A stretch of DNA of 64,000 nucleotides, taken from assembly GCF_039641995.1 (NCBI RefSeq), contig NZ_CP087714.1:1240001-1304000 (forward strand), in the 5' to 3' direction. Source of the DNA: Geoglobus acetivorans. Lineage in GTDB: Archaea; Halobacteriota; Archaeoglobi; Archaeoglobales; Archaeoglobaceae. This document shows positions 1 through 64,000 of the stretch, piece after piece. Made by a program: the position numbers and the translations under genes. The first letter of the stretch is position 1. Every line of letters begins with the position of its first letter. The notes under the pieces were generated by a model that was given only the letters and a program-made list of their open reading frames with translations, did not search any database and was not told the DNA's origin.

Positions 1-385
1 TCTTACCGCCTTTGGGTCTTGTTCCATCGTGGGGTATTGGAGTTACGTCTTCGATTCTTCCAATTTTGAGGCCTGCTCTTGCAAGAGCTCTTATGGCTGC
101 CTGTGCGCCGGGCCCCGGGGTTGTATGCTTGTTGCCACCTGGGGCTCTTACTTTTATATGTACACCTTCGATCCCCTTGTCCTTTGCAACTTCAGCAACC
201 CTGAGTGCTGCCTGCATTGCCGTATACGGATTCGCCTCATCTCTTCCTGCCTTCACAACCATACCGCCGCTGATTCTTGCTATTGTTTCACTGCCCGTGA
301 TGTCTGTTATTGTTATGATCGTGTTGTTGTAAGATGAGAAGATGTGTGCAATACCCCAGACCGATTTCTTCTTCTTTTCAGCCAT
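1..385 (-). CDS. rpsK: 30S ribosomal protein S11 (3' end outside window)
   Basis: Small-subunit ribosomal protein of the platform, lining the 16S rRNA region near the E site. The reading frame opens at ATG 385 and runs off the left edge after about 128 codons, close to the full archaeal length. Visible family features are the short basic N-terminus ([18 protein letters not shown]), the stretch [19 protein letters not shown], and the conserved glycine- and proline-rich [18 protein letters not shown] near the C-terminus. A GGAGGG ribosome binding site sits just before the start, inside the end of the S4 gene two bases upstream. It is the third gene of the S13-S4-S11 order that is standard in archaea. 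Confidence 0.95.
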
Positions 386-386
386 A

Positions 387-911
387 TTATCCCTCCACCA
401 CCTGCTGTTTTGTAAACGGTGAGTTTGCGTAATATCCTATCTTACCTTCCATTTCTCTCTCGACGATAAAGCTCGGAGAGGTTACTCTTCTTCCATCCAC
501 TGCGATGTGTCCGTGTACTATCATCTGTCTTGCCTGTTTTATCGTCTTTGCGAGCCCCTGTCTGTAAACTATCGTCTGCAACCTTCTCTCAAGGAAGTCC
601 TCAACCTTGAGGTTCAGGATATCATCGAGGGTAGCGTTTTCGGGAAGAATACCCATCCTGTGGAGTTTCTTGATTACCTGCTGAGCCTTGGCTTTGGCTA
701 TTTCACCCTCTCTTCCGGGGTAGTTTACCTTTGCAAGCAGGTCTCTTGCAACTCTTCTATACTTTCTGAGGAGGTTCTGGAATCTCCAGAGTTCTCTCTT
801 GTTTCTGAGACCGTATTTGATTACCAGAGGCATCTCTCTTTCGAGCCTGACTCTATCCCATGGCTTGGTCGGAGTGGTGTACTTCTTTCTAGCCTTTTTA
901 GGATCTCCCAT
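387..911 (-). CDS. rpsD: 30S ribosomal protein S4
   Basis: Primary 16S rRNA binding protein that helps start assembly of the small subunit body. 174 residues, normal for archaeal S4 (eukaryotic S9 type). The N-terminus is basic ([11 protein letters not shown]). The C-terminal S4 RNA-binding domain is clear around residues 105-165: [17 protein letters not shown], then [26 protein letters not shown] ribosome binding site lies six bases before ATG 911, within the 3' end of the S13 gene, so translation of the two is probably coupled. Second gene of the S13-S4-S11 operon. Confidence 0.96.
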
Positions 912-921
912 TCAGCTCACC

Positions 922-1368
922 TCATTTCTTCCTTCTAATAACTCCTACCGTGGCACCCTTTCTGCCAGTAGACCTTGTTCTCTGGCCCCTCACCTTGTGA
1001 CCTCTGGCGTGTCTGACTCCTCTGTACGCTTTGGCCCTTATCATTCTCTCAATGTCAAGCATCCTCGCAAAGTCGATATCCTTGTTCAGCAGGTGAAGGT
1101 CTTTGCCAGTATGATAGTCCTTTCTTCTGTTCAGCATCCATGTAGGAAGGGACTCTATTTCTTCTTCGACAAACTTCTTCAGCTTTTCCAGATTCTCGTC
1201 GTCCAGTTCTCCCAGTTTAACCATTCCGTCCACGCCGAGCTGGTTTACTATTGACCTTGATAATCTCAGCCCTATGCCCTTTATTCCTGTAAGAGCGTGA
1301 ATTACTGGCTTGTTCCCATCCAGGTCAGTATCAGCAATTCTCACAATGTGTTTGAAGCCGTCCTCCAT
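922..1368 (-). CDS. rpsM: 30S ribosomal protein S13
   Basis: Ribosomal protein of the small-subunit head that contacts the large subunit. The frame stays open to a GTG at 1377, but I place the start at ATG 1368 because the GGTGAT ribosome binding site overlaps that GTG and stands about five bases before the ATG. The protein is then 148 residues, beginning MEDGFKHIVRIADTDLDG, the usual archaeal S13 start. The helix-hairpin signature ALTGIKGIGLRLS is at about residues 26-38 and the basic tail ends KGATVGVIRRKK. It is the first gene of the operon; a TATA box lies at 1404-1413. Confidence 0.95.
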   Translation of the reverse strand: MEDGFKHIVRIADTDLDGNKPVIHALTGIKGIGLRLSRSIVNQLGVDGMVKLGELDDENLEKLKKFVEEEIESLPTWMLNRRKDYHTGKDLHLLNKDIDFARMLDIERMIRAKAYRGVRHARGHKVRGQRTRSTGRKGATVGVIRRKK

Positions 1369-1403
1369 AGTTATCACCTTCTGCCAACTGCCTTTAAGAG
1401 AAG

Positions 1404-1413
1404 ATATTTAAAG
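1404..1413 (-). promoter_or_regulatory. TATA box of the S13-S4-S11 operon
   Basis: On the minus strand the sequence reads CTTTAAATAT, a good archaeal TATA element. The predicted transcription start about 25 bases downstream (near 1383) would leave a short leader that contains the GGTGAT ribosome binding site of rpsM. Inferred from spacing only. Confidence 0.55.
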
Positions 1414-1499
1414 ATTGCTGATGCGCCGATGGCAGAATCCTGCCTTCCGTCGGGAGAGGGTTTCGGAAAATCTGAATAATGGATTGACAAAAAAACCGA

Positions 1500-1742
1500 T
1501 CAGTTTTTGTTGAGTACGATAACTTCCGCTTTTGGCTCTCTTCTTCTGAAAGCAAAGTCTTTTGCTGCGACTATAGCCTCACAGAATGGGACACAGTCAA
1601 AACATCTGTTTCTCAGCAGGTTGCATTCAAGAACATTGACTTTTCTGTTCTTGATGTCTATAACAATTTTGGATTCGGTTCTTCTGACTCTCACCTTGAC
1701 AATTATTTCACACCCATCGCACGGGTTTTCATACCGGTTCAT
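1500..1742 (-). CDS. small cysteine-rich hypothetical protein
   Basis: I do not recognise this 80-residue protein. It has six cysteines: C8 and C11 as Cys-x2-Cys near the N-terminus, C40, then C47, C50 and C54. That arrangement could hold zinc or an iron-sulfur cluster. The rest is basic and beta-rich (IIVKVRVRRTESKIVIDI), and the C-terminal half has FRRREPKAEVIVLNKN. The gene stands alone between the S13 promoter and dph2. A TATA-like CTTATATGG lies upstream near 1797-1806 on the same strand. Coding status is supported by the clean cysteine spacing and the promoter, not by a known family. Confidence 0.6.
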   Translation of the reverse strand: MNRYENPCDGCEIIVKVRVRRTESKIVIDIKNRKVNVLECNLLRNRCFDCVPFCEAIVAAKDFAFRRREPKAEVIVLNKN

Positions 1743-1869
1743 AATATCTCCTCATTATTGTTATTGTCATCAGTAAATGAAATCTGGATTTGAACCCATA
1801 TAAGTTTTGCGATACTGATATGGTTGTGAGAATATGTGACTCGGGTTCAAAAATTAAACATTGTTAATT

Positions 1870-2835
1870 TCAAATAAAATCGAACACGTATTCGTCTTTC
1901 AGTCCAATGGATATCTCAAATTCTTGGGGAGATATTATAGGCTTGCCAAATCTTCTGGTGTCGTCATAGGCAATTCTAGGGCATGCAGTGTTTACATAGC
2001 AATCAAATCTGAAATTTTCGACGATCTCTGGAGTGATCTCATCAGCAACTATAATTTCTGCCTTCAATCCATGCCTGCTTGCCTCTCTCTTCAACCTTTT
2101 TGCGAGGTTCAGTCTGAACTGGCCGGGTTTGGAAGACACAAGTATTCCAAAACTCTCAGACATCTTTGCCTTGGATATGAGGATATATCTTTTTTTGATG
2201 AAGTCTTCTGTTTCCACCTCGATAACCTCGTCAGAGTGGGGGTGGTAGGCGTATGTCTTTTTTCCAGAGTATATCCCTGCCCCTGTTGCGTGGAACATTC
2301 CGTCGCCTATGAACAGCACTGCATCGCTTTTGCTCTCTCTGAGGCATGAGTAGTTGCAGCCGAGAACCTGACCTTCAAATTCCACTCCTCTGCCTGACTT
2401 AAGCTCAACCTGGAATCCCGCATCCTCGAGAATTTTTTTCACTTCCTTGAACTTCCAGGCATACGTTAGCGTTCCAATAATGGCAATATTTCTCTCAGGA
2501 ATGTGTTTCTTTATCTTTTCAGGGTTGATTTCATAGTTCACTGTGTAGGGTACGTAGATAACGTTTGGTGTATCAACAAATCTGCTGTGGCCAAAGTGAA
2601 CAAGCACATCAACATGCTTTAAAAGCTCGGTATCGAGATCACATGCACCGTATGAGGCTTTTCCAGATATTATCGTTTCAAAACCTCTTTTCTCGAATTC
2701 CTCAGAAATTTCTTTGACATAGTATTTCAGTCCATCTGGAAGCTGCAGTCCAACTGTTCTGGCATTCCCAATTTTTTCAAAAATATTTGGAAAATTGATT
2801 TTATCAAATATGGTCAATGACTCTGACCCCATCAC
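1870..2835 (-). CDS. dph2: diphthamide biosynthesis protein Dph2 (archaeal)
   Basis: Transfers the 3-amino-3-carboxypropyl group of S-adenosylmethionine to the target histidine of elongation factor 2, the first step of diphthamide formation, using a non-classical radical-SAM [4Fe-4S] enzyme. 321 residues, normal for the archaeal homodimer. The family landmarks are QLPDGLKYY, GKASYGACDLD with one cluster cysteine, VHFGHSRF, the middle-domain GCNYSC, and a C-terminal domain with VNTACPRIAYDD. The three domains each give one cluster cysteine. The first ATG overlaps the end of hpt by 32 bases; a later start is possible. Last gene of the ppsA-hpt-dph2 operon. Confidence 0.9.
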   Translation of the reverse strand: MMGSESLTIFDKINFPNIFEKIGNARTVGLQLPDGLKYYVKEISEEFEKRGFETIISGKASYGACDLDTELLKHVDVLVHFGHSRFVDTPNVIYVPYTVNYEINPEKIKKHIPERNIAIIGTLTYAWKFKEVKKILEDAGFQVELKSGRGVEFEGQVLGCNYSCLRESKSDAVLFIGDGMFHATGAGIYSGKKTYAYHPHSDEVIEVETEDFIKKRYILISKAKMSESFGILVSSKPGQFRLNLAKRLKREASRHGLKAEIIVADEITPEIVENFRFDCYVNTACPRIAYDDTRRFGKPIISPQEFEISIGLKDEYVFDFI

Positions 2836-3367
2836 TGCTAACCTCTATCTTCACGAGGCTTTTAACGTTGTACCCTGCCTCTCTCAGCTTGTTTGCTCCG
2901 TCTCCCTTCTCCACAACTGCAACGAAATCTTTCACAACTGCTCCTGCCTTCTCAAGAGCCTTGAGGGTTGCAAGCGCAGTCCCTCCAGTGGAGATCACGT
3001 CGTCAACCAGAATAACTCTGTCGCCTCTGTCAACTCCGTTGATGTACAGCTTTCCTTTTGAATATCCTGTTTCCTGGTCGACCACAATCTCGTTTGGAAG
3101 GTTGTATGCTCTCTTTCTTACAACAACGATTGGAATGCTGACTGCAAGGCTAAGGGCCATCGCCACGGGTATTCCCATTGCTTCGACGGTGACGATCTTG
3201 TCCACGTCAAGGTCTGCTATTCGGATTATTCCTGAAACTGCTTCTCTCACTATGTCCGGGTCAAGCTCCGGAACGCCGTCCGTGAGGGGATGAATAAAAT
3301 ACGGGTAGTCTCCCTTCATTATCACCGGAGCGTTTTCAAGGCTTTTCACGAGCTTGCTCAGCATCAT
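2804..3367 (-). CDS. hpt: hypoxanthine/adenine phosphoribosyltransferase, archaeal type
   Basis: Purine salvage enzyme that joins a purine base (hypoxanthine or guanine in characterised archaeal relatives) to PRPP. 187 residues. The PRPP-binding loop is VILVDDVISTGGTALATL at about residues 118-135, and the segment VEAMGIPVAMALSLAV resembles the adenine-type transferases. I favour the archaeal Hpt assignment because of length and the N-terminal hood region (DYPYFIHPLTDGVPELDP), but the substrate cannot be proved from sequence. The start ATGATG overlaps the stop codon of ppsA, and its 3' end overlaps dph2, so the three genes are tightly coupled. Confidence 0.85.
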   Translation of the reverse strand: MMLSKLVKSLENAPVIMKGDYPYFIHPLTDGVPELDPDIVREAVSGIIRIADLDVDKIVTVEAMGIPVAMALSLAVSIPIVVVRKRAYNLPNEIVVDQETGYSKGKLYINGVDRGDRVILVDDVISTGGTALATLKALEKAGAVVKDFVAVVEKGDGANKLREAGYNVKSLVKIEVSSDGVRVIDHI

Positions 3368-5631
3368 TCATCCCTCAATCTGTCAAGCATTATCCTCTTT
3401 TCTACCCTCGCGACAGTCTCTCTAACCCTCTCGACAGCATCCGGATTGGCAGATACGCTGTCTATTCCCAGTCTAACGAGTTTTTCGACCACCTTCGGGT
3501 AGCTTCCTGCCTGTCCGCATATCGATGTCTTAACACCATGTTTTCTGCAAACCTTTATCACGTGCTCTATGAGCTTCATGACTGCTGGATGTGTCTCGTC
3601 ATAAAGATACGCAACATTTTCGTTGTTTCTATCCACGGCTATTGTGTACTGGGTGAGGTCGTTTGTTCCGAAAGATACGAAGTCAATACCCTCTTTCACG
3701 AGGTCCTCTATTATGAGTGCGGCCGCAGGGGTTTCCACCATAATTCCGAACTCGATTTTGCTCAGCGGGAGCCCCTCTTCCATTATTATCTGCTTGGCCC
3801 TCCTCACTTCATCCACTCTTGTTATCAGCGGGAGCATTATGCCTATGTTCGTGTAGCCCTCCTCAACGAGCCTCTTTATTGCTCTTATCTCTGCTCTGAA
3901 GTGCTCCTCCTCTATGAGGTCTCTTCTTATCCCTCTGAATCCCAGCATGGGGTTTGCTTCGATCGGTTCGTCTTCTCCACCCTCCATTGCCCTGAACTCG
4001 TCTGTCGGTGCGTCAATTGTTCTTATCCAGACAGGCTTTGGATAGAATGTATCAACGACGACTTTCATGCCCTCGTAAAGTTTCTGGACGTATTCCTCGA
4101 CTTCTCCGTCTTTTATGTATTTCATCGGGTGTTTGGGCAGGCCGAGAACCATGTGTTCTATCCTGAACAGTCCCACTCCATCTGCCCCGGTTTCAAAGGC
4201 TCTTTTTGCACCGTCGGGAATGGAGATGTTTACCTTGACTTCTGTGGCAGTGATTATTTTTCCGCCTCCGGCCAGAACTTTAGGTTTATCTTCTTCCGTT
4301 TTAAGCTCAACGGCGCCTTCATAGACATTGCCTTTTTCACCATCCACAGTAACAATCATTCCGTCCTTCAGGACTTTAGTTGCCTCCTTCGTTCCTACAA
4401 CCGCTGGCACTCCAAGCTCTCTGCTGACAATTGCGGCATGGCAGGTCAATCCACCCTCGTCAGTGACAATGGCTGATGCCCTCTTCATCGCCGGAACCAT
4501 GTCCGGGGTGGTCATGGTTGTTACGAGAATATCGCCCTGCTCGACCTTGTTTATCTCCTTCTCGCTGAAGATGACCTTCACCTTTCCGATGCCAATACCC
4601 GGAGAAGCTCCAAGACCTTTAATAATAACCTTCAGATCGCCGCTCACCTTACTCTCCTCCTTTGCTCCTTCTTTAATGGTCGTTATGGCACGTGACTGCA
4701 GGATGTACACCTTACCCTTCTCCATTCCCCACTCAACATCCTGCGGGTTGCCATAATGGTTTTCTATAAGCTCGGCATACTTCACAAGCTCCTCGATCTC
4801 TTCATCTGACAGAACCCGCTCATTGGACTTTTCCGGAGGGAGATCAACCGTTACCGTCTTTCCGCTCTCGTCTTTTGTGATCATAATTTTCTTCTCTCCA
4901 ATTGAGACATCTACGAGCTTTCCTGCATTTCTATCATAAATATAGGTGTCTGGGGTTACAGAACCGCTGACAATTGCCTCACCGAGACCAAATGCGGCCT
5001 CGATTATGCACAGCTTTTCTCCGGTTACTGGATGTGAGGTGAACATAACTCCGCTCTTCTCGCTGTTCACCATCTTCTGGACAACGACTGCTATGCTGAC
5101 CTCTTCGTGTTTGAAGCCCTGCTGGACCCTGTAGTATATCGCTCTCGGCGTGTAGAGACTGCTCCAGCACTTTCTGACCCTGTCTACCACATCATCTTCG
5201 CCCCTCACGTTGAGGTATGTCTCCTGCTGACCAGCAAAACTCGCCTCTGGCAGATCTTCTGCGGTGGCCGAGCTTCTCACCGCAACAAAGACTTCCTCAC
5301 CCTCTTCTTCACAGAGCTTTCTGTAGGCTTTCTTTATTTCTTCTTCAATGTTTTCTGGAATTTTTGCCTCCTCGATGAGCTTTCTTATTTTTCCGGAAAT
5401 CTCGTTGAGGTTATCGGTATTTTCAACATCAAGACCCCTCAGCAGGTCGTTTATGTGATACCATAACCCCGTGGCTTCCATGAACTCGATGAACGTTCTG
5501 CTGTCAACAACAAAACCGTTTGGAACCGGAATTTCGTTTCTCAGAAGCTCTCCAAGGTTCGCACCCTTTCCACCGGCAAGTGGAACATCGTCTTTTCCGA
5601 TTTCATTCAGCCAGAGAATACCCATAAACAT
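3364..5631 (-). CDS. ppsA: phosphoenolpyruvate synthase
   Basis: Makes phosphoenolpyruvate from pyruvate and ATP, giving AMP and phosphate, the gluconeogenic entry used by archaea growing on lactate or acetyl-CoA. About 755 residues, standard length. Order of domains: N-terminal ATP-grasp (GGKGANLGELL near residue 20; VAVRSSATAEDLPEASFAGQ), the phosphohistidine swivel domain with the catalytic histidine in GGLTCHAAIVSRELG, then the PEP-binding barrel ending in FGTNDLTQYTIAVDR and SICGQAGS. Start may be GTG 5634, ATG 5631 or ATG 5625. A TATA box at 5655-5663 predicts a nearly leaderless mRNA. First gene of the ppsA-hpt-dph2 operon. Confidence 0.95.
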   Translation of the reverse strand: MFMGILWLNEIGKDDVPLAGGKGANLGELLRNEIPVPNGFVVDSRTFIEFMEATGLWYHINDLLRGLDVENTDNLNEISGKIRKLIEEAKIPENIEEEIKKAYRKLCEEEGEEVFVAVRSSATAEDLPEASFAGQQETYLNVRGEDDVVDRVRKCWSSLYTPRAIYYRVQQGFKHEEVSIAVVVQKMVNSEKSGVMFTSHPVTGEKLCIIEAAFGLGEAIVSGSVTPDTYIYDRNAGKLVDVSIGEKKIMITKDESGKTVTVDLPPEKSNERVLSDEEIEELVKYAELIENHYGNPQDVEWGMEKGKVYILQSRAITTIKEGAKEESKVSGDLKVIIKGLGASPGIGIGKVKVIFSEKEINKVEQGDILVTTMTTPDMVPAMKRASAIVTDEGGLTCHAAIVSRELGVPAVVGTKEATKVLKDGMIVTVDGEKGNVYEGAVELKTEEDKPKVLAGGGKIITATEVKVNISIPDGAKRAFETGADGVGLFRIEHMVLGLPKHPMKYIKDGEVEEYVQKLYEGMKVVVDTFYPKPVWIRTIDAPTDEFRAMEGGEDEPIEANPMLGFRGIRRDLIEEEHFRAEIRAIKRLVEEGYTNIGIMLPLITRVDEVRRAKQIIMEEGLPLSKIEFGIMVETPAAALIIEDLVKEGIDFVSFGTNDLTQYTIAVDRNNENVAYLYDETHPAVMKLIEHVIKVCRKHGVKTSICGQAGSYPKVVEKLVRLGIDSVSANPDAVERVRETVARVEKRIMLDRLRDE

Positions 5632-5654
5632 CACCCGATTGAGAAATGGTCGGT

Positions 5655-5663
5655 AACTTAAAA
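5655..5663 (-). promoter_or_regulatory. TATA box of ppsA
   Basis: Minus-strand TTTTTAAGT, preceded by an A-rich stretch typical of a BRE. Its centre is about 26 bases from the ppsA start codons, which predicts a leaderless or nearly leaderless transcript. Confidence 0.5.
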
Positions 5664-5717
5664 AGATTTTTCATAGTGTGTCGGGTCGTGTGAAGGATAT
5701 GTCGTCTGACTATTTGA

Positions 5718-5732
5718 CTATAAAAAATAATT
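5718..5732 (-). terminator. T-rich terminator candidate after the small RNA
   Basis: On the minus strand the stretch reads TAATTATTTTTTATAG, directly after the candidate small RNA hairpin and before the ppsA promoter. Archaeal transcription usually ends at such T runs. Confidence 0.4.
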
Positions 5733-5742
5733 ACAGATAAAG

Positions 5743-5802
5743 TGTTGCTCCGCCAACCGACCCGAGATCACGTTTTTCACACGGGCGTGGGAAGCGGAGC
5801 AA
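5743..5802 (-). ncRNA. candidate small RNA, H/ACA-like hairpin
   Basis: A perfect nine-base stem closes this 60-base element: positions 5794-5802 pair with 5745-5753. On the minus strand the stem is followed at once by ACA (5745-5743). Inside, CCCG pairs with CGGG and caps a loop with two UGA-type motifs (GUGUGA and GUGAU), as expected for an L7Ae-binding K-loop. Unpaired bases on both sides between the stems could form a pseudouridylation pocket, about 14 bases from ACA as in archaeal H/ACA guides. A TATA box at 5823-5830 places the start at about 5802, and a T run follows. No target was identified; the H/ACA class is inference. Confidence 0.45.
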
Positions 5803-5822
5803 TAATACTCTGGAGTACTTTC

Positions 5823-5831
5823 TATTAAATG
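5823..5831 (-). promoter_or_regulatory. TATA box for the candidate small RNA
   Basis: Minus-strand CATTTAATA with an upstream GAAA. Its centre is about 25 bases before position 5802, exactly the first base of the hairpin, which supports transcription on this strand. Confidence 0.4.
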
Positions 5832-5880
5832 TTTCTGATTCATGCAACACCTGCTGTAGGTGCAGGATCACCAACGGGAT

Positions 5881-6000
5881 TTATTTCTTGAATTTCTTTA
5901 TTCTGGCCTCAATGAATCTTTTGCTGAGCTTTTCTCTCCGGCACATCTTCCTGCTCTGGTTCAGCTCGAAGTAGTAATCCAGCAGTTCGTCATCATCCAT
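5881..6000 (-). CDS. 39-residue charged hypothetical protein
   Basis: A short open frame begins at ATG 5998-6000 and ends with TAA at 5881-5883. It starts 23 bases after the pyrC stop on the same strand. The product begins MDDDELLDYYFELNQSRK and ends in a strongly basic helix (EARIKKFKK); the acidic first half and basic second half suggest a folded helical peptide. I recognise no family. Support is limited to location, the good start and charge pattern, so it may be spurious. Confidence 0.4.
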   Translation of the reverse strand: MDDDELLDYYFELNQSRKMCRREKLSKRFIEARIKKFKK

Positions 6001-6023
6001 GCCTGAATTCTGAGCGCAGGTGT

Positions 6024-7238
6024 TTATAACACTGCATCGGTTTTGTATATCTTCCCAAAACCCTCTGCAAGCTCACCCCTATCTTTTGCCAGTTCTCCTC
6101 TCAGAATAACTGTGTGGGGAAATACTGCCGGAAAGCTCTCAAAGGGGCTCCATTTGTGGAAATAATGGAGTTTCTGCGGGTTGATTCTCTCCACCTTTGA
6201 AATGTCAAATACTGCAAGATTTGCGTAGTTTCCTGGTTTTACTGCTCCGTATCCCTCAAAACCGAATATATCTGCAGGATTTTCTGAGATCGCCTTCGCC
6301 ACATCAAAGATGTTCAGCTTGCCGTAAAAAACAAGTCCCATGAGGAGAGGGTAGAGGGTTTCAACGCCGGGGTATCCTGAGGCTCCGTTCTCTTTCTCCT
6401 CTGGAGAGTGTGGCGCATGGTCCGAAGCAACAACGTCTATTTTTGAAAAATTATCAAGCAGAAACTTCCTGTCATTTTCGGTCCTGAGCGGGGGGTTGAC
6501 GTTCACGAAGTCTCCAAGCCGGCTGTGGTGAGATGCGTCAAGCAGGAGGTGGTGGGGAGTAACTTCTGCGTATGCTCCTTTTTCCCTGATTGTTTCAAAA
6601 GCTTCCTTTGTGGATATGTGACAGAAGTATCTGCCCTCAGATGCAAGTTTTTTAACTGCAAGAATTTCAGCCTCTCTTTTTCTATGCAAAAAGTTTGGAA
6701 TTTCGTTCGATTCCACAAATTCCGGAATTTCGGCATGTACTGTCGAGAATGACGTAACCTTTTCCACCATTTCTATTGTAGCCTCCACATCTTTGTTTTC
6801 GTGCTGCAGGAAGATCTCTCCAACTGCCGGGTTGTAGCCCTTGCTCTTTATTCTCTCCACAATACTGTTTATTTTGGTGAAATTCTTTTTGGTGAGACCA
6901 ACGTTCAGGGAGTAATCCACATTAAGAAATTTGCCTGCTAGTCTCATCCTTTTCTCGTACATTTCCTCGCTGTCGATAAATGGCTTGGAGTTGGGCTGAT
7001 CGACGACAAGACAGATTCCACCGTTCAGAGCAGAAAGTGTCCCATTTTTTATCGTATCTTTATGGCTTTCGTCAAAATCTCTCAGGTGAACGTGAACGTC
7101 TATGCCTGCAGGCATTATGATTCCCTTCAGTTTTTTTCCTGAAATTTGCTTGCTTATTTCCAATATTTTACCATCTTCGATTTTCATTCCCGCCGTTACT
7201 ATTGTGTTTCCTAGCAGAATTTTTCCGTGGATGAGCAT
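6024..7238 (-). CDS. pyrC: dihydroorotase
   Basis: Third step of pyrimidine synthesis: ring closure of carbamoyl-aspartate to dihydroorotate. 404 residues, a type I metal-dependent amidohydrolase. Metal ligands are visible in order: the entry motif [10 protein letters not shown] near residue 46, the histidine in [11 protein letters not shown], the histidine in [11 protein letters not shown], and the aspartate in [25 protein letters not shown] and the closing beta-sandwich [12 protein letters not shown] are typical. The gene is divergent from ftsZ and shares with it a palindromic TATA region at 7261-7269, which would give pyrC a leaderless mRNA. Confidence 0.93.
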
Positions 7239-7260
7239 TAAATAGAACCCCTAAACAAAG

Positions 7261-7269
7261 ATTTAAATA
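7261..7269. promoter_or_regulatory. shared divergent TATA region, pyrC / ftsZ
   Basis: ATTTAAATA contains the perfect palindrome ATTTAAAT, so it reads as a TATA box on both strands. Toward pyrC the distance to ATG 7238 is about 26 bases (leaderless). Toward ftsZ the start would fall near 7291, leaving a leader of about 20 bases with a GGGGAGAGG ribosome binding site. No second clear TATA box is seen in the 74-base gap. Confidence 0.5.
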
Positions 7270-7312
7270 CTATTCTGGAAATTTAGGTAAAAAAATCAGC
7301 GGGGAGAGGATT

Positions 7313-8401
7313 ATGGATTCAATAGTGAAAGAGGCTTTAAAGAGGGCAAATCAGGAGAAGAGACCTTTTACGAAAGAGGATGAGGATGACGAAATTCTCG
7401 AAATGCTTCACGAGCTGAGAACCGTTATAAGGGTTGTGGGAGTTGGGGGAAGCGGATGCAATACTGTTACACGGATGTACGATGAGGGAATCGAAGGTGC
7501 AGAACTCATCGCAATAAATACGGATGTCCAGCATCTTTACTATACGAAGGCAGATAAAAGAATACTTGTTGGAAAGAAGAGAACAAGAGGTCTCGGAGCA
7601 GGAAGCCTTCCGCAGGTTGGCGAGGAGGCAGCAAGAGAGAACGAGGAGGAGATCAAGGCACTGCTCGAAGGCTCTGACCTCGTATTCATTACATGCGGTC
7701 TTGGTGGTGGAACCGGTACCGGGGCTGCCCCGGTTGTTGCTGAAGCTGCTCAGGATGCCGGAGCCCTTACCATAGCTGTTGTAACCCTTCCGTTTACGGC
7801 TGAAGGTGCTATAAGGAGGGCGAATGCTGAAGCAGGGCTTGAGAGGTTGAGGGAGGTTACAGATACAGTCATTGTCATTCCGAACGACAGGCTTTTGGAT
7901 GTTGTGCCGAACTATCCAATACAGCTTGCGTTCAAGGTGGCGGATGAGGTACTGATGAGGGCAGTTAAGGGCATAACGGAGCTTATCACAAAGCCGGCTC
8001 TGATAAACCTGGACTTTGCAGATGTTCGGACAGTGATGGAGAAGGGCGGAGTTGCGATGATTGGACTTGGTGAGGCCAGCGGTGAGGACAAAGCATCTGA
8101 AAGTGTGAGGAAGGCATTGAAGAGCCCGTTGCTTGACGTGGACATAACAGGTGCAAAGGCGGCGCTGGTCAATGTTACCGGTGGTCCGGATATGACCATT
8201 GAAGAGGCAGAGAGCATTGTAGAGGAGATATACAGCAAGATAGATCCCGATGCCAGGATAATCTGGGGTGCAATGATTGATCCATCGCTTGAGAATACGA
8301 TAAGGACTCTGGTAATAGTTACGGGCGTGAAATCACCTCAGATCTTCGGAAGAAAGGGTCCAGCGGTAACAAAGAGATACGGAATTGACTTTGTCAGGTA
8401 A
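7313..8401 (+). CDS. ftsZ: cell division protein FtsZ
   Basis: Tubulin-like GTPase that forms the division ring. 362 residues. The GTP-binding signature GGGTGTG is at residues 131-137, preceded by [15 protein letters not shown] near residue 43 and followed by [13 protein letters not shown] and PNDRLLDV. The C-terminal domain ends at about residue 340 with [11 protein letters not shown], and there is a short archaeal tail. The N-terminus carries an acidic extension ([14 protein letters not shown]) common in archaeal FtsZ1. It heads the ftsZ-secE-spt5-rpl11 run, an order conserved in many euryarchaea. Confidence 0.95.
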
Positions 8402-8434
8402 ACCTTTAAAAACCGAGTTTGGTGAGCGGAAGAT

Positions 8435-8608
8435 ATGCTCAGTGAAAAATTCAGAGACTACATCAACATACTCAAGATGACCAGAAAACCGGATAGGGAG
8501 GAGTTTGTAACCACTCTGAAGGTATCTGTAGCCGTGATGCTGGTAATCGGTCTGATAGGCTTCATAGTTTATTTGCTAATGGATGTACTGCCGGGGTATC
8601 TGGGATGA
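8435..8608 (+). CDS. secE: preprotein translocase subunit SecE (Sec61 gamma)
   Basis: Small clamp subunit of the SecYE-beta protein channel in the membrane. 57 residues: a cytoplasmic amphipathic helix (DYINILKMTRKPDREEF) followed by a single membrane segment at about residues 30-50 (VAVMLVIGLIGFIVYLLM). The start ATG 8435 follows a TTTAAA-type promoter and AGCGGAAG stretch. The stop TGA overlaps the ATG of spt5 as ATGA, so translation is coupled. Position between ftsZ and spt5 is the classic archaeal context and confirms this short gene. Confidence 0.9.
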   Translation: MLSEKFRDYINILKMTRKPDREEFVTTLKVSVAVMLVIGLIGFIVYLLMDVLPGYLG

Positions 8609-9060
8609 GCAAGTTCTTTATAGTGAAAACGACGGCAAATCAGGAGAAAATAGTGGCGAACCTGATGGCAGCGGCTGTTAAAAAGAGGGGCATAAATCTT
8701 TATTCAATTCTATCTCCGAAGGAAATCAAGGGATACATCATTGTTGAGGCAGAGAGCAATGAGGACATAGTCAATGCAATAAAGGGCATTCCTCACATCA
8801 AGGGCCTTGTGAAGGGTGAAGTGAGCTTCACGGAAATTGAACATTTTCTGAAGCCAAAGAAAGCTGCTGAGCAGATCAGGGAAGGTTACAAGGTGGAAAT
8901 CATCAGCGGACCGTTCAAGGGTGAAATGGCTATTGTTAAGAGAGTTGACGAAGCGAAGAATGAAATAACGGTCGAACTCCTTGAGGCTGTAGTTCCAATT
9001 CCTGTAACGGTTAAGGCTGACAACGTTAGGATTCTTGAAAAAACGGATGAGGAGGTGTAA
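8605..9060 (+). CDS. spt5: transcription elongation factor Spt5 (NusG family)
   Basis: Processivity factor that with Spt4 bridges the clamp of archaeal RNA polymerase over the DNA channel. 151 residues: an N-terminal NGN domain (about 1-85, with FFIVKTTANQEKIVANLM and SPKEIKGYIIVEAES) and a C-terminal KOW domain (about 90-145, with VEIISGPFKGEMAIVKRVD). The start overlaps the stop of secE by four bases, and rpl11 follows after three bases. The grouping with L11 parallels the bacterial secE-nusG-rplK order. Confidence 0.94.
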   Translation: MSKFFIVKTTANQEKIVANLMAAAVKKRGINLYSILSPKEIKGYIIVEAESNEDIVNAIKGIPHIKGLVKGEVSFTEIEHFLKPKKAAEQIREGYKVEIISGPFKGEMAIVKRVDEAKNEITVELLEAVVPIPVTVKADNVRILEKTDEEV

Positions 9061-9063
9061 TGG

Positions 9064-9537
9064 ATGCCACAGGTTGTTGAAGTTCTTGTTCCAGGAGGGA
9101 AAGCAAGCCCGGGACCACCACTTGGTCCGGCCATAGGTCCTCTCGGACTAAATGTCAAGCAGGTAGTGGATAAGATCAACGAGGCGACGAAAGACTTTGA
9201 TGGATTGCCGGTTCCTGTCAAGATAATAGCAAATGAAGACAGAACCTTCGACATCGAGGTGGGTGTTCCACCCGTTTCGGCACTGATAAAGAAGGAACTC
9301 GGAATTGAGAAAGGCTCCAAGGCAACAGGAAGGGAGTACGTCGGAGACCTCACGATGGAGCAGGTGTTCAAGATTGCGAGGATAAAGTTGAAGCAGATGC
9401 TCTCGTATGACCTGAAGGGAGCGGTGCTGGAAGTTCTCGGAACAGCGGTCTCAATGGGTGTAACTGTAGAAGGAAAGCATCCCAAGGAAGTTCAGCAGGA
9501 AGTCAGTGAAGGAAAGATCGAAATTCCTGCTGAGTAA
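9064..9537 (+). CDS. rplK: 50S ribosomal protein L11
   Basis: Binds 23S rRNA in the factor-binding stalk base. 157 residues. The proline-glycine-rich signature [19 protein letters not shown] is at residues 10-28; the C-terminal RNA-binding domain contains [14 protein letters not shown] and the end motif [16 protein letters not shown]. The upstream GAGGTGTAATGG supplies a ribosome binding site inside the end of spt5. In many archaea L1, L10 and P1 follow; here they do not, and the operon seems to end at a T-rich stretch at 9544-9557. Confidence 0.95.
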
Positions 9538-9543
9538 TCTCCT

Positions 9544-9557
9544 GTTTTTTAATTTTA
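9544..9557 (+). terminator. T-rich terminator candidate after rplK
   Basis: GTTTTTTAATTTTA begins seven bases after the rplK stop codon, where an archaeal terminator is expected at the end of the ftsZ-secE-spt5-rplK run. Confidence 0.45.
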
Positions 9558-9627
9558 ATACCTTTTAAAGGCCGTGATCCTGTGTCTTTTTCTCTGTGGA
9601 TTGTTTTAGCTTTCCCCAGATGCTGTT

Positions 9628-9678
9628 CTTTATAAGTCATCCAGTGAAAGTCATCCGGAGTAATTATGTTTAAATATC
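9628..9678 (+). promoter_or_regulatory. two TATA-like elements upstream of aIF2 gamma
   Basis: CTTTATAAG at 9628-9636 predicts a start near 9658, before the first ATG (9666). GTTTAAATATC at 9668-9678 predicts a start near 9698, exactly at the second ATG (9699). The second would make a leaderless mRNA that begins at the family-typical N-terminus. Confidence 0.4.
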
Positions 9679-9698
9679 ATTTCTTCCTGCTTAGCCCT

Positions 9699-10925
9699 AT
9701 GAGTGATGACGTTCCATTGCCAGAAGTGAATATCGGTATGGTTGGTCATGTTGATCACGGTAAAACTACTCTTGTTGCTGCATTGAGTGGTGTGTGGACC
9801 GACAGGCACAGTGAAGAACTCAAAAGGGGAATTTCGATCAAGCTCGGTTATGCCGATGCAACCTTCAGAAAATGTCCCAGGTGTGAGGGGACTGAGGCAT
9901 ACATGGTGGAAAAGGTATGCCCGAAACACGGTGTTGAGACAGATATTCTCAGAACAGTGAGCTTCGTGGACAGTCCCGGACATGAGACGCTGATGGCCAC
10001 AATGCTGAGCGGTGCCGCCCTGATGGACGGAGCAGTGCTTGTCATTGCTGCAAATGAGAAATGCCCCAGGCCACAGACCAAAGAGCATCTGATGGCTCTG
10101 GAAATTATAGGCGTCGACAGGATTGTTATCGTGCAGAACAAGATCGACATCGTTTCAAAGGAGAGGGTTGTGGAGAATTATCAGGAGATAAAGGAATTTG
10201 TTAAGGGCACTATAGCTGAAAACGCCCCTATAATTCCCGTTTCTGCACAGCAGAGGGTTAACATTGACGCCCTGATTGAGGTGATTGAGGAAACGATACC
10301 GACACCTGAGAGAGATCTGGACTCTCCTCCGCTCATGTATGTTGCCAGGAGCTTTGATGTCAACAAACCCGGAACGGATCCAGAGAAGCTTGTGGGAGGA
10401 GTTCTGGGTGGCAGCCTCTCAAGGGGCAGGCTCAGGGTGGGAGACGAAATAGAGGTCAGACCGGGAATAAAGGACGAAAGAGGAAATTACAATCCCATTC
10501 ACAGTGAGGTTGTGAGCATCATGGCATCAGGCAGGCAGATTGATGAGGCCACGCCCGGAGGTCTCATCGGCGTTGCCACAAAACTCGATCCGTTCCTCAC
10601 AAAGGCTGATGGGCTCGTGGGAAATGTTGTGGGTCACCCTGATAAGCTTCCTGATGTTCTGTTCGACTTCACGATGGATGTGCATCTCCTTGAGAGGGTC
10701 GTTGGTGCCGAGGAAGAGCTGAGGGTGGAAAAGATAAAGATGAATGAACCGCTGATGCTTGCCGTTGGAACATCCATCACACTCGGGGTTGTAACATCTG
10801 CCAGAGATGATGTTGTTGAAGTAAAGCTGAAGAGGCCAGTCTGTGCTGAGAAAGGCTCTAAGGTTGCTATAAGCAGAAGGGTTGGCTCGAGATGGAGGCT
10901 GATAGGCGCCGGAACTTTAATCTGA
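9699..10925 (+). CDS. eif2g: translation initiation factor aIF2 gamma subunit
   Basis: GTP-binding subunit of aIF2, which brings initiator Met-tRNA to the ribosome. From ATG 9699 it is 408 residues; ATG 9666 would add eleven hydrophobic residues that I do not see in the family. G motifs in order: G1 [10 protein letters not shown], a zinc knuckle (CPRCEG then VCPKHG), G3 DSPGHE, G4 [10 protein letters not shown]. Domains 2 and 3 follow with [19 protein letters not shown] and a C-terminal barrel. A PIN-domain gene overlaps its 3' end, a neighbour pair common in archaea. Confidence 0.94.
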
Positions 10926-11311
10926 AGAGTGTAATAATTGACACGAATGTTTTAATTTACATTTTCACCCACAGGGTTGACGTTTTCAGCCAGCTGAGAG
11001 AACTTGGATTCAGGAGGTTCATATTTCCAGAGCAGACAATTGAAGAACTGAAAAAACTTCAGCTCAGCCTCGATGGGCTGGAAAAGAGGGCTGCGAAATT
11101 TGCCCTGACGCTAATTGAGAACTGTAGTGAGTGTGAAATTTTCAGGGTGGATGCAGAGGGGAACGACAACGCAATTCTCAAGCTGGCGAAGATGTTTTCA
11201 TCTACCGTAATAACGAACGATAAACGCCTGAGAAAGAGGGCCAAACTGGAGGGGATCCCTGTAGGGTATCTGAGAGAGCTTAGATATGTGGAGGTTGAGG
11301 ATGATTTTTGA
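10892..11311 (+). CDS. PIN-domain ribonuclease-like protein
   Basis: 139 residues with a single PIN domain, the fold of metal-dependent ribonucleases such as VapC and Fcf1/Utp24. The acidic residues expected at the active site are present: Asp in [11 protein letters not shown], Glu in [10 protein letters not shown], Asp in [12 protein letters not shown] and Asp in [12 protein letters not shown]. It overlaps the aIF2 gamma gene by 34 bases; no later start codon precedes the first catalytic Asp. No antitoxin gene is beside it, and the conserved link with aIF2 gamma suggests a housekeeping role in RNA or ribosome processing rather than a toxin. Substrate unknown. Confidence 0.85.
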
Positions 11312-11320
11312 GGAGTTTCC

Positions 11321-11506
11321 ATGGATTCCCTGTTTGACGCCTTGCAGAGCGATACGACAGATGGTAAGACACACATTCCGATTTATTCCGAGAATGAAGT
11401 CGAACACCTGCTGAACGGATCCGGATTTGCAGTTGTCGAGAAAAAGATGAGCAGGCTTGTTTACACGGATAACGACTTTGTATGTTATCTGTGCGGGCCG
11501 CTTTAG
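11321..11506 (+). CDS. small hypothetical protein
   Basis: 61 residues, not recognised. It begins nine bases after the PIN gene stop, with a GAGGAG ribosome binding site, so it looks like the third gene of the aIF2 gamma run. The sequence has an acidic first half and a compact second half ending in NDFVCYLCGPL, with a Cys-x2-Cys pair that could bind metal. Archaeal operons of this type often carry RNA polymerase subunit genes at this place, but I see no such similarity. Its stop overlaps the convergent thiolation enzyme gene by four bases. Confidence 0.55.
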   Translation: MDSLFDALQSDTTDGKTHIPIYSENEVEHLLNGSGFAVVEKKMSRLVYTDNDFVCYLCGPL

Positions 11507-12372
11507 CCGGATTTTTTAGAATACTTCATGACGTTTCTGCAGAACTGGCAGATGCTGGATGTTGTTATCTCCCCACACTTCTTGCAGTACCTGTACTCGG
11601 TTTTCTCATCCCTGCGTTCTCTCGCCAGATTTCTGAGTACCGAAACTCTGTAGCCCGGGACCCTTTTTTCTATGTCATATACTATCTCCTTCCACATGGT
11701 TGATGGGGCGTGCGGACATTCCTCGCTAACAAATGGAAGTTCTCTCGCCAGAACGTAGAGGAGGTTTTCACGCTCGCTCATCTCGTACAGGGGCCTTATC
11801 CTTCCAACCATCCTGTCGTATCCCTCTATCCTTGGCTTCTGCTTTTCACTCCACCCGAGGTTTCCCGAATACATGTTTTTCAGCAGGTTCGCCAGTATGT
11901 CTTCGGCACAATGCCCTGTTGCAATCAGATCGAACCTGTTCTCTCTCGCAAACCTGTTGAACAGGTACCTTTTCACATTACCGCAAACAGAGCATGTTTT
12001 CCTCTTAACGTCGTCTATCCTGAATCCATAATCTTCTATTCTCACAACATTCAGCTCGACATCAAGAATGCTGGAAACCTTCTGCGAGACTGCAAGGGAT
12101 TTATCCGAATAGTCTTCAATTCCAAGATGGATGAAAAATGCCTCAAGCTCGAAATTCAATTTTCTGGACAGTGATTTTAGGGACATGAGCATCGCAACGC
12201 TATCTTTTCCACCACTAAGCGCTGCGAGAACTCTCTCGTTCTTCTTTACCATTCTGTATCTTCTGATGGCTGATTCGACGGCACCCTCGTATTTCCTTAT
12301 GAAACATTCTCTGCAGTAATACCTTCCTCTGAATTTTTCGAATGCCCTTTTGCCACATGATGAACACATCAT
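11503..12372 (-). CDS. tRNA thiolation enzyme, TtuA/NcsA/TtcA family
   Basis: PP-loop ATP pyrophosphatase that adenylates a tRNA base and inserts sulfur; archaeal relatives make 2-thiouridine or thiolated T54. From ATG 12372 it is 290 residues; the longer open frame upstream lies in the protease gene. An N-terminal zinc site (C3, C6, C20, C23), the P-loop SGGKDS at 53-58, central cysteines in CSVCGNVKRY and ATGHCAED, and a C-terminal zinc site (CKKCGEITTSSICQFC) match the family. The start overlaps the protease stop as ATGA. Which base is modified cannot be told from sequence. Confidence 0.88.
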   Translation of the reverse strand: MMCSSCGKRAFEKFRGRYYCRECFIRKYEGAVESAIRRYRMVKKNERVLAALSGGKDSVAMLMSLKSLSRKLNFELEAFFIHLGIEDYSDKSLAVSQKVSSILDVELNVVRIEDYGFRIDDVKRKTCSVCGNVKRYLFNRFARENRFDLIATGHCAEDILANLLKNMYSGNLGWSEKQKPRIEGYDRMVGRIRPLYEMSERENLLYVLARELPFVSEECPHAPSTMWKEIVYDIEKRVPGYRVSVLRNLARERRDEKTEYRYCKKCGEITTSSICQFCRNVMKYSKKSG

Positions 12373-13823
12373 CTCGGCATGTTCGGTATGACGATTGAAA
12401 GAATTATCGAACCGAATATCAGTATTGAGAGAAATCTCGTGGACGCCTCTGCCACCCTTCTGCCACCGATCTTTTCCACAACGTCGTAGTACACCCGTCC
12501 GCCGTCCAGCGGAAGGGCTGGCAGGCAGTTGAAGAGACCAACATAGAAATTGATCCATCCCACCCAGTAAAATGTGTTAAGTGCAAAGAATATCCAGTCT
12601 CCTACCTGGGATGCAAAGAACGCTGTTATTGGGTATGAAAAGCTGTTGAAGTAGACGATCGGCATTGAGATGAGGAACAGCCAGCCTGCCGGATGAAGCA
12701 GCATTGACGGGATGTTTCTGAGAGTGTTAAGGATGTTTTCAGCATAATAGTAGCTGAATGTGATACCTGCAAAGTATTCCTCTACCTGCACACCAATGAT
12801 TCCTCTTCCGTTACTGTCCCTGAGGGTGATGTCAAAGCTCCTGAATCTGTGTCCATCGTAGACCTCGAGGGTAATCTGGTCTCCTCCTTTTTTCTCCTTC
12901 ATTATCTTGAGAAAGTCGTCGAGTGTGTGGATTTTAACACCATCAACACCGGTTATTATCCATCCTTCCCTGAATCCAGCTTTGTCTGCCGGATAGTTCT
13001 TCACCACACCGGCAATCTTCACTCCTGTAACTCCTTCAATCGTCACAGTCCTGCCATCTTTTAATGTTAGGGTTATCTTGTCCGAATTTCCAATTGCTTT
13101 CGAAATATCTTCCGGCGATCGTATCTCGACCCCGTTTATCTCCATCACTATGTCTCCCGTTTTCAGCCGGGGATCATCGGATTTCAGCACGGCTATGGAT
13201 GGTGTTATGAACCCGAGCAGGTAGAAAAATACTGAGAAGGCTATAATGGCCGTGATAAAGTTGCTTATTACACCTGAGGAGAAAACCCTCAATCTCGTTG
13301 ACCTGCTGGCTTTCTGCATCAGTTCTTCTTCATCTGGTTCTGCAAACCCTCCGACCGGGACCAAGGCAACGAGTATGCCTAAGGACTTCACCCTTATGTT
13401 TTCTGAGAGTGCAGAAATCGCATGGCTGAACTCGTGGACTATGAGCGTTACAATAAGGCCGATCAGACCCCACACTAAGGGGATGAATTTATTCACACCG
13501 GGGATGAGAAGGGCGTTTCTCGGGCTTGTAAGCTCCGAGGGTGGTGGTGGGGATGTCAGTAATGAGTAATCCATGAACAGTATCAGGATGAACATGAACA
13601 CCATTCCAGCAAAAACGGCAGGTATACCGGCATTCCCGAGGATTATCCAGAGCATTCTGTACCTCGCAAGTTTTTTGAGCAGGTTGAGCCCTTTTTCTGT
13701 TCTTATCATCAGTATTGGGCCATAAGAGCTGATATTCTTCCTTTCGAGAACGCCTCTCTGTTTGAGTAACTCCACAATTCCCCAGTAAATTAGGAACACG
13801 AGTATTCCGAGCTGAACGTTCAT
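12369..13823 (-). CDS. site-2 protease family membrane metalloprotease (M50)
   Basis: Intramembrane zinc protease of the RseP/S2P type. 484 residues. Zinc ligands are in HEFSH at residues 130-134 inside a membrane segment; the third ligand is in ALPLDGGRV near residue 445. Two tandem PDZ domains lie between them, around residues 205-270 (LKTGDIVMEINGVEIRS) and 270-340 (FREGWIITGVDGVKIHT). Several membrane segments surround the catalytic parts. Two PDZ copies as in bacterial RseP point to regulated cleavage of a membrane-anchored factor, but no candidate substrate gene is near. The stop overlaps the thiolation enzyme start. Confidence 0.9.
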   Translation of the reverse strand: MNVQLGILVFLIYWGIVELLKQRGVLERKNISSYGPILMIRTEKGLNLLKKLARYRMLWIILGNAGIPAVFAGMVFMFILILFMDYSLLTSPPPPSELTSPRNALLIPGVNKFIPLVWGLIGLIVTLIVHEFSHAISALSENIRVKSLGILVALVPVGGFAEPDEEELMQKASRSTRLRVFSSGVISNFITAIIAFSVFFYLLGFITPSIAVLKSDDPRLKTGDIVMEINGVEIRSPEDISKAIGNSDKITLTLKDGRTVTIEGVTGVKIAGVVKNYPADKAGFREGWIITGVDGVKIHTLDDFLKIMKEKKGGDQITLEVYDGHRFRSFDITLRDSNGRGIIGVQVEEYFAGITFSYYYAENILNTLRNIPSMLLHPAGWLFLISMPIVYFNSFSYPITAFFASQVGDWIFFALNTFYWVGWINFYVGLFNCLPALPLDGGRVYYDVVEKIGGRRVAEASTRFLSILIFGSIILSIVIPNMPR

Positions 13824-13855
13824 TGGGTTAAGGATTTGGTATTAATTAATAAAGT

Positions 13856-14308
13856 TTATTCAAACTCTTTTCCAAGAATGCGCTCTTCAATGCTGACTGT
13901 TTTTTCGAATTCGCTTTTGATCTGTGGTCTTGTGAGGTAAAAGAGCAGCCCTGCACCAATGGCCAGATTCGGAAGTGAAATGGAAATCATTCCCAGCGAA
14001 ATAAGGCCATACATGAGATGGAATACTGAAACAATTACTGCAACATTTCTCCCCCAGCTTCTCCTGAGCAGGAGGCCTATGCCGGATAGAAGGTACAGCA
14101 GGGAAAAAACGGCAGATGAGACAATAAATGCATTTGCAATCTGGTCTGTGTCTATGTTTTCCGGCATTTCATAACCTACGGAGTTTACACTTTTTTCAAA
14201 CTCACGTATAAAGTCTTCTTTGGTCAGTGCCACCGTCATGGCGATGTATGCCGAGACGGAGAACATAGTGAGCATGAAAACCGACACAATTACGATTCCA
14301 GTTTTCAT
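13856..14308 (-). CDS. small four-helix membrane protein, unknown
   Basis: 150 residues, not recognised. It has about four hydrophobic segments: residues 4-27 (IVIVSVFMLTMFSVSAYIA), about 58-83 (IANAFIVSSAVFSLLYLLSG), 90-105 and 105-128. The loop after segment one is acidic (KEDFIREFEKSVNSVGYEMP), and the tail is charged (EFEKTVSIEERILGKEFE). It ends 32 bases before the protease gene on the same strand, so the two may be cotranscribed. Divergent from cutA. Confidence 0.65.
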   Translation of the reverse strand: MKTGIVIVSVFMLTMFSVSAYIAMTVALTKEDFIREFEKSVNSVGYEMPENIDTDQIANAFIVSSAVFSLLYLLSGIGLLLRRSWGRNVAVIVSVFHLMYGLISLGMISISLPNLAIGAGLLFYLTRPQIKSEFEKTVSIEERILGKEFE

Positions 14309-14361
14309 ACTATCCTGCTCAATGGTTAAAAATTTAAATACGTTGCGAATGCCTACACATT

Positions 14362-14673
14362 ATGTATTATTTCATTTACGTTACCGCTCCCACCGAAGAT
14401 GAAGCAAAAAAGATTGCAAAGCATTTGCTTGAAAAAAAGCTCGTTGCATGTGTTAATTTCTGGAAAATAAAGTCAATGTACTGGTGGGAAGGGGAGATAC
14501 AGGAAGATGGAGAATATGCAATGATCCTGAAGACCAAGGCTGAAAAATTCTCGGAAGTTAGGAATGAGATAAAGAAAATACACAGCTACACCACTCCATG
14601 CATTTGCGCGATCAGCATTGAGGAAGGCAATCTGGAGTTTTTAAGGTGGATTGATAGCATTGTGGAAGGATGA
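14362..14673 (+). CDS. cutA: CutA-type trimeric protein
   Basis: 103 residues, standard length. Family landmarks: MYYFIYVTAPTEDEAKKIA at the start, LLEKKLVACVNFWKIKSMYWW with the conserved Cys-Val-Asn, the DGEYAMILKTKAE strand, and the end IHSYTTPCICAISIEEG. CutA folds like PII proteins and forms trimers that bind divalent metal; its real function in archaea is not settled. The stop overlaps the next gene start by four bases (ATGA). Confidence 0.92.
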   Translation: MYYFIYVTAPTEDEAKKIAKHLLEKKLVACVNFWKIKSMYWWEGEIQEDGEYAMILKTKAEKFSEVRNEIKKIHSYTTPCICAISIEEGNLEFLRWIDSIVEG

Positions 14674-15371
14674 GGGGGAAAACAGCTACCTTTGGTCAGA
14701 GGAAGAGAGTGAGATATTCACACGACAGATGGAAGTTGCTTGCGGAGAAAAGAAAGATAGCCGAAGAAATCATGGACACCCTCGAGAGTCATGGAATACC
14801 CTCGATTGTTTACGGCTCCGTGGCAAGAGGGGATGTGAAAAAGAGCAGTGATGTTGACATTTTCATACCTCTCAACATTCCATCTTATAAGGTTGAACTG
14901 GCTTTAAGGGATTTCAGCATTCTGGAGCGACGGATAATACAGGCCACGCCGAATTATGCCATTAAAGGGGAGATTGCTCTTGACATGGCCAATGTGAGCT
15001 TCCCGCTTGTGAAGATGCGGGATAAGGAGCTTGACTTTTACAGGTTTGGTGGTTTTCTCGATCTTGATATGCTCAGGAGAGATGAGCGGGTTGCTGGAGT
15101 GGATAAGAGGCTCATGTTGATTGTTCCCGTGAAGGATGGTCATATGGAGATTCCCGCCAACGAGATGGACAAGAGTGAGCTTGCAGATTATCTCGGCGTT
15201 GGTATAGAGATTGTGGAGGAGAGATTCAGGGTTCTCGAGAGAAGGAGGGAGATTGGGCGAACTGGAGTGTTTGTAAATGAACCCGTTCCGGAATTTGAGA
15301 GTTTTGAGTCACATCTTTCTTCTCTCGCTCTTGAAAATGTCTTTCTGAGGAGGAGGATGAAACTTTTTTAA
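14670..15371 (+). CDS. predicted nucleotidyltransferase (pol beta superfamily)
   Basis: 233 residues, an archaeal family of minimal nucleotidyltransferases of unknown target (COG1665-like, from memory). The active-site motif is YGSVARGDVKKSSDVDIFI at about residues 48-66, giving Gly-Ser and Asp-x-Asp for metal binding; a third acid is likely in GEIALDMANVSF. The C-terminal part has a helix-turn-helix-like stretch (SELADYLGVGIEIVEERF), which suggests nucleic acid or protein contact. It overlaps cutA at its start and precedes lysS by 23 bases. Confidence 0.8.
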   Translation: MRGKTATFGQRKRVRYSHDRWKLLAEKRKIAEEIMDTLESHGIPSIVYGSVARGDVKKSSDVDIFIPLNIPSYKVELALRDFSILERRIIQATPNYAIKGEIALDMANVSFPLVKMRDKELDFYRFGGFLDLDMLRRDERVAGVDKRLMLIVPVKDGHMEIPANEMDKSELADYLGVGIEIVEERFRVLERRREIGRTGVFVNEPVPEFESFESHLSSLALENVFLRRRMKLF

Positions 15372-15394
15372 AACCTCTCTTCGGCTGAAAAGCG

Positions 15395-16894
15395 ATGAGC
15401 GATATAATTCACTGGGCTGATGTTATTGCTGATAGGATTCTATCTGAAAAGGATAGTGTGAGGATAGCCACCGGAATAACTCCCAGCGGTCACATTCACC
15501 TCGGAAATCTGAGAGAGATGCTCACGGCAGATGCAATAAGGAGGGCGATAGACGAAAAGGGGGGTAAGGCTGAGATTGTTTACATTGCTGACACGTTTGA
15601 TCCTCTGAGGAAGAGATACCCCTTCCTTCCTGAAGAGTATGAGAATTACGTGGGAATGCCCCTGAGCAGGATCCCCGATCCGGAGGGCTGTCACGGGAAT
15701 TATGCAGAGCATTTTCTTCAACCGTTCCTCGAGTCTCTCGATATTCTCGGCATTCCTGTAACGTTGAAAAAAGCTCATGAGATGTATGAAAGCGGAGAGT
15801 ACGCAGAAAAAACGAGGATCGCTCTTGAAAAGAAAGACGAAATTGCAGGAATCCTGAAAGAAGTGTCGGGCAGAGATGTTGAGGAGGGCTGGAGCCCGTT
15901 CATGCCTGTCTGCAAAAACTGTGGCAGGCTGAATTCCACAAGAGTTACGGGTTTCGACGGAGAAAAGGTGAGCTACGTCTGCAAGAGCTGCGGACATGAG
16001 GGGGAGAGCGATCTTACTGAGGGAAAGCTCGTCTGGAGGGTCGACTGGCCTGCAAGGTGGGGAATCCTCGGAATTAATGTTGAACCATTCGGAAAGGATC
16101 ATGCTGCTGCTGGAGGCAGTTATGATACTGGAAAGAGAATAGCAAGGGAGATTTTTGGAATAGAACCTCCTTTCCCCATCGTCTATGAATGGATAAATCT
16201 AAAGGGCAAGGGAGCAATGAAGAGTTCGAAGGGCATAGTCGTTCCCGTCAGAGAGATGGTAGAGATTCTGCCTCCAGAGATTGTCAGATATATCATTATA
16301 CGGTCAAAACCTGAAAGGCACATCGAGTTCGATCCTGGCATCGGTTTGCTGGATGTGGTGGATGAATTCGAAAATGCTTATCATCATGGAGATAGAAGTG
16401 TCGAGCTTTCTCTGGTCGAGAATGTTGTTTATTCTGATGTGCCCTTCAGGCATCTCTTGGTTGTCGGGCAGATTGCTGAATGGGACTTGGAAAAGGTATT
16501 GGAGATTCTGGAGAGAAATGGGCATAAAATTGATGAAGACCTCAGGAGAGATGTTGAAAGAAGGCTGAGGTATGCAAGAAAGTGGCTTGAAAAATACGCA
16601 CCGGATAATCTCAAATTCTCTGTCAAAAAGAGCAGGGATGAGATCAAATCCGTGTTCAGCGATGACGAAAAGCGGTTTCTGAACGAGTTTGCTGAATCTC
16701 TTGGGGATAACATGGATGCGGAAAAACTACACAAGCTGGTTTATGAAGTCGCTCAGAAAGTCGGTATAAAGCCTGCAAAAGCTTTTCAGGCGATTTACAA
16801 GGCAATTCTCGATACAAAGCATGGTCCGAGGGCCGGCTATTTCCTGAGCTCCCTTGGAGTAGATTTCGTCAGAAAGAGGTTTATGGAAATATGA
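15395..16894 (+). CDS. lysS: lysyl-tRNA synthetase, class I
   Basis: Charges tRNA-Lys. 499 residues. This is the class I form found in most euryarchaea. The HIGH-type motif is SGHIHLGN at residues 31-38 and the KMSKS-type loop is MKSSKG at 275-280. A zinc-binding insertion with two Cys-x2-Cys pairs (CKNCG, CKSCG) follows residue 170, and VDWPARWGILG is typical. The C-terminal alpha-helix cage ends with PRAGYFLSSLG. The stop overlaps the radical SAM gene by four bases. Confidence 0.95.
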   Translation: MSDIIHWADVIADRILSEKDSVRIATGITPSGHIHLGNLREMLTADAIRRAIDEKGGKAEIVYIADTFDPLRKRYPFLPEEYENYVGMPLSRIPDPEGCHGNYAEHFLQPFLESLDILGIPVTLKKAHEMYESGEYAEKTRIALEKKDEIAGILKEVSGRDVEEGWSPFMPVCKNCGRLNSTRVTGFDGEKVSYVCKSCGHEGESDLTEGKLVWRVDWPARWGILGINVEPFGKDHAAAGGSYDTGKRIAREIFGIEPPFPIVYEWINLKGKGAMKSSKGIVVPVREMVEILPPEIVRYIIIRSKPERHIEFDPGIGLLDVVDEFENAYHHGDRSVELSLVENVVYSDVPFRHLLVVGQIAEWDLEKVLEILERNGHKIDEDLRRDVERRLRYARKWLEKYAPDNLKFSVKKSRDEIKSVFSDDEKRFLNEFAESLGDNMDAEKLHKLVYEVAQKVGIKPAKAFQAIYKAILDTKHGPRAGYFLSSLGVDFVRKRFMEI

Positions 16895-17883
16895 AGTTCA
16901 GAAGGATCGAAGCTGGCAGCTATTACTCCTATCTCTCTGAGGGGTGCAGGCTTTGCAGAAAAGGAGCCAAGATGGTCCTGTTTGTAACAGGGAGCTGCCC
17001 CCATAACTGTTTCTACTGCCCAATATCTGAGGACAGGCGTGGGAAGGACGTGGTCTTTGCGAATGAGCGTTTTGTGGAAAATCTTGACGACATCGTTGAT
17101 GAGGCTCTGAGTATGTCGGCAGAGGGTGTTGCGATAACAGGAGGTGAGCCTTTATCAAATCCGGAAAGAGTGTATGAATTTCTTGAAGTCTTCTCGCATG
17201 CCGGATTGCACACCCACCTGTATACAAGCCTCCCCGTACGGGAGAGCATTATTTCAAAACTATCTGAGAAAGGGCTGGATGAAATAAGATTCCACCCTCC
17301 AGAGCTTGAAAATGCTGGAAAGTATGAAGCACCTCTGAAAGCAGCAAAGAAATCTGGAATTGAAGCTGGCTTTGAGGTCCCTGCTTTGAAATTTGATGAA
17401 GTCATCGTTAAAATTGTGAACGGGAATGATGTGTTTCTCAACGTAAATGAGCTCGAGTTCTCCGATTCCAATTACCGCAGGCTTATGGATTGGGGTTGGG
17501 AACCGGGGGACTTCTATCAGGCTCTCGGGAGCAGAGAGGTTGCTGATGAATACGCCCGGAAAGTGGATAAGTTTCACTTTTGCAGCGTGAAGTTCAAGGA
17601 AATAGCCCAGTTCAGGCGAAGGCTGATAAGAATGGCCTTCAATATGCCCGATTTTTACAGGGTTACAAGGGAAGGGACGGTGATATGTGGGCTGGTTGAA
17701 GGCGATAAAGACGAAATCAGAAAATTCTTAATCCGCATGAATGCCCAGTTTACTGAGGTTGATGAGGGCTTTGAAGTTGATATCGGTGTGGCTGAAAAGC
17801 TGAAGGACAGGTTTTATGCGTCGATTATTGAAAGGTATCCCACTGCAGAAAGGTTGATACTTGAAAAAGATCCGCTGAGGTGA
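16891..17883 (+). CDS. radical SAM protein, archaeal family of unknown substrate
   Basis: 330 residues. The SAM-cleaving cluster cysteines are C36, C40 and C43 in CPHNCFYC, and GGEP follows in ITGGEPLSNPERV. Two more cysteines, C19 and C22 (GCRLCRKG), precede the cluster and may bind zinc or a second cluster. It resembles an archaeal COG2108-type family with no proven reaction. The C-terminal third (about 260-325) looks like a small accessory domain rather than a SPASM domain. It is translationally coupled to lysS and followed by a wHTH gene after four bases. Confidence 0.8.
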   Translation: MKFRRIEAGSYYSYLSEGCRLCRKGAKMVLFVTGSCPHNCFYCPISEDRRGKDVVFANERFVENLDDIVDEALSMSAEGVAITGGEPLSNPERVYEFLEVFSHAGLHTHLYTSLPVRESIISKLSEKGLDEIRFHPPELENAGKYEAPLKAAKKSGIEAGFEVPALKFDEVIVKIVNGNDVFLNVNELEFSDSNYRRLMDWGWEPGDFYQALGSREVADEYARKVDKFHFCSVKFKEIAQFRRRLIRMAFNMPDFYRVTREGTVICGLVEGDKDEIRKFLIRMNAQFTEVDEGFEVDIGVAEKLKDRFYASIIERYPTAERLILEKDPLR

Positions 17884-17887
17884 GGAC

Positions 17888-18196
17888 TTGAGGGCAGAGG
17901 AAATTGAAAGACGTTTGAGGAAGTATCTGGAAAGAGACAGGACAGGTGTGAGGAAGAGCCTCATAAAACTGCTCATTGAGGGCAGAAAATACACGACTGG
18001 AGAAATACACGAAATGCTGAAGGATCAGGGCTTCGAGTTAAACCCGAGGGGAGTTTCAGCAATGGTTGGACTCATGAGTGCGAGACTGGGTATTTTAAAG
18101 GTGGAGATGGGAGAAAAGAATAGGTACTGTCTCAAAAGCGAGTATCTTGACTTGGTTAAGAACGTTTTGATGGAGTATGATAGCAAAAATCTATGA
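17888..18196 (+). CDS. winged-helix protein, DUF2551-like
   Basis: 102 residues starting at TTG 17888, four bases after the radical SAM stop, with GGTGAGG as ribosome binding site. The middle has a winged-helix pattern: RKSLIKLLIEGRKYTTGEI, then EMLKDQGFELNPRGVSAMV as the recognition region, then a wing (GILKVEMGEKNRYCLK). The family (DUF2551, recalled from memory) is restricted to archaea and has no known target. Its 3' end overlaps uppS by 20 bases. Confidence 0.75.
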   Translation: MRAEEIERRLRKYLERDRTGVRKSLIKLLIEGRKYTTGEIHEMLKDQGFELNPRGVSAMVGLMSARLGILKVEMGEKNRYCLKSEYLDLVKNVLMEYDSKNL

Positions 18197-18938
18197 GCTT
18201 AGATTGTGGAGGAATGTTAGGAAGGGGGAAATTCCCAGACATGTTGCGATAATAATGGATGGTAACAGAAGGTATGCCAGAAAGAGAGGCATGCCATCCC
18301 ACATGGGTCATTTTTTTGGATCCAGGAAAGCCGAGAAGGTTCTGGACTGGTGCAGGGAAATCGGAGTCAGGGTTGTAACGCTCTACGCCTTTTCAACCGA
18401 GAACTTCAGGAGGAGCGAGGAGGAAAAGAGAAATATCTTTGATCTGTTCAGGAAGGAAATGAACAGACTCCTTGAAGACCCAAGAACGCACAGAAACCGG
18501 ATGAGGGTAAGAGTTGTGGGATACAGAGGCATGCTTCCCGACGACCTTCTTGAGGTGATTGAGCGGGTTGAGCGAAAAACTGCAGGATATGACCGATTTT
18601 TCCTGAATATTGCCTTCGGTTATGGAGGTAGGCAGGAAATAATAGACGCGGTCAGGAATATACTCCGGAAGGTCAGGGAAGGGAAAATTAAGCCGAACGA
18701 CATAGATGAGAGGTTGATATCACACCACCTCTACTCTGATAATGGTTACGAGAACGTGGATATCCTCATAAGGACCGGGGGAGAGCAGAGGCTTTCCAAC
18801 TTCCTACCCTGGCAGTGTGCCAACAGCATAACGTATTTCGTTGATGTTTACTGGCCGGCCTTCAGGAAAATAGACCTTTTGAGAGCTATAAGAACCTGGC
18901 AGAGTTTGAGGGCGAGGTATTATAAAGCAATGGTGTGA
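18177..18938 (+). CDS. uppS: cis-prenyltransferase (polyprenyl diphosphate synthase)
   Basis: Adds cis-isoprene units to make long polyprenyl diphosphates; in archaea these become the dolichyl carriers for glycosylation. 253 residues. The catalytic Asp is in AIIMDGNRRYARKRG at residue 28. Other marks: TLYAFSTENFRRSEEE, the conserved FGYGGRQEI, and the end RTGGEQRLSNFLPWQ followed by Y-F-x-D-V-Y-W-P. It overlaps the wHTH gene and is followed by the release factor gene within about ten bases. Confidence 0.93.
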   Translation: MIAKIYELRLWRNVRKGEIPRHVAIIMDGNRRYARKRGMPSHMGHFFGSRKAEKVLDWCREIGVRVVTLYAFSTENFRRSEEEKRNIFDLFRKEMNRLLEDPRTHRNRMRVRVVGYRGMLPDDLLEVIERVERKTAGYDRFFLNIAFGYGGRQEIIDAVRNILRKVREGKIKPNDIDERLISHHLYSDNGYENVDILIRTGGEQRLSNFLPWQCANSITYFVDVYWPAFRKIDLLRAIRTWQSLRARYYKAMV

Positions 18939-18948
18939 GGTGATGGTC

Positions 18949-20172
18949 ATGGATAGCAGGCTTAAATATGAATTCAGAAGAAAACTCGAGGAACTTGAAA
19001 AGTTTAAGGGTAGAGGTACCGAACTGATCACCCTTTACATTCCTCCTGATAAGAACATTGCGGATGTCTCCGCTCAGCTTAGAAATGAGCTCAGCCAGGC
19101 CCAGAACATAAAATCCAAGCAGACAAGGACGCACGTAACGGCTGGACTCGAAGCGATACTGCAAAGGCTGAAACTTTACAGAAAACCTCCTGAGAATGGA
19201 ATGGTGATCATCAGCGGAGTTATTGACCTCGGAGGTGGAAGGGAGAAGCACATAACTGAGATCATTGAACCTCCTGAACCTGTACCCCTCTACAAGTATC
19301 ACTGCGACTCGACATTCTACCTTGAACCTCTGAAAGAGATGCTGGCCGAGAAGAAGGTTTACGGGCTGATTGTGCTGGACAGGAGAGAGGCAGCGGTGGG
19401 CGTTCTCAGGGGCAAGAGAATAGAACTTCTTGCATACGCAACTTCCAACGTTCCTGGAAAGCACAGACAGGGTGGTCAGAGCAGTGTGAGGTTTGAGAGG
19501 CTCAGAGAGATAGCCATCCATGAATTCTACAAGAGAGTTGGCGACAAGGCAACGGAGGCTCTGCTTCCCTACAAGGAGGACCTGCTCGGGATTCTCATTG
19601 GAGGGCCCTCACCAACCAAGGAGGAGTTTTACGAGGGAGGTTACCTCCACCACGAGCTTCAGCAGAAGGTTATCGGGCTGTTTGACGTCAGTTATACCGA
19701 TGAAAGCGGACTATACGAACTTGTGGAAAAGGCAAGCGATGCACTGCAGGAACTCGACCTGATGAGGGAGAAGAAACTGCTGAACAGGTTCATGAAGGAG
19801 GTTATAAAGGACGGGAATGCAGCTTATGGTGAAGAAGAAGTTAGAAAGTATCTGAGCCTGGGGGCTGTAGATACTCTGCTGGTTTCTGAAGACCTGAGGT
19901 ATGAGAGGGTCAGGTACCGATGCCCTGTCTGCGGAGAGGAGAAAGAGGTAACCATAAAGGAAAATACTGATAAGGAAATGCTCTGTGAAAAGGATAACGT
20001 CAAGATGGAGGAAATCGAGAGGAAAGACGTCATTCTTGAGCTTGCCGAGCTTGCGGAGGCAAGCGGAGCTAAAGTGGAATTCATTTCAGGCGAGTCTGAA
20101 GAGGGGGCCATGCTTAAGAATGCATTTGGTGGTATTGCAGCCATTCTCAGGTACAAACCAGAGGGATGGTAA
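18949..20172 (+). CDS. prf1: peptide chain release factor aRF1
   Basis: Recognises all three stop codons and triggers peptide release. The frame opens at GTG 18940, but GAGGTGAT at 18938-18945 is a ribosome binding site placed for ATG 18949, giving 407 residues. The stop-recognition NIKS motif is at residues 53-56 and the catalytic GGQ at 175-177. Further marks are RYRCPVCGEEKEV, a C-terminal zinc-like site, and KVEFISGESEEG near the end. The stop overlaps the argS start region. Confidence 0.95.
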   Translation: MDSRLKYEFRRKLEELEKFKGRGTELITLYIPPDKNIADVSAQLRNELSQAQNIKSKQTRTHVTAGLEAILQRLKLYRKPPENGMVIISGVIDLGGGREKHITEIIEPPEPVPLYKYHCDSTFYLEPLKEMLAEKKVYGLIVLDRREAAVGVLRGKRIELLAYATSNVPGKHRQGGQSSVRFERLREIAIHEFYKRVGDKATEALLPYKEDLLGILIGGPSPTKEEFYEGGYLHHELQQKVIGLFDVSYTDESGLYELVEKASDALQELDLMREKKLLNRFMKEVIKDGNAAYGEEEVRKYLSLGAVDTLLVSEDLRYERVRYRCPVCGEEKEVTIKENTDKEMLCEKDNVKMEEIERKDVILELAELAEASGAKVEFISGESEEGAMLKNAFGGIAAILRYKPEGW

Positions 20173-21821
20173 TGTTCAGGCTGTTTTATGATGAGGTTAA
20201 AAAAGCAACCGGGATTGAAGATAAATTTCTGAGAGAAAGCGAGCATGCAGATCTTGCAAGCACAGTTGCGTTTAAACTTGCAAAAGAGCAGAAAAGAAAG
20301 CCTCAGGAAGTTGCCGAGGAGCTTGTGGAAGATTTTGAATTTTCTGGAGATTACATTGGTAAAATTGAGGTGGTCAATGGTTACATCAACTTCTTCGCCA
20401 GCGAGGAGTTTTTTGAGGATACCGTGAATGCCGTGCTGGATGAAGACTTTAAGTACGGGGGACTGAAGCTTGGAGGAGAGGTCCTTATAGAACACACGTC
20501 TGCGAACCCTGATGGGCCGCTGCATATCGGACACATTAGAAACTCCATAATTGGAGACACACTTGCCCGAATTTTCAGAAAGGCGGGCATTGATGTTGTG
20601 ACCCAGTATTATGTTAATGACATGGGAAGGCAGGCCGCAATGGCCGTGCTGGGTGTTAAACGATATGGTCTCGGCGAAGGGAAACCTGATCACGAGGTTG
20701 CAAGGGCATACATAAGGATCAATGCAGATGCTGAGGAGGACGAGAGCATAAATCAGGATGTGGAGAAACTGATGATTGAGTACGAACAGGGAAATGAGGA
20801 GGTAATCCGGCTGTTCAGAGATGTGATCAGCAAGGCTCTTGAGGGCATAAAGGAAACGCTTGAGACGCTCAATGTTGAGCATGATGGATATGTATGGGAA
20901 TCAGAGTTCATCAGGAATGGCTATGTTGACAGGATCTTTGAAATGCTTGAGGAAAAAGGGTTGCTTGAGCATGATGGAGTTCATTACATTGACATGAAGA
21001 AGTTCGGGTTTGACAAGGATGTTATACTCAGGAGGGAAAACGGGACAACTCTGTACATAACAAGAGACCTGGCATACCATCTCTGGAAGAATGAAAATTA
21101 TGAGAGGTTTGTGAACATACTCGGAGCGGATCACAAGCTCATAGCAAACCAGCTTTCAGCAGTTCTTGAAGCTATCGGGCTTAAACCTCCAGAAACTGTG
21201 TTTTTTGAATTCGTATCCCTGCCGGAGGGGTCAATGAGTACAAGGAAGGGCAAGTTCATCTCGGCGGATGAGCTTATTGAAAAGACTCTGGTTGAGGCGA
21301 AGAAGATACTGGCCAACAGGGATTTTGATGCGGAGGAGAAAGAAAGGGTGGCAAGGGCTGTGGCGGTCGGTGCACTGAGGTTTGACTTCGTCAGGGTATC
21401 GCCGGAAAAGCCCATGACCTTCGACTGGAAAAAAGCTCTGGATTTTGAGAGGCAGACCGCAAGCTACATTCAGTACACTCATGCAAGGGCGTGCAGCATA
21501 ATGCGGAAGGCAGTCGAGAATGGCTACGCTGACCTCGAATTCAGCTATGAGCACATGGATGAAGTGGAGAGGTCTCTGATTCTTCTCCTTTCGAAATTCT
21601 CGTATATGCTGGAAAAGGTCGTCAGCACCCTGAGGCCGAACGTGTTTGCCGAGTACGTTATGGATGTAGCAGAGAGATTCAATGATTTCTATCACAGAAA
21701 TCCTGTTCTCGTTGAGGACAGTCATCTGAGGATGCACAGGCTTGCCATTGTTGATGCCACGAGGATCGTGCTGAGAAATGGTCTCGAGCTTCTTGGAATT
21801 GAGGCTCTGGAAAGGATGTAG
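20166..21821 (+). CDS. argS: arginyl-tRNA synthetase
   Basis: Charges tRNA-Arg. 551 residues, class I. The N-terminal Add1 domain occupies about 1-90; the HIGH-type motif is in NPDGPLHIGHIRNS at about residues 114-127; YYVNDMGRQAA is conserved. The KMSKS-type loop reads GSMSTRKGKF, near residue 355. The C-terminal anticodon-binding helices include TASYIQYTHARACSI and end LGIEALERM. It overlaps prf1 by seven bases at ATG 20166; ATG 20172 is an alternative. Last gene of the lysS-argS run. Confidence 0.95.
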   Translation: MVMFRLFYDEVKKATGIEDKFLRESEHADLASTVAFKLAKEQKRKPQEVAEELVEDFEFSGDYIGKIEVVNGYINFFASEEFFEDTVNAVLDEDFKYGGLKLGGEVLIEHTSANPDGPLHIGHIRNSIIGDTLARIFRKAGIDVVTQYYVNDMGRQAAMAVLGVKRYGLGEGKPDHEVARAYIRINADAEEDESINQDVEKLMIEYEQGNEEVIRLFRDVISKALEGIKETLETLNVEHDGYVWESEFIRNGYVDRIFEMLEEKGLLEHDGVHYIDMKKFGFDKDVILRRENGTTLYITRDLAYHLWKNENYERFVNILGADHKLIANQLSAVLEAIGLKPPETVFFEFVSLPEGSMSTRKGKFISADELIEKTLVEAKKILANRDFDAEEKERVARAVAVGALRFDFVRVSPEKPMTFDWKKALDFERQTASYIQYTHARACSIMRKAVENGYADLEFSYEHMDEVERSLILLLSKFSYMLEKVVSTLRPNVFAEYVMDVAERFNDFYHRNPVLVEDSHLRMHRLAIVDATRIVLRNGLELLGIEALERM

Positions 21822-21933
21822 AGCCTGCACCATCTTTATTTACTGTTTTTTGTAGCTCATTTTCCTTTCAGGTTCACTGCAGTTAAAGAAACCTTTATCT
21901 GCTCAGCGTTTTGAAAACCTTTCAGGTGGTTCT

Positions 21934-24150
21934 GTGCAGCGGAGTGTTCAGGTGTCTCTGAGCAGAGATCTTTCTTTTTTTGACATAACAATGATCGGAA
22001 TTGCCGGGATGATAGGTGCCGGTATTTTTGCTTTAACGGGCATAGCAGCTGGAATTGCTGGGCCTGCAATACTGTTCGCTTTCCTTCTCAACGGGCTCAT
22101 TGCGACGCTCACAGGCCTGGCGTACGCAGAGCTCGGCTCATCTCTCCCTCAGGCTGGAGGAAGCTACCTCTGGATAAAAGAAGCGATGGGCAAGTTTCCG
22201 GGATTTCTTGCAGGCTGGGTTGACTGGGCGGCCCATACAATCGCCTGTGCTCTTTACGCAGTCACGTTTGGAGCATTCTTTGCTGAACTTGTTATTGGTT
22301 TTGCAGGCATTTCCCTTCCGAGGCCAGCTCTGGCAAAACTCTCTGCTTTTTTGATGATCACCTTTCTTGCCTACGTCAATTACAAGGGTGCCAAAGAGAG
22401 CGGAAAGCTTGGCGGAATAGTGACCATCTTAAAGGTTATGATTCTGGTGGTTTTCGCGTTGTTCGGCATTTACAAAACATTCACGTACCCTGACTGGGTG
22501 GGGTCTTACACACCGTTCATGCCTAACGGAGTGTCGGGAGTTCTCGCGGCCATGGGTCTCACGTTCATAGCGTTCGAGGGCTTTGAGATAATTGTTCAGA
22601 GCGGAGAGGAGGTTAAGAATCCGGAGAGGAACATTCCGAAGGCCATAGTTGTCTCACTCTGGACTGCCGTCGCAATTTACATTCTGGTTGCATTCTCTCT
22701 GCTTGGAGCTGTGAAGGCAGAAGAACCGAGCTGGATGTTTCTCGGGAAGCTTGCTGAACTCAGTCTTGTGAGGGTTGCTGACGGAATAATGCCCTTTGGG
22801 GGCTACATGATTCTGGCGGGAGGTATAATCTCCACGATAAGTGCCATGAACGCAACGATTTATTCATCCTCGAGAGTCGTGTTTGCGTTAAGCAGAACCG
22901 GCTACCTCCACAGAATTTTTTCAGACATAAATCAGAAGACCAGAACCCCCCATTACGCAATATTTTTCAGCTACCTTATTGTTGCTGTCTCTTCTCTGGC
23001 ACCTATTGAAACCGTGGCGTCTGCTGCAAGCTTCATGTTCATAATTCTGTTCATCCTTGTCAACCTGTCCCTCGTGGTTCTCAGACTGAGACGTCCGGAT
23101 ATAAAGAGGAGCTTTAAACTCCCTCTGGCCCACGTTCTGTCCATTGTGGCAATAGTTTCCCAGCTTGTGGTTTCATACTATCTGATAACTCAGCTGGAAC
23201 ACGGCCTGCTTGTATTTGCCATAACGCTTGCCTGGATATTCCTCGGGGCATTTGTTTATTTTGCATATTCTGAAAAAGAGATGGAGAAGAGAATTCAGGA
23301 GGAACTTGTTACCGTTTACTCAGAAGCTCCCGTTGAAAGAAAGGAGTTTACGATTCTTGTACCTGTTGCAAATCCGGTTATAGCAAAAAAGCTTGTCAGG
23401 TTTGCTGAGATTGTCGCCAGGCAGAGGGATGGGGCTGTAATCGTTATGAGTGTTGTTAAAGCTCCAATGCAGACACCACCTTCTGCACTGAGGAATGAGG
23501 TTAAGGAGGCGAAGGAACTCGTTGAGAACCTCATATCTGGCCTCACTGTACCCTCTGGAGGGGTTGTTAAGGTCGGACACAATATTGCTGAGGCTGTGAT
23601 AGCTGCTGCGGAGGAAGTCGATGCGGATCTGATTGTCATGGGCTGGAGAGGAAGGACGTTCAGAAAGGACGCGGTGCTGGGCAGCACGATTGACCCTGTC
23701 CTGATGAAGGCTGCATGCGACGTCATCGTCGTCCGCTTTGAGTATGGCGAGCACGTCCCCGACTTCAAGACGATTCTCATCCCGGCTGCCGGTGGCCCGC
23801 ACGTCGAACTCGCCTGCGAAATAGCAGGAAACATTGCGAGGGAAAGACACGGGATGGTAAAGCTGATTCACGTTGGTAGATCTGCTGAGGAGAGGAAAAA
23901 GGCGGAGAAGGTGTTTGAAAAGCTCGTTGAAATGCTTGAGGGTATAGATGTTGAGACGGAGTACGTGGTGGACAGCGATCCTGCCCTGAGAATTGCCAGA
24001 GAATCTGAAAAATTTGATCTGACAATTATAGGGGCGAGCGAGAGGACCTTCCTGTACAACTTTCTGAGGGGTCTGTTCCCCGAAAAAATAATTGAGAACA
24101 CTGACAGATCTGTGGCCGTAACGAGAAAATGGGTGAGGTTCGTTAAGTGA
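21934..24150 (+). CDS. APC-family amino acid transporter with two USP domains
   Basis: 738 residues starting at GTG 21934. The first 430 or so form the transporter, with about twelve hydrophobic segments; the first holds the substrate motif GIAGMIGAGIFALTG. The remaining 270 residues hold two universal stress protein domains: one from about 467 (EFTILVPVANPVIAKKL to GWRGRTFRKDAVLGSTID), which has the G-x2-G-x9-G-S/T ATP signature, and one from about 610 (DFKTILIPAAGGPHVEL to ASERTFLYNFLRG), where that signature is degenerate. The cytoplasmic USP pair probably senses ATP or AMP and gates transport. The stop directly abuts the convergent mcm stop. Confidence 0.88.
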   Translation: MQRSVQVSLSRDLSFFDITMIGIAGMIGAGIFALTGIAAGIAGPAILFAFLLNGLIATLTGLAYAELGSSLPQAGGSYLWIKEAMGKFPGFLAGWVDWAAHTIACALYAVTFGAFFAELVIGFAGISLPRPALAKLSAFLMITFLAYVNYKGAKESGKLGGIVTILKVMILVVFALFGIYKTFTYPDWVGSYTPFMPNGVSGVLAAMGLTFIAFEGFEIIVQSGEEVKNPERNIPKAIVVSLWTAVAIYILVAFSLLGAVKAEEPSWMFLGKLAELSLVRVADGIMPFGGYMILAGGIISTISAMNATIYSSSRVVFALSRTGYLHRIFSDINQKTRTPHYAIFFSYLIVAVSSLAPIETVASAASFMFIILFILVNLSLVVLRLRRPDIKRSFKLPLAHVLSIVAIVSQLVVSYYLITQLEHGLLVFAITLAWIFLGAFVYFAYSEKEMEKRIQEELVTVYSEAPVERKEFTILVPVANPVIAKKLVRFAEIVARQRDGAVIVMSVVKAPMQTPPSALRNEVKEAKELVENLISGLTVPSGGVVKVGHNIAEAVIAAAEEVDADLIVMGWRGRTFRKDAVLGSTIDPVLMKAACDVIVVRFEYGEHVPDFKTILIPAAGGPHVELACEIAGNIARERHGMVKLIHVGRSAEERKKAEKVFEKLVEMLEGIDVETEYVVDSDPALRIARESEKFDLTIIGASERTFLYNFLRGLFPEKIIENTDRSVAVTRKWVRFVK

Positions 24151-26247
24151 TCAGTAATTGTGGACAACTCTGTAGTGGTCTGGCCTCGGGCAGTATATCT
24201 CTCCTCTTTCTCTCATTTTTATCAGCAGTTCTCTTGTTTTGACTTTGTCTATTCCCTGCTTCTCAGCCTCATCGAAAATCTGTTCCTCCGGGACTCCCTT
24301 CTCGTACTCCTTTTCAAGCTCCTCGATTATCTTTTTCAGGACCATTATTCTGTCTCTCTGTGTTTTTGATGTGCCGGAATACGCATAGTCTATGTCGATC
24401 TCTCCTGTCTCAGGATCCATTGCTATCTGTTCAAGGCTCTTCCTTATTATTCTGATTACTCTCTCAACGTCCTCTACCTCGACTCTGTCGGAAAGTCTGA
24501 TTCTTGCAGATGCTTCGGCAAGCCTTATAAGTGCCTCAAGCTGCCTTGCTGTTATCGGAACGGGGGAATTTTCCTTGGCTTTTCCCCTCATTCCCACGTA
24601 GAACTCAACTATTCTTCTCTCAGCTTCCTCTGTCAATACCGGAAAAACTGTCCTTTTGGCGTAGGCAACGTATTTCCTGAGCAGATCGGGCTCTATTGCC
24701 GGTGTAACCTTCTGAATCTCAGCTTCAAGACTCTGTCTTGTGTATTCGCTTGAAACATTCTTCATTTTTTCGAGCTTTTCCCCGAGTTTGTGGGTTTTCA
24801 GTATGTGGGTGGCAAGGGCTTTGTCCCTTTCGACGTCGGGGTCATCTGTAAGGACGAAAGTCAGGTCAAATCTGGACATGAGGGTTGGAGATAGATTTAT
24901 CTGTTCGGCTATTGGCTGATATTTGTCGAATCTACCATACTTTGGGTTTGCAGCTCCGAGGAGGGCACATCTTGCCTTCAGGACGGCATTGATGCCCGCC
25001 TTTGCAACGCTGATCGTCTGCTGTTCCATTGCCTCGTGCAGAGCGCTTCTGTCTTCAGCTCGCATCTTGTCTATTTCGTCCACCAGCGCGATACCCTTGT
25101 CTGCAAGAACGAGCGCACCGGCTTCAAGGGTCCACCTGCCATCGACCTCATCTCTCACAGCAGTTGCCGTCAGTCCGGCTGTCGTTGTTCCCTTTCCTGT
25201 GGTGTAAACACTTCTCGGCGCAATCCTGTGAACATACCTCAAAAGCTGAGACTTTGCAACTCCCGGGTCTCCCACGAGGAGGATGTGGATATCTCCTCTG
25301 ATCTCCGTTCCATCCGGGAGCCTTTTGGGCACACCTCCAAAAAGCTGGAGAGCTATTGCGAGCTTTATGTCCTCGTATCCGTAAATCGAGGGTGCGATAC
25401 TACCGACTATTTTTTTGTAGATTCCCTCGTCCTCAGCAAGTTCCAGAATTTTCTTTTTGTCCTCTTCCGTTATCTCGAATTCTTCGTACTCCTGCTGCAG
25501 AATCTCTATTGAATTTCCCTCGATGAAGAGATCCATGTGGGTCAGCTTTTTCATCCCCTGGCCTCTCGGATTGGCCCTTACGATGCCGTTTATCACCACT
25601 CTGTCACCGGGGTTTATGATTCCTGAAATATCTCCCTCCAGGTAAACGTCGATGCTCTGCGGCTGTTCTCCACCCTTCAGATTTTCTGGATATTCCTGGA
25701 TTTTTATTCTCTGGCTGTCTATAAGCACGCTCTCTTCTGGCACAAACGTGAAGCGTTTGGATTTGCACGCTGGACACTCGTAAGGGGGCTTCAGAACACC
25801 CTCTTCCTGATATACTCTGACCTTCTTGCCGCAGTTGCCGCAGAAGTATGCTGCCTCAACGATTTTAGGCCTTACTTCCGTAACCTTTCTCACTATTCCC
25901 TCTATTGCCACGAACTTGGATATGTGCTCTGCTCTCAGGTCTCTTATCAGAATTCTCCTTGCGAGCGGGAGGTTGAAAAATCTGGGAATGCAGTTCTCGA
26001 GTTTAACATCGTAAATGTTGTCTGTAAGCTCAATTCCTCTTCTGGCATCGTCGATTACCTTGTCTGGATTTGAAAAAAGCTCCTCTGCAAGAGTACCCTC
26101 CTTGAAGATTGTGAGGTGTGACAAGACATCCACGTTTATGCTTCTGACCCCAAAACTCCCGGTTGAAATTCTCCCGGCTATTTTGTTAAGTTCATCCTGG
26201 TAGTAATTCTGAAAGAACTCTCTCCAGATTGCGGGACTGCTCAGCAT
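24151..26247 (-). CDS. mcm: replicative DNA helicase MCM
   Basis: Hexameric 3'-5' helicase of the replication fork. I place the start at ATG 26247 (698 residues); the open frame extends 23 codons further upstream with no family likeness. The N-terminal domain has a zinc site (CGNCG and CPACKS). The AAA+ core shows Walker A GDPGVAKSQLL, Walker B ALVDEIDKM and the arginine finger LMSRFDL. The C-terminal winged helix includes KQGIDKVKTRELLIKM. No split or intein is seen. Confidence 0.96.
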   Translation of the reverse strand: MLSSPAIWREFFQNYYQDELNKIAGRISTGSFGVRSINVDVLSHLTIFKEGTLAEELFSNPDKVIDDARRGIELTDNIYDVKLENCIPRFFNLPLARRILIRDLRAEHISKFVAIEGIVRKVTEVRPKIVEAAYFCGNCGKKVRVYQEEGVLKPPYECPACKSKRFTFVPEESVLIDSQRIKIQEYPENLKGGEQPQSIDVYLEGDISGIINPGDRVVINGIVRANPRGQGMKKLTHMDLFIEGNSIEILQQEYEEFEITEEDKKKILELAEDEGIYKKIVGSIAPSIYGYEDIKLAIALQLFGGVPKRLPDGTEIRGDIHILLVGDPGVAKSQLLRYVHRIAPRSVYTTGKGTTTAGLTATAVRDEVDGRWTLEAGALVLADKGIALVDEIDKMRAEDRSALHEAMEQQTISVAKAGINAVLKARCALLGAANPKYGRFDKYQPIAEQINLSPTLMSRFDLTFVLTDDPDVERDKALATHILKTHKLGEKLEKMKNVSSEYTRQSLEAEIQKVTPAIEPDLLRKYVAYAKRTVFPVLTEEAERRIVEFYVGMRGKAKENSPVPITARQLEALIRLAEASARIRLSDRVEVEDVERVIRIIRKSLEQIAMDPETGEIDIDYAYSGTSKTQRDRIMVLKKIIEELEKEYEKGVPEEQIFDEAEKQGIDKVKTRELLIKMRERGEIYCPRPDHYRVVHNY

Positions 26248-26364
26248 GGTATCTACCTGTGTGAGGGGACGGAGTATTAATCGATTGTGGATGCATAATT
26301 TTATAATAAGCCCCAAATTAATATGAACGAAAATCTGGCAGACTCGGTTTCATAGCATTTGCAT

Positions 26365-27096
26365 TCATTCGAAACCTCTGAGGAATGCTCTCACGTTTTT
26401 CCCGAGAACCGCATGATTGTACCCGCCTTCAAGCACCGCAAATCTTCTGCCATCGCACCGATCCTCGGGATACTCCTTCAGTATTTTGCCTATCTCTGTG
26501 TAGTCCTCCCTGTCGAGAATACCTCCCCAGTCCTCTTTTGCTCGATCGAATCCGGCAGAAGCGGCAACAATATCGTATTCAGCGCTTTCAAGAAACTCTG
26601 CAATGCCGTTAACATCTCCACCTTTCATGTGAAAGTAACTCACCCTTTCATCATCCCTGAATGTGTTCGCAGTTCCATCACCAAAATGCAGGTCGAAGTC
26701 CACGACTGCTGCTCGCTCTATCTTTTCCCGGATGGTGAGCTTTCTCACTGCTATTGCAATGTTGTTGAAATAGCAGAAACCCCATGAGCTGTCGGGGCTT
26801 GCATGATGGCCTGGAGGGCGTACGGCGGCAAAAGCCGGCTCTTCAAATGCAATCTCCGAGGCAAGAATTGCCCCACCCGCTGCCAGTATAGCCACATCGT
26901 AAACTCCTGTTTCGTTCCTGACCCACTCATAATGCCGTTCGGTGTGGACAAGAAGAATGTCTTCTTTTTCAGCCTTTTCAGGCTCCACGATCTCGTAGTC
27001 TTTCAGTTCGCTTATTATTGCTTCCATTCTACCCTCTTCAGCAGCGGGGTCTGCAGTGTAGACTCTGTAAAATTCGGGGTGAAACACGATTTTCAT
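26365..27096 (-). CDS. histone-deacetylase-fold hydrolase
   Basis: Zinc amide hydrolase of the HDAC/acetylpolyamine amidohydrolase superfamily. Only 243 residues; most members exceed 300. Core motifs are present: RPPGHHASPDSSWGFC with the tandem catalytic histidines, FNNIAIA, the zinc site DFDLHFGDGTANTF, SAGFDRAKEDWGG with the second zinc Asp, and LEGGYN. The zinc motif reads Asp-x-Asp-Leu-His-Phe-Gly where relatives usually have His-His-Gly. Loops appear shortened rather than domains lost. Substrate unknown; candidates are acetyl-lysine on Alba-type proteins or acetylpolyamines. Divergent from the zinc-ribbon gene. Confidence 0.85.
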   Translation of the reverse strand: MKIVFHPEFYRVYTADPAAEEGRMEAIISELKDYEIVEPEKAEKEDILLVHTERHYEWVRNETGVYDVAILAAGGAILASEIAFEEPAFAAVRPPGHHASPDSSWGFCYFNNIAIAVRKLTIREKIERAAVVDFDLHFGDGTANTFRDDERVSYFHMKGGDVNGIAEFLESAEYDIVAASAGFDRAKEDWGGILDREDYTEIGKILKEYPEDRCDGRRFAVLEGGYNHAVLGKNVRAFLRGFE

Positions 27097-27187
27097 AATG
27101 TTGATCTGCTCTTGTGTTTACTAAACCTTTCCCGATAACCTTAACGAAAACGAAAGTGTTATCTAACTTTCTCCACGTTTCAAGGTC

Positions 27188-27436
27188 ATGACCTGGCTTT
27201 CAGAGCTTGTCGGCTCTGAAGAGGTTTCTTCTATTGAGCTTCTGAAGTGGTTCAGGGATAATTCGAGGGGGGTTGCATGCACGAGATGCGGGGCAGACTT
27301 TGAAAAGGTTGTGTGGTATCTTGATTACAGGGACGGGGAAGATATAAAGGTGAAGGACAGAGGAAATGTCGGAGTATTTGTTGTTTGCTGCGCCTGTGGA
27401 AAGGAGATCCCGATCAAAGAACTGTTCGGTAACTGA
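27188..27436 (+). CDS. small zinc-ribbon-like protein, unknown
   Basis: 82 residues, not recognised. Two Cys-x2-Cys pairs (ACTRCGADF near residue 35 and CCACGKEIP near residue 69) are separated by a beta-rich stretch with charged turns, as in a zinc ribbon. The first 30 residues are helical (LSELVGSEEVSSIELLKWF). It stands alone between two divergent or separate promoters, so its partner is unknown. A role in nucleic acid or protein binding is only a guess from the zinc ribbon. Confidence 0.65.
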   Translation: MTWLSELVGSEEVSSIELLKWFRDNSRGVACTRCGADFEKVVWYLDYRDGEDIKVKDRGNVGVFVVCCACGKEIPIKELFGN

Positions 27437-27506
27437 TTGCTTGTCTTTCCCTGTTTTTTGCAGATCGGAAAACTTTAATTATTAATTCTTCACTTTTTGC
27501 GAAACC

Positions 27507-27515
27507 TCTAAATAT
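27507..27515 (+). promoter_or_regulatory. TATA box of the glycyl radical enzyme gene
   Basis: TCTAAATAT centred about 26 bases before ATG 27537, so the transcript should be leaderless. The palindrome at 27523-27533 lies between this element and the start. Confidence 0.5.
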
Positions 27516-27522
27516 GCACTTC

Positions 27523-27533
27523 ACGAGACTCGT
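27523..27533. promoter_or_regulatory. operator-like palindrome, glycyl radical enzyme promoter
   Basis: ACGAG-A-CTCGT is a perfect inverted repeat of five-base arms around one base. It lies between the TATA box and the start codon, where a bound repressor would block RNA polymerase. No regulator gene is adjacent. Confidence 0.4.
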
Positions 27534-27536
27534 TTT

Positions 27537-29864
27537 ATGGACCGAATTTCTGTGCTTGTTTCCAATGTCCAGAAGCCTGCCAGATTGAGCATAGAAAGGG
27601 CTGTTCTCTACACCGAGTCCATGAAGGAGAGTGAAGGGGAACCTATGCCCGTAAGGCAGGCGAAGGCTTTGAGGCACGTTCTCGAGAACATCCCTATTCA
27701 GATTCTGCCTGGAGAGATTGTTGTCGGAACGATGCTTCCCGATCCTCCTGGGGCAATTCTTTTTCCGGAAGGCGTTGGTCTGAGGATAATAAACGACCTT
27801 GAAAGCCTCCCAGAGAGGGAGAGCAACCGGCTGATGGTGAGTGAGGAAGATGCGAGAGTTCTTGTGGAGGAAATAGCCCCGTACTGGGAGAGCAGGAACA
27901 TTGAGGCCTTCGCGTCAAGGCTGATGCCGGATATAATGGAGGTCATGCTTTCAGGCTCGCTCTTCGTTCTCACGGAGCTGGCCGGAATATCGCATGTTGC
28001 CGTGAACTATCCCTATCTGCTCAGGAGGGGCTTCAGGTGGTTCGTGGAGGAGAGCGAGAGGAGAATAGCCGAGATCAGGGAGAGCGGGTGTGAAGATGCA
28101 AGAAAGCTCGTTTTTTACGAGGCCGCAAAAATCGCTGCTGAGGGGATAATCAGATTTGCTGAAAGGTATGCCGAGCTTGCGAGGAAGATGGCCGAGGACG
28201 AGGATGACGAGTCGCGGAGAGAGGAACTCCTGAAGGTTGCGGAGATCTGCGAGAAAGTTCCTGCTAAACCGCCAGAAAGCTTCCACGAGGCGGTGCAGTT
28301 CGTCTGGTTCGTTCAGTGCGCTCTCCATCAGGAGAACTACGAGCAGGGAATATCCATGGGCAGGATAGATCAGTATCTGCTGCCATACTACCTGAGGGAT
28401 GTCAGGGAGGGGAGGCTCAGCAAAAGGGAAGCTTTCGAAATCCTCGCGAACCTGTGGGTGAAGCCCAACGAAATCGTTCCCCCATTCGACTCGCTCTTAG
28501 AGCTCTACTTCTCCGGACAGGCCACGAACCAGGCCCTGACGATTGGCGGTGTGGACAGCAGCGGTAATGATGCGACCAACGAGCTGTCATACCTCATGCT
28601 TGAGGTTACCGAGGCAGTCCCCCTGAGGCAGCCCAACGTCCACGTCAGGGTAAGCTCGAAAACTCCCGACGACTTTCTGAGGAAGCTTGCCGAAATCATA
28701 GCCGAGGGGAAGAACAACGTGGGAATATTCAATGACGAGACAGTCTTCAGAGCGCTCAGGTTTGCGGGGGTTGAGGAGGGCGATGCGTGGAACTACTCCA
28801 CGGTTGGCTGTGTGGAGATCTCACCGTTCGGAAATGCCTTCACGTCGAGCGATGCCGCGCTGATAAACGTTGCAAAGGCTCTGGAGTATACTCTCAACAG
28901 CGGGCAGGACATGGTCTTCGGCTACGAGTTTGGCGTGAAGTCTGAGAGAAGCCTGAAAACCCTTGAGGACGTGATCACCGCATTCAGGGAGCAGCTCGCC
29001 CACATCGTGGGGCTTGTCGTTACAGGCTCTAACATTCTTGAGTATGCGAACGCCTGCGTGAAGCCGACACCCCTGCTCTCCCTCTGCGTAGAGGACTGCT
29101 TTGAGAGGGGTATGGATGTAACCGAGGGAGGGGCGAAGTACAACTTCACCGGAATTCAGGCTGTGGGCATTGCGGATGTTGCTGACTCTCTTGCTGCAAT
29201 AGAGCATGCGCTGAAGAAGGGCTACACGCTTGAGGAAATCATAGAGGCATGCAGGAGCGACTTTGATGGGTATGAGGAGCTGCAATCAATCCTGCTCAGC
29301 GCTCCCAAGTATGGGAATGATGGCGAGGCTGACAGGTACGCGAGGATGGTTCTTGAGATGTACTGCGATGAGGTTGCAAGGTACAGAAACTTCAGGGGCG
29401 GGAGGTTCACCGCTGGCTGCTATCCGATGACCACAAACGTGGCCTTCGGTTTCATGACCTCTGCACTGCCATCGGGCAGGAAGCAGGGAACGAGCCTGAA
29501 CAGCGGAGTAGCTCCATCAACGGGAATGGACAGGGAGGGTGTGACGGCGGCGATAAAGTCCGCGAGCAAGATCAACTACGAGAAGCTCTCGAACGGGGCA
29601 TCTTTTACGGTCAACCTTGACTCCGGAATCCTCGGGAGCAAGGGAGAGGGTGTGATCAGGGCACTAATCAGGAGCTTCGTCGAGCTCGGAGGAATGCACA
29701 TCCAGTTCAACGTTCTTAACGAAAACGTGCTGAGGAAGGCTCAGGAGGAGCCTGAGAAGTACAGGTGGCTGCTCGTCAGGGTTGCAGGTTGGAGTGCTTA
29801 CTTCGTGGAGCTTTCGAGAAACGTTCAGGACGAACTGATCGCAAGGATCTCCTGCAGGCTGTGA
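27537..29864 (+). CDS. glycyl radical enzyme, PFL2/dehydratase-lyase type
   Basis: 775 residues. The glycyl radical residue is Gly751 in VRVAGWSAYF, and the thiyl cysteine is Cys425 in VGCVEIS, followed by Glu427. Cys-Val-Glu is the pattern of glycerol dehydratase, choline lyase and related C-O/C-N lyases; pyruvate formate-lyase itself has Cys-Cys. It resembles the Archaeoglobus PFL2 protein, which others have proposed to act on alkanes (alkylsuccinate synthase); that is not shown here. N-terminal fold starts PARLSIERAVLYTESMK. The activase gene follows after two bases. The pair looks more GC-rich than its neighbours, which may mean transfer. Substrate unknown. Confidence 0.88.
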   Translation: MDRISVLVSNVQKPARLSIERAVLYTESMKESEGEPMPVRQAKALRHVLENIPIQILPGEIVVGTMLPDPPGAILFPEGVGLRIINDLESLPERESNRLMVSEEDARVLVEEIAPYWESRNIEAFASRLMPDIMEVMLSGSLFVLTELAGISHVAVNYPYLLRRGFRWFVEESERRIAEIRESGCEDARKLVFYEAAKIAAEGIIRFAERYAELARKMAEDEDDESRREELLKVAEICEKVPAKPPESFHEAVQFVWFVQCALHQENYEQGISMGRIDQYLLPYYLRDVREGRLSKREAFEILANLWVKPNEIVPPFDSLLELYFSGQATNQALTIGGVDSSGNDATNELSYLMLEVTEAVPLRQPNVHVRVSSKTPDDFLRKLAEIIAEGKNNVGIFNDETVFRALRFAGVEEGDAWNYSTVGCVEISPFGNAFTSSDAALINVAKALEYTLNSGQDMVFGYEFGVKSERSLKTLEDVITAFREQLAHIVGLVVTGSNILEYANACVKPTPLLSLCVEDCFERGMDVTEGGAKYNFTGIQAVGIADVADSLAAIEHALKKGYTLEEIIEACRSDFDGYEELQSILLSAPKYGNDGEADRYARMVLEMYCDEVARYRNFRGGRFTAGCYPMTTNVAFGFMTSALPSGRKQGTSLNSGVAPSTGMDREGVTAAIKSASKINYEKLSNGASFTVNLDSGILGSKGEGVIRALIRSFVELGGMHIQFNVLNENVLRKAQEEPEKYRWLLVRVAGWSAYFVELSRNVQDELIARISCRL

Positions 29865-29866
29865 GC

Positions 29867-30760
29867 ATGAAGGGAAGAATATTCAGAATCCAGAGGTTCT
29901 CCATCCACGATGGCCCCGGTATAAGGACGACTGTCTTTCTCAAGGGCTGCCCTCTCCGCTGTGTGTGGTGCCACAATCCGGAATCGCAGAGGTTCGAGGC
30001 TGAGCTGGCCTACAAGAGCGAGAGGTGCACCTCATGCCACAGATGCGTGGCCGCATGCCCTGTGGGCGCGGTAAGGCCGACCTCTTTGAGAGTAGAGGTG
30101 GACAGAAACTCCTGCAACGGCTGTGGCGAGTGTGTGAAAGCGTGCAGAAATGGGGCCCTGTTCCTCTACGGGCAGGATGCTGAGCCGTCTGAGGTTCTGG
30201 AAGAGGTCAGGAAGGATACTGTTTTTTACAGGAATTCCGGAGGAGGTGTTACCTTTTCTGGAGGGGAGCCATACTCCCAGCCCGGTTTTCTTCTGGAGAT
30301 GCTCAGGCTGTGCAGAGATGAGGGAATAAGCACCGCCGTCGATACATCGGGACACGCGCCCTGGAAAAGCATCGATGCAACTCTCGAACTCGTTGACCTC
30401 TTTCTTTACGACCTCAAGGATTATGACAGCCAGAGACACAGACGGCTTACGGGCGTGGGGAACGAGATCATTCTGGACAATCTGAGGAGGCTTCTTCTCA
30501 CATCAGATGTTGTGATCAGGGTTCCATTCATCCCCTCATACAACTTTCAGAGCCCTGAAGACTTTAACGGCTTTCTCAATTTGCTGCTGAGGCTTGATGC
30601 TGAGAGGGTGGATGTGCTGCCCTACCACTCACTTTCGAGGGACAAGTACAGGTGGCTCGACAGGGAGTTCTTCGAGGTTGGGAACGGGCCCGATTACAGA
30701 AAGTTCGTGGAAATGCTGAGAGAGGCCGGGATTGATGTGAGTGTGGGAGGTTACTTTTGA
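29867..30760 (+). CDS. glycyl radical enzyme activase
   Basis: Radical SAM enzyme that creates the glycyl radical on the upstream enzyme. From ATG 29867 it is 297 residues; the open frame continues upstream but lies in the previous gene. The SAM cluster motif is GCPLRCVWCHNPES near residue 30. A ferredoxin-like insert follows with two 4Fe-4S sets (CTSCHRCVAACPVGA and CNGCGECVKACRNGA), a feature of activases for dehydratase/lyase-type enzymes rather than of PflA. VTFSGGEPYSQPGF is the GGE motif. Two bases separate it from the enzyme gene, so they are one operon. Confidence 0.93.
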   Translation: MKGRIFRIQRFSIHDGPGIRTTVFLKGCPLRCVWCHNPESQRFEAELAYKSERCTSCHRCVAACPVGAVRPTSLRVEVDRNSCNGCGECVKACRNGALFLYGQDAEPSEVLEEVRKDTVFYRNSGGGVTFSGGEPYSQPGFLLEMLRLCRDEGISTAVDTSGHAPWKSIDATLELVDLFLYDLKDYDSQRHRRLTGVGNEIILDNLRRLLLTSDVVIRVPFIPSYNFQSPEDFNGFLNLLLRLDAERVDVLPYHSLSRDKYRWLDREFFEVGNGPDYRKFVEMLREAGIDVSVGGYF

Positions 30761-30779
30761 TGGATGGCCAGTGCAGGCT

Positions 30780-31409
30780 TTACCACCCACTCCCGTATTT
30801 TTCGTCGATCTGGTTTTTCAGAGAGTATCCTTCAAACGTGTCGGAATGTCTGTAAATCCTTTTTTCCAGGAGTTCAAGCGTAAAGAACTCCGTGATGGTA
30901 TCATTCTCAAAAACAGTCCTGGGTCTGACGTCCAGTGTTTCCGGAAGATGAAATTCTTCGGGCACCTCGTCAATTATCTCATGCAACCCCCATTTCAGTT
31001 CATACCAGAGCGCACCAAACTCGTCCATCTCCCGCAAAAAAATCGATGCCTGAATGTACGATTCTGGAGAGCGATCTCCGTCGAGAACCCTCGAAGGCGG
31101 AAGTGCTTTTTCGGGCTTTGGTGTGCCGACTTCGTCAAGCTTCATGCACTCCTCGACTTCTGGAAAATGTCCTTCAGGGACAGCCCAGACCACGCCCTTT
31201 CCCTGCAACCCCTTCCTGAACATGTAGGCAATAAGCTCATAACCTCTTTTTATTTTCAGTTTGCTGAATAGCCTCAAAACATCCATGGGACTGACAGGCG
31301 ACTTCTGCCAGCCGCTCTTTGCTGGCACTCTCCACAGGTCTTCAGCATCCATGTGGAGTTTTTGAAGTTTCCTTGCTGAAAAACAGAATATTTCTTTCTC
31401 TTTGTTCAA
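30780..31409 (-). CDS. hypothetical protein
   Basis: 209 residues from a TTG at 31409; an internal ATG at 31352 would give 190. I do not recognise the family. The sequence is mixed alpha/beta with many charged residues and aromatic groups (SARKLQKLHMDAEDLWRVP; GALWYELKWGLHEIIDEVP), no membrane segment and no clear catalytic motif. A minus-strand TATA-like GGATATATACTT lies upstream at about 31455-31466. It is convergent with the activase gene and marks the left side of the accessory region. Confidence 0.65.
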   Translation of the reverse strand: MNKEKEIFCFSARKLQKLHMDAEDLWRVPAKSGWQKSPVSPMDVLRLFSKLKIKRGYELIAYMFRKGLQGKGVVWAVPEGHFPEVEECMKLDEVGTPKPEKALPPSRVLDGDRSPESYIQASIFLREMDEFGALWYELKWGLHEIIDEVPEEFHLPETLDVRPRTVFENDTITEFFTLELLEKRIYRHSDTFEGYSLKNQIDEKYGSGW

Positions 31410-31606
31410 ACTACCATCTCCTGGTTGCTTGGGATATTCTCAATCTGATTCTGGAAGTATATATCCTTTCGCCATTATTTGAATTGGAGGAAGTTGTGTA
31501 CTGTTGGTGAAATGAGGGCTGAACCTGAAGTAAATTCATCTGACATTGATTTCACAATTAGACTTCTCGTTGAGGTTAGACGGTTTCGCAAGACTTACCA
31601 ATATGG

Positions 31607-31987
31607 GTGGACAAGGTCATAAAGATAGCGGAGAGATGTCTGGGTTGGATCAGGGGACTTAGATTGGAGTTGCTCAAGCAAGAAGCCGGGCCATGTTTTC
31701 ATCAAGGTATGCGAGAGGGGAAGGGAGGAAGAGATGACACCCCGTTCCTCATGCTCGACATGGCCAAGCTGATCAGTGAGAACTGCTGGACACCTCACGT
31801 ACGGGTAAGTACTACTACTCAATCATTGACAGGATCGAGATGGGACTGCCGCTCTCGGCCCTGAAGGGTCGTGGAGTTTTTGCTCTCGCTATGATATCTC
31901 AGGAAGAGACGAAAAAAAGTTGTGGAGGAATGTGGGTCAGTCCTAATCTCTCGTAAATTTCTTAGTCTCTTCATTATAGCCATTTAG
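31607..31987 (+). pseudogene. decayed gene of unknown identity
   Basis: Three protein-like segments follow one another in different frames. The first runs from GTG 31607 to about 31803 and ends DMAKLISENCWTPHVR. The second continues KYYYSIIDRIEMGLPLSALK and then GVFALAMISQEETKK to about 31919. A seven-A run at 31913-31919 then shifts the frame to VVEECGSVLISRKFL, ending at TAG 31985-31987. Read together they look like the C-terminal 120 residues of a once intact gene. I cannot name it. The 641-base stretch 31410-32050 holds no intact gene; a 36-codon frame at 31512-31622 may be an upstream piece. Confidence 0.45.
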
Positions 31988-32050
31988 AGTTTGAAGTCTA
32001 TCCAACCACTATTCGGATGGAGTCTCTCTTTGTTTAGGAACAATATCCCC

Positions 32051-32932
32051 TCAACTGCCCACTTCCTTTTGAATTTCTGTTACAACCTTTTTTAGAGTCT
32101 CCTTTAATTTTTCCCAACCTTTTTCGTTATCTTCATACTTGAAATATCTAAGATGCCTTAAATCGAATGGAACATCGTCTTCACTCTGCGTTATAATTAT
32201 GACATTTTTCCCCAATGTGTGCGCAATCCCTAATTCGTAGAATACGTTTGGATTTCTTCCAGTTACATCAGCCAAAATTATTTCGGCTTTGTTTATATAC
32301 TCCCAAATTTGTTCGATCACAGGTCCTGGCTCGAAAATGTCGTCAGCTTTTACAACTTTAAAGCCCACTTCTTCCAGAGCTAGTTTTATAATATTTTCAA
32401 ATATCCTATAAAACTGAGTCTTAAAGGGAATAAGCACGAAGCATAAGTCTTTTTCAACTTGAAAACCTCGACCGTGGAAAATCGGATCGACTAGTATGCA
32501 TTTAGTCTCTTGTGGCAAATTGAAGATTGAGATTTGCTCTTGAGTTTTGGTTGTAGCTCTAAGAAGTTCACCGTTTTCATTTATTATTAATCCAAATTTT
32601 TCGGTGAGAAATACATTAAATTCGTCTATAATGTCCTTTATTTTATTTTTACATTCAGGTCTTCGGATTGCTTCTTGTATGAGTGCTCTTATAAATCTCA
32701 AGATTTGCTGATCTGAAGCACTAATTAAAGCATTGTATATTGTTTCTCGTCGTCGTCCAGTCGGTTCTACTATTTTTTTCATAGAGCGTCTTGCAATCGA
32801 CACAAAACCTCTGTCAGTTATGTAACAGTAATCTGTGAAACACTCGTAGATTATATCAGCCAAAATCATTTTGTCATTGTCATTTAACTTATTAGTAGGC
32901 AATAACTTATCAGACAATGGCAACTCAGCCAT
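32051..32932 (-). CDS. effector-like protein with C-terminal TIR/deoxyribosyltransferase-like domain
   Basis: 293 residues. The C-terminal part (about 160-290) has a nucleoside 2-deoxyribosyltransferase/TIR-like fold: FVLIPFKTQFYRIF, then VVKADDIFEPGPVIEQIWE, then ILADVTGRNPNVFYELGIA with the likely catalytic Glu233, then GKNVIIITQ. Such domains cleave or modify nucleosides or NAD and act as effectors in antiviral systems. The first 120 residues are helical (ADIIYECFTDYCYITDRGF and ALISASDQQILRFIRALIQ), comparable to the sensor or abortive-infection-type N-domains, though I cannot name it. It follows the SAP-nuclease gene by 83 bases on the same strand. Defence function is inference. Confidence 0.7.
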   Translation of the reverse strand: MAELPLSDKLLPTNKLNDNDKMILADIIYECFTDYCYITDRGFVSIARRSMKKIVEPTGRRRETIYNALISASDQQILRFIRALIQEAIRRPECKNKIKDIIDEFNVFLTEKFGLIINENGELLRATTKTQEQISIFNLPQETKCILVDPIFHGRGFQVEKDLCFVLIPFKTQFYRIFENIIKLALEEVGFKVVKADDIFEPGPVIEQIWEYINKAEIILADVTGRNPNVFYELGIAHTLGKNVIIITQSEDDVPFDLRHLRYFKYEDNEKGWEKLKETLKKVVTEIQKEVGS

Positions 32933-33015
32933 CCTCGATCCCCCGTCTTCAAAAACTTATCCCTTTTCTTCCACCCCTTTCTTTGTAGACTCTCTTCGAG
33001 GTTACAGACACCCCA

Positions 33016-33654
33016 TTACTTTGGATAAACAATCAGCTCAATGTTTTTGGCCAAAGCGGAATTGCTGTGGTGACTCCTTTTCTGTGGGTCGTAGTAGTAG
33101 AGCACAACGTAGGGGTACATGCTGGCGTATTTCGTCGCTTGACCGATGCCGCGATCAGCATCACCTGAGCCCCGTATGTACTTCAGCTCAACCGCCACAG
33201 CACCTCCAACGACGATATCTGGTTGCGTCGTTTTCCCTTTTGAGACTGCTATCGTCTGCGGCACCACCTCTATTTTCTTGTTCTCAAACTTCCCCTGCAG
33301 GAGTCCGAGAACGTATAGTTCGAGTTCGTCTTCGTTCTTTACCTTGGGCGGTGTGATTTTCCTCAAAAGCTTGACGATCTCTCTGAAAACCTTTGAAGCG
33401 TCAACATCCTGCTCACGCTTCTTCTGTTTTGCCTCTGTCTTAGGCCTAACGTCTTTTTTCTTTTCTTTTGGCCCGATCTCCGATTCGAGAACCTTGGCCA
33501 AGTCAGACGGTCTGGTACTTGAAACAATCAGGCTGATCAGCTCGTCTTTGTTCCCGGAGACTGGCAGACCGAAAATTCGTGAGATTTCCTTCAGCTGATC
33601 TTTTTTCAATTGTGATAGGATTTCTGCTGCATTTTTGCGGGTCAGTCTGGCCAT
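33016..33654 (-). CDS. SAP domain plus PD-(D/E)XK nuclease protein
   Basis: 212 residues. Residues 12-45 form a SAP/HeH-like DNA-binding helix pair (LKKDQLKEISRIFGLPVSGN then KDELISLIVSS). A lysine-rich linker follows (about 62-82). The C-terminal half is a PD-(D/E)XK nuclease: Asp146 in QPDIVVG, Glu156 and Lys158 in AVELKYI, and Gln172 in GQATKYASMYP, the common motif IV. This looks like a restriction-type or Mrr-like DNA endonuclease targeted by its own SAP domain. AGGTGTGA precedes ATG 33654. Upstream lie an inverted repeat at 33667-33678 and a broken wHTH gene. Confidence 0.75.
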   Translation of the reverse strand: MARLTRKNAAEILSQLKKDQLKEISRIFGLPVSGNKDELISLIVSSTRPSDLAKVLESEIGPKEKKKDVRPKTEAKQKKREQDVDASKVFREIVKLLRKITPPKVKNEDELELYVLGLLQGKFENKKIEVVPQTIAVSKGKTTQPDIVVGGAVAVELKYIRGSGDADRGIGQATKYASMYPYVVLYYYDPQKRSHHSNSALAKNIELIVYPK

Positions 33655-33666
33655 CGGTCACACCTC

Positions 33667-33678
33667 TACATAAATGTA
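33667..33678. promoter_or_regulatory. operator-like inverted repeat before the SAP-nuclease gene
   Basis: TACAT-AA-ATGTA is a perfect five-base inverted repeat 13 bases before the start codon. A weak minus-strand TATA candidate (GATAATACTT) lies just upstream near 33681-33690, so the repeat would sit at the transcription start. Confidence 0.4.
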
Positions 33679-33743
33679 AAGTATTATCTGTTTATGGTTG
33701 AAACCTTACTTAAAAGTTACTGATTAGTTCTAACACGATTAAC

Positions 33744-34037
33744 TTACTTCTTGTCCGGGCGTAAAAATTCTTCAGCTTCTCTCTCAAACTTCTTCTCTTC
33801 AGAAACACCTTCCTTGTAAACTCTTTCTATCCCCTCCAACAGCTCCAGTATGCGCTTTCCGGTTGGCGTTAGGATATATCCTTTCCTGTTCATGCCTTTC
33901 CGTGTATTTACCAATAGCTTCTTCTATAAACTCATTTTTTATAAACCAGTCAACACAATCGTTAAAATTTGATTTTGGAAAAGAACACACTTTGAAGGGC
34001 CTTGGATAGTTTATGGTGTGGGTGAAAATCCATAGTC
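33744..34037 (-). pseudogene. frameshifted winged-helix regulator
   Basis: Two overlapping frames on the minus strand join into one winged-helix protein. The first part reads YPRPFKVCSFPKSNFNDC and then DWFIKNEFIEEAIGKYT, continuing from about 34037 to about 33895. The second, one frame over, starts at ATG 33893: MNRKGYILTPTGKRILELLE, the typical wing and final helix of archaeal wHTH proteins, and ends at TAA 33744-33746. The break falls near 33885-33900. It stands directly upstream of the SAP-nuclease gene on the same strand and may have been its regulator. A sequencing error is the alternative explanation. Confidence 0.6.
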
Positions 34038-34150
34038 ACCGTCCTCCCGCGGAAAATAAGAAATTGAACCCCTCAGTTGAAGTCATCATGACAAAAAAGT
34101 CAGAGGTACTCGGTCTTCTTGAGGGTAAGGATCCGAACTTGAGGTAAGAG

Positions 34151-34222
34151 AGCCAGGGCCCGGATTCGAACCGGGGTAAAGCGGATCTGCAGTCCGCCGC
34201 ATAGCCCCTCTGCCACCCTGGC
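34151..34222 (-). tRNA. tRNA-Cys (GCA)
   Basis: Cloverleaf on the minus strand: acceptor arm GCCAGGG pairs with CCCTGGC, anticodon loop CTGCAGA gives GCA, and the T arm carries GGTTCGAATCC. The discriminator base is T, as in tRNA-Cys. No CCA is encoded. No intron. Confidence 0.95.
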
Positions 34223-34263
34223 CTACACAACACTGACATGGAACGTTTATTTAAAAATTTTGG

Positions 34264-35703
34264 TCAGCCGAGAAACCTTCTGAGCTTTCCAGTTTCGATT
34301 ATCGCATCGCTAATTCCGTTCTGTTTCCTGATGGAGTTTATGGTTCTGCTGGTGGCCATGAGGTAGTCTTCACGCGGTTCAAAGTCGAACAGCTCCCTCG
34401 CTCTTTTTATGTCGTCTTCAAACGGAACGATCTTCAGACTTTCAGGATTGTAGTGGGAGAGAACGAACTCCATCTGACTTTCGAGTGTGGGGATGGACTC
34501 GCACACATTCTCGTAATCCTTATCGCCCAATGCGGAAATGCCTATTAGCTCTGGTGGGAATCCTATGGAGTACATCACCGCGCAGAAGGTTATCGCTCTC
34601 GGGAGCCTTATTCTGTCTCCTCTTGAGTACCCGAAAAGACCTATGTGGAGCTTTCTCATTCTCCTCTTTGGAACGAACTTCCCCACCTCGTTGACGAATT
34701 CAGCAATTGCGGGAATCCTCTTTCTGTACTCTCCGCTCAGCCTGTCAATTGTGTCCTTGCTGGTCTCTATGCGATCTGGTTTTCCGGGCATGCTCTCTTT
34801 GAGGCTCATCACGGCACTGAAGACGGTGTTGAAGTCGTAGTCGTACTTGAAGGCCGACTGTGCTGTGAATGTTTGCACCGATGGGTATTCTTCGAGAGCG
34901 TGCATGTTCTCCGGGTCAAACGACCCCCTGAACGGCGGACAGCCAACCCCTATGATCGGGTAGACGTCAATTTCCAGATCATAAAGTCTCTGAAGAGCAA
35001 TTTTTGCCGCAAGCGTTGCCGGTATGAAGCCGTAGTTTAACGCAGGATCAGATCTCGCAAGGAATACTCTCATCTCGTCAAACCTGCCATCGGCAAATTC
35101 CCTCACCACTGCGTCGCATTTAAGCATTCCCGGGATGTCTTCGAACAGGGGAATTATTCCAATGGTTTCTGGCTCGAACTCCCCCAGCCAGTCTCCAACT
35201 CTTGTCCCATCTGCAAGTGTTAGCTTTGACTTTCCGGCAACGAAATCCCTGTAGAACAGGTAAATTCTCTCAAGCTCCTCTGACTTGGTAACCATGGGGA
35301 CGATTATCTCGAATATGGGTGGTGTCGGATCGTCATAGAACTTTCTGGCGTAATCAAAGCTCCTGGGAATCATTTCGAGCGTTTCGGCAAGAAGCTTTGC
35401 CTCATCCCTTTCAACTTCCGGGTTGGGCACTCTCGGAGTGATCCGCACTTCTAGGCCGATAACCTTCTCGCTGAAGAACTCCGGGTATGTGCTCAGGAGC
35501 TTCTTGACCACGAAGTCGTCGACCTCCTTTCCTTCGAAATCCCACATCTGCTCCTCGATTCCGAGATGGGAGAACACGTAATATGCTTCTTTTATCTCAT
35601 CCTCTCCGTCAAAATAGTTCTGCTTCGCAAAGAACGGCATCTCCACATTGTCTGGATGCTGGGTGCTCATGACCCTCGGAATGTGCATGATATACGTTGG
35701 CAT
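34264..35703 (-). CDS. ppcA: phosphoenolpyruvate carboxylase, archaeal type
   Basis: Carboxylates phosphoenolpyruvate to oxaloacetate, refilling the citric acid cycle. 479 residues, about half the bacterial length, as in the archaeal (type 3) family. The N-terminus has IPRVMSTQHPDNVEMPFF; later marks are IVPMVTKSEELERIY, GVGCPPFRGSF, FTAQSAFKYDYDF, and the end SIRKQNGISDAIIETGKL. Its start may be an internal ATG a few codons in. It lies 40 bases from tRNA-Cys on the same strand and is divergent from gatB. With ppsA and mdh in this window it covers the C3-C4 node. Confidence 0.94.
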   Translation of the reverse strand: MPTYIMHIPRVMSTQHPDNVEMPFFAKQNYFDGEDEIKEAYYVFSHLGIEEQMWDFEGKEVDDFVVKKLLSTYPEFFSEKVIGLEVRITPRVPNPEVERDEAKLLAETLEMIPRSFDYARKFYDDPTPPIFEIIVPMVTKSEELERIYLFYRDFVAGKSKLTLADGTRVGDWLGEFEPETIGIIPLFEDIPGMLKCDAVVREFADGRFDEMRVFLARSDPALNYGFIPATLAAKIALQRLYDLEIDVYPIIGVGCPPFRGSFDPENMHALEEYPSVQTFTAQSAFKYDYDFNTVFSAVMSLKESMPGKPDRIETSKDTIDRLSGEYRKRIPAIAEFVNEVGKFVPKRRMRKLHIGLFGYSRGDRIRLPRAITFCAVMYSIGFPPELIGISALGDKDYENVCESIPTLESQMEFVLSHYNPESLKIVPFEDDIKRARELFDFEPREDYLMATSRTINSIRKQNGISDAIIETGKLRRFLG

Positions 35704-35820
35704 ACGAGTGTATTTAAATATTTACGTAGCCGGTACACCTTTCGGGATTCTCAACCTAAAGTCAATCCTTCATTTTTCGATGGCATCTCTGCTGCTGGGT
35801 TTCGTAAACTGATGGCGGGG

Positions 35821-35849
35821 CGTCTGGAGCTCACAGACACGTCCAGGCG
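35821..35849. other. stem-loop of unknown role in the ppcA-gatB gap
   Basis: CGTCTGGA (35821-35828) pairs with TCCAGGCG (35842-35849), with one G-U pair on the plus strand, around a 13-base loop. A second dyad, GATGA-AG-TCATC, follows at 35851-35862, and GCTGC/GCAGC flank the whole. It sits upstream of the gatB TATA box. The same bases are also open in a plus-strand frame (GRLELTDTSRRDEVIVAALL), so a gene remnant is possible. Confidence 0.3.
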
Positions 35850-35904
35850 GGATGAAGTCATCGTCGCAGCTCTTCTGTCGAAGGGTTTGACGGGTAATCA
35901 AAAA

Positions 35905-35913
35905 AGATATATT
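35905..35913 (+). promoter_or_regulatory. TATA box of gatB
   Basis: AGATATATT, preceded by a run of A, is centred about 26 bases before ATG 35936, predicting a leaderless gatB transcript. Confidence 0.5.
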
Positions 35914-35935
35914 CCTTTTTTCCGAGACCCGAATC

Positions 35936-37360
35936 ATGGATGATGTGGTCATCGGACTGGAAGTTCACGTTCAGCTCAACAGATTAAACACCAAGCTGTT
36001 CTGCTCATGTCCTCTCGATTATCATGGTAAGGAACCAAACACTCATGTCTGCCCCGTATGCCTGGGCCTTCCAGGCGCAATGCCGGTTTTGAATGAGGAG
36101 GCCGTGAAAGCGGCAATAAAGGTTGCGCTTGCTCTCGATGCCAGCATAAATCCTGTAATGAGGTTCGACAGGAAGAACTATTTCTATCCGGATCTGCCCA
36201 AGGGCTTCCAGATCAGCCAGTACGACATGCCCCTTGCCTGGGGGGGCTATGTGACGATAGAGACGGATGGAGGAGAAAAGAGGGTAACGCTCAAGAGGAT
36301 TCACATGGAGGAGGATCCGGGTAAGCTCAGCTATAAGGGATCTATCACAACCTCAAAATACAGCCTCATTGACTACAACAGAAGCGGAGCCCCCCTCCTT
36401 GAAATCGTAACTGAGCCAGTTTTGAACTCACCAAAGGAAGCAAGGGCTTTTCTGAACAATCTGAGGATAATTCTGGAATACCTGGACGTTTTTGACGGAA
36501 ACCTCGAGGGTTCGATGAGGGTCGATGCCAACATAAGTATCGCCGGCGGAGGGAGAGTTGAGATCAAGAACATCTCAAGCTTCAAAGGGGTCGAAAAGGC
36601 ATTAACCTATGAGATAACCCGTCAGAGAAATCTGATAAGGCGGGGTAGGGCGGTTAAGAGAGAGACAAGGCATTTCGACGAGGCGAACAACATAACCGTC
36701 TCTTTGAGGAGTAAGGAGGAAGAACAGGATTACCGCTATTTCCCCGAACCGGACCTCGTTCCGGTTTACACCCATGAATTCATCGACGAAGTCAGAGCAA
36801 CCCTGCCTGAAATGCCATGGGAGAAGAGGGACAGGTTGATGGAGCAGTACGGCCTGGGTCTGGAGAAGGCCAAGATCCTTGTTCTGGATCCGAAAATGGC
36901 AGATTACTTCGAGAGGGTTGCGGAGAAAATAGATCCAAAGGTGTCTGCAAGCTGGATAGTTGACGTGCTGAGGGGTGAGCTGAATTACAGGGATATGTCA
37001 TTTGCAGAGGGCGAGAGAAGGTTGTCTTCTGATGAACTGGTGGAGCTGCTTGACTACTTCCTGAAGGGTGAGATAACTGAAAAAAGTGTTGTAGAGGTAA
37101 TAAGGGCAAAGCTTGATGAGGGTGGCAGTGTAAGAGAAATCATCGAGAAAAGAGGGCTGTTCTCCATCCCTCGGGAAGAAATAGAAAGGCTGTGCAGAGA
37201 GGCCATAGAGAAAAATCCGAAGGCGGTGGAGGACTACATGGCCGGAAAGAAACAGGCTGCAAACTTCCTTGTTGGCTATGTCATGAAGGTTACGAGGGGC
37301 AGGGCAGACCCAGAAGAGACTGCAAGAAGAATCAGGGAACTGCTGGAGGAAATGCAATGA
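35936..37360 (+). CDS. gatB: Asp-tRNA(Asn)/Glu-tRNA(Gln) amidotransferase subunit B
   Basis: With GatA and GatC it converts Asp-tRNA(Asn) (and Glu-tRNA(Gln) in bacteria) to the amide. 474 residues, normal length. Visible: [19 protein letters not shown] with the zinc-site cysteines completed by [33 protein letters not shown], the [10 protein letters not shown]-type stretch [29 protein letters not shown], and the C-terminal YqeY-like tail ([17 protein letters not shown]). It is GatB, not the archaeal GatE, since it lacks the AspRS-like insertion. gatA and gatC are not in the window. coaD overlaps its stop. Confidence 0.94.
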
Positions 37361-37812
37361 AGAGATTCAGGGTTGCTGTTGGAGGCACGTTTGAACCTCT
37401 CCACGAAGGACACAAGAGGCTGATTGACAAGGCTGTAGAGCTTGGAGGAGAGGATATTACGATTGGAGTTACCAGCGATAAAATGGCAAGACAGAGAATC
37501 CGGAGTGTTTTGCCCTTCGTCATCAGGGCTGAAAACGTCAGGTGGTATGTCAGGAGAAAATATGGCTTTGATCCGCATGTTGTTGAGATCACGACTCCTT
37601 ACGGCAAAACTCTCGATTATGATTTTGAGTATCTTGTTGTCTCTCCCGAGACGTGTGAGATGGCTAAGATAATAAACGAGAAAAGAAGGGAGATGGGGAA
37701 GAGTGAGATCAAGATAGTTAGAGTTGATTTCGTTCTTGCTGACGATGATAAACCCATCTCTGCTACGAGGATAAAAAAAGGCATCATTGACAGATACGGC
37801 AGGCTGATTTAG
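37357..37812 (+). CDS. coaD: phosphopantetheine adenylyltransferase, archaeal type
   Basis: Makes dephospho-CoA from 4'-phosphopantetheine and ATP, the fourth-last step to CoA. 151 residues from ATG 37357, which overlaps the gatB stop as ATGA; the longer upstream frame is a shadow of gatB. Nucleotidyltransferase motifs are [15 protein letters not shown] at the start and [10 protein letters not shown] near the C-terminus (equivalent of ISSTxxR). The form is like eukaryotic PPAT rather than bacterial CoaD. Confidence 0.92.
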
Positions 37813-37846
37813 GAAAACTATTATAATTCCTGTTCAATTTACTATC

Positions 37847-38815
37847 ATGGAGTTCAGAACTGTTGTTGAGAAGGCGGAGTTCCTCAATCCGATGACAAAC
37901 GAGATTGAGACCGTCGATGTTGAGGTGAGGTTTGACCTGCTTACCGGAAAACCTTCGAGAATAATCACCAAACCACTTCCGTTTTCGACAGAGCCGGAAT
38001 TACCGGATTTCAGCAATGAATGGTGCCCGTTCTGTGAGGAGAACATATACAAGGTTGGATGCAGGGATGTTAAAGTCGCTAAAGGAGAGCTGATGAAAAG
38101 GGGTGAAGCCATTCTCATGGCGAACATCTCTCCGTATGCCAGAAATTCACTGGTTGTCAGGCTGTCCAAGGCCCATTATATACCCATAGGGGAGTTCAGA
38201 CCTGAGCTTTTCACAGATGCATTCCTGCTGACTCAGGAGTACATGGCCAAACTTGAACCGGATTTCGTGTCGGTAACGATGAACTACATGAAATCTGCCG
38301 GGAGCAGTCTGACACACCCACACATTCAGGTTCTTGTAACTGAGGTGCTTATGGATTATCAGGGGAGGGTAAGAGACTGCGCAGAGAAGTTTTACAGTGA
38401 AAACAACGCAAACTTCTGGAAAGTCTTCTGGGAAAATGCCGAAAATCTCAGAATTTTTGAAGGCGCATGGAAATGGTACGCTCCGTTCTCTCCAAGGGGA
38501 TTTGAGCATGTGAGCGCCTTCATGACCAAGGGATTTGAAGAGATTGACGAAGAAGACTTTTCGGAGCTTTCAGAGGGTATCGTGAAGGTGCTGAAGTATT
38601 ATGGAGAGAAGGGGTACAATGCGTTCAATTTCGGGCTCTTTGCTTCGTTCAGAACTGAGGAATATCTGGCGTCTCAGTTTGACATTGTTGCGAGGAGCGT
38701 CATGGATAAGTACTACTGGAACGACATTTTTGCAATAACAAAGGTATATGATGAAACTTACTCAAACAGACTTCCAGAAGAGACTGCAGAGGAGTTAAAA
38801 AAATATTTTAGCTGA
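37847..38815 (+). CDS. GalT/HIT-like nucleotidyltransferase family protein
   Basis: 322 residues of the galactose-1-phosphate uridylyltransferase superfamily. The nucleophilic histidine motif is H157-P-H159-I-Q161. An N-terminal zinc-like pair is in WCPFCEENIYKVGC, and YARNSLVVRLSKAHYIP precedes the catalytic site, as in archaeal relatives. Substrate is uncertain: the C-terminal half differs from true GalT and no Leloir-pathway genes are near. It lies 34 bases after coaD, possibly with its own TATA box (CTATTATAATTC), and is convergent with the next gene. Confidence 0.75.
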   Translation: MEFRTVVEKAEFLNPMTNEIETVDVEVRFDLLTGKPSRIITKPLPFSTEPELPDFSNEWCPFCEENIYKVGCRDVKVAKGELMKRGEAILMANISPYARNSLVVRLSKAHYIPIGEFRPELFTDAFLLTQEYMAKLEPDFVSVTMNYMKSAGSSLTHPHIQVLVTEVLMDYQGRVRDCAEKFYSENNANFWKVFWENAENLRIFEGAWKWYAPFSPRGFEHVSAFMTKGFEEIDEEDFSELSEGIVKVLKYYGEKGYNAFNFGLFASFRTEEYLASQFDIVARSVMDKYYWNDIFAITKVYDETYSNRLPEETAEELKKYFS

Positions 38816-39128
38816 TTTTTTCTTTAAGTTCTTCTATCATTTTTTCGAGATCGTCGAGTTCTATGAATTTAAATTCTTTCTCTTCCACACCGGCGAGAGC
38901 CCAGAAGAGTCTCGCTATGACTGCTGTGAACTTGCCTGCGTATCCCGGGCTGTGTGGCAGAAGGAAGGCTGCAACATCGCCCAGCTTTTCAAGAGTATCC
39001 TTATCGAGTTCCTGTACCTTTTCGCTTGCTGCACCGAGAAGCGAAATTCCGCTGCCAAGGATTCTTTCTCTCATGGCATAATACTTGGCAGCCTCGCTCG
39101 TAATTCTGTGAACACCCATCTCTATCAC
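38808..39128 (-). CDS. hypothetical helical protein
   Basis: 106 residues, not recognised. It is mostly alpha-helical, with ITSEAAKYYAMRERILGSG then LLGAASEKVQELDKDTLEKL, a hydrophobic middle (FTAVIARLFWALAG) and a charged amphipathic tail (LDDLEKMIEELKEKIS). There are no cysteines or catalytic motifs. ATG 39128 or ATG 39119 can start it; the overlap with the convergent GalT-like gene is eight bases. It lies downstream of glnA on the same strand but 126 bases away. Confidence 0.6.
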   Translation of the reverse strand: MIEMGVHRITSEAAKYYAMRERILGSGISLLGAASEKVQELDKDTLEKLGDVAAFLLPHSPGYAGKFTAVIARLFWALAGVEEKEFKFIELDDLEKMIEELKEKIS

Positions 39129-39254
39129 CTCAGTATTAATTTGTAAAAGATCTTATTTATTATTTGTGGTATTTTATGGATTTTAAGCAAAAAATTTCGC
39201 AGAATTGCTTTTGTTTCGCTATGCTATGCAAATGAAAAAAATTTTGAAATTTTA

Positions 39255-40700
39255 TTAAATGTCGAGGTATTTCATGAACTCCCACGGAGTTATGTACAGG
39301 CAGTACTGGTTCCACTCGTCGATCTTTATCTCCATGAATGCATCGAAGATGTGTGTACCGAGGACATCCTGAATGACCTCGTCGGTTGCGAGGTGGTCGA
39401 TTGCATCTCTCAGTGTTGTTGGAAGCTCTCCAATTCCAAGCTCTCTCTTCCTTGCCGGGCTGAGTTCGTAAACGTCCTCCATTATCGGATCTCCGGGTTC
39501 GATCTTCTTCTTGATACCATCGAGACCCGCTGCGACCATTGCGGGCAGGGAGAGATACGGGTTGGTGCTCGGATCAACACCTCTGTACTCGGCTCTGATT
39601 GCGGAAGGTTTCTTGTGGTACATTGGCACTCTTATCAGAGCACTTCTGTTTCTCGGGCTCCAGCAGATGTAAATCGGCGCTTCAAATCCGGGCACGAGTC
39701 TCTTGTAGCTGTTTACCGTTGGTGCTGTCAGGGCTGTGAGTGCCTTTGCATGCTCAAGCAGACCTCCGATGTAGTATCTGGCCTTCTGGCTGAGCATGTA
39801 CTCGTCGTCAGGATCTGCGAATATGTTCTTGCCGCTGAACGGCTCGCCCTCCCAGAGGCTCTGGTGGACGTGCATTCCGCTTGCGTTGTCCAGGTACAGA
39901 GGCTTCGGCATGAATGTGGCGATCATTCCGTACATTGCGGCGAGGTTCTTAGCGGCAAACTTGTAGAGGTAGAATGCATCACCGACATCCACCATTGTTT
40001 TTGGCTCGAAGTCGAGTTCAACCTGTCCGGCAGTTGCAACCTCATGGTGGTGGTATTCGACCATCACGTCGAGTTTTTCAAGGATATCTACAAGCTCGTT
40101 TCTGTATGTGACGGTTGTATCCTCAGGTGGGGGCCTGAAGTAACCTTCTTTCGGTCTTATTATGAATCCCCCGGAGGCCAGCTCGGGGCTTTCCGGCATC
40201 ACCCTCGGTGGCCCCCAGCTGTCTCCTGTCCCTCCGTTGGGGGACACCCAGAGATCATAGATGAGCTTTGTCGGATCGACGTTTTCAAACAGAAAGAACT
40301 CGATTTCTGGGCCAAAAATGGCTGAAAGTCCCAAGTCTGCAAGCTTCTTTTCCATTCTTTTTGCAACGTATCCTCTTGGATCTGCGTCGCTCTGCGCACT
40401 GCCCCATGCCTCATAAACGTCTCCAAACATTATTGCTGTCTTCTGAACCGGGTCGGTCTCCCACGGAACAATTTTCAGGGTTGAAACATCTGGTACCCAG
40501 ACCATGTCGCTCTCGTTGATTGATTTGAAACCTCTTATTGATGAACCATCAAATCCGATGCCCTCAAAAGCTCCACCTTCAATAAACTTTCTTGCAGGAA
40601 TGCTAAACGTCTGCAGATATCCCCTGACGTCTGCAAATGCACACAGTACCTGTTTTATCTCATTCTCCTGCAGAATTTTCTTTGCCTGTTCCACATCCAT
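39255..40700 (-). CDS. glnA: glutamine synthetase, type I
   Basis: Makes glutamine from glutamate, ammonia and ATP. 481 residues, longer than the usual archaeal 440-450 but with all core parts. Beta-grasp domain: LCAFADVRGYLQTFSIPA and FEGIGFDGSSIRGF. Metal and ammonia sites: GPEIEFFLFE, EVATAGQVELDFE, GMHVHQSLW. ATP region: YKRLVPGFEAP; nucleotide-binding R in SPRNRSALIRVP; end EIDEWNQYCLYIT-like segment. The adenylylation tyrosine loop of bacterial GlnA is not evident. An operator-like palindrome lies between its TATA box and start, which fits control by nitrogen supply. The glutamate synthase genes are just upstream. Confidence 0.95.
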   Translation of the reverse strand: MDVEQAKKILQENEIKQVLCAFADVRGYLQTFSIPARKFIEGGAFEGIGFDGSSIRGFKSINESDMVWVPDVSTLKIVPWETDPVQKTAIMFGDVYEAWGSAQSDADPRGYVAKRMEKKLADLGLSAIFGPEIEFFLFENVDPTKLIYDLWVSPNGGTGDSWGPPRVMPESPELASGGFIIRPKEGYFRPPPEDTTVTYRNELVDILEKLDVMVEYHHHEVATAGQVELDFEPKTMVDVGDAFYLYKFAAKNLAAMYGMIATFMPKPLYLDNASGMHVHQSLWEGEPFSGKNIFADPDDEYMLSQKARYYIGGLLEHAKALTALTAPTVNSYKRLVPGFEAPIYICWSPRNRSALIRVPMYHKKPSAIRAEYRGVDPSTNPYLSLPAMVAAGLDGIKKKIEPGDPIMEDVYELSPARKRELGIGELPTTLRDAIDHLATDEVIQDVLGTHIFDAFMEIKIDEWNQYCLYITPWEFMKYLDI

Positions 40701-40726
40701 TTGACCACCTTAAAGTTTTTTAGCAG

Positions 40727-40737
40727 CTAACCGTTAG
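40727..40737. promoter_or_regulatory. operator-like palindrome in the glnA promoter
   Basis: CTAAC-C-GTTAG is a perfect five-base inverted repeat between the glnA TATA box and the predicted transcription start near 40722. It does not match the GGAA-N6-TTCC operator of the methanogen nitrogen repressor NrpR. Confidence 0.4.
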
Positions 40738-40741
40738 TTGG

Positions 40742-40750
40742 CATATAAAT
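40742..40750 (-). promoter_or_regulatory. TATA box of glnA
   Basis: Minus-strand ATTTATATG with an A-rich BRE region. It predicts a start near 40722, a leader of about 20 bases and a ribosome binding site AAGGTGGT before ATG 40700. Confidence 0.5.
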
Positions 40751-40870
40751 TTTTCTAAAACTTTGAATTAGATTAAAATTTTTCACCAGCTTTTTTAGAG
40801 AGAGGGTCTGTGTTTATGCGGCTGAAACATCAGGGAAAATATGAGTGGAAAATTTAAAGAAAATGTGTTT

Positions 40871-42322
40871 TCAGAATCTGAACGGTTTCTCCAGGCCAGC
40901 CAGCTTAACACCTGTTATGGCGGATGTATTTATGTCCAGGGCTCTCAAATCTTCTTTTTCGAGATTCTTCACGTCAGTCTTTCCAGCCTGCTGTGTCAGG
41001 ATTTTAAGTTCTTCTGTCATGGCTTTTATATAGTTGTACACCTTAACTGCCCCTTTCTCTGGGTCAAGCCTCCTTCTCAGTCTGGGATCCTGCGTTGCTA
41101 TGCCTTTCGGGCAGATTCCTCTGTGGCACTGTCTGCAGACTGTACACCCAATGGCGATCAACGCTCCAGTACCAATCTGAACCGCATCTGCTCCAAGGGC
41201 CAGCGCCTTTGCAACGTCAGCTCCAGTCCTTATTCCACCTGCTGCCACGAGGCTGACCTCGTCTCTAAGCCCAATCTCTCTCAGGGCTTCATCCGCCTGA
41301 ACTATTGCGGCTATTGTTGGCACGCCTGCATGGTTCGCAACCACATCTGGTGTGGCTCCAGTGCCTCCCTGCATGCCATCCACGACGATTATGTCTGCTC
41401 CAGCCTTTGCGGCAATCTTGACATCATCTGCTACTCTTCCTGCAGAATACTTAACTGCTATTGGGATTCTCCAGTCAGTTATCTCTCTGAGCTGCTCTAT
41501 TTTCATTGCGAGATCTTCTGGCCCGATTATGTCCATGTGTCTTGAGGGTGAAAGGGCATCAGTTCCAACAGGGATGCCTCTGATTTTTGCTATGTCTTCT
41601 GTGACCTTCTCCCCAAGCAGGTGCCCACCCATTCCGGCCTTTGCACCCTGGCCGATTTTGATCTCTATTGCGTCGGCTGAGTTTAGGTACCTGCTTGAGA
41701 CTCCAAATCTTCCGCTGGCATACTGTGCAACAAGAAGCTTCGCATGTTTTCTCTCTTCGGGATGCATGCCCCCCTCTCCTGTATTTGTGGCTGTTCCTGC
41801 CATCGCTGTACCTTTTGCGATTGCAACCTTTGCTTCCAGGCTTAAAGCGCCGTAGCTCATTGCTGCAACCATTATGGGTGTTTCGAGAATCAGGGGCTGC
41901 TCTGCAAACCTGTCTCCCAGAACCACCCTTGTTTCGCATGGCTCCCTGTACTTGTCTATGGGTGGTCTTGAAGTCTGAGCTGGAAGAAGGACAAGGTCAT
42001 CAAAGTGGGGCACCGGTCTTGTAGCTCCCGTACCTCTGACCAAGTATTCTCCGGTTTCAGATTTTCTCCAGATCTCATGCACTATGCTTCTGCTCCACAT
42101 TCCTCTTTCTTCGAGGTCTGACGTACCTGAAACCTGAATTGCTGATGCGGGGCACACGTCCACACAGTTTCCGCATCCCACGCATGCTGTCTGGTCTTTT
42201 ATAACCGGCTCTTTCTTTCCGTCTCTGCTCTCTTCAGAACTTAGAGTAGAGGTAGGACAGTACCTCACGCATCTGAGGCATTTTATACATCTTTCCCTAT
42301 CGATCGTGATTTCGAATACCAT
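40871..42322 (-). CDS. gltB: glutamate synthase, FMN-binding central domain with ferredoxin module
   Basis: Catalytic core that reduces 2-oxoglutarate plus ammonia (from glutamine) to glutamate. 483 residues. An N-terminal two-cluster ferredoxin part has CIKCLRCVRYCPTS and CVGCGNCVDVCP. The TIM-barrel follows with AAMSYGALSLEAKVAIAKG, EIKIGQGAKAGMGGHL, DGMQGGTGATP and LALGADAVQIG. The 3Fe-4S cysteines are in GCTVCRQCHRGICPKG. Archaea encode this domain apart from the GXGXG and amidotransferase domains, which are the next two genes upstream on this strand, zero and about 680 bases away. Confidence 0.92.
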   Translation of the reverse strand: MVFEITIDRERCIKCLRCVRYCPTSTLSSEESRDGKKEPVIKDQTACVGCGNCVDVCPASAIQVSGTSDLEERGMWSRSIVHEIWRKSETGEYLVRGTGATRPVPHFDDLVLLPAQTSRPPIDKYREPCETRVVLGDRFAEQPLILETPIMVAAMSYGALSLEAKVAIAKGTAMAGTATNTGEGGMHPEERKHAKLLVAQYASGRFGVSSRYLNSADAIEIKIGQGAKAGMGGHLLGEKVTEDIAKIRGIPVGTDALSPSRHMDIIGPEDLAMKIEQLREITDWRIPIAVKYSAGRVADDVKIAAKAGADIIVVDGMQGGTGATPDVVANHAGVPTIAAIVQADEALREIGLRDEVSLVAAGGIRTGADVAKALALGADAVQIGTGALIAIGCTVCRQCHRGICPKGIATQDPRLRRRLDPEKGAVKVYNYIKAMTEELKILTQQAGKTDVKNLEKEDLRALDINTSAITGVKLAGLEKPFRF

Positions 42323-43009
42323 TTAACCCTCCTCCGATGGAGCGCTACCATACACGAATCTCTTCTTAATCGGAACAATTTTTCTGAATTTCTCGGTGAA
42401 TGCGGGAAAATCATGAGCCTTAAGAGTTTCTTTTAACCATTCCTCATCTTCTTCAGTTATTTCAACCAGTTTTGCATTCTTTCCAAGACTGTCAACATCA
42501 CCTTTAACGTAAATCGCTCCCCTTACGATGCTCTCTCCTGCCATTCCCTTTATGTTACCGAGAACCACGATTTTTCCGCCCATCATGTACAGCCCGGTCA
42601 TAAAGTCGCTGTTTCCGCCGATTATTATCGTCCCGTTCTTCATAATCTCGCCGGTTCTTGCACCAGCATTGCCCCTGACGACTATTGTTCCATTGTAAAT
42701 TCCCTGACCGACACCATCACCGGCTGCTCCCTTTATCTCTATGTAACCATCGGTCATGTTATCTCCCGCAAACCATCCCGCGTTCTTCTCGATGATCATT
42801 CTCACGCCGTGGACCATCGTCCCTGCAAAATAACCGGCACTGCCCTTTACGTGAATCTCCACATCTCCGACAACTCCTGCAGCGAGATAATGTTTAGCTC
42901 CGGGATTCAGCAGAACAATTTCTTTCTCCCCGGTTTTCACGGCTTCCTTAATCTGCCTGTTTATCTCCCTAACACTCAAACCGTTGCAATCGATCTCCAT
43001 TTCGATCAC
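42323..43009 (-). CDS. glutamate synthase, GXGXG beta-helix domain
   Basis: Stand-alone version of the C-terminal structural domain of glutamate synthase (also found in FwdC/FmdC-like proteins). 228 residues. The repeated beta-helix is plain: GVVGDVEIHVKGSAGYFAGT, then KNAGWFAGDNMTDGYIEIKG, AAGDGVGQGIYNGTIVVRGN, and AGARTGEIMKNGTIIIGGN. Each turn carries the Gly-x-Gly-x-Gly pattern. Its stop abuts the FMN-domain gene, and its start overlaps the amidotransferase gene by four bases, so the three form one operon. Confidence 0.9.
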   Translation of the reverse strand: MIEMEIDCNGLSVREINRQIKEAVKTGEKEIVLLNPGAKHYLAAGVVGDVEIHVKGSAGYFAGTMVHGVRMIIEKNAGWFAGDNMTDGYIEIKGAAGDGVGQGIYNGTIVVRGNAGARTGEIMKNGTIIIGGNSDFMTGLYMMGGKIVVLGNIKGMAGESIVRGAIYVKGDVDSLGKNAKLVEITEEDEEWLKETLKAHDFPAFTEKFRKIVPIKKRFVYGSAPSEEG

Positions 43010-43929
43010 TTCCTGTAAACTCTAAACTCTCCAGGGGCAAGATATTCTGTTTCAAGTTCCAGGGGTTCAAGGGCAACTTCTTCGCTTGAAATTGCATACA
43101 TTCCATCTCCTTCAGCGACCATTGCCGGTCTCAATCCAAGCTTGTCCTTGGCAACACCTATTTCGTCTGGAGTAGCTATTATGAATGCGAAAGGACCATC
43201 AAGGTCTTTTACGGCATTTTCAAGAGCTTCTTCGAGGCTGTATCCGTCAAGAAGCTTGTCTGCAACGTAATGCACTATGCATTCAGTGTCGTTATCTGTT
43301 GTGAAGTAGTGGCCCTTTGCCTCGAGCTTCTTTCTCGTGTTCCAGTAGTTGGTTATCTGTCCGTTGTGGACGACCGTTATGTCTGGGTAGAGGAAGCTCT
43401 GGAACGGATGAGCGTGATATCTGTCAACTCCACTTTCCGTTGAGAATCTTATGTGGCCAATGGCGTGAGTTCCACCTTTTTCGGACACACCGTATATCGA
43501 ATCGACGACATCTATGGTTCCGACATCCTTGAACATCTCAAATTTACCTGCGGAGAGAACAGCAACGTTTTCCAGTCCCTGGATCTCCAGTGCGAGCTTT
43601 CTCACCTTCTGAAAATCATCGACCTTCTCGACGAGGAAATCGGTTATGAAATATTCTTCGCTTTCAACAACGTTACGGATGGATCTGACGTTTCCGTATC
43701 TGTTTGCCAGGTCTGTTATCTTTTCCATTGCGCTTTGCTTTTCTTCAAGGTCTTCACCGAGTATTTCTGCTCTGATGAGGTATTGATCTTTTTTCAGGCT
43801 TATGCCGCCATACATTGCGACTCCAGCGCCATCCCTGCCTCTGTGCTGAAGCCTTTTCATCATTTCTATGACCAGTGAACCGAGATCATCCTTTTTGTTT
43901 CTTGAAAGAATACCCACTATTCCGCACAT
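43006..43929 (-). CDS. glutamate synthase, class II glutamine amidotransferase domain
   Basis: Releases ammonia from glutamine for the FMN domain. 307 residues starting MCGIVGILSRN, so the catalytic Cys2 becomes N-terminal after methionine removal. Ntn-hydrolase marks: MKRLQHRGRDGAGVAMYG, GHIRFSTESG, HPFQSFLYPDITVVHNGQI, NDTECIVHYV. The stretch 60-140 has an insertion not found in purine PRPP amidotransferases. A TATA-like CTTTAAAAAC near 43957-43966 gives a short leader. First gene of the three-gene glutamate synthase operon, upstream of glnA. Confidence 0.9.
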   Translation of the reverse strand: MCGIVGILSRNKKDDLGSLVIEMMKRLQHRGRDGAGVAMYGGISLKKDQYLIRAEILGEDLEEKQSAMEKITDLANRYGNVRSIRNVVESEEYFITDFLVEKVDDFQKVRKLALEIQGLENVAVLSAGKFEMFKDVGTIDVVDSIYGVSEKGGTHAIGHIRFSTESGVDRYHAHPFQSFLYPDITVVHNGQITNYWNTRKKLEAKGHYFTTDNDTECIVHYVADKLLDGYSLEEALENAVKDLDGPFAFIIATPDEIGVAKDKLGLRPAMVAEGDGMYAISSEEVALEPLELETEYLAPGEFRVYRK

Positions 43930-44114
43930 GCTGATCGTTTTCTGGAAAGCCAGTGAGTTTTTAAAGGTTGCGAATTATATGCATACAAATGAACTCCTAT
44001 ATATTCTTGTCACTACAGATTTTTTCTTTTTGAATTTGATAAATTTCAACGATTTTTTATTATTTTCTGGAAGAAATTTTTTAATACTCCTGCCGGAGAC
44101 ACATGAGATGCTGC

Positions 44115-45164
44115 ATGAAAAGGACTGTAATAATCTCTGCTTATAAACATCCGGAAAGGCTGGAGGAGAATTTGGCGAGACTTGAAGGTTTTGAAATAAT
44201 TCTGGCAGTTGATGAGCCTGATGATGAGTTGTTGCGGATTATTGAAAGGTACGATTTAAAAGCAACGATATCTCACAAGAGGCGAGGCAAATGGAAGGCT
44301 CTCAACGATGCTGTTGAACTGGCCGAGGGGGAATATCTGCTCTTTCTGGATTCGGATACTCTTTTGGTCAATCCTGGAAACCCTGAGAGCTTTGATGGTC
44401 TGGAAATCAAGAAGGAGATTGATCTGAATTCAAGGCTCAGCAGACTTGTGAATATAGATTATTTCAACATGTATCTGGTCTCCTTGATTGCCGCCAGGCT
44501 TGGAATCTGCCTCGGATTCAATGGTGCGGCGTTCTGGATACGGAAAGAGATTCTGAAAAAGCTGGGGGGCTTCAGGAAAAGGATCAACGAGGATACTGAT
44601 CTTGGTATACGGTTTGGGATTTCTGGGTACAGGTTTGGAGTGGATGGTTTTGCCTTAACAGATTCACCCCAGAACATCCGGGAGTGGCTTTCTCAGAGGG
44701 AGAGATGGGCTTTAGGAGGGGCTGAGGTGCTGATGGAGAATTTCAGAGAAATCATCAGAAAACCTATAATGTGGGTTCCAGCAATCATAATCCTCTTTCC
44801 ATCAATCCTGCCCCTTATTCTTGGCATTTCTATTCCTGATGGTGTGATGTTCAAGCTCCTGTTTTTTATAATGCCCTCTTTCGGTGTAATTTCCGGCAAG
44901 ATGTCTGTTCTTGTACTGTATCTTCTGTACGGGTACCATGTTCTGAGGAATATCATTCTTATTCTGCTGACTTTCTCAGTTTGGGCGGTTTTAATGATTG
45001 TTCTTTCAAAAATAACTGGGTTCAGAATTGATTTCAGGTATCTTCCAGTCTACTACTTCATATATTCGCCTCTGTGGATGTCCATTGCGATTATTGCCCT
45101 AGCGAAGCAGGTGCTTTACAGGATAGTTAAAAGAAAAATAACGCTTTCCGGCTGGAAAGTGTGA
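44115..45164 (+). CDS. family 2 glycosyltransferase, membrane-bound
   Basis: About 349 residues. I start it at ATG 44115 because the TATA-like AAATTTTTTAATA near 44075-44087 predicts transcription starting after ATG 44103. The GT-A domain has IISAYKHPERLEENLARLEG, KWKALNDAVELAEGEYLLFL with the metal-binding LDSDT, then RINEDTDLGIRF and the QRERW motif typical of processive enzymes. Four hydrophobic segments follow from about residue 215. It may extend a polysaccharide or lipid-linked glycan at the inner face of the membrane; the sugar is unknown. hisC follows 35 bases on. Confidence 0.82.
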   Translation: MKRTVIISAYKHPERLEENLARLEGFEIILAVDEPDDELLRIIERYDLKATISHKRRGKWKALNDAVELAEGEYLLFLDSDTLLVNPGNPESFDGLEIKKEIDLNSRLSRLVNIDYFNMYLVSLIAARLGICLGFNGAAFWIRKEILKKLGGFRKRINEDTDLGIRFGISGYRFGVDGFALTDSPQNIREWLSQRERWALGGAEVLMENFREIIRKPIMWVPAIIILFPSILPLILGISIPDGVMFKLLFFIMPSFGVISGKMSVLVLYLLYGYHVLRNIILILLTFSVWAVLMIVLSKITGFRIDFRYLPVYYFIYSPLWMSIAIIALAKQVLYRIVKRKITLSGWKV

Positions 45165-45199
45165 GGAAAAGTTAAATTTTAGCGGTACAATTAAAAGCC

Positions 45200-46216
45200 A
45201 TGCGATTTGTGGTAAGCCTGATCAATGAATACGATCCGGGTCCGTTTCCGGAAGATTTTGACAGGAGGGTCATCCAGCTTGCGTCAAATGAAAATCCGTA
45301 CCCGCCTCATCAGGAGGTCATCAGCACCCTGAAAAACTCGGTGATGGAGATAAACCGTTATCCGTCTCCCTATTACCGAAAGCTGAAAAATCTGATTTCG
45401 GAATATCTTGGTGTTGATTCTTCAAATATCGCGGTCTCGAACGGGGCATCTGACCTGCTCAGACTTGTCACCGATCTTTTCATCGAGCCATTTGACAGAG
45501 TCTTTATCCCCATGCCGTCCTACACTCTGTACGCACTTTTTTCTATGCTCAGAGAGGCACAGGTTGTAACGAAAGTTTTTGAAGGGTACAGACTGGATGG
45601 GTGCTATGACAGGGGAAAGCTTGCGTTTTTGTGTTCTCCAAACAACCCTACAGGCAACGTCATCGACAGGGCCGTTATTGAGGAATTTCTCGAGAACTTT
45701 GATTACGTGGTGGTTGATGAAGCATATTCTGAGTTCGCCGGTACGAGTGTGGTTGATCTGATAAACCATTATGAAAACCTCATCGTCATTAGAAGCTTTT
45801 CAAAGTTTTTTGGGCTTGCAGGGATGAGAGTTGGTTACGCAATTGCACATGAAAACGTTGCGAGAGCAATAGAAAAAATACGGAATCCGTTTTCGATATC
45901 GACTCTTGCATACAAAGCTGCCATCGCCGCTCTGGAAAATGTGGACTATTACAGAAAAATAGCTGGGCTGATAGTTATGGAGAGAGACAGAATTGCAAAA
46001 AGGCTTGGAAAGATGTTTTATGTGTATGAAAGTCATGCTAATTTTCTGCTTGTGAGGCATGAGGTGGGAAATCTTGCAGACAGGCTGATGGAACGAGGGA
46101 TTCTTGTCAGGGATGTGACAGGGCTGGAGGGTCTGGAAGGTCCCCACTTCAGGGTTAGTGTTGGGAGAAAGCATGAAAACGATGCATTTCTCAGTGCTGT
46201 GGAGGAGATCACATGA
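45200..46216 (+). CDS. hisC: histidinol-phosphate aminotransferase
   Basis: PLP enzyme of histidine synthesis. 338 residues, fold type I. The PLP lysine is Lys202 in IRSFSKFFGLAGMRVGYA. Other marks: ASNENPYPPHQEV at the start, AVSNGASDLLRLVTDLF, CSPNNPTGNV, VVVDEAYSEFAG and FRVSVGRKHENDAF at the end. No other his genes are in the window, so related amino acids could also be substrates. The stop overlaps the JAMM-protein gene by four bases. Confidence 0.9.
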   Translation: MRFVVSLINEYDPGPFPEDFDRRVIQLASNENPYPPHQEVISTLKNSVMEINRYPSPYYRKLKNLISEYLGVDSSNIAVSNGASDLLRLVTDLFIEPFDRVFIPMPSYTLYALFSMLREAQVVTKVFEGYRLDGCYDRGKLAFLCSPNNPTGNVIDRAVIEEFLENFDYVVVDEAYSEFAGTSVVDLINHYENLIVIRSFSKFFGLAGMRVGYAIAHENVARAIEKIRNPFSISTLAYKAAIAALENVDYYRKIAGLIVMERDRIAKRLGKMFYVYESHANFLLVRHEVGNLADRLMERGILVRDVTGLEGLEGPHFRVSVGRKHENDAFLSAVEEIT

Positions 46217-46569
46217 AAATAAGGCGTGATCTGCTGGAGGCTCTTATAGAGATGGCAAAGAACAACCATCCGTATGAATTCTTTGCCCTTCTTACGGGGA
46301 AAAAGGGCATTATTGAGGAGTTCGTGTACATCCCGTTCCAGCAGGGTGAGGACTATGCAAGTTTCAACACGTCTTTTCTGCCTCTTGGGATGAGGATTTA
46401 CGGAACCGTCCACAGCCACCCTTCTTCGAGTTTCGGACCATCGGGTCAGGACCTCTCCACGTTCACATCTTATGGAAAGGTGCACATAATCATTTACTAC
46501 CCATACTGCAAGCATTGTTGGAAGGCTTACGATTCTCTCGGAAGGGAGATATCTCTTGAGATCGTGTAG
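46213..46569 (+). CDS. JAMM/MPN+ family metalloprotease
   Basis: 118 residues. The zinc-site pattern is complete: Glu22 near the N-terminus (HPYEFFALLTG), then His67 and His69 in TVHSHPSSSFGPSGQD, with Ser77 and Asp80, matching Glu...His-x-His-x7-Ser-x2-Asp. Archaeal JAMM proteins (HvJAMM1, PfJAMM1) remove ubiquitin-like SAMP modifiers. A similar role, or cleavage of a sulfur-carrier protein, is likely here, but no SAMP/MoaD gene lies nearby. It overlaps hisC at ATGA, so the two are co-translated. Confidence 0.85.
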   Translation: MKIRRDLLEALIEMAKNNHPYEFFALLTGKKGIIEEFVYIPFQQGEDYASFNTSFLPLGMRIYGTVHSHPSSSFGPSGQDLSTFTSYGKVHIIIYYPYCKHCWKAYDSLGREISLEIV

Positions 46570-46662
46570 TCGTGATTTTCAGTCCTTTGTTCGGGCGTGA
46601 GGTTTTGAGTAAAAACCGGAAAACCCCCCGATATTTATTTGGCTCTTGTTTGGAATTTCTGT

Positions 46663-46845
46663 ATGCCTGCGGTAATTGATGGGTCGAAATGCACCGGATG
46701 CGGAACATGTGTTGATGTGTGCTCACAGAAAGGCGGAGCCATTTACCTTAACGGAAATGTTGCACAGGTTAACGAGGATATGTGCATGGAGTGCGGGGCA
46801 TGTGTAAGGGCCTGCCCGAGCAACGCAATAGCTCTGGAGTGGTAG
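46663..46845 (+). CDS. 2[4Fe-4S] ferredoxin
   Basis: 60 residues from ATG 46663, which follows a CGATATTTATTT promoter element by a little over 25 bases; an earlier in-frame ATG at 46639 would add eight residues inside that promoter region. Cluster motifs: CTGCGTCVDVCSQKG and CMECGACVRACPSN, each Cys-x2-Cys-x2-Cys-x3-Cys. A small electron carrier; partner unknown. Convergent with the DUF362 gene. Confidence 0.9.
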   Translation: MPAVIDGSKCTGCGTCVDVCSQKGGAIYLNGNVAQVNEDMCMECGACVRACPSNAIALEW

Positions 46846-46858
46846 CTTATTTTCGTTT

Positions 46859-47869
46859 TTAACTTCTTTTTACAAGCTCGGAAGAAATTTCTGCGCATAT
46901 TTCGGTTGCGTCGTCGTTTGCAGGAATAACCTCAATCTCCTCTGGCTCACTCACTCCGAGGCCGAGCTGGACTGCCCGTTTTATCTGATCCTGGGAGAAA
47001 ATCGGGCCTTTCGAAACTTCTGGCGTCGTGCCGAACAGCCTGAGGATGGCGACGCCGACCGCATCTACGGCGATCCTATCATTTCCGGCCAGAATAACTC
47101 CCGGACTTATGGTTTCGCCGCTTTCCGGTCCACCTTTTGAGAATCCCTGTATAGCGTCCAGTATGACCACGTGAGGACTGTAGGCAATGTTTATCTCAGC
47201 TATCATGTATCTCTGGTACTCCGAGGTGTGCAGTTCTTTCATGTAGTCGTGACCTTCAGCATGCCTTGCAACCATTCCCACGCTGTTTTTGAGAGATAGC
47301 GTGAAATGTCCGCCAAACCTGTGGGTTTTCAGGCAGCACGTCTGGATAACGTAGTCGCTTTCGTAGAATACATCCGCCAGCAAAAAGCCCCTTTTCCAGT
47401 GATTTGCTTCAAATCTGACCCACCTTTTATGCCCCTCAAGGTCTATGACGGAAAATCCGTATCTGGACAGAATGTCGAAAACTCCTCTGTTTTTCAGAAC
47501 TGCTGCCGTATTTCCCATTCCGCTTCTTTCTGCAAGCACAGCTTTTGCGTTAACTCTTTCAAGCTCTCTGGATATGGCATCAAGCGCATCAGGATGTGTG
47601 GATGCGGGAAACGGGTCGTCGCTGTTGTAATTCGCCTTTATTGCCACGGTCTTTCCTTCAAACTTCTCAATTCTGAAATATTTGAGGAGTTCTTCAATTC
47701 CTTCTTTTCTGTTATCCGTTTTAATAACGTAAACTTTCGGCTCCCCTCTATTTATTTTCGGCTCTCCTTCGTAGATTTCCATATTATCAACCTCTTTCAC
47801 GTCTGAGCATCCCAGAATTATGGAGGATGCCAGAATACCTGCTTTGAGCAGGAACTCCCGTCTTTCCAT
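46859..47869 (-). CDS. DUF362-family protein with Tat-like lipoprotein signal
   Basis: 336 residues. The N-terminus is ERREFLLKAGILASSIILGC: a twin-arginine-like RR followed by a hydrophobic core and a lipobox-like Leu-Gly-Cys, so the protein is probably exported folded and lipid-anchored. The mature part is a DUF362 domain (VAIKANYNSDDPFPASTHPD; CCLKTHRFGGHFTLSLKNSVG; ILDAIQGFSKGGPESG). Unlike many relatives it has no ferredoxin module. Function unknown. Next to it, convergent, is a ferredoxin gene. Confidence 0.8.
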   Translation of the reverse strand: MERREFLLKAGILASSIILGCSDVKEVDNMEIYEGEPKINRGEPKVYVIKTDNRKEGIEELLKYFRIEKFEGKTVAIKANYNSDDPFPASTHPDALDAISRELERVNAKAVLAERSGMGNTAAVLKNRGVFDILSRYGFSVIDLEGHKRWVRFEANHWKRGFLLADVFYESDYVIQTCCLKTHRFGGHFTLSLKNSVGMVARHAEGHDYMKELHTSEYQRYMIAEINIAYSPHVVILDAIQGFSKGGPESGETISPGVILAGNDRIAVDAVGVAILRLFGTTPEVSKGPIFSQDQIKRAVQLGLGVSEPEEIEVIPANDDATEICAEISSELVKRS

Positions 47870-47918
47870 TCACCCGTAATTTTGTATTTCATCGGTAAAA
47901 TGGTTTCGGACATTTTCC

Positions 47919-48122
47919 ATGTTTGCAGGCAAGATGGTTCACCCTGGACTGAGAGATTACATCATGGTACACAACACTGGCAGTCTTGACGTTCAGAGCT
48001 ATGATGGGAAACTTCCCTCTGAGATCTATCGGCAATACATGGAGAAGTGGGGGAGAGTTAATCTGGTACCTGAAAGAGTAAGTCTGAGGAAACTCATGGA
48101 TCCTATTCACCACACCAAATAA
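47919..48122 (+). pseudogene. possible gene fragment, unknown
   Basis: A 67-codon open frame with protein-like composition (MVHPGLRDYIMVHNTGSLDV; YRQYMEKWGRVNLVPERVSL). It lacks a clear promoter and lies beside a decayed HicBA module, so I read it as the surviving end of a larger gene. I cannot assign a family. It may also be a small real gene. Confidence 0.35.
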
Positions 48123-48185
48123 CTCTAAGGACAAAAAGTTTAAGCAAAGTTCGGACCAAAAACACCTACGCAGGAACTGGAGAAA

Positions 48186-48389
48186 ATTGATGAAATCAAC
48201 TTTCTCGTTTAAGAAACAGAGGACGGCCACATAGCAAGAGCCTTGAGCCATTCAATTTTCACCGAAGCCGATTCTCTTGAAGAACTGGGGAAATGGTCAA
48301 GGATGTTGTAGAGCGTCACTTTGATGAAGAAGAACGGCCCCAAGATCGTCAAACTCCACATTGTAGGGCAGGAGGTACTGGCATTATGA
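48186..48389 (+). pseudogene. decayed HicB antitoxin
   Basis: The HicB-like pattern is readable across one in-frame stop and two frameshifts: EINFLV, stop, ETEDGHIARALSHSIFTEAD, SLEELG, shift, EMVKDVVERHFDEEER, shift, PKIVKLHIVGQEVLAL. In intact HicB proteins this forms the RNase-H-like fold that binds HicA. The stop TGA overlaps the ATG of the following HicA-like frame, which is the normal operon form. The damage shows the module is dead. Confidence 0.6.
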
Positions 48390-48469
48390 AACTTCCAAGA
48401 GGTCTGGATGGGGATAAACTCGCAAAAACTTCTCTCAATTTTTCAAGGATAACCTTCTGGAGCTTCTGA
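48386..48469 (+). pseudogene. truncated HicA toxin
   Basis: Starts MKLPRGLDGDKLAKT, the usual opening of HicA mRNA interferases, then loses frame and stops after 27 codons; a few later residues (FKDNLLELLRWAGHPI) persist in another frame. The double-stranded RNA-binding-like remainder with the active histidine is gone. The sequence runs into tRNA-Ser. Confidence 0.5.
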
Positions 48470-48508
48470 GATGGGCTGGCCATCCCATAGCTGGAGATTT
48501 TGGAAATA

Positions 48509-48591
48509 CGCCGGGGCTGGGACTTGAACCCAGGTGCCCTCATCGGGCAGTGGATCTCGAGTCCACCGCAGTGCCTCTCTGCAACCCCGGC
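48509..48591 (-). tRNA. tRNA-Ser (CGA)
   Basis: Minus-strand cloverleaf with a long variable arm, as in serine tRNAs: acceptor GCCGGGG pairs with CCCCGGC, anticodon loop CTCGAGA gives CGA, variable arm TGCCCGATGAGGGCA, T loop GGTTCAAGTCC, discriminator G. No CCA encoded, no intron. Confidence 0.95.
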
Positions 48592-48658
48592 TCAGGTTGT
48601 ATAGAAAGCACACTGAATATTTAAATTTTGGTCTAATTCCTGCAAAAAAGAAAGAGGG

Positions 48659-49546
48659 TCAGTAGCCAAGCTCTTTTAGCCTCTCCTTCAGTATGGATGC
48701 AGAGTTCTTAAGAGCGTTCAGCTCTTTTCCGGTAAGTTCGTATTCAATAACCTTTTCGACACCGTTTGATCCTATGATGGCCGGAACGCCAACAGCAACA
48801 TCTTCTATGCCGTACTCTCCCTGAAGTATGACACTGGTTGGGATTTCTTCTTTGGTGTCGCTGACGACGGCGTTCACCATCCTGTAGATTGCGACAGCTG
48901 GTCCGTATATTGTGGCTCCTTTTCTCTTGATGACCTCTGCAGCCACAAATCTGACCTCTTCCAGAGTTTTGCTTCTGTCCACGTCTCCGTCAAAATCTGC
49001 CTGACTCCAAAGGATGAACATGCTGTCTCCGTGCTCTCCAACGATCCATGCTTTTCTTATGTTCCTTGCTCCCTGTGAAAAGAGCGTAGCCTTCAGTCTT
49101 GATGAGTCAAGCATGTTGCCCATTCCGAATACTTCATTCCTGGGCTTTCCTGTCTCCTTCCACATTATGTATGTCATCACATCCATCGGGTTTGTTACGA
49201 CGATTATCTTGCTCTCAGGACTGTTTTCCATTATGTTCTTCGCCACATCTTTTATTATTCCCGCATTTTTTGTTGCCAGATCAAGCCTCGTCATTCCCGG
49301 CTTTCTTGCGAGTCCCGCAGTTACAACAATTACATCACTGCCTTCAAGCAGGGAATAATCGCTCCCACCAACGATTTTGGGGTATTTGTCAACCCCAGCA
49401 GCGGCATGTGTCAGGTCCATTGCTTCTCCCACTGCAAGGTCTTCAGCAATATCCACCAGAGCGATTTCATCAACATCCAGATTCAGAAGACATGTGAATG
49501 CGGACGTTGCACCCACTCTACCGGCTCCGACAAAACCGAGTTTCAT
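48659..49546 (-). CDS. mdh: malate dehydrogenase, LDH-like
   Basis: Interconverts malate and oxaloacetate with NAD(H). 295 residues, close to the known Archaeoglobus enzyme. Rossmann motif FVGAGRVGATSAF at the start; acidic cofactor-selecting residue in ALVDIAED; catalytic Asp/His in the MDVMTY region and GEHGDSMFI. The substrate-specificity position in GLARKPGMTRLDL carries Arg, which selects malate over lactate. A short T-rich gap separates it from the LutB-like gene upstream. Confidence 0.94.
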   Translation of the reverse strand: MKLGFVGAGRVGATSAFTCLLNLDVDEIALVDIAEDLAVGEAMDLTHAAAGVDKYPKIVGGSDYSLLEGSDVIVVTAGLARKPGMTRLDLATKNAGIIKDVAKNIMENSPESKIIVVTNPMDVMTYIMWKETGKPRNEVFGMGNMLDSSRLKATLFSQGARNIRKAWIVGEHGDSMFILWSQADFDGDVDRSKTLEEVRFVAAEVIKRKGATIYGPAVAIYRMVNAVVSDTKEEIPTSVILQGEYGIEDVAVGVPAIIGSNGVEKVIEYELTGKELNALKNSASILKERLKELGY

Positions 49547-49576
49547 TGTACCACCCAGCGCAATTTAACGTGGATG

Positions 49577-50659
49577 TTAATTAATTTTACCAATTTTTAT
49601 CATTTTCAGCTTTCTCAGCATTTCAGGGACATTTATTTTCAGAGGACATGTTTCAACACATGCACCGCAGTTCAGACAGTAGAATGGATTGGACTCCGAT
49701 CCAGTAATGTAGTTCCACACCGCCCCAATTCCTCCGCTGTAAACTACACCCCAATCGGCGTTCAGAGCTTCGTAGCTCGGACAGGAAAACTGGCATGCTC
49801 CACACCTGACGCAGTAAAGAGCCTCTTTAAACGCCGAATCCCTTGCCTTCATTCTCCCGTTGTCGAGAAGAAGGATTGCGTGCTTAGATGGTCCGTGCAA
49901 ACCTTTAATTATTCTTTTTTCTATGTCACCACTTTTACTGATGCCCGAAATTACGTTGAGGTACGACGGGCTGTAATACCCCGCACTCTTCCATATAACC
50001 TCGGAAACCTTCACAGCGGATGAAAAGCTGTCAACGATTTTTTCAACCCCTGTAACCGTCATGACCTTTTCAGGCAGCGCACTTACGAGCCTCGCATTTC
50101 CTTCGTTCTCTATGATGAACAGGGAACCATCTGCCGAGATCACGTTTGCACCTGTTATACCTCCATCTGCTTTGGCCAATTTTTCTCTGAGCAGTTTTCT
50201 CACTCTGATTTTGAGCTCTTCAAAATCCTCGACCCCCAAAGCCTTGAACGCCTCATCGGCCTTTATGTGGATGGCGGGCATGGTCATGTGCCTGGGTCTA
50301 TCGTTCAGCATCTGTATCACGAGCTCTCCCAGGTCGGTCTCCCACACCTCGGTTCCCCCTTCCATGAGTGCAGAATTTAAATCAAGCTCATGGCTAACCA
50401 TTGACTTTGCTTTCAGAACGGTTGACGAGTCTTCGAAAAAGTCCAGCACCACTTTTTGACCTTCTCGAACGTTTTTTGCGAAATATACTTCAAATCCATT
50501 TCTTTCCATGTTTTTTTCGGCTGTGTCAATCAGGTATTCTAGATTTTCAATTGAATGCTCTTTTATTCTCCGCACGTCTTCAGCAAGTCTGAAAAATTCT
50601 CTGTTGAGTATTTTGAGCCGTCTCTCGGTGAGGTTTTTTCTAGCTTTTTTAATAACCAC
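49577..50659 (-). CDS. LutB-like iron-sulfur protein (LUD domain)
   Basis: 360 residues. The first 250 form a LUD-type domain (KAKSMVSHELDLNSALMEGG; GTEVWETDLGELVIQMLND; GGITGANVISADGSLFIIEN). The C-terminus has two 4Fe-4S motifs, CVRCGACQFSCPSYEA and CLNCGACVETCPLKIN. LutB is part of the LutABC L-lactate oxidase; lactate is a typical Archaeoglobus substrate, but lutA and lutC are absent here, so the link to lactate is inference. Translation begins at the GTG or ATG near 50659, divergent from pdxS. Confidence 0.82.
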   Translation of the reverse strand: MVIKKARKNLTERRLKILNREFFRLAEDVRRIKEHSIENLEYLIDTAEKNMERNGFEVYFAKNVREGQKVVLDFFEDSSTVLKAKSMVSHELDLNSALMEGGTEVWETDLGELVIQMLNDRPRHMTMPAIHIKADEAFKALGVEDFEELKIRVRKLLREKLAKADGGITGANVISADGSLFIIENEGNARLVSALPEKVMTVTGVEKIVDSFSSAVKVSEVIWKSAGYYSPSYLNVISGISKSGDIEKRIIKGLHGPSKHAILLLDNGRMKARDSAFKEALYCVRCGACQFSCPSYEALNADWGVVYSGGIGAVWNYITGSESNPFYCLNCGACVETCPLKINVPEMLRKLKMIKIGKIN

Positions 50660-50725
50660 AAGCAGTGTATGCGTAAGTTAAAAAAACATTTACCATCTTA
50701 GTTGATACAGTCACGGGTGATGGCT

Positions 50726-51727
50726 ATGGAAATCGAAAAACTGAGATTTGGAACCGAGCTTGTTAAAAGAGGATTTGCCAAAATGCAGAAAGGCGGAGTC
50801 ATAATGGATGTTACCACTCCTGAACAGGCTGTTATTGCTGAAGAAGCTGGAGCTGTTGCGGTTATGGCTCTTCACAAGGTCCCCGCCGATATAAGGGCAT
50901 CCGGCGGGGTTGCGAGAATGGCTGATCCCCGTATAATTCAGGAAATTATGGATGCTGTAACGATCCCTGTAATGGCGAAGGTCAGGATAGGGCACTACGC
51001 TGAAGCAAGAGCGCTTGAGGCTCTTGGGGTTGATATGGTTGACGAGAGCGAGGTTCTCACTCCTGCAGACCCGTTCTATCATATCGACAAGAGAAAGTTC
51101 ACAGTGCCATTCGTCTGCGGGGCAAGAAGTCTTGGAGAAGCTGTGAGGAGAATCTGGGAAGGGGCAGCAATGATAAGGACCAAGGGCGAAGCAGGAACAG
51201 GAAACGTTGTTGAGGCTGTAAGGCACATGAGAATGATGAACTACGCCATTGATAAGGTCAGGCAGATGGACGATAACGAGCTTTACAGACTCGCCGAGAT
51301 TTATTCCAAGGCATACCTTAGATTGCCTTCTGCAATATATGATGAGTTTGGAGTCGGTATTGATGTCCTGATGAAGGAAACGGTCTATGAAGAATACGCT
51401 TTCTCTCAGATAATTGAGGGCATCTATGATGTGCTGGTTGAGGTCAGAAAACTCGGAAGACTCCCGGTGGTGAATTTTGCAGCAGGGGGTGTTGCAACTC
51501 CGGCAGATGCAGCATTCATGATGCAGCTCGGTGCAGATGGTGTATTCGTGGGTTCGGGCATATTCAAGTCCTCAAACCCGCAGGCGTATGCTAAAGCGAT
51601 AGTCCAGGCGGTCGAACATTACGATGAGCCTGATGTGATTGCAGAGGTGAGCAAGAACCTTGGAGAACCTATGAAGGGCTTGGATGTTTCGGATCTCGAA
51701 GTGCAGATGCAGGAAAGAGGGGTATGA
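50726..51727 (+). CDS. pdxS: pyridoxal 5'-phosphate synthase, synthase subunit
   Basis: Builds PLP from ribose 5-phosphate, glyceraldehyde 3-phosphate and ammonia. The frame opens at 50702, but GGGTGATG at 50715-50722 sets the start at ATG 50726 (333 residues, [18 protein letters not shown]). Barrel marks: [18 protein letters not shown] with the first Asp, [20 protein letters not shown] with the Schiff-base lysine region, [32 protein letters not shown] and [15 protein letters not shown]. The stop overlaps pdxT. Confidence 0.95.
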
Positions 51728-52311
51728 GGGTAGCGGTTGTTGGCGTGCAGGGCGACGTTGAAGAACATGTTGTGGTAACAGAGCTCGCCATGGAAAGGCT
51801 CGGAATTGATGGTAGTGTAACTGCTGTCCGGAAACCGGGAGTGGTTTCGAAGAGTGATGCGGTCATAATCCCCGGCGGGGAAAGCACGACAATCTCAAAG
51901 CTGATATGGAAGGACGGCATTGCTGAAGAGATCATAGAGCTCGCTGAAAGTGGAAATCCGGTCATGGGGACCTGTGCGGGTCTCATAATTTTATCGAAAC
52001 ATGGTGATGAGCAGGTTGAAAAAACGGGCACCAGATTACTGAGACTTCTCGATGTGCGGGTTAAGAGGAACGCCTTTGGCAGACAGCGGGAGAGCTTTGA
52101 GACAGAACTTGAATTCAGAGGTGTGGGCAGGGTAAATGCAGTGTTCATAAGAGCTCCCGTTGTTGAAAACGTCGGTGATGGTGTAGAGGTTCTGGCCACT
52201 TTTGAGGAAAAGGTGGTTGCGGCACAGGAAAAAAATGTTATTGGACTATCGTTCCATCCCGAACTCTCCGGAGATACGAGGGTTCACGAATATTTCCTTT
52301 CCTTAATCTGA
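51724..52311 (+). CDS. pdxT: pyridoxal 5'-phosphate synthase, glutaminase subunit
   Basis: Class I glutamine amidotransferase that feeds ammonia to PdxS. 195 residues. [10 protein letters not shown], the catalytic cysteine in [19 protein letters not shown], and the His-Glu pair in [15 protein letters not shown] are all present. It overlaps pdxS by four bases (ATGA) and its 3' end overlaps the convergent DUF169-type gene by nine bases. Confidence 0.95.
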
Positions 52312-53064
52312 TTTTTTCATGTTTTTCAGAGATTCCTCGTAGCTTTTTGGAAGGTTCAGCTTCAGTCTGAGGGATGTGGCAGGAACGGGATACCTGATTC
52401 CCCGTTTGTGTGTTGCTTCCAGGTTTCTTGCTATGTCTTCTGCCATGCTCCATGGAAAGGCAAAGGCAACTTCGTCATCCTGAGTCAGACCGAACAGTCT
52501 GTCTCCATAGCACGGAAGAACGAATCTTGGCTTCTTCTCTATGAATGCCTCCAGATATTCGCTGCAGGCAGCTCTGCCCAGTATTTTCGTCTCGAAAGCT
52601 CCTCCCTTCTCATGGAGAACTGAGTGAATCAGCCTCAGTATCTGGGCAGGAGTTCCGTAAATGACGGCAAAGTCCGGTACTACCTCATCTCTTTCCAGAG
52701 GGAAAACAAAGGCACCCGAGTATTCGCCTGCTTTGAGCTTTGCAACTGCTTTTTCGAATTCAATTCCGACATCTCTCGTTGAGGCGTATCCCGCATCATA
52801 TGCAAGTTCTCCACTTCTGTAAAGCTCATCCGCCTCGCAAAACCCGTAGGCAACAAGTCCGATGGGGCAGATTGTGTTCGCATCAAAATAAACCGTCCAC
52901 CTGTATCTTCTTGCCATGTTGTATGCCTGACATATTGTTATGCCTTCAAACCTCCTGGCTTTTTCCGGAACCTCGCTTTCATGCCTTACAAGTTTGAATC
53001 CAATGGGATATGTGGATGGACGAATGTATTTCTCAACAAAACGGCTGAATTCTGATGTTTTCAT
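52303..53064 (-). CDS. DUF169-family protein
   Basis: 253 residues of an archaeal and anaerobic bacterial family (DUF169/COG2043, from memory) with no known function. Visible family-like parts: PIGFKLVRHESEVPEKARRF, GITICQAYNMARRY, the cysteine in EKKPRFVLPCYGDRLFGL, and the closing VAFAFPWSMAEDIARNLEAT. Conserved cysteines at about 46 and near 187 could bind a metal or cofactor. Stand-alone gene between pdxT (convergent) and a pair of paralogues on its own strand. Confidence 0.7.
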   Translation of the reverse strand: MKTSEFSRFVEKYIRPSTYPIGFKLVRHESEVPEKARRFEGITICQAYNMARRYRWTVYFDANTICPIGLVAYGFCEADELYRSGELAYDAGYASTRDVGIEFEKAVAKLKAGEYSGAFVFPLERDEVVPDFAVIYGTPAQILRLIHSVLHEKGGAFETKILGRAACSEYLEAFIEKKPRFVLPCYGDRLFGLTQDDEVAFAFPWSMAEDIARNLEATHKRGIRYPVPATSLRLKLNLPKSYEESLKNMKKSD

Positions 53065-53102
53065 AAGTTAACGTCAACATTAAATATTAAAAATTTCTCA
53101 TT

Positions 53103-53645
53103 TTATTCAAGTATGCTGTAATCTTCGCCTATTCTGAAGGTTCCTGAGAAATATCTGAACGGAAACACGTATTCTCGCACCGAGTAGGTGTACTTTTTCT
53201 CGAAAGTAATGTCCTTTTCTTCGATTTTCACAATAGCGTCAAAAAGGTCTTTTATTATCACTTCTTCTTTCTCTTCAATGGAGTTTTCAAGCAAAAAGAA
53301 ATAGATCGTTCTGCCTTTCTGAAGGATTAGTTTGAAAACAGGTTTTATTCCACATTTCGGCTTGGCGAAGTGGAAGCCGTAGCAGAAGATCGTCTCTATG
53401 CCATTCTCCAGTGTATCCATGTTCTTGAAAATTTTCCCGGGAAACTCCGGAGCGTATGGCATAAATTTCTCGAAAAATGTTTCCAGTCTGCTTTTTCCCA
53501 GATCATCGAAAACAAGCCAGCCAAGCTTTTCACGGCCCTTGGCATCTGCTATTGTCTTTGAAACTGATAAGAACACATCGTTTGATGGATAGATGATCAG
53601 TATTTTTTCGTTTTCGCGCGTGTACAGGAATTCGGACAGATCCAT
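53103..53645 (-). CDS. hypothetical protein, paralogue A of a tandem pair
   Basis: 180 residues, not recognised. It aligns along its whole length with the upstream neighbour at 53703-54239: both have ILIIYPSNDVFLSVSKTIAD-type starts, GW-x-VF-x-x-x-x-K-R/S-LE in the middle, CYGFHF/AYGYHF, and a tail with EDYSILE/ERYNLFE. The alternating strands and helices recall a RecA/KaiC-like or receiver-like fold, but no Walker A or phosphoryl-acceptor motif is seen. About 57 bases separate the two genes. Confidence 0.65.
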   Translation of the reverse strand: MDLSEFLYTRENEKILIIYPSNDVFLSVSKTIADAKGREKLGWLVFDDLGKSRLETFFEKFMPYAPEFPGKIFKNMDTLENGIETIFCYGFHFAKPKCGIKPVFKLILQKGRTIYFFLLENSIEEKEEVIIKDLFDAIVKIEEKDITFEKKYTYSVREYVFPFRYFSGTFRIGEDYSILE

Positions 53646-53702
53646 GTATATTTTGAACTTTGTTAATTTTAAATAATTTACTTATTTGCTCTGCCAGTCC
53701 AC

Positions 53703-54239
53703 TCACTCGAACAGGTTGTACCTCTCGTCAATTTTAACGTATGCCGAGTGGTCGATGTGGGGCATAACGTATGCCTTCACTCTGTAGAAAAATTCCTTGT
53801 CAAGTGGCGCCTCTTTTTCCTTGATGTCCACAACATAGTCGAAAAGGTCTTTCAGAACCAGAATTCTCTTTTCCTCCACGACTCTGTCGTAGATAAAACA
53901 GAACAGGCTTATATCATCGTCCAGGATCAGTCTTATCAGCGCATCATCTGAAAAATGGCTTGATATGGCATAGAAGTGGTAGCCATAGGCTATCACAAAT
54001 CTGCGGTCTATTTCGTCATAGCTGGTATATATTTTATTTGAAAAATCATTGTTGAAGATCTTGAACAGTTTTTCAAGCCTTTTTTTAGCGATTTCATTGA
54101 AAACAAACCATCCTATCTCATCTTTACCGTAAGTTTTCGTTATTAATTTTGAAAACGCAAGGAAAACATCGTTATCGGGATATATGAACAGCACATCTTC
54201 TCCTTTTTTCACTGATTTGATCACATCTATAACTGACAT
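53703..54239 (-). CDS. hypothetical protein, paralogue B of a tandem pair
   Basis: 178 residues, not recognised; a diverged duplicate of the next gene downstream. Shared anchors: VLFIYPDNDVFLAFSKLIT, EIGWFVFNEIAKKRLEKLF, IAYGYHFYA, LVLKDLFDYVVDI, and the end KIDERYNLFE. Nothing suggests an enzyme active site or membrane anchor. The pair could form a heterodimer. It starts at ATG 54239 just after an AT-rich promoter-like gap. Confidence 0.65.
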   Translation of the reverse strand: MSVIDVIKSVKKGEDVLFIYPDNDVFLAFSKLITKTYGKDEIGWFVFNEIAKKRLEKLFKIFNNDFSNKIYTSYDEIDRRFVIAYGYHFYAISSHFSDDALIRLILDDDISLFCFIYDRVVEEKRILVLKDLFDYVVDIKEKEAPLDKEFFYRVKAYVMPHIDHSAYVKIDERYNLFE

Positions 54240-54325
54240 TGAGATTAGGTAACTTTCGCGTCATTATATAAGCTTTGTTGTGGATGACGTTTTAAAAAGT
54301 TATATGAACCGATACCGCCAGCTTT

Positions 54326-55282
54326 TTACTTGAGAACCACCGGAATCAGGCCCATGTTTCGGAGAATGGTTCTTAAACTCCTGTTCCAGCCAGTTACAAT
54401 TATATTCTTTTCTATGGAATCAAAGAGCTTGAGGGTTTCATCGAGGAAGGCTTTGGTTTTCACGTCTTCTTCCACCTCCCACTGGTAAACACTGGCGTCG
54501 AGAGCCTCTGCATGTTCTTCTTCGTTTTTACTGGCGAGAAAAACTTTCATGTCCAAGAGAAAGAATTTCGACTTGCTCTGGATGAAGCTGTAGTCCTTAA
54601 GCATTGCGTGTGACTCGAGATTGTCCAGTTTGCCCAGCCAGTATATCACGACACCGTCTCCGTACATTTCGAGATATGGTGTGTACTGTTTCTTTGAGTA
54701 TAGTTTGTGCGTTCGGTAGTCTCCGAAGAGTGCTTTGCTCTCTATCCACTTAATAACTCTGCCGTCAATCTCAAGCCTGTCTTCTATGTAGAAATCGGGA
54801 GTTTTTTTTGCGGGCCTCAGCTGTTTTTCGTCCTTGAACTCTATTCCCTGACTTTCCAGGTAGTCCCTGATTATCAGCTCTCCAACTCTCCCTCTTGCGA
54901 ACTGGTTTCTAACAGCTATTGGAGAGTATATGAAGTCCTTGTATATTGCAGACCATACCAGATCTTCGAATTCACTGTTCTCAGGGTTTGAGAATTGTTT
55001 GAGGATTTCCTTTTTGCTCATGCCGAGTGCCTTCATCAGGAGTTTTATTCTCATTATGGGGGGCAATCTCAGCCACCCGGGAATCTCCCTGTTCTTTTCC
55101 CAGTAACTTGCAAGTTCTGGAAGCCTTGAGGTGTAATCGCCGTATCTTCTTTTGACATTATCTATCCTTTTCTGCAGCAGAATTCCAAATAGTGTCCCTC
55201 TCGGATATGTTTGTTCGTACTTGCTGAAATCTCTGAAACCTTTAAGGTCTTTTTTCAGCATGAAGTATTCTTCAATCTTCAT
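54326..55282 (-). CDS. TPD-type PD-(D/E)XK nuclease, relative of human CDIN1
   Basis: 318 residues. The nuclease core has Asp163 in KKTPDFYI, then Glu181 and Lys183 in IKWIESKALFGD, then YSKKQYTPYLEMYGDG and VVIYWLG. The Thr-Pro-Asp signature and WIESKA-FGD block are those of the TPD family, which includes the human codanin-interacting nuclease CDIN1 (C15orf41). An N-terminal helical part (about 1-120, GWLRLPPIMRIKLLMKALG) may bind DNA. The C-terminal 90 residues are specific to archaeal members as far as I can tell. It overlaps the next gene upstream by 11 bases. DNA substrate unknown. Confidence 0.78.
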   Translation of the reverse strand: MKIEEYFMLKKDLKGFRDFSKYEQTYPRGTLFGILLQKRIDNVKRRYGDYTSRLPELASYWEKNREIPGWLRLPPIMRIKLLMKALGMSKKEILKQFSNPENSEFEDLVWSAIYKDFIYSPIAVRNQFARGRVGELIIRDYLESQGIEFKDEKQLRPAKKTPDFYIEDRLEIDGRVIKWIESKALFGDYRTHKLYSKKQYTPYLEMYGDGVVIYWLGKLDNLESHAMLKDYSFIQSKSKFFLLDMKVFLASKNEEEHAEALDASVYQWEVEEDVKTKAFLDETLKLFDSIEKNIIVTGWNRSLRTILRNMGLIPVVLK

Positions 55283-55544
55283 TTTCGAGCCTCACAGAGT
55301 ATGTAAAAAACCATCTAACTCGCCCCCTTCTCAAGCCTGCATATTTCGTGCTTGATTTTATTTTCACTTTTGCCAGCTTTTTTATTTTCGATATCGCCTG
55401 TCTTGCATCATTGACATCTTCAAAATAGATATCCACTCCGTATTTATTTTCCACTATCTCAACACCTTCCAGTTTTTCTATAAATTTCTCAAGCTTTTTA
55501 ACGTTTCCTCTCAGTTGAATCAATGCGGGATGTTTCACATCCAA
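55272..55544 (-). CDS. small protein, weak likeness to NMD3 C-terminal domain
   Basis: 90 residues. A stretch of alternating strands and helices ends in STKYAGLRRGRVRWFFTYSV, which is reminiscent of the basic end of archaeal NMD3 (a 60S-export adaptor homologue), where a lysine-rich loop is followed by Tyr-Thr-x-Ser-Val. Cysteines of the NMD3 zinc domain are absent, so this would be a stand-alone C-domain at most. Low certainty; it overlaps the TPD nuclease gene and may work with it on nucleic acid. Confidence 0.5.
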   Translation of the reverse strand: MDVKHPALIQLRGNVKKLEKFIEKLEGVEIVENKYGVDIYFEDVNDARQAISKIKKLAKVKIKSSTKYAGLRRGRVRWFFTYSVRLENED

Positions 55545-55578
55545 AATTTTAATAACTGTTTTAATGTTTTTATCCGCG

Positions 55579-56247
55579 ATGTCTTACAGGCTTGTAGAGA
55601 TCGAGGAAGATCTGCAGTACATAAATGTGGCTTCCAGAAAAAATGATAGAGAACATGCGCTGATCAGGCTCATACTTTCCACCCTTGCAGATATTGAGGA
55701 AATCCAGAATCTGACCAGGAGAGACATTTCTGCTTCGAGTCGCAACGGGAGAGAAATCTATGCGGTGTATCTGAGAAAGCCGGGAAAAAGCAGGAAGGTT
55801 CCTGTTGATGGTGAAACCTACACGATCCTCAGAAAAATTTCTGCCGGTCTGGGTGGAAAGGATAAGATCTTTGGCTACAGCATAGAGGAGATCGACTCTA
55901 TAATTGGAAAATACTCTCCAGAAAATAGTCGCTACACTTTAAACAGCCTCAGGGATGTTCTGATGGAGCTTCTCGCGGATAATCTCCTTGGAAAAACCAT
56001 TGATGATATTTTTGAGATGGACTTCGAGGAGCTGGTCGAGTTCATGGAGGAATGTCACCCCATGTTCTCCGGCATGTGGGATATTGATGAGGATGATGTT
56101 GCTTCGGACTACTTCCACATGCTGGCGGAGAGGTACGGGATGAGTGTTTCGAAAATGTCTGAGGTTAGCGGTGAGGATGAAGGGAGAATAGAGAAGCTTA
56201 TGGGCAGAAAATGGCTCCAGAGCTACTGGGATTCATACTCGGAGTGA
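55579..56247 (+). CDS. integrase-like helical protein, unknown
   Basis: 222 residues from ATG 55579; an earlier ATG at 55564 adds five. The first 100 residues look like the start of a tyrosine recombinase catalytic domain: HALIRLILSTLADIEEIQNL, then ISASSRNGREIYAVYLRKPG, then KSRKVPVDGETYTILRKI, the usual order of first catalytic Arg region, beta hairpin and strand with Lys. The later His-x-x-Arg and Tyr boxes are not evident; the second half is acidic (FEMDFEELVEFMEE) with an HTH-like end. I take it as a derived, probably inactive, family. Its end overlaps the TctA-like gene by 37 bases. Confidence 0.55.
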   Translation: MSYRLVEIEEDLQYINVASRKNDREHALIRLILSTLADIEEIQNLTRRDISASSRNGREIYAVYLRKPGKSRKVPVDGETYTILRKISAGLGGKDKIFGYSIEEIDSIIGKYSPENSRYTLNSLRDVLMELLADNLLGKTIDDIFEMDFEELVEFMEECHPMFSGMWDIDEDDVASDYFHMLAERYGMSVSKMSEVSGEDEGRIEKLMGRKWLQSYWDSYSE

Positions 56248-57389
56248 TTGCCGGGCTTGTACCTGGAATCCACCCAAATACATTTTCGGCGTTAATTCTC
56301 GGAGCATCTTTTTTGTTTTCTGCCCATTTTACTGGCAGCGAAATTGCGATAATGATCTTCGTCTCTTCTGCTGTCTATTCTGTGGTCAACATCATTCCGG
56401 CCGTTTTTGTGGGTGTTCCGGACGAAGATACTTCGCTTGCAGTATTTCCTGCTCACAGAATGGTTCTTGATGGTGAAGGATTTGCTGCCATATCCATTTC
56501 GGCTGTTTCGAGCTTTCTTTCATCTCTGTTGTGTGTCCCTGTTTACTACCTCATTCTGCTGGCAGGTAAATCAGCAGACCTTTCACCGCTCACGACCCCT
56601 GTTTTAATTGCTGTTGCGACATACCTGATTCTCATTGAGGACGATAGGTTTGGTGGCAGTTTCGCAAAGTGGAAGAAGAGGCTTTTGGCAGCGGTCGTGT
56701 TTCTGCTTTCAGGCGCCATCGGAGTGATTTCGCTGAGACACTTCTATTCGGATGGCATTTCCATGCTCTTTCCCCTTCTAACCGGTCTTTTTGCCTTTCC
56801 AACCCTCGTTGCGGGGATAAATTCTGAAAGCATTCCCGATCAGAGGATTGAATTCGTTTTTCCGGAATTTAAAAACGTCCTGAAGGGAGTGGTTTCGGGT
56901 CTTTTTGTCTCGCTTTTTCCGGGAATAAGTTCTGGCGTGGCAACGGCAATATCTGTTGGGAGAGGGGATGATGAGAAAAAGTACATCTCCTCGATAAGCT
57001 CTGCGAATACTGCTAACACGATCCTGAATTTTGCAGTTCTTCAATCAGCAGGTAGAGCCAGGAGTGGGACTGCAGACGCTTTCCTTTACTTCACGTCTCC
57101 TGAAAACTATGGTTATTTGCCCATTCTGGCTCTGTCCGCATCTTTTGTAGCTATGGCGTTTTCTCTGCTGATCTCAGTTCCGGCTATGGGTTTTTTCAGC
57201 AGAATAAGCCCATCAAAGTTATCGAGGTCAGTGATTGCATTTCTGATCTTCGCTGTTCTCTACTTTACTGGCTTTGATGGGATCGCAGTATTTTCTGTTG
57301 CATCTGCAATCGGGATGCTCACACTTTTATTCAGGGTGAGGAGGATCCACTGCATGGGCGCAATAATCCTTCCCGCGATTCTCTACTGA
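56211..57389 (+). CDS. TctA-like membrane transporter (DUF112 type)
   Basis: 392 residues with about ten hydrophobic segments. Two related halves each begin with a Pro-Gly motif: GLVPGIHPNTFSALILGAS near residue 16 and SLFPGISSGVATAISVGRG near residue 238, the inverted-repeat signature of the TctA family. In bacteria TctA works with TctB and a binding protein TctC for tricarboxylates; no such partners lie here, as is usual for the archaeal members. Substrate unknown. The start lies inside the previous gene. Confidence 0.78.
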   Translation: MAPELLGFILGVIAGLVPGIHPNTFSALILGASFLFSAHFTGSEIAIMIFVSSAVYSVVNIIPAVFVGVPDEDTSLAVFPAHRMVLDGEGFAAISISAVSSFLSSLLCVPVYYLILLAGKSADLSPLTTPVLIAVATYLILIEDDRFGGSFAKWKKRLLAAVVFLLSGAIGVISLRHFYSDGISMLFPLLTGLFAFPTLVAGINSESIPDQRIEFVFPEFKNVLKGVVSGLFVSLFPGISSGVATAISVGRGDDEKKYISSISSANTANTILNFAVLQSAGRARSGTADAFLYFTSPENYGYLPILALSASFVAMAFSLLISVPAMGFFSRISPSKLSRSVIAFLIFAVLYFTGFDGIAVFSVASAIGMLTLLFRVRRIHCMGAIILPAILY

Positions 57390-57811
57390 GTTCTGAATCT
57401 GCCCTTTTCTATCTGCTCTTCCAGTTTTCTGACGAATCTGTCCCCTGTCTTGACAACGGGAATAATCGTCGTGTCTCCCCTGAGCATGTCCACTCTGTCA
57501 GTGTATTCGTAGCTGTCGTTATGGTTGTGGTAGAGAATCCATCTTCTGTATCCATCTACTTCTGTAAATGCCGAGTACGTTATTATTTCCACGACTATGA
57601 ACTTGTCTTCAACAATGCCATGGAGTGTCTCGAAATCCACAATATAGAGTCTTTTATTGAAGTAGAACACCCTCTGAACCTCGAGACCAACAGCATTTCT
57701 GACAAAATCCTGGAACTCAAATTTTTCAGGATCGTCAATAACTGCCGGTCCGTGGTATGAAATGTTCATGGGCCTGAGAATCCGATCAGGATTTAAAAGC
57801 TTCACCTCCAC
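57383..57811 (-). CDS. hypothetical protein
   Basis: 142 residues, not recognised. It is beta-rich (KRLYIVDFETLHGIVEDKF; IVVEIITYSAFTEVDGYRRW; ILYHNHNDSYEYTDRVDML) with a positively charged helix at the end. No metal cluster or membrane segment. Overlaps the convergent TctA-like gene by seven bases; upstream it is divergent from the HPS-RraA gene. Confidence 0.55.
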   Translation of the reverse strand: MEVKLLNPDRILRPMNISYHGPAVIDDPEKFEFQDFVRNAVGLEVQRVFYFNKRLYIVDFETLHGIVEDKFIVVEIITYSAFTEVDGYRRWILYHNHNDSYEYTDRVDMLRGDTTIIPVVKTGDRFVRKLEEQIEKGRFRTQ

Positions 57812-57852
57812 AACTCCATCAACGTTAAATACTTCTCCGGGGAAAAGAAATC

Positions 57853-59151
57853 ATGGATAAGCCCATACTTCAGGTTGCTCTTGACCTTGTTGAGTTAAAA
57901 AGAGCTGTTGAGATTGCAGGAGAAGCTCTTGAAGGTGGTGCCGACTGGCTTGAGGTGGGTACGCCCCTCATAAAGAGCGAGGGGATGGATGCAATCAGAG
58001 AGATCAAGAAGAGGTTCAGGGTGAAAACCCTTGCCGACATGAAGACCATTGATACCGGTAATGTTGAGGTGGAGATGGCTGCAAAAAGTGGTGCCGACAT
58101 TGTGATAATCCTCGCACTGAGTGACGATTCCACGATCCAGGAGGCAATCAGGGCAGCAAAAAAATACGGTTCCGAGATTATGGTGGACATGATAAACGTC
58201 CCCAATCCGGTTGAAAGGGCGAAAGAGCTTGAGGAGCTTGGTGTTGATTACATAAACGTGCATGTTGGAATAGATCAGCAAATGAAGGGAATGGATCCCC
58301 TTGAAATCCTGTCAAATGTTGCGAACGAGGTCAGCATTCCCGTTGCGGCAGCAGGTGGTCTGGATGCTGAAAAGGCTGCAAACTGTGTTTCTCTGGGCGC
58401 AAGCATAGTTATTGTGGGTAGCAATATAACAAAGTCAAGAAATGTTGTGGAATCCGCAAGGAAGGTTAGGGAGGCAATAGATAAATCATGGAAAAGCGGA
58501 AAGAAGGTGGAACTGAAGAAAAGAGAGCTTGACGAGGAAATAAGAGAGATTCTGATGAAAGTCTCCACACCCAATATCAGCGATGCGATGCACAGGGCAA
58601 GGGCCATGAGGGACGTGCATCCTGTCGTGAGGGGGAAGAAGATTGTGGGGAAGGCTGTAACTGTCAGCGCCTTTGATGGTGACTGGGCGAAACCAGTAGA
58701 GGCAATAGATGTTGCTGGAAAGGGAGATGTTATCGTTATAAAGGTTTCAGGAGATAACGCAGCAGTGTGGGGTGAGCTCGCCACGAGGAGCTGCATAAAC
58801 AAGGGGATTGAGGGAGTCATCATTGATGGGGCAGTGAGGGATGTGGATGATATCCGGGAGCTTGGCTACCCGATCTTCGCAAAAAGAGAGGTTCCCAATG
58901 CCGGTGAGCCAAAGGGGTTTGGTGAGATTAACGTGAAAATTGAATGTGGCGGGATTGAGGTCAACCCTGGAGACTGGATCGTGGCTGATGATAACGGCGT
59001 GATGGTGATACCTAAGGAAAGAGCATATGAGGTGGCAAGAAGGGCACTTGAGGTCAAAAAACATGAAGAGAGAATCAGGGGTGAGATAGAGGACAAGGGA
59101 AGAACCCTCGCAGAGATTGTGGAACTTTACAAATGGGAAAAGGTTCAGTAA
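57853..59151 (+). CDS. hps: 3-hexulose-6-phosphate synthase fused to RraA-like domain
   Basis: 432 residues in two parts. Residues 1-210 are a hexulose-6-phosphate synthase of the OMP-decarboxylase superfamily: [39 protein letters not shown] with the Asp-x-Lys-x-x-Asp motif, and [18 protein letters not shown]. In archaea this enzyme runs in reverse to make ribulose 5-phosphate plus formaldehyde. Residues 230-432 are an RraA/4-hydroxy-4-methyl-2-oxoglutarate aldolase-like domain: [45 protein letters not shown] and [17 protein letters not shown]. The second part may be an aldolase or metal-binding scaffold; its job in the fusion is unclear. Confidence 0.87.
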
Positions 59152-59157
59152 ATTGAT

Positions 59158-60438
59158 TCATCTTTTTTCAATCATGTCAATGTATCCCGGAGTTTCCGGT
59201 TCGAGTATTTCTCTTACAGATTCTACGAATTCTCCATAAATGTGGGCGTCGAGCGCAAAGTGGTAGTATCTGTGGGTGCTGAACCCGCACATCTCTGCGA
59301 GATATCTGGTAAGCAGGTTGAATGCAAACATGTTTGCATGCATGGCACCATAGGCATCGTTTGAACGCATGTAGAACAGTCCGAAGAATGTTTCATTGAC
59401 TCCGAACTGGTACCCTCTCAGACATGGCGGCTCGTCGCTCGTGATGTCCCATGGTCTTGAAATTCCTATGTAGCAGTCTCTCCTGCTTTTTCTCTCTTTC
59501 AGCTTCTGTATTACTGTATACAGCTGGTCGACACTTATCTCGTCTTTCTCACAGTATCTTGCCCTCTCGGCATAGGTGTATGTTTCTCCCTCTTTGAGTA
59601 TGTTCTCTTTAACCTCCCTGTCTATCGCACCTGCGTGAATGACGTAATCGTGGGCGTATTCAACACCGTATTTCTTTGTGAATGGTGCCTTGTCGTGTAT
59701 CTGGTTTTCTTCCGGATCCTTCACCTCTATGAACATTCTGTGGATGTATTTGCTCTCCTCCTGTCCTTCAAAAAGCTCGCCCCACTCCGTTCTTTTTGAG
59801 TCCCCATGGTAGTAGATGGTTTCAAGGGCTGAATGCCAGGCGGAGGAGAGGTAATCCTCCACTATATGGGTACCGAGCTTGTGAAATCCGAGAATCTCCG
59901 TGTATTGCTCTTTGCTCACTCTATCAACATCTCTCTCGTAAATGTGGGGGATCGAGATCAGCATCGCCACACTTCCGGCTTCAAAACCGGCATTTCTGGA
60001 AACTTCCTCCAGAACATGGCTGACAAAGCTGAAATTGGGCGTGAAGTAGTTAACAGCATCAAGAGATCTGAAAAATGCTGTAGCATGCAGCCTGTCATCT
60101 GCGTAAAGGAGACTTATCTCTGTTATTGCCGGTGGTGTATCACACAGGTGGTCTTTTGGCCTCCACACGGGGATTGAAACCCTTCGGGTGTACGGGACTT
60201 TTTTCAGCTTCTCTATTGCATCACTGATGCACTCCTCAACCCTTTCAGAGTATGTTTCTCCACAGGCTTTCCAGCCGCTCGAGTCAGGTTCAAAGTCTGA
60301 AGCCGGGTTTTCAGAAATCACGAGCTGAGGCCTTCCTCTCAGCTCTGTCCCGTATTTTGAGGAGAATTTCCAGTTCTCGTTAATTATCTTGGAGATCAGC
60401 ATTTTCTGGAGCTTTTCAGGGTCTTTTGCGATGAGCAT
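59158..60438 (-). CDS. double-domain thymidylate synthase-like protein
   Basis: 426 residues holding two ThyA-type halves. The second half (about 228-426) has EGETYTYAERARYCE, ISRPWDITSDEPPCLRGYQF with the catalytic-type Cys339, YMRSNDAYGAMHANM and FALDAHIYGE. The first half repeats these: WRPKDHLCDTPPAITEISLL (Ala104 at the Cys position), FFRSLDAVNYF and SIPHIYERD. So only the second half could attack dUMP. This resembles archaeal ThyA-like proteins in duplicated form; ordinary ThyA is a homodimer, so the fusion may be a built-in pseudo-dimer. It might be thymidylate synthase, a pyrimidine hydroxymethylase, or another folate enzyme. Convergent with hps-rraA by six bases. Confidence 0.75.
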   Translation of the reverse strand: MLIAKDPEKLQKMLISKIINENWKFSSKYGTELRGRPQLVISENPASDFEPDSSGWKACGETYSERVEECISDAIEKLKKVPYTRRVSIPVWRPKDHLCDTPPAITEISLLYADDRLHATAFFRSLDAVNYFTPNFSFVSHVLEEVSRNAGFEAGSVAMLISIPHIYERDVDRVSKEQYTEILGFHKLGTHIVEDYLSSAWHSALETIYYHGDSKRTEWGELFEGQEESKYIHRMFIEVKDPEENQIHDKAPFTKKYGVEYAHDYVIHAGAIDREVKENILKEGETYTYAERARYCEKDEISVDQLYTVIQKLKERKSRRDCYIGISRPWDITSDEPPCLRGYQFGVNETFFGLFYMRSNDAYGAMHANMFAFNLLTRYLAEMCGFSTHRYYHFALDAHIYGEFVESVREILEPETPGYIDMIEKR

Positions 60439-60524
60439 TCAGGACACCTTTTTAGAGTGAAATCTGTAAAAACTTAACATTTACCCGAAAGCCTTATTAA
60501 CAATTTCAACTGTCAAGCGAACAG

Positions 60525-60598
60525 GCGCCGGTGGTGTAGCCTGGCTAACACAGGGGCTTGCCGAGCCCCTGCCCCGGGTTCGAATCCCGGCCGGCGCA
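60525..60598 (+). tRNA. tRNA-Gly (GCC)
   Basis: Plus-strand cloverleaf: acceptor GCGCCGG pairs with CCGGCGC, anticodon stem-loop GGGGC-TTGCCGA-GCCCC gives GCC, T arm GGGTTCGAATCCC, discriminator A. No CCA encoded, no intron. A T-rich run follows 13 bases on. Confidence 0.95.
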
Positions 60599-60706
60599 TT
60601 CATACGACGTTTTTTCCAGTCTGGGGTCTCTCGCTCTCTCTTTTTTCAAAATGCAGGTCTGGGAAAACTTTTTTAACTTGTATGGGAAGATAATCAGGGC
60701 GGTAAG

Positions 60707-61987
60707 ATGAATGGTGTGAGAGTGGGTATTGACGAAAAGGTTCCGCTTGACAGAGCGGTGGTTCTTGGGTTCCAGCACGTGCTTGCGATGTTTGGTGCGA
60801 CGATCACAGTCCCCCTCGTTGTGGGCAATGCCATCGGCCTTGAGCAGCACCAAATAGCACTGCTGATTCAGGCAGTTCTGCTTGCGATGGGAATTGCAAC
60901 AATTCTTCAGACTACGATAGGTTCCAGATATCCAATTGTACAGGGATCGAGCTTCGCTTTCATTCCTGGTCTCATAAGCATCGGGGGTTCAAGCGGTCTG
61001 GCGGCGGTTGAGGGTGCACTTATCGCGGGAGGTATTATCGAGGCGATTTTCGGTGGTCTCGGGATTGTTGGAAGGCTCAGGAGACTGTTCACACCCCTCG
61101 TTACAGGAGTGACGATAATGCTCATTGGGTTCTCGCTGGCACACGTTGCGGTGAAGTATGCGCTGAACTTTTTTGCCGATCCTACAGCCGCTTCAGCTCC
61201 AAAGGCTTTTGCTATCGCTCTGATAACATTTGCCGTAACTGTGACTGTTGCATTGAAGGCGAAGGGATCGCTGAGGGCGATGCCTGTCATAGTGGGTGCA
61301 GTTGTAGGTTACATTGTGAGTATCCCTCTCGGAATGACGGATTTCACTCTTGTGAACGAGCTTCCAGTATTCAACGTTCCATCGCTGTTTCCATGGGGCA
61401 TTCCAGTTTTTGAGGTTTCAGCGATAATAATCCTGCTGTTTGCATATATGGTCAGCATAATAGAGAGTGTTGGAGATTATCACGCAATTTCTGCAATTTC
61501 CGAAGCACCGATTACGAAAAAGCACATAAACAGAGGTATCATGAGTGAGGGAATCGCATGCACGATTGCAGGAGCGCTGGGTGCGTGCGGAACAACGAGC
61601 TATTCTGAGAACATAGGGCTTGTGGCGCTCACCAAGGTGGCGAGCAGGCAGGTGGTGCAGATTGGAGGCATCATCCTCATCGTCATAGCAATGTTTCCGA
61701 AGTTTTCGGGTTTGCTTGCATCAATTCCTCAGCCTGTCCTGGGCGGTCTTACAGTTGCTCTCTACGGTATGATCAGTGTTACTGGCCTGAGGCTTATCAA
61801 GGAAAAAGTTGAGCTTAACGACAGGAACGTTCTGATTATCGCAAGTGCGCTCATTGTCGGGCTTGGCTCCCCGCAGCTTCCACAGGAGTTCCTTGAGCAT
61901 TTCCCGAGGCTTATTGCAAGCATTCTTGAGTCCGGAATGGCTGTCGGAGCAATAACCGCCATTATTCTCGACCAGGTTTTGAGGTGA
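60707..61987 (+). CDS. uraA: uracil/xanthine permease (NCS2 family)
   Basis: 426 residues with about twelve hydrophobic segments. It starts ERV-like: [20 protein letters not shown], then [20 protein letters not shown], a classic NCS2 opening. The substrate motif is in [19 protein letters not shown] and the family Gln/Glu-type site in [33 protein letters not shown] is the second signature. Pairing with upp (four bases downstream) makes uracil the likely substrate. Confidence 0.92.
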
Positions 61988-61991
61988 TGTT

Positions 61992-62690
61992 ATGATAAAG
62001 GATGGTAGGTGGGATGGAGTTTACACGATGGAGGACTCCCCGTATCTTATGGAGGTGCTGACCGAACTGAGAGACAAAGAGACTGATTCAATTCCGTTCA
62101 GAAAGGGTCTTGTAAAATTTGGGAGATTCATGGGCTACGAGATAATAAAAACGATGGAGATTGAGAAGATAACTGTTGAGACGCCTCTTGAGGAGACTGA
62201 GGGAGTGGTCGTCAGAGACAGAAAAAATGTGGTAATAATAACTGTTCTGAGAGCCGCTGTTCCAATGATGGAAGGACTTGTGAAGGTTTTTGAACATGCC
62301 AGAATAGGTATTGTCTCTGCTGTGAGGGGAAAGGCTCCTGAGTTCAGGGTTGAGATGAACTACATTAAGGTACCCCACATAAGCGACGAGGACACTGTCA
62401 TAATTGCAGACCCAATGATTGCAACAGGCTCAACTCTCCTTGAAGTTATAGCCGAGATAAAGAAATACGGCAGTCCCAAGAGAATCATTGTGGCGGGAGT
62501 TCTCGGTTCTCCTGAGGGCATATCGAGAATTAAAGAAAAACACCCTGACGTCGAAATATTCGTCGGAAAGGTCGATAGAGAGCTTAACGATGATGGATAT
62601 ATCCTTCCAGGGCTGGGAGATGCAGGTGACAGGGCTTTTGGATTGCCGGTGAAGCTTTCAACGCTTCCACAGCTGAGGAGTATTGAATAA
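61992..62690 (+). CDS. upp: uracil phosphoribosyltransferase
   Basis: Salvages uracil to UMP with PRPP. 232 residues. The PRPP loop is [18 protein letters not shown] at about residues 137-154; [20 protein letters not shown] and the C-terminal uracil-binding [16 protein letters not shown] are typical. It forms an operon with the permease upstream. The T-rich stretch at 62711-62728 probably ends transcription. Confidence 0.95.
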
Positions 62691-62710
62691 TTCACAAAAC
62701 TGGATTATCG

Positions 62711-62728
62711 TATTTTTCGTTTTTTTTG
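62711..62728 (+). terminator. T-rich terminator after uraA-upp
   Basis: TATTTTTCGTTTTTTTTG starts about 20 bases after the upp stop; two T runs in line with archaeal termination. The rest of 62729-63019 shows no gene I can support. Confidence 0.5.
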
Positions 62729-63019
62729 AAGAAATTTATTGTCTGGTGGGGTAAGGTCTCAATATGTTGCTTGTTCAAAAATGCGATCAAATGCTTGTAT
62801 CGGGCTACAGTCCATTTTGAGGGTTGCTGGAATTATGTCCATGGCTCTCTGCTTGAAAATTATATGGAAATCTAATTCCAAAGATTCGATTGTTTTTCAT
62901 ACTATGCTTCTGGAAATGTTACTTTATTCTGTGTTTTTTTCTGGGCATATTCTCTGTTATTATGACTTTTACAGTTTGGACGTGCAACATCAAACATTGC
63001 CTTAGTTAGCATCTACAAT

Positions 63020-63035
63020 CGGAAGTTAATTTCCG
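63020..63035. promoter_or_regulatory. operator-like palindrome before the acyl-CoA dehydrogenase gene
   Basis: CGGAA-GTTAAT-TTCCG: perfect five-base arms around a TTAA-centred core, directly upstream of the TATA box and overlapping the BRE region. A regulator bound here would control recruitment of TBP/TFB. It fits the GGAA-N6-TTCC pattern of NrpR operators by chance or by relation. Confidence 0.45.
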
Positions 63036-63039
63036 AAAA

Positions 63040-63048
63040 CTATATATT
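63040..63048 (+). promoter_or_regulatory. TATA box of the acyl-CoA dehydrogenase gene
   Basis: CTATATATT predicts a transcription start near 63070. GGGTGAT at 63071-63077 then serves as ribosome binding site for GTG 63082. Confidence 0.5.
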
Positions 63049-63081
63049 GGCATGCAGTGTCCCAACACATGGGTGATAAAC

Positions 63082-64000
63082 GTGTCCAGACCAGCAGACT
63101 TCTACAACATCGATGAACTTCTAACAGACGAGGAAAAGCTTGTAAGAAGCTCAGTTAGGGAATTCCTGGAAAAGGAAGTCAGACCTCTCGTTATAGATGC
63201 CTGGCATGAAGAAAAGCCCCTCAACTTCAGAGAACTCGGGAAGAAGTTCGGAGAACTCGGCATGCTCGGGGCGTTCATCCCCGAGGAATACGGCTGTCCG
63301 GGAATGAACTACACCACATTCGGGTTAATCTGCCAGGAAGTCGAAAGAATCGACAGCGCTCTCAGAAGTTTCGTGGCCGTAACATCCGGCCTCGTCATGT
63401 ACCCAATATGGAGGTACGGCAGCGAGGAGCAGAAGAAAAAGTACCTTCCCAAGCTTGCGAGCGGAGAGATCATAGGCTGCTTCGGCCTCACCGAGCCAAA
63501 CCACGGCAGCGATCCCGCAAGCATGGAGGCGAGATGCAAAAAAGACGGAGACGAGTGGATCCTCAATGGAACAAAAACCTGGATTACAGAGGCTGACATA
63601 GCAGACATTGCAATCTTCTGGGCGAGAGACGTTGACGACGGCAGGGTGAAGGGATTCATAGTGGAGAAGGGAACCAAAGGCTTCCACCAGAGCGCATTGA
63701 CTAAGAAAGGCTCAATGAGAGCAGGAGGCGTGGGTGAATTCTCGCTTGTCAACTGCAGAGTCCCGGATGAACAGAGGCTGCCTGAGGCAAAGGGCCTTGG
63801 CGCCCCTCTAAGCTGCCTCAATCAGGCAAGGTTCGGCATCTCCTGGGGAGCAGTAGGCATAGCCTTGGACTGCTTTGAGACAGTACTCAGCTATGTGAAG
63901 GAGAGGAAGCAGTTTGGAACCCCTCTCGCATCCTTCCAGCTCGTCCAGGAAAAGCTCGCCTACATGCTTATAGAGATCACAAAAGCCCAGCTCGTCGCAT
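63082..64000 (+). CDS. glutaryl-CoA dehydrogenase-like acyl-CoA dehydrogenase (3' end outside window)
   Basis: FAD enzyme that oxidises acyl-CoA at C2-C3. The frame starts at GTG 63082 and runs off the right edge after 306 codons; the nearby ATG 63069 is in another frame. The FAD/substrate block CFGLTEPNHGSDPASMEA with LNGTKTWITEADIADIAIF is closer to glutaryl-CoA dehydrogenases than to straight-chain enzymes, as is CLNQARFGISWGAVG. The catalytic Glu lies beyond the window. The codon usage looks somewhat more C-rich than its neighbours. Likely role: degradation of fatty acids or of aromatic and lysine-derived glutarate. Confidence 0.9.
   Translation, partial: MSRPADFYNIDELLTDEEKLVRSSVREFLEKEVRPLVIDAWHEEKPLNFRELGKKFGELGMLGAFIPEEYGCPGMNYTTFGLICQEVERIDSALRSFVAVTSGLVMYPIWRYGSEEQKKKYLPKLASGEIIGCFGLTEPNHGSDPASMEARCKKDGDEWILNGTKTWITEADIADIAIFWARDVDDGRVKGFIVEKGTKGFHQSALTKKGSMRAGGVGEFSLVNCRVPDEQRLPEAKGLGAPLSCLNQARFGISWGAVGIALDCFETVLSYVKERKQFGTPLASFQLVQEKLAYMLIEITKAQLVA

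Follow-up and report, generated by a model that had tools for sequence, protein, structure and literature searches.

The tandem ThyA-like gene of Geoglobus acetivorans most probably encodes (with a probability of about 0.78) a thymidylate synthase (TS) with two ThyA domains per chain, arranged as an internal pseudo-dimer with one working site. Positions are those of the window, i.e., the whole stretch of 64,000 nucleotides of DNA that was analyzed. In the proposed mechanism, a single chain with two packed ThyA domains would replace the ThyA homodimer in the conversion of dUMP to dTMP. The C-terminal half (C-half) would provide the nucleophile Cys339, Asn369 and Asp361 for reading the base, and R358, S359, H399 and Y401 as ribose and phosphate contacts. 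The N-terminal half (N-half), with its own nucleophile lost, would reach across the boundary between the domains to complete the C-half site, mainly through contact of Arg85-Arg86 with the dUMP phosphate, and would also act as the dimer scaffold. Methylene-tetrahydromethanopterin (methylene-H4MPT) would probably be the carbon donor in place of methylene-folate.

Textbooks describe thymidylate synthase, a drug target, as a homodimer, and to our knowledge its reported half-the-sites reactivity is still unexplained. A natural, heritable one-site form in most of an archaeal order would make the half-the-sites question testable without engineered heterodimers, the question addressed being whether one site beside a dead partner is as good as two. 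With one half for chemistry and the other apparently only for completing the active site, the enzyme would be an asymmetric version of a symmetric pair. The tandem protein also points to the likely dTMP synthase of Archaeoglobales, whose representative in this study was without the folate enzymes DHFR and FolD.

Gene and Domain Organization

The open reading frame was uninterrupted and contained two matches to Pfam Thymidylat_synt (PF00303; 67 and 37.5 bits, both above the cut-off of 24.3), with 103.3 bits overall for the whole protein (Table 1). No Pfam family other than PF00303 was matched by the gene, including the ThyX family Thy1 (PF02511). With TIGR03283 (thy_syn_methano, the archaeal TS equivalog), the whole protein scored 151.2 bits, below the cut-off of 174.55. 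An annotation or frameshift artifact was ruled out, as the intact ORF recurred in about 40 distinct sequences.

The earlier note had described ThyA landmarks in both halves, and these were found as PPA (102-104), RSLD (124-127) and HIY (165-167) in the first half and as PPC (337-339), RSND (358-361) and HIY (399-401) in the second. It had also assigned a nucleophile to the second half only (Cys339, with Ala104 in the first). This pattern held across 43 tandem orthologs, and was thus neither chance nor a sequencing error.

Table 1. Positions in the window of the tandem ThyA-like gene, its domains and its active-site residues
Feature	Position	Strand	Evidence
Tandem ThyA-like gene, 426 aa, whole ORF with stop	59158..60438	-	ATG start, two PF00303 matches, orthologs
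N-terminal ThyA-fold domain (aa 1-186), catalytically dead half, predicted arginine donor	59881..60438	-	Domain match, alignment, structure prediction, Foldseek, sequence profile
C-terminal ThyA domain (aa 187-426), catalytic half	59158..59880	-	Profile matches, alignment
Ala104 codon, place of catalytic Cys (E. coli C146), first half	60127..60129	-	A35/T2/S1 in 38 Archaeoglobales; A3/S2 in 5 others
Cys339 codon, catalytic nucleophile place, second half	59422..59424	-	Cys 43/43 (38 Archaeoglobales, 5 others)
Arg85-Arg86 (E. coli R126-R127), predicted reach into dUMP phosphate site of second half	60181..60186	-	RR 43/43; role from PMC5981203
Arg320-Asp321, R126-R127 equivalent in second half	59476..59481	-	Second position: Asp 35, Asn 1, Thr 1, unread 1 of 38 Archaeoglobales; Arg 5/5 outside the order
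Arg124-Ser125 (E. coli R166-S167), kept in dead half	60064..60069	-	43/43
His165-Ile-Tyr167 (E. coli H207-x-Y209), kept in dead half	59938..59946	-	His and Tyr 43/43
Arg358-Ser-Asn-Asp361 (E. coli R166-D169), catalytic half	59356..59367	-	Invariant
Asn369 (E. coli N177, dUMP-specific Asn), catalytic half	59332..59334	-	Asn 43/43
His399-Ile-Tyr401 (E. coli H207-Y209), catalytic half	59236..59244	-	His and Tyr 43/43

Fold Prediction

The full chain, modeled as a single chain by AlphaFold2 from an input of 18 orthologs, reached a pLDDT of 85.6 and a pTM of 0.89. Failure of the first half to fold as ThyA had been named beforehand as the result that would overturn the reading of two ThyA domains. 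Modeled alone, the first half reached a pLDDT of 90.4 and a pTM of 0.87, and its best structural neighbors were ThyA-fold enzymes, an outcome in favor of that reading. Its Foldseek neighbors were thymidylate synthases and (d)CMP-modifying relatives (E down to 4e-13; TM normalized by query 0.64-0.78), and a search of the PDB with a profile built from just the first half also returned thymidylate synthases (E = 4e-9).

Active-Site Residues

An alignment was made of both halves of the 43 tandem proteins (38 from Archaeoglobales and 5 from outside the order), 44 single-domain ThyA from archaea and E. coli ThyA, and residues were compared at core positions, cofactor-site residues outside the core being aligned with low confidence. 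The equivalents of E. coli C146, R166, S167, D169, N177, H207 and Y209 were all present in the C-half (43/43). In the N-half, position 146 was Ala in 38 proteins, Ser in 3 and Thr in 2, and never Cys, and the equivalents of D169 and N177 were kept in most of the 43.

In E. coli ThyA, R126 and R127 are on a loop that touches the dUMP of the opposite protomer, and the heterodimer of wild-type and R126E/R127E protomers had one functional site, in the mutant protomer (PMC5981203). Decay of the tandem protein was reciprocal at these places: the half devoid of Cys kept RR (43/43), and the half with Cys had RD (or N or T in place of D) in Archaeoglobales. A register error at the Arg pair of the C-half was ruled out, the segment being free of gaps relative to the other C-halves.

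A one-site pseudo-dimer would be expected to show this reciprocal loss of Arg and Cys, which is hard to square with pairing of C-half with C-half. Such pairing between chains, C:C and N:N, would leave no internal pseudo-dimer, and would instead give two ordinary sites plus an appended scaffold domain. The ThyA enzymes known so far form homodimers, the long C-half could do likewise, and the structure models were of single chains, all of which would be compatible with C:C pairing. That arrangement was nonetheless very improbable, given that Asp321 would sit where the dUMP phosphate needs an Arg, that the N-half is the one that retains the required RR, and, as indirect support, that the pTM of the single chain was high (0.89).

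The internal pseudo-dimer was thus preferred. The earlier interpretation was upheld in part. Its fused pseudo-dimer with a single dead site was supported by domain matches, predicted structures, residues that do not vary and the reciprocal pattern of Arg and Cys, and the packing of N-half against C-half within the chain is a prediction.

A further role for the dead half in the same enzyme would be that of a regulatory pocket for dUMP, dTMP, dTTP or a pterin that tunes the active half, with binding through R124, S125, H165 and Y167 together with one Arg from the C-half, which would be an evolved variety of half-the-sites behavior. There is room for it because those four residues were kept in all 43 N-halves, even though the site is incapable of chemistry. 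The six N-half pocket positions checked were also more conserved than the remainder of the half (Mann-Whitney p = 0.001). Outside Archaeoglobales, the nucleophile alone was missing from the dead site, which kept the RR of its partner together with Asp and Asn. Against these observations, the partner Arg (R127 equivalent) was replaced by Asp in Archaeoglobales, and the equivalents of Asn177 (N28/D9/T1) and Asp169 (D29/E6/N3) drifted in the N-half of the same order, both changes being expected to weaken the binding of a nucleotide; R166, S167 and their neighbors may be kept for folding or for the interface. Regulation through the dead half was judged unlikely, and would be more plausible outside Archaeoglobales than within. 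In the three tandem proteins of genus g6 that were aligned, the dead half had Asp in place of Asn177.

Distribution, Origin and Selection

A two-domain relative was found in 31 of the 38 genomes sampled from Archaeoglobales, host included (52-94% identity), 2 of those 31 being represented only by fragments in poor assemblies. Genera g2, g8 and g12 were those of the order without the tandem protein. The ortholog from the same genus (L006) and that of Geoglobus sp. (L033) each had 429 aa and 77.4% identity to the query. When 295 genomes from across the phylum were searched with the archaeal ThyA model, the two-domain layout was recovered in three more families (f17, f26 and f29), as tandem ORFs of 475, 498 and 528 aa that were 34-40% identical to the query along most of its sequence. 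The remaining ThyA genes of the phylum whose sequence was examined were single-domain. The fused layout is, on the sequences compared, an old, conserved family and not a peculiarity of the host genome.

The five tandem genomes outside Archaeoglobales had 2-4 methyl-coenzyme M reductase (MCR) alpha genes apiece, which suggests that the genomes of the three additional families are those of Syntropharchaeum/Alkanophagales-like alkane oxidizers.

In the maximum-likelihood tree of the halves, all N-halves formed one clade (99/95) and all C-halves another (100/98), both apart from the sampled single-domain archaeal ThyA (99/96). A recent, separate duplication in Archaeoglobales was ruled out, the tree that held both Archaeoglobales halves together being rejected (p-AU = 0.001). 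From these two clades and the rejected constrained tree, the history read from the sequences is either a single duplication and fusion before the tandem families split, or transfer of the fused gene whole. It may be further speculated that an ancient archaeal lineage made half-the-sites behavior covalent, that the dead half is a retained nucleotide-sensing pocket in control of the one catalytic site, and that the multi-MCR families and Archaeoglobales are successive stages of degeneration; this scenario was regarded as quite unlikely.

The N-half evolved faster than the C-half (mean identity 47% vs. 66%). Its dN/dS was about 0.07, similar to that of the C-half, as calculated from the one pair with unsaturated dS. 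The N-half is under purifying selection, and pseudogene decay of the first half was ruled out by this ratio and by 19 invariant positions.

Probable Thymidylate Synthase Function in the Host

No match to ThyX (Thy1) and no second ThyA were present anywhere in the closed host genome (1.90 Mb), which ruled out a normal ThyA or ThyX elsewhere doing the real work. Neither DHFR (DHFR_1) nor FolD was found in the host genome, and Mtd, the F420-dependent methylene-H4MPT dehydrogenase, was present.

The occurrence of ThyX was compared in 43 Archaeoglobi genomes of good quality (completeness of 90% or more, contamination of 5% or less). The tandem protein occurred without ThyX in 33 of 36 genomes, the 3 genomes with both being all from genus g6, and ThyX was present in all 7 genomes without the tandem protein (Fisher p = 4e-6 by genome and p = 0.009 by genus, the latter being the fairer value because the genomes are related). 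ThyX was absent from the 5 tandem genomes outside Archaeoglobales. Both tandem ThyA and ThyX occurred in genus g6 (Archaeoglobaceae; genomes G011, G022, G031, G228 and G282).

As the sole TS candidate in its genome, and with a pattern of non-homologous replacement relative to ThyX, the tandem protein is very likely a real dTMP synthase, an activity predicted from strong genomic evidence. Its carbon donor is probably methylene-H4MPT and not methylene-folate, judging from gene content, because DHFR and FolD were absent and Mtd was present. An H4MPT cofactor has also been inferred for the ThyA of some archaea lacking H4F (PMC9012536), and archaeal thymidylate synthases have been scarcely characterized (PMC9931769, PMC9012536).

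The earlier note had also raised the possibility of a different reaction, and this part was disfavored: all dUMP-site residues checked were present in the second half, including Asn369, and no other TS candidate existed in the genome. A ThyA-fold enzyme with another activity could, for example, hydroxymethylate at C5 or hydroxylate a pyrimidine nucleotide, and CMP and dCMP hydroxymethylases and a phage flavin-dependent dCMP hydroxylase were among the top Foldseek neighbors. Short archaeal ThyA may, however, lift small, insertion-free ThyA folds in such a ranking. The dCMP hydroxymethylases have Asp at the Asn177 place. With the dUMP-type Asn invariant in the active half and the protein largely exclusive with ThyX across relatives, another reaction was considered extremely improbable, and dTMP synthesis was retained as the predicted function.

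Other combinations of ThyA genes were observed in the phylum. An Archaeoglobaceae genome (G034, a bin 72% complete) had neither the tandem protein nor ThyX, and had several divergent single-domain ThyA-like genes (L069, L136, L147 and L149), the majority of which lay on one contig. Two genomes of family f21 (G098 and G137) had second ThyA copies (L137 and L138), flagged for in-frame TGA, beside a normal archaeal ThyA.

Gene Neighborhood

The tandem gene was directly adjoined by a gene for a fused hexulose-6-phosphate synthase/RraA-like protein (HPS-RraA; NF005442, 717.8 bits; 57853-59151, plus strand). The linkage to HPS-RraA and TctA neighbors was kept within Geoglobus and was not found beside the gene in other Archaeoglobales; since these neighbors were kept only in Geoglobus, no functional inference was drawn from operon context. 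An ORF of 142 aa (57383-57811, minus strand) was also kept in Geoglobus (67-72% identity) and had no Pfam match. The other side of the ThyA gene (60525-62690, plus strand), oriented opposite to it, contained tRNA-Gly(gcc) followed by a xanthine/uracil-type permease and a uracil phosphoribosyltransferase, and is a pyrimidine-salvage neighborhood.

Comparison with Known Systems

No description of a fused or pseudo-dimeric ThyA was found in the open-access literature searched. Among the closest known systems is the archaeal TS of methanogens (TIGR03283, single-domain, about 220 aa), with which the tandem protein grouped in a rooted quick tree, and not with bacterial ThyA. Fold and core active-site residues of the second half were shared with that family. 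The tandem protein differs from it in having two domains, one without a nucleophile, in scoring below the equivalog cut-off, and in forming a clade of its own.

Protist DHFR-TS likewise combines a ThyA domain with another domain in one protein, and its TS domains still homodimerise. The partner domain is DHFR in the protist enzyme and a second ThyA domain in the tandem protein, whose host has no DHFR_1.

Like the E. coli ThyA homodimer, the tandem protein would build its active site from two ThyA units, with the core equivalents in the C-half and those of R126-R127 in the N-half. Unlike it, the tandem chain joins unlike domains, with one predicted site per domain pair, and identity between the two proteins was about 24% over 148 residues. 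The engineered E. coli heterodimer (Falk et al. 2016, as reported in PMC5981203) resembles the tandem protein in having one site, located in the protomer that lost the Arg donor. The heterodimer is engineered and non-covalent with the Arg pair alone changed, whereas the tandem protein is natural and fused, and has lost Cys in one half and Arg in the other. The tandem protein is thus probably a fused, naturally asymmetric ThyA with one site.
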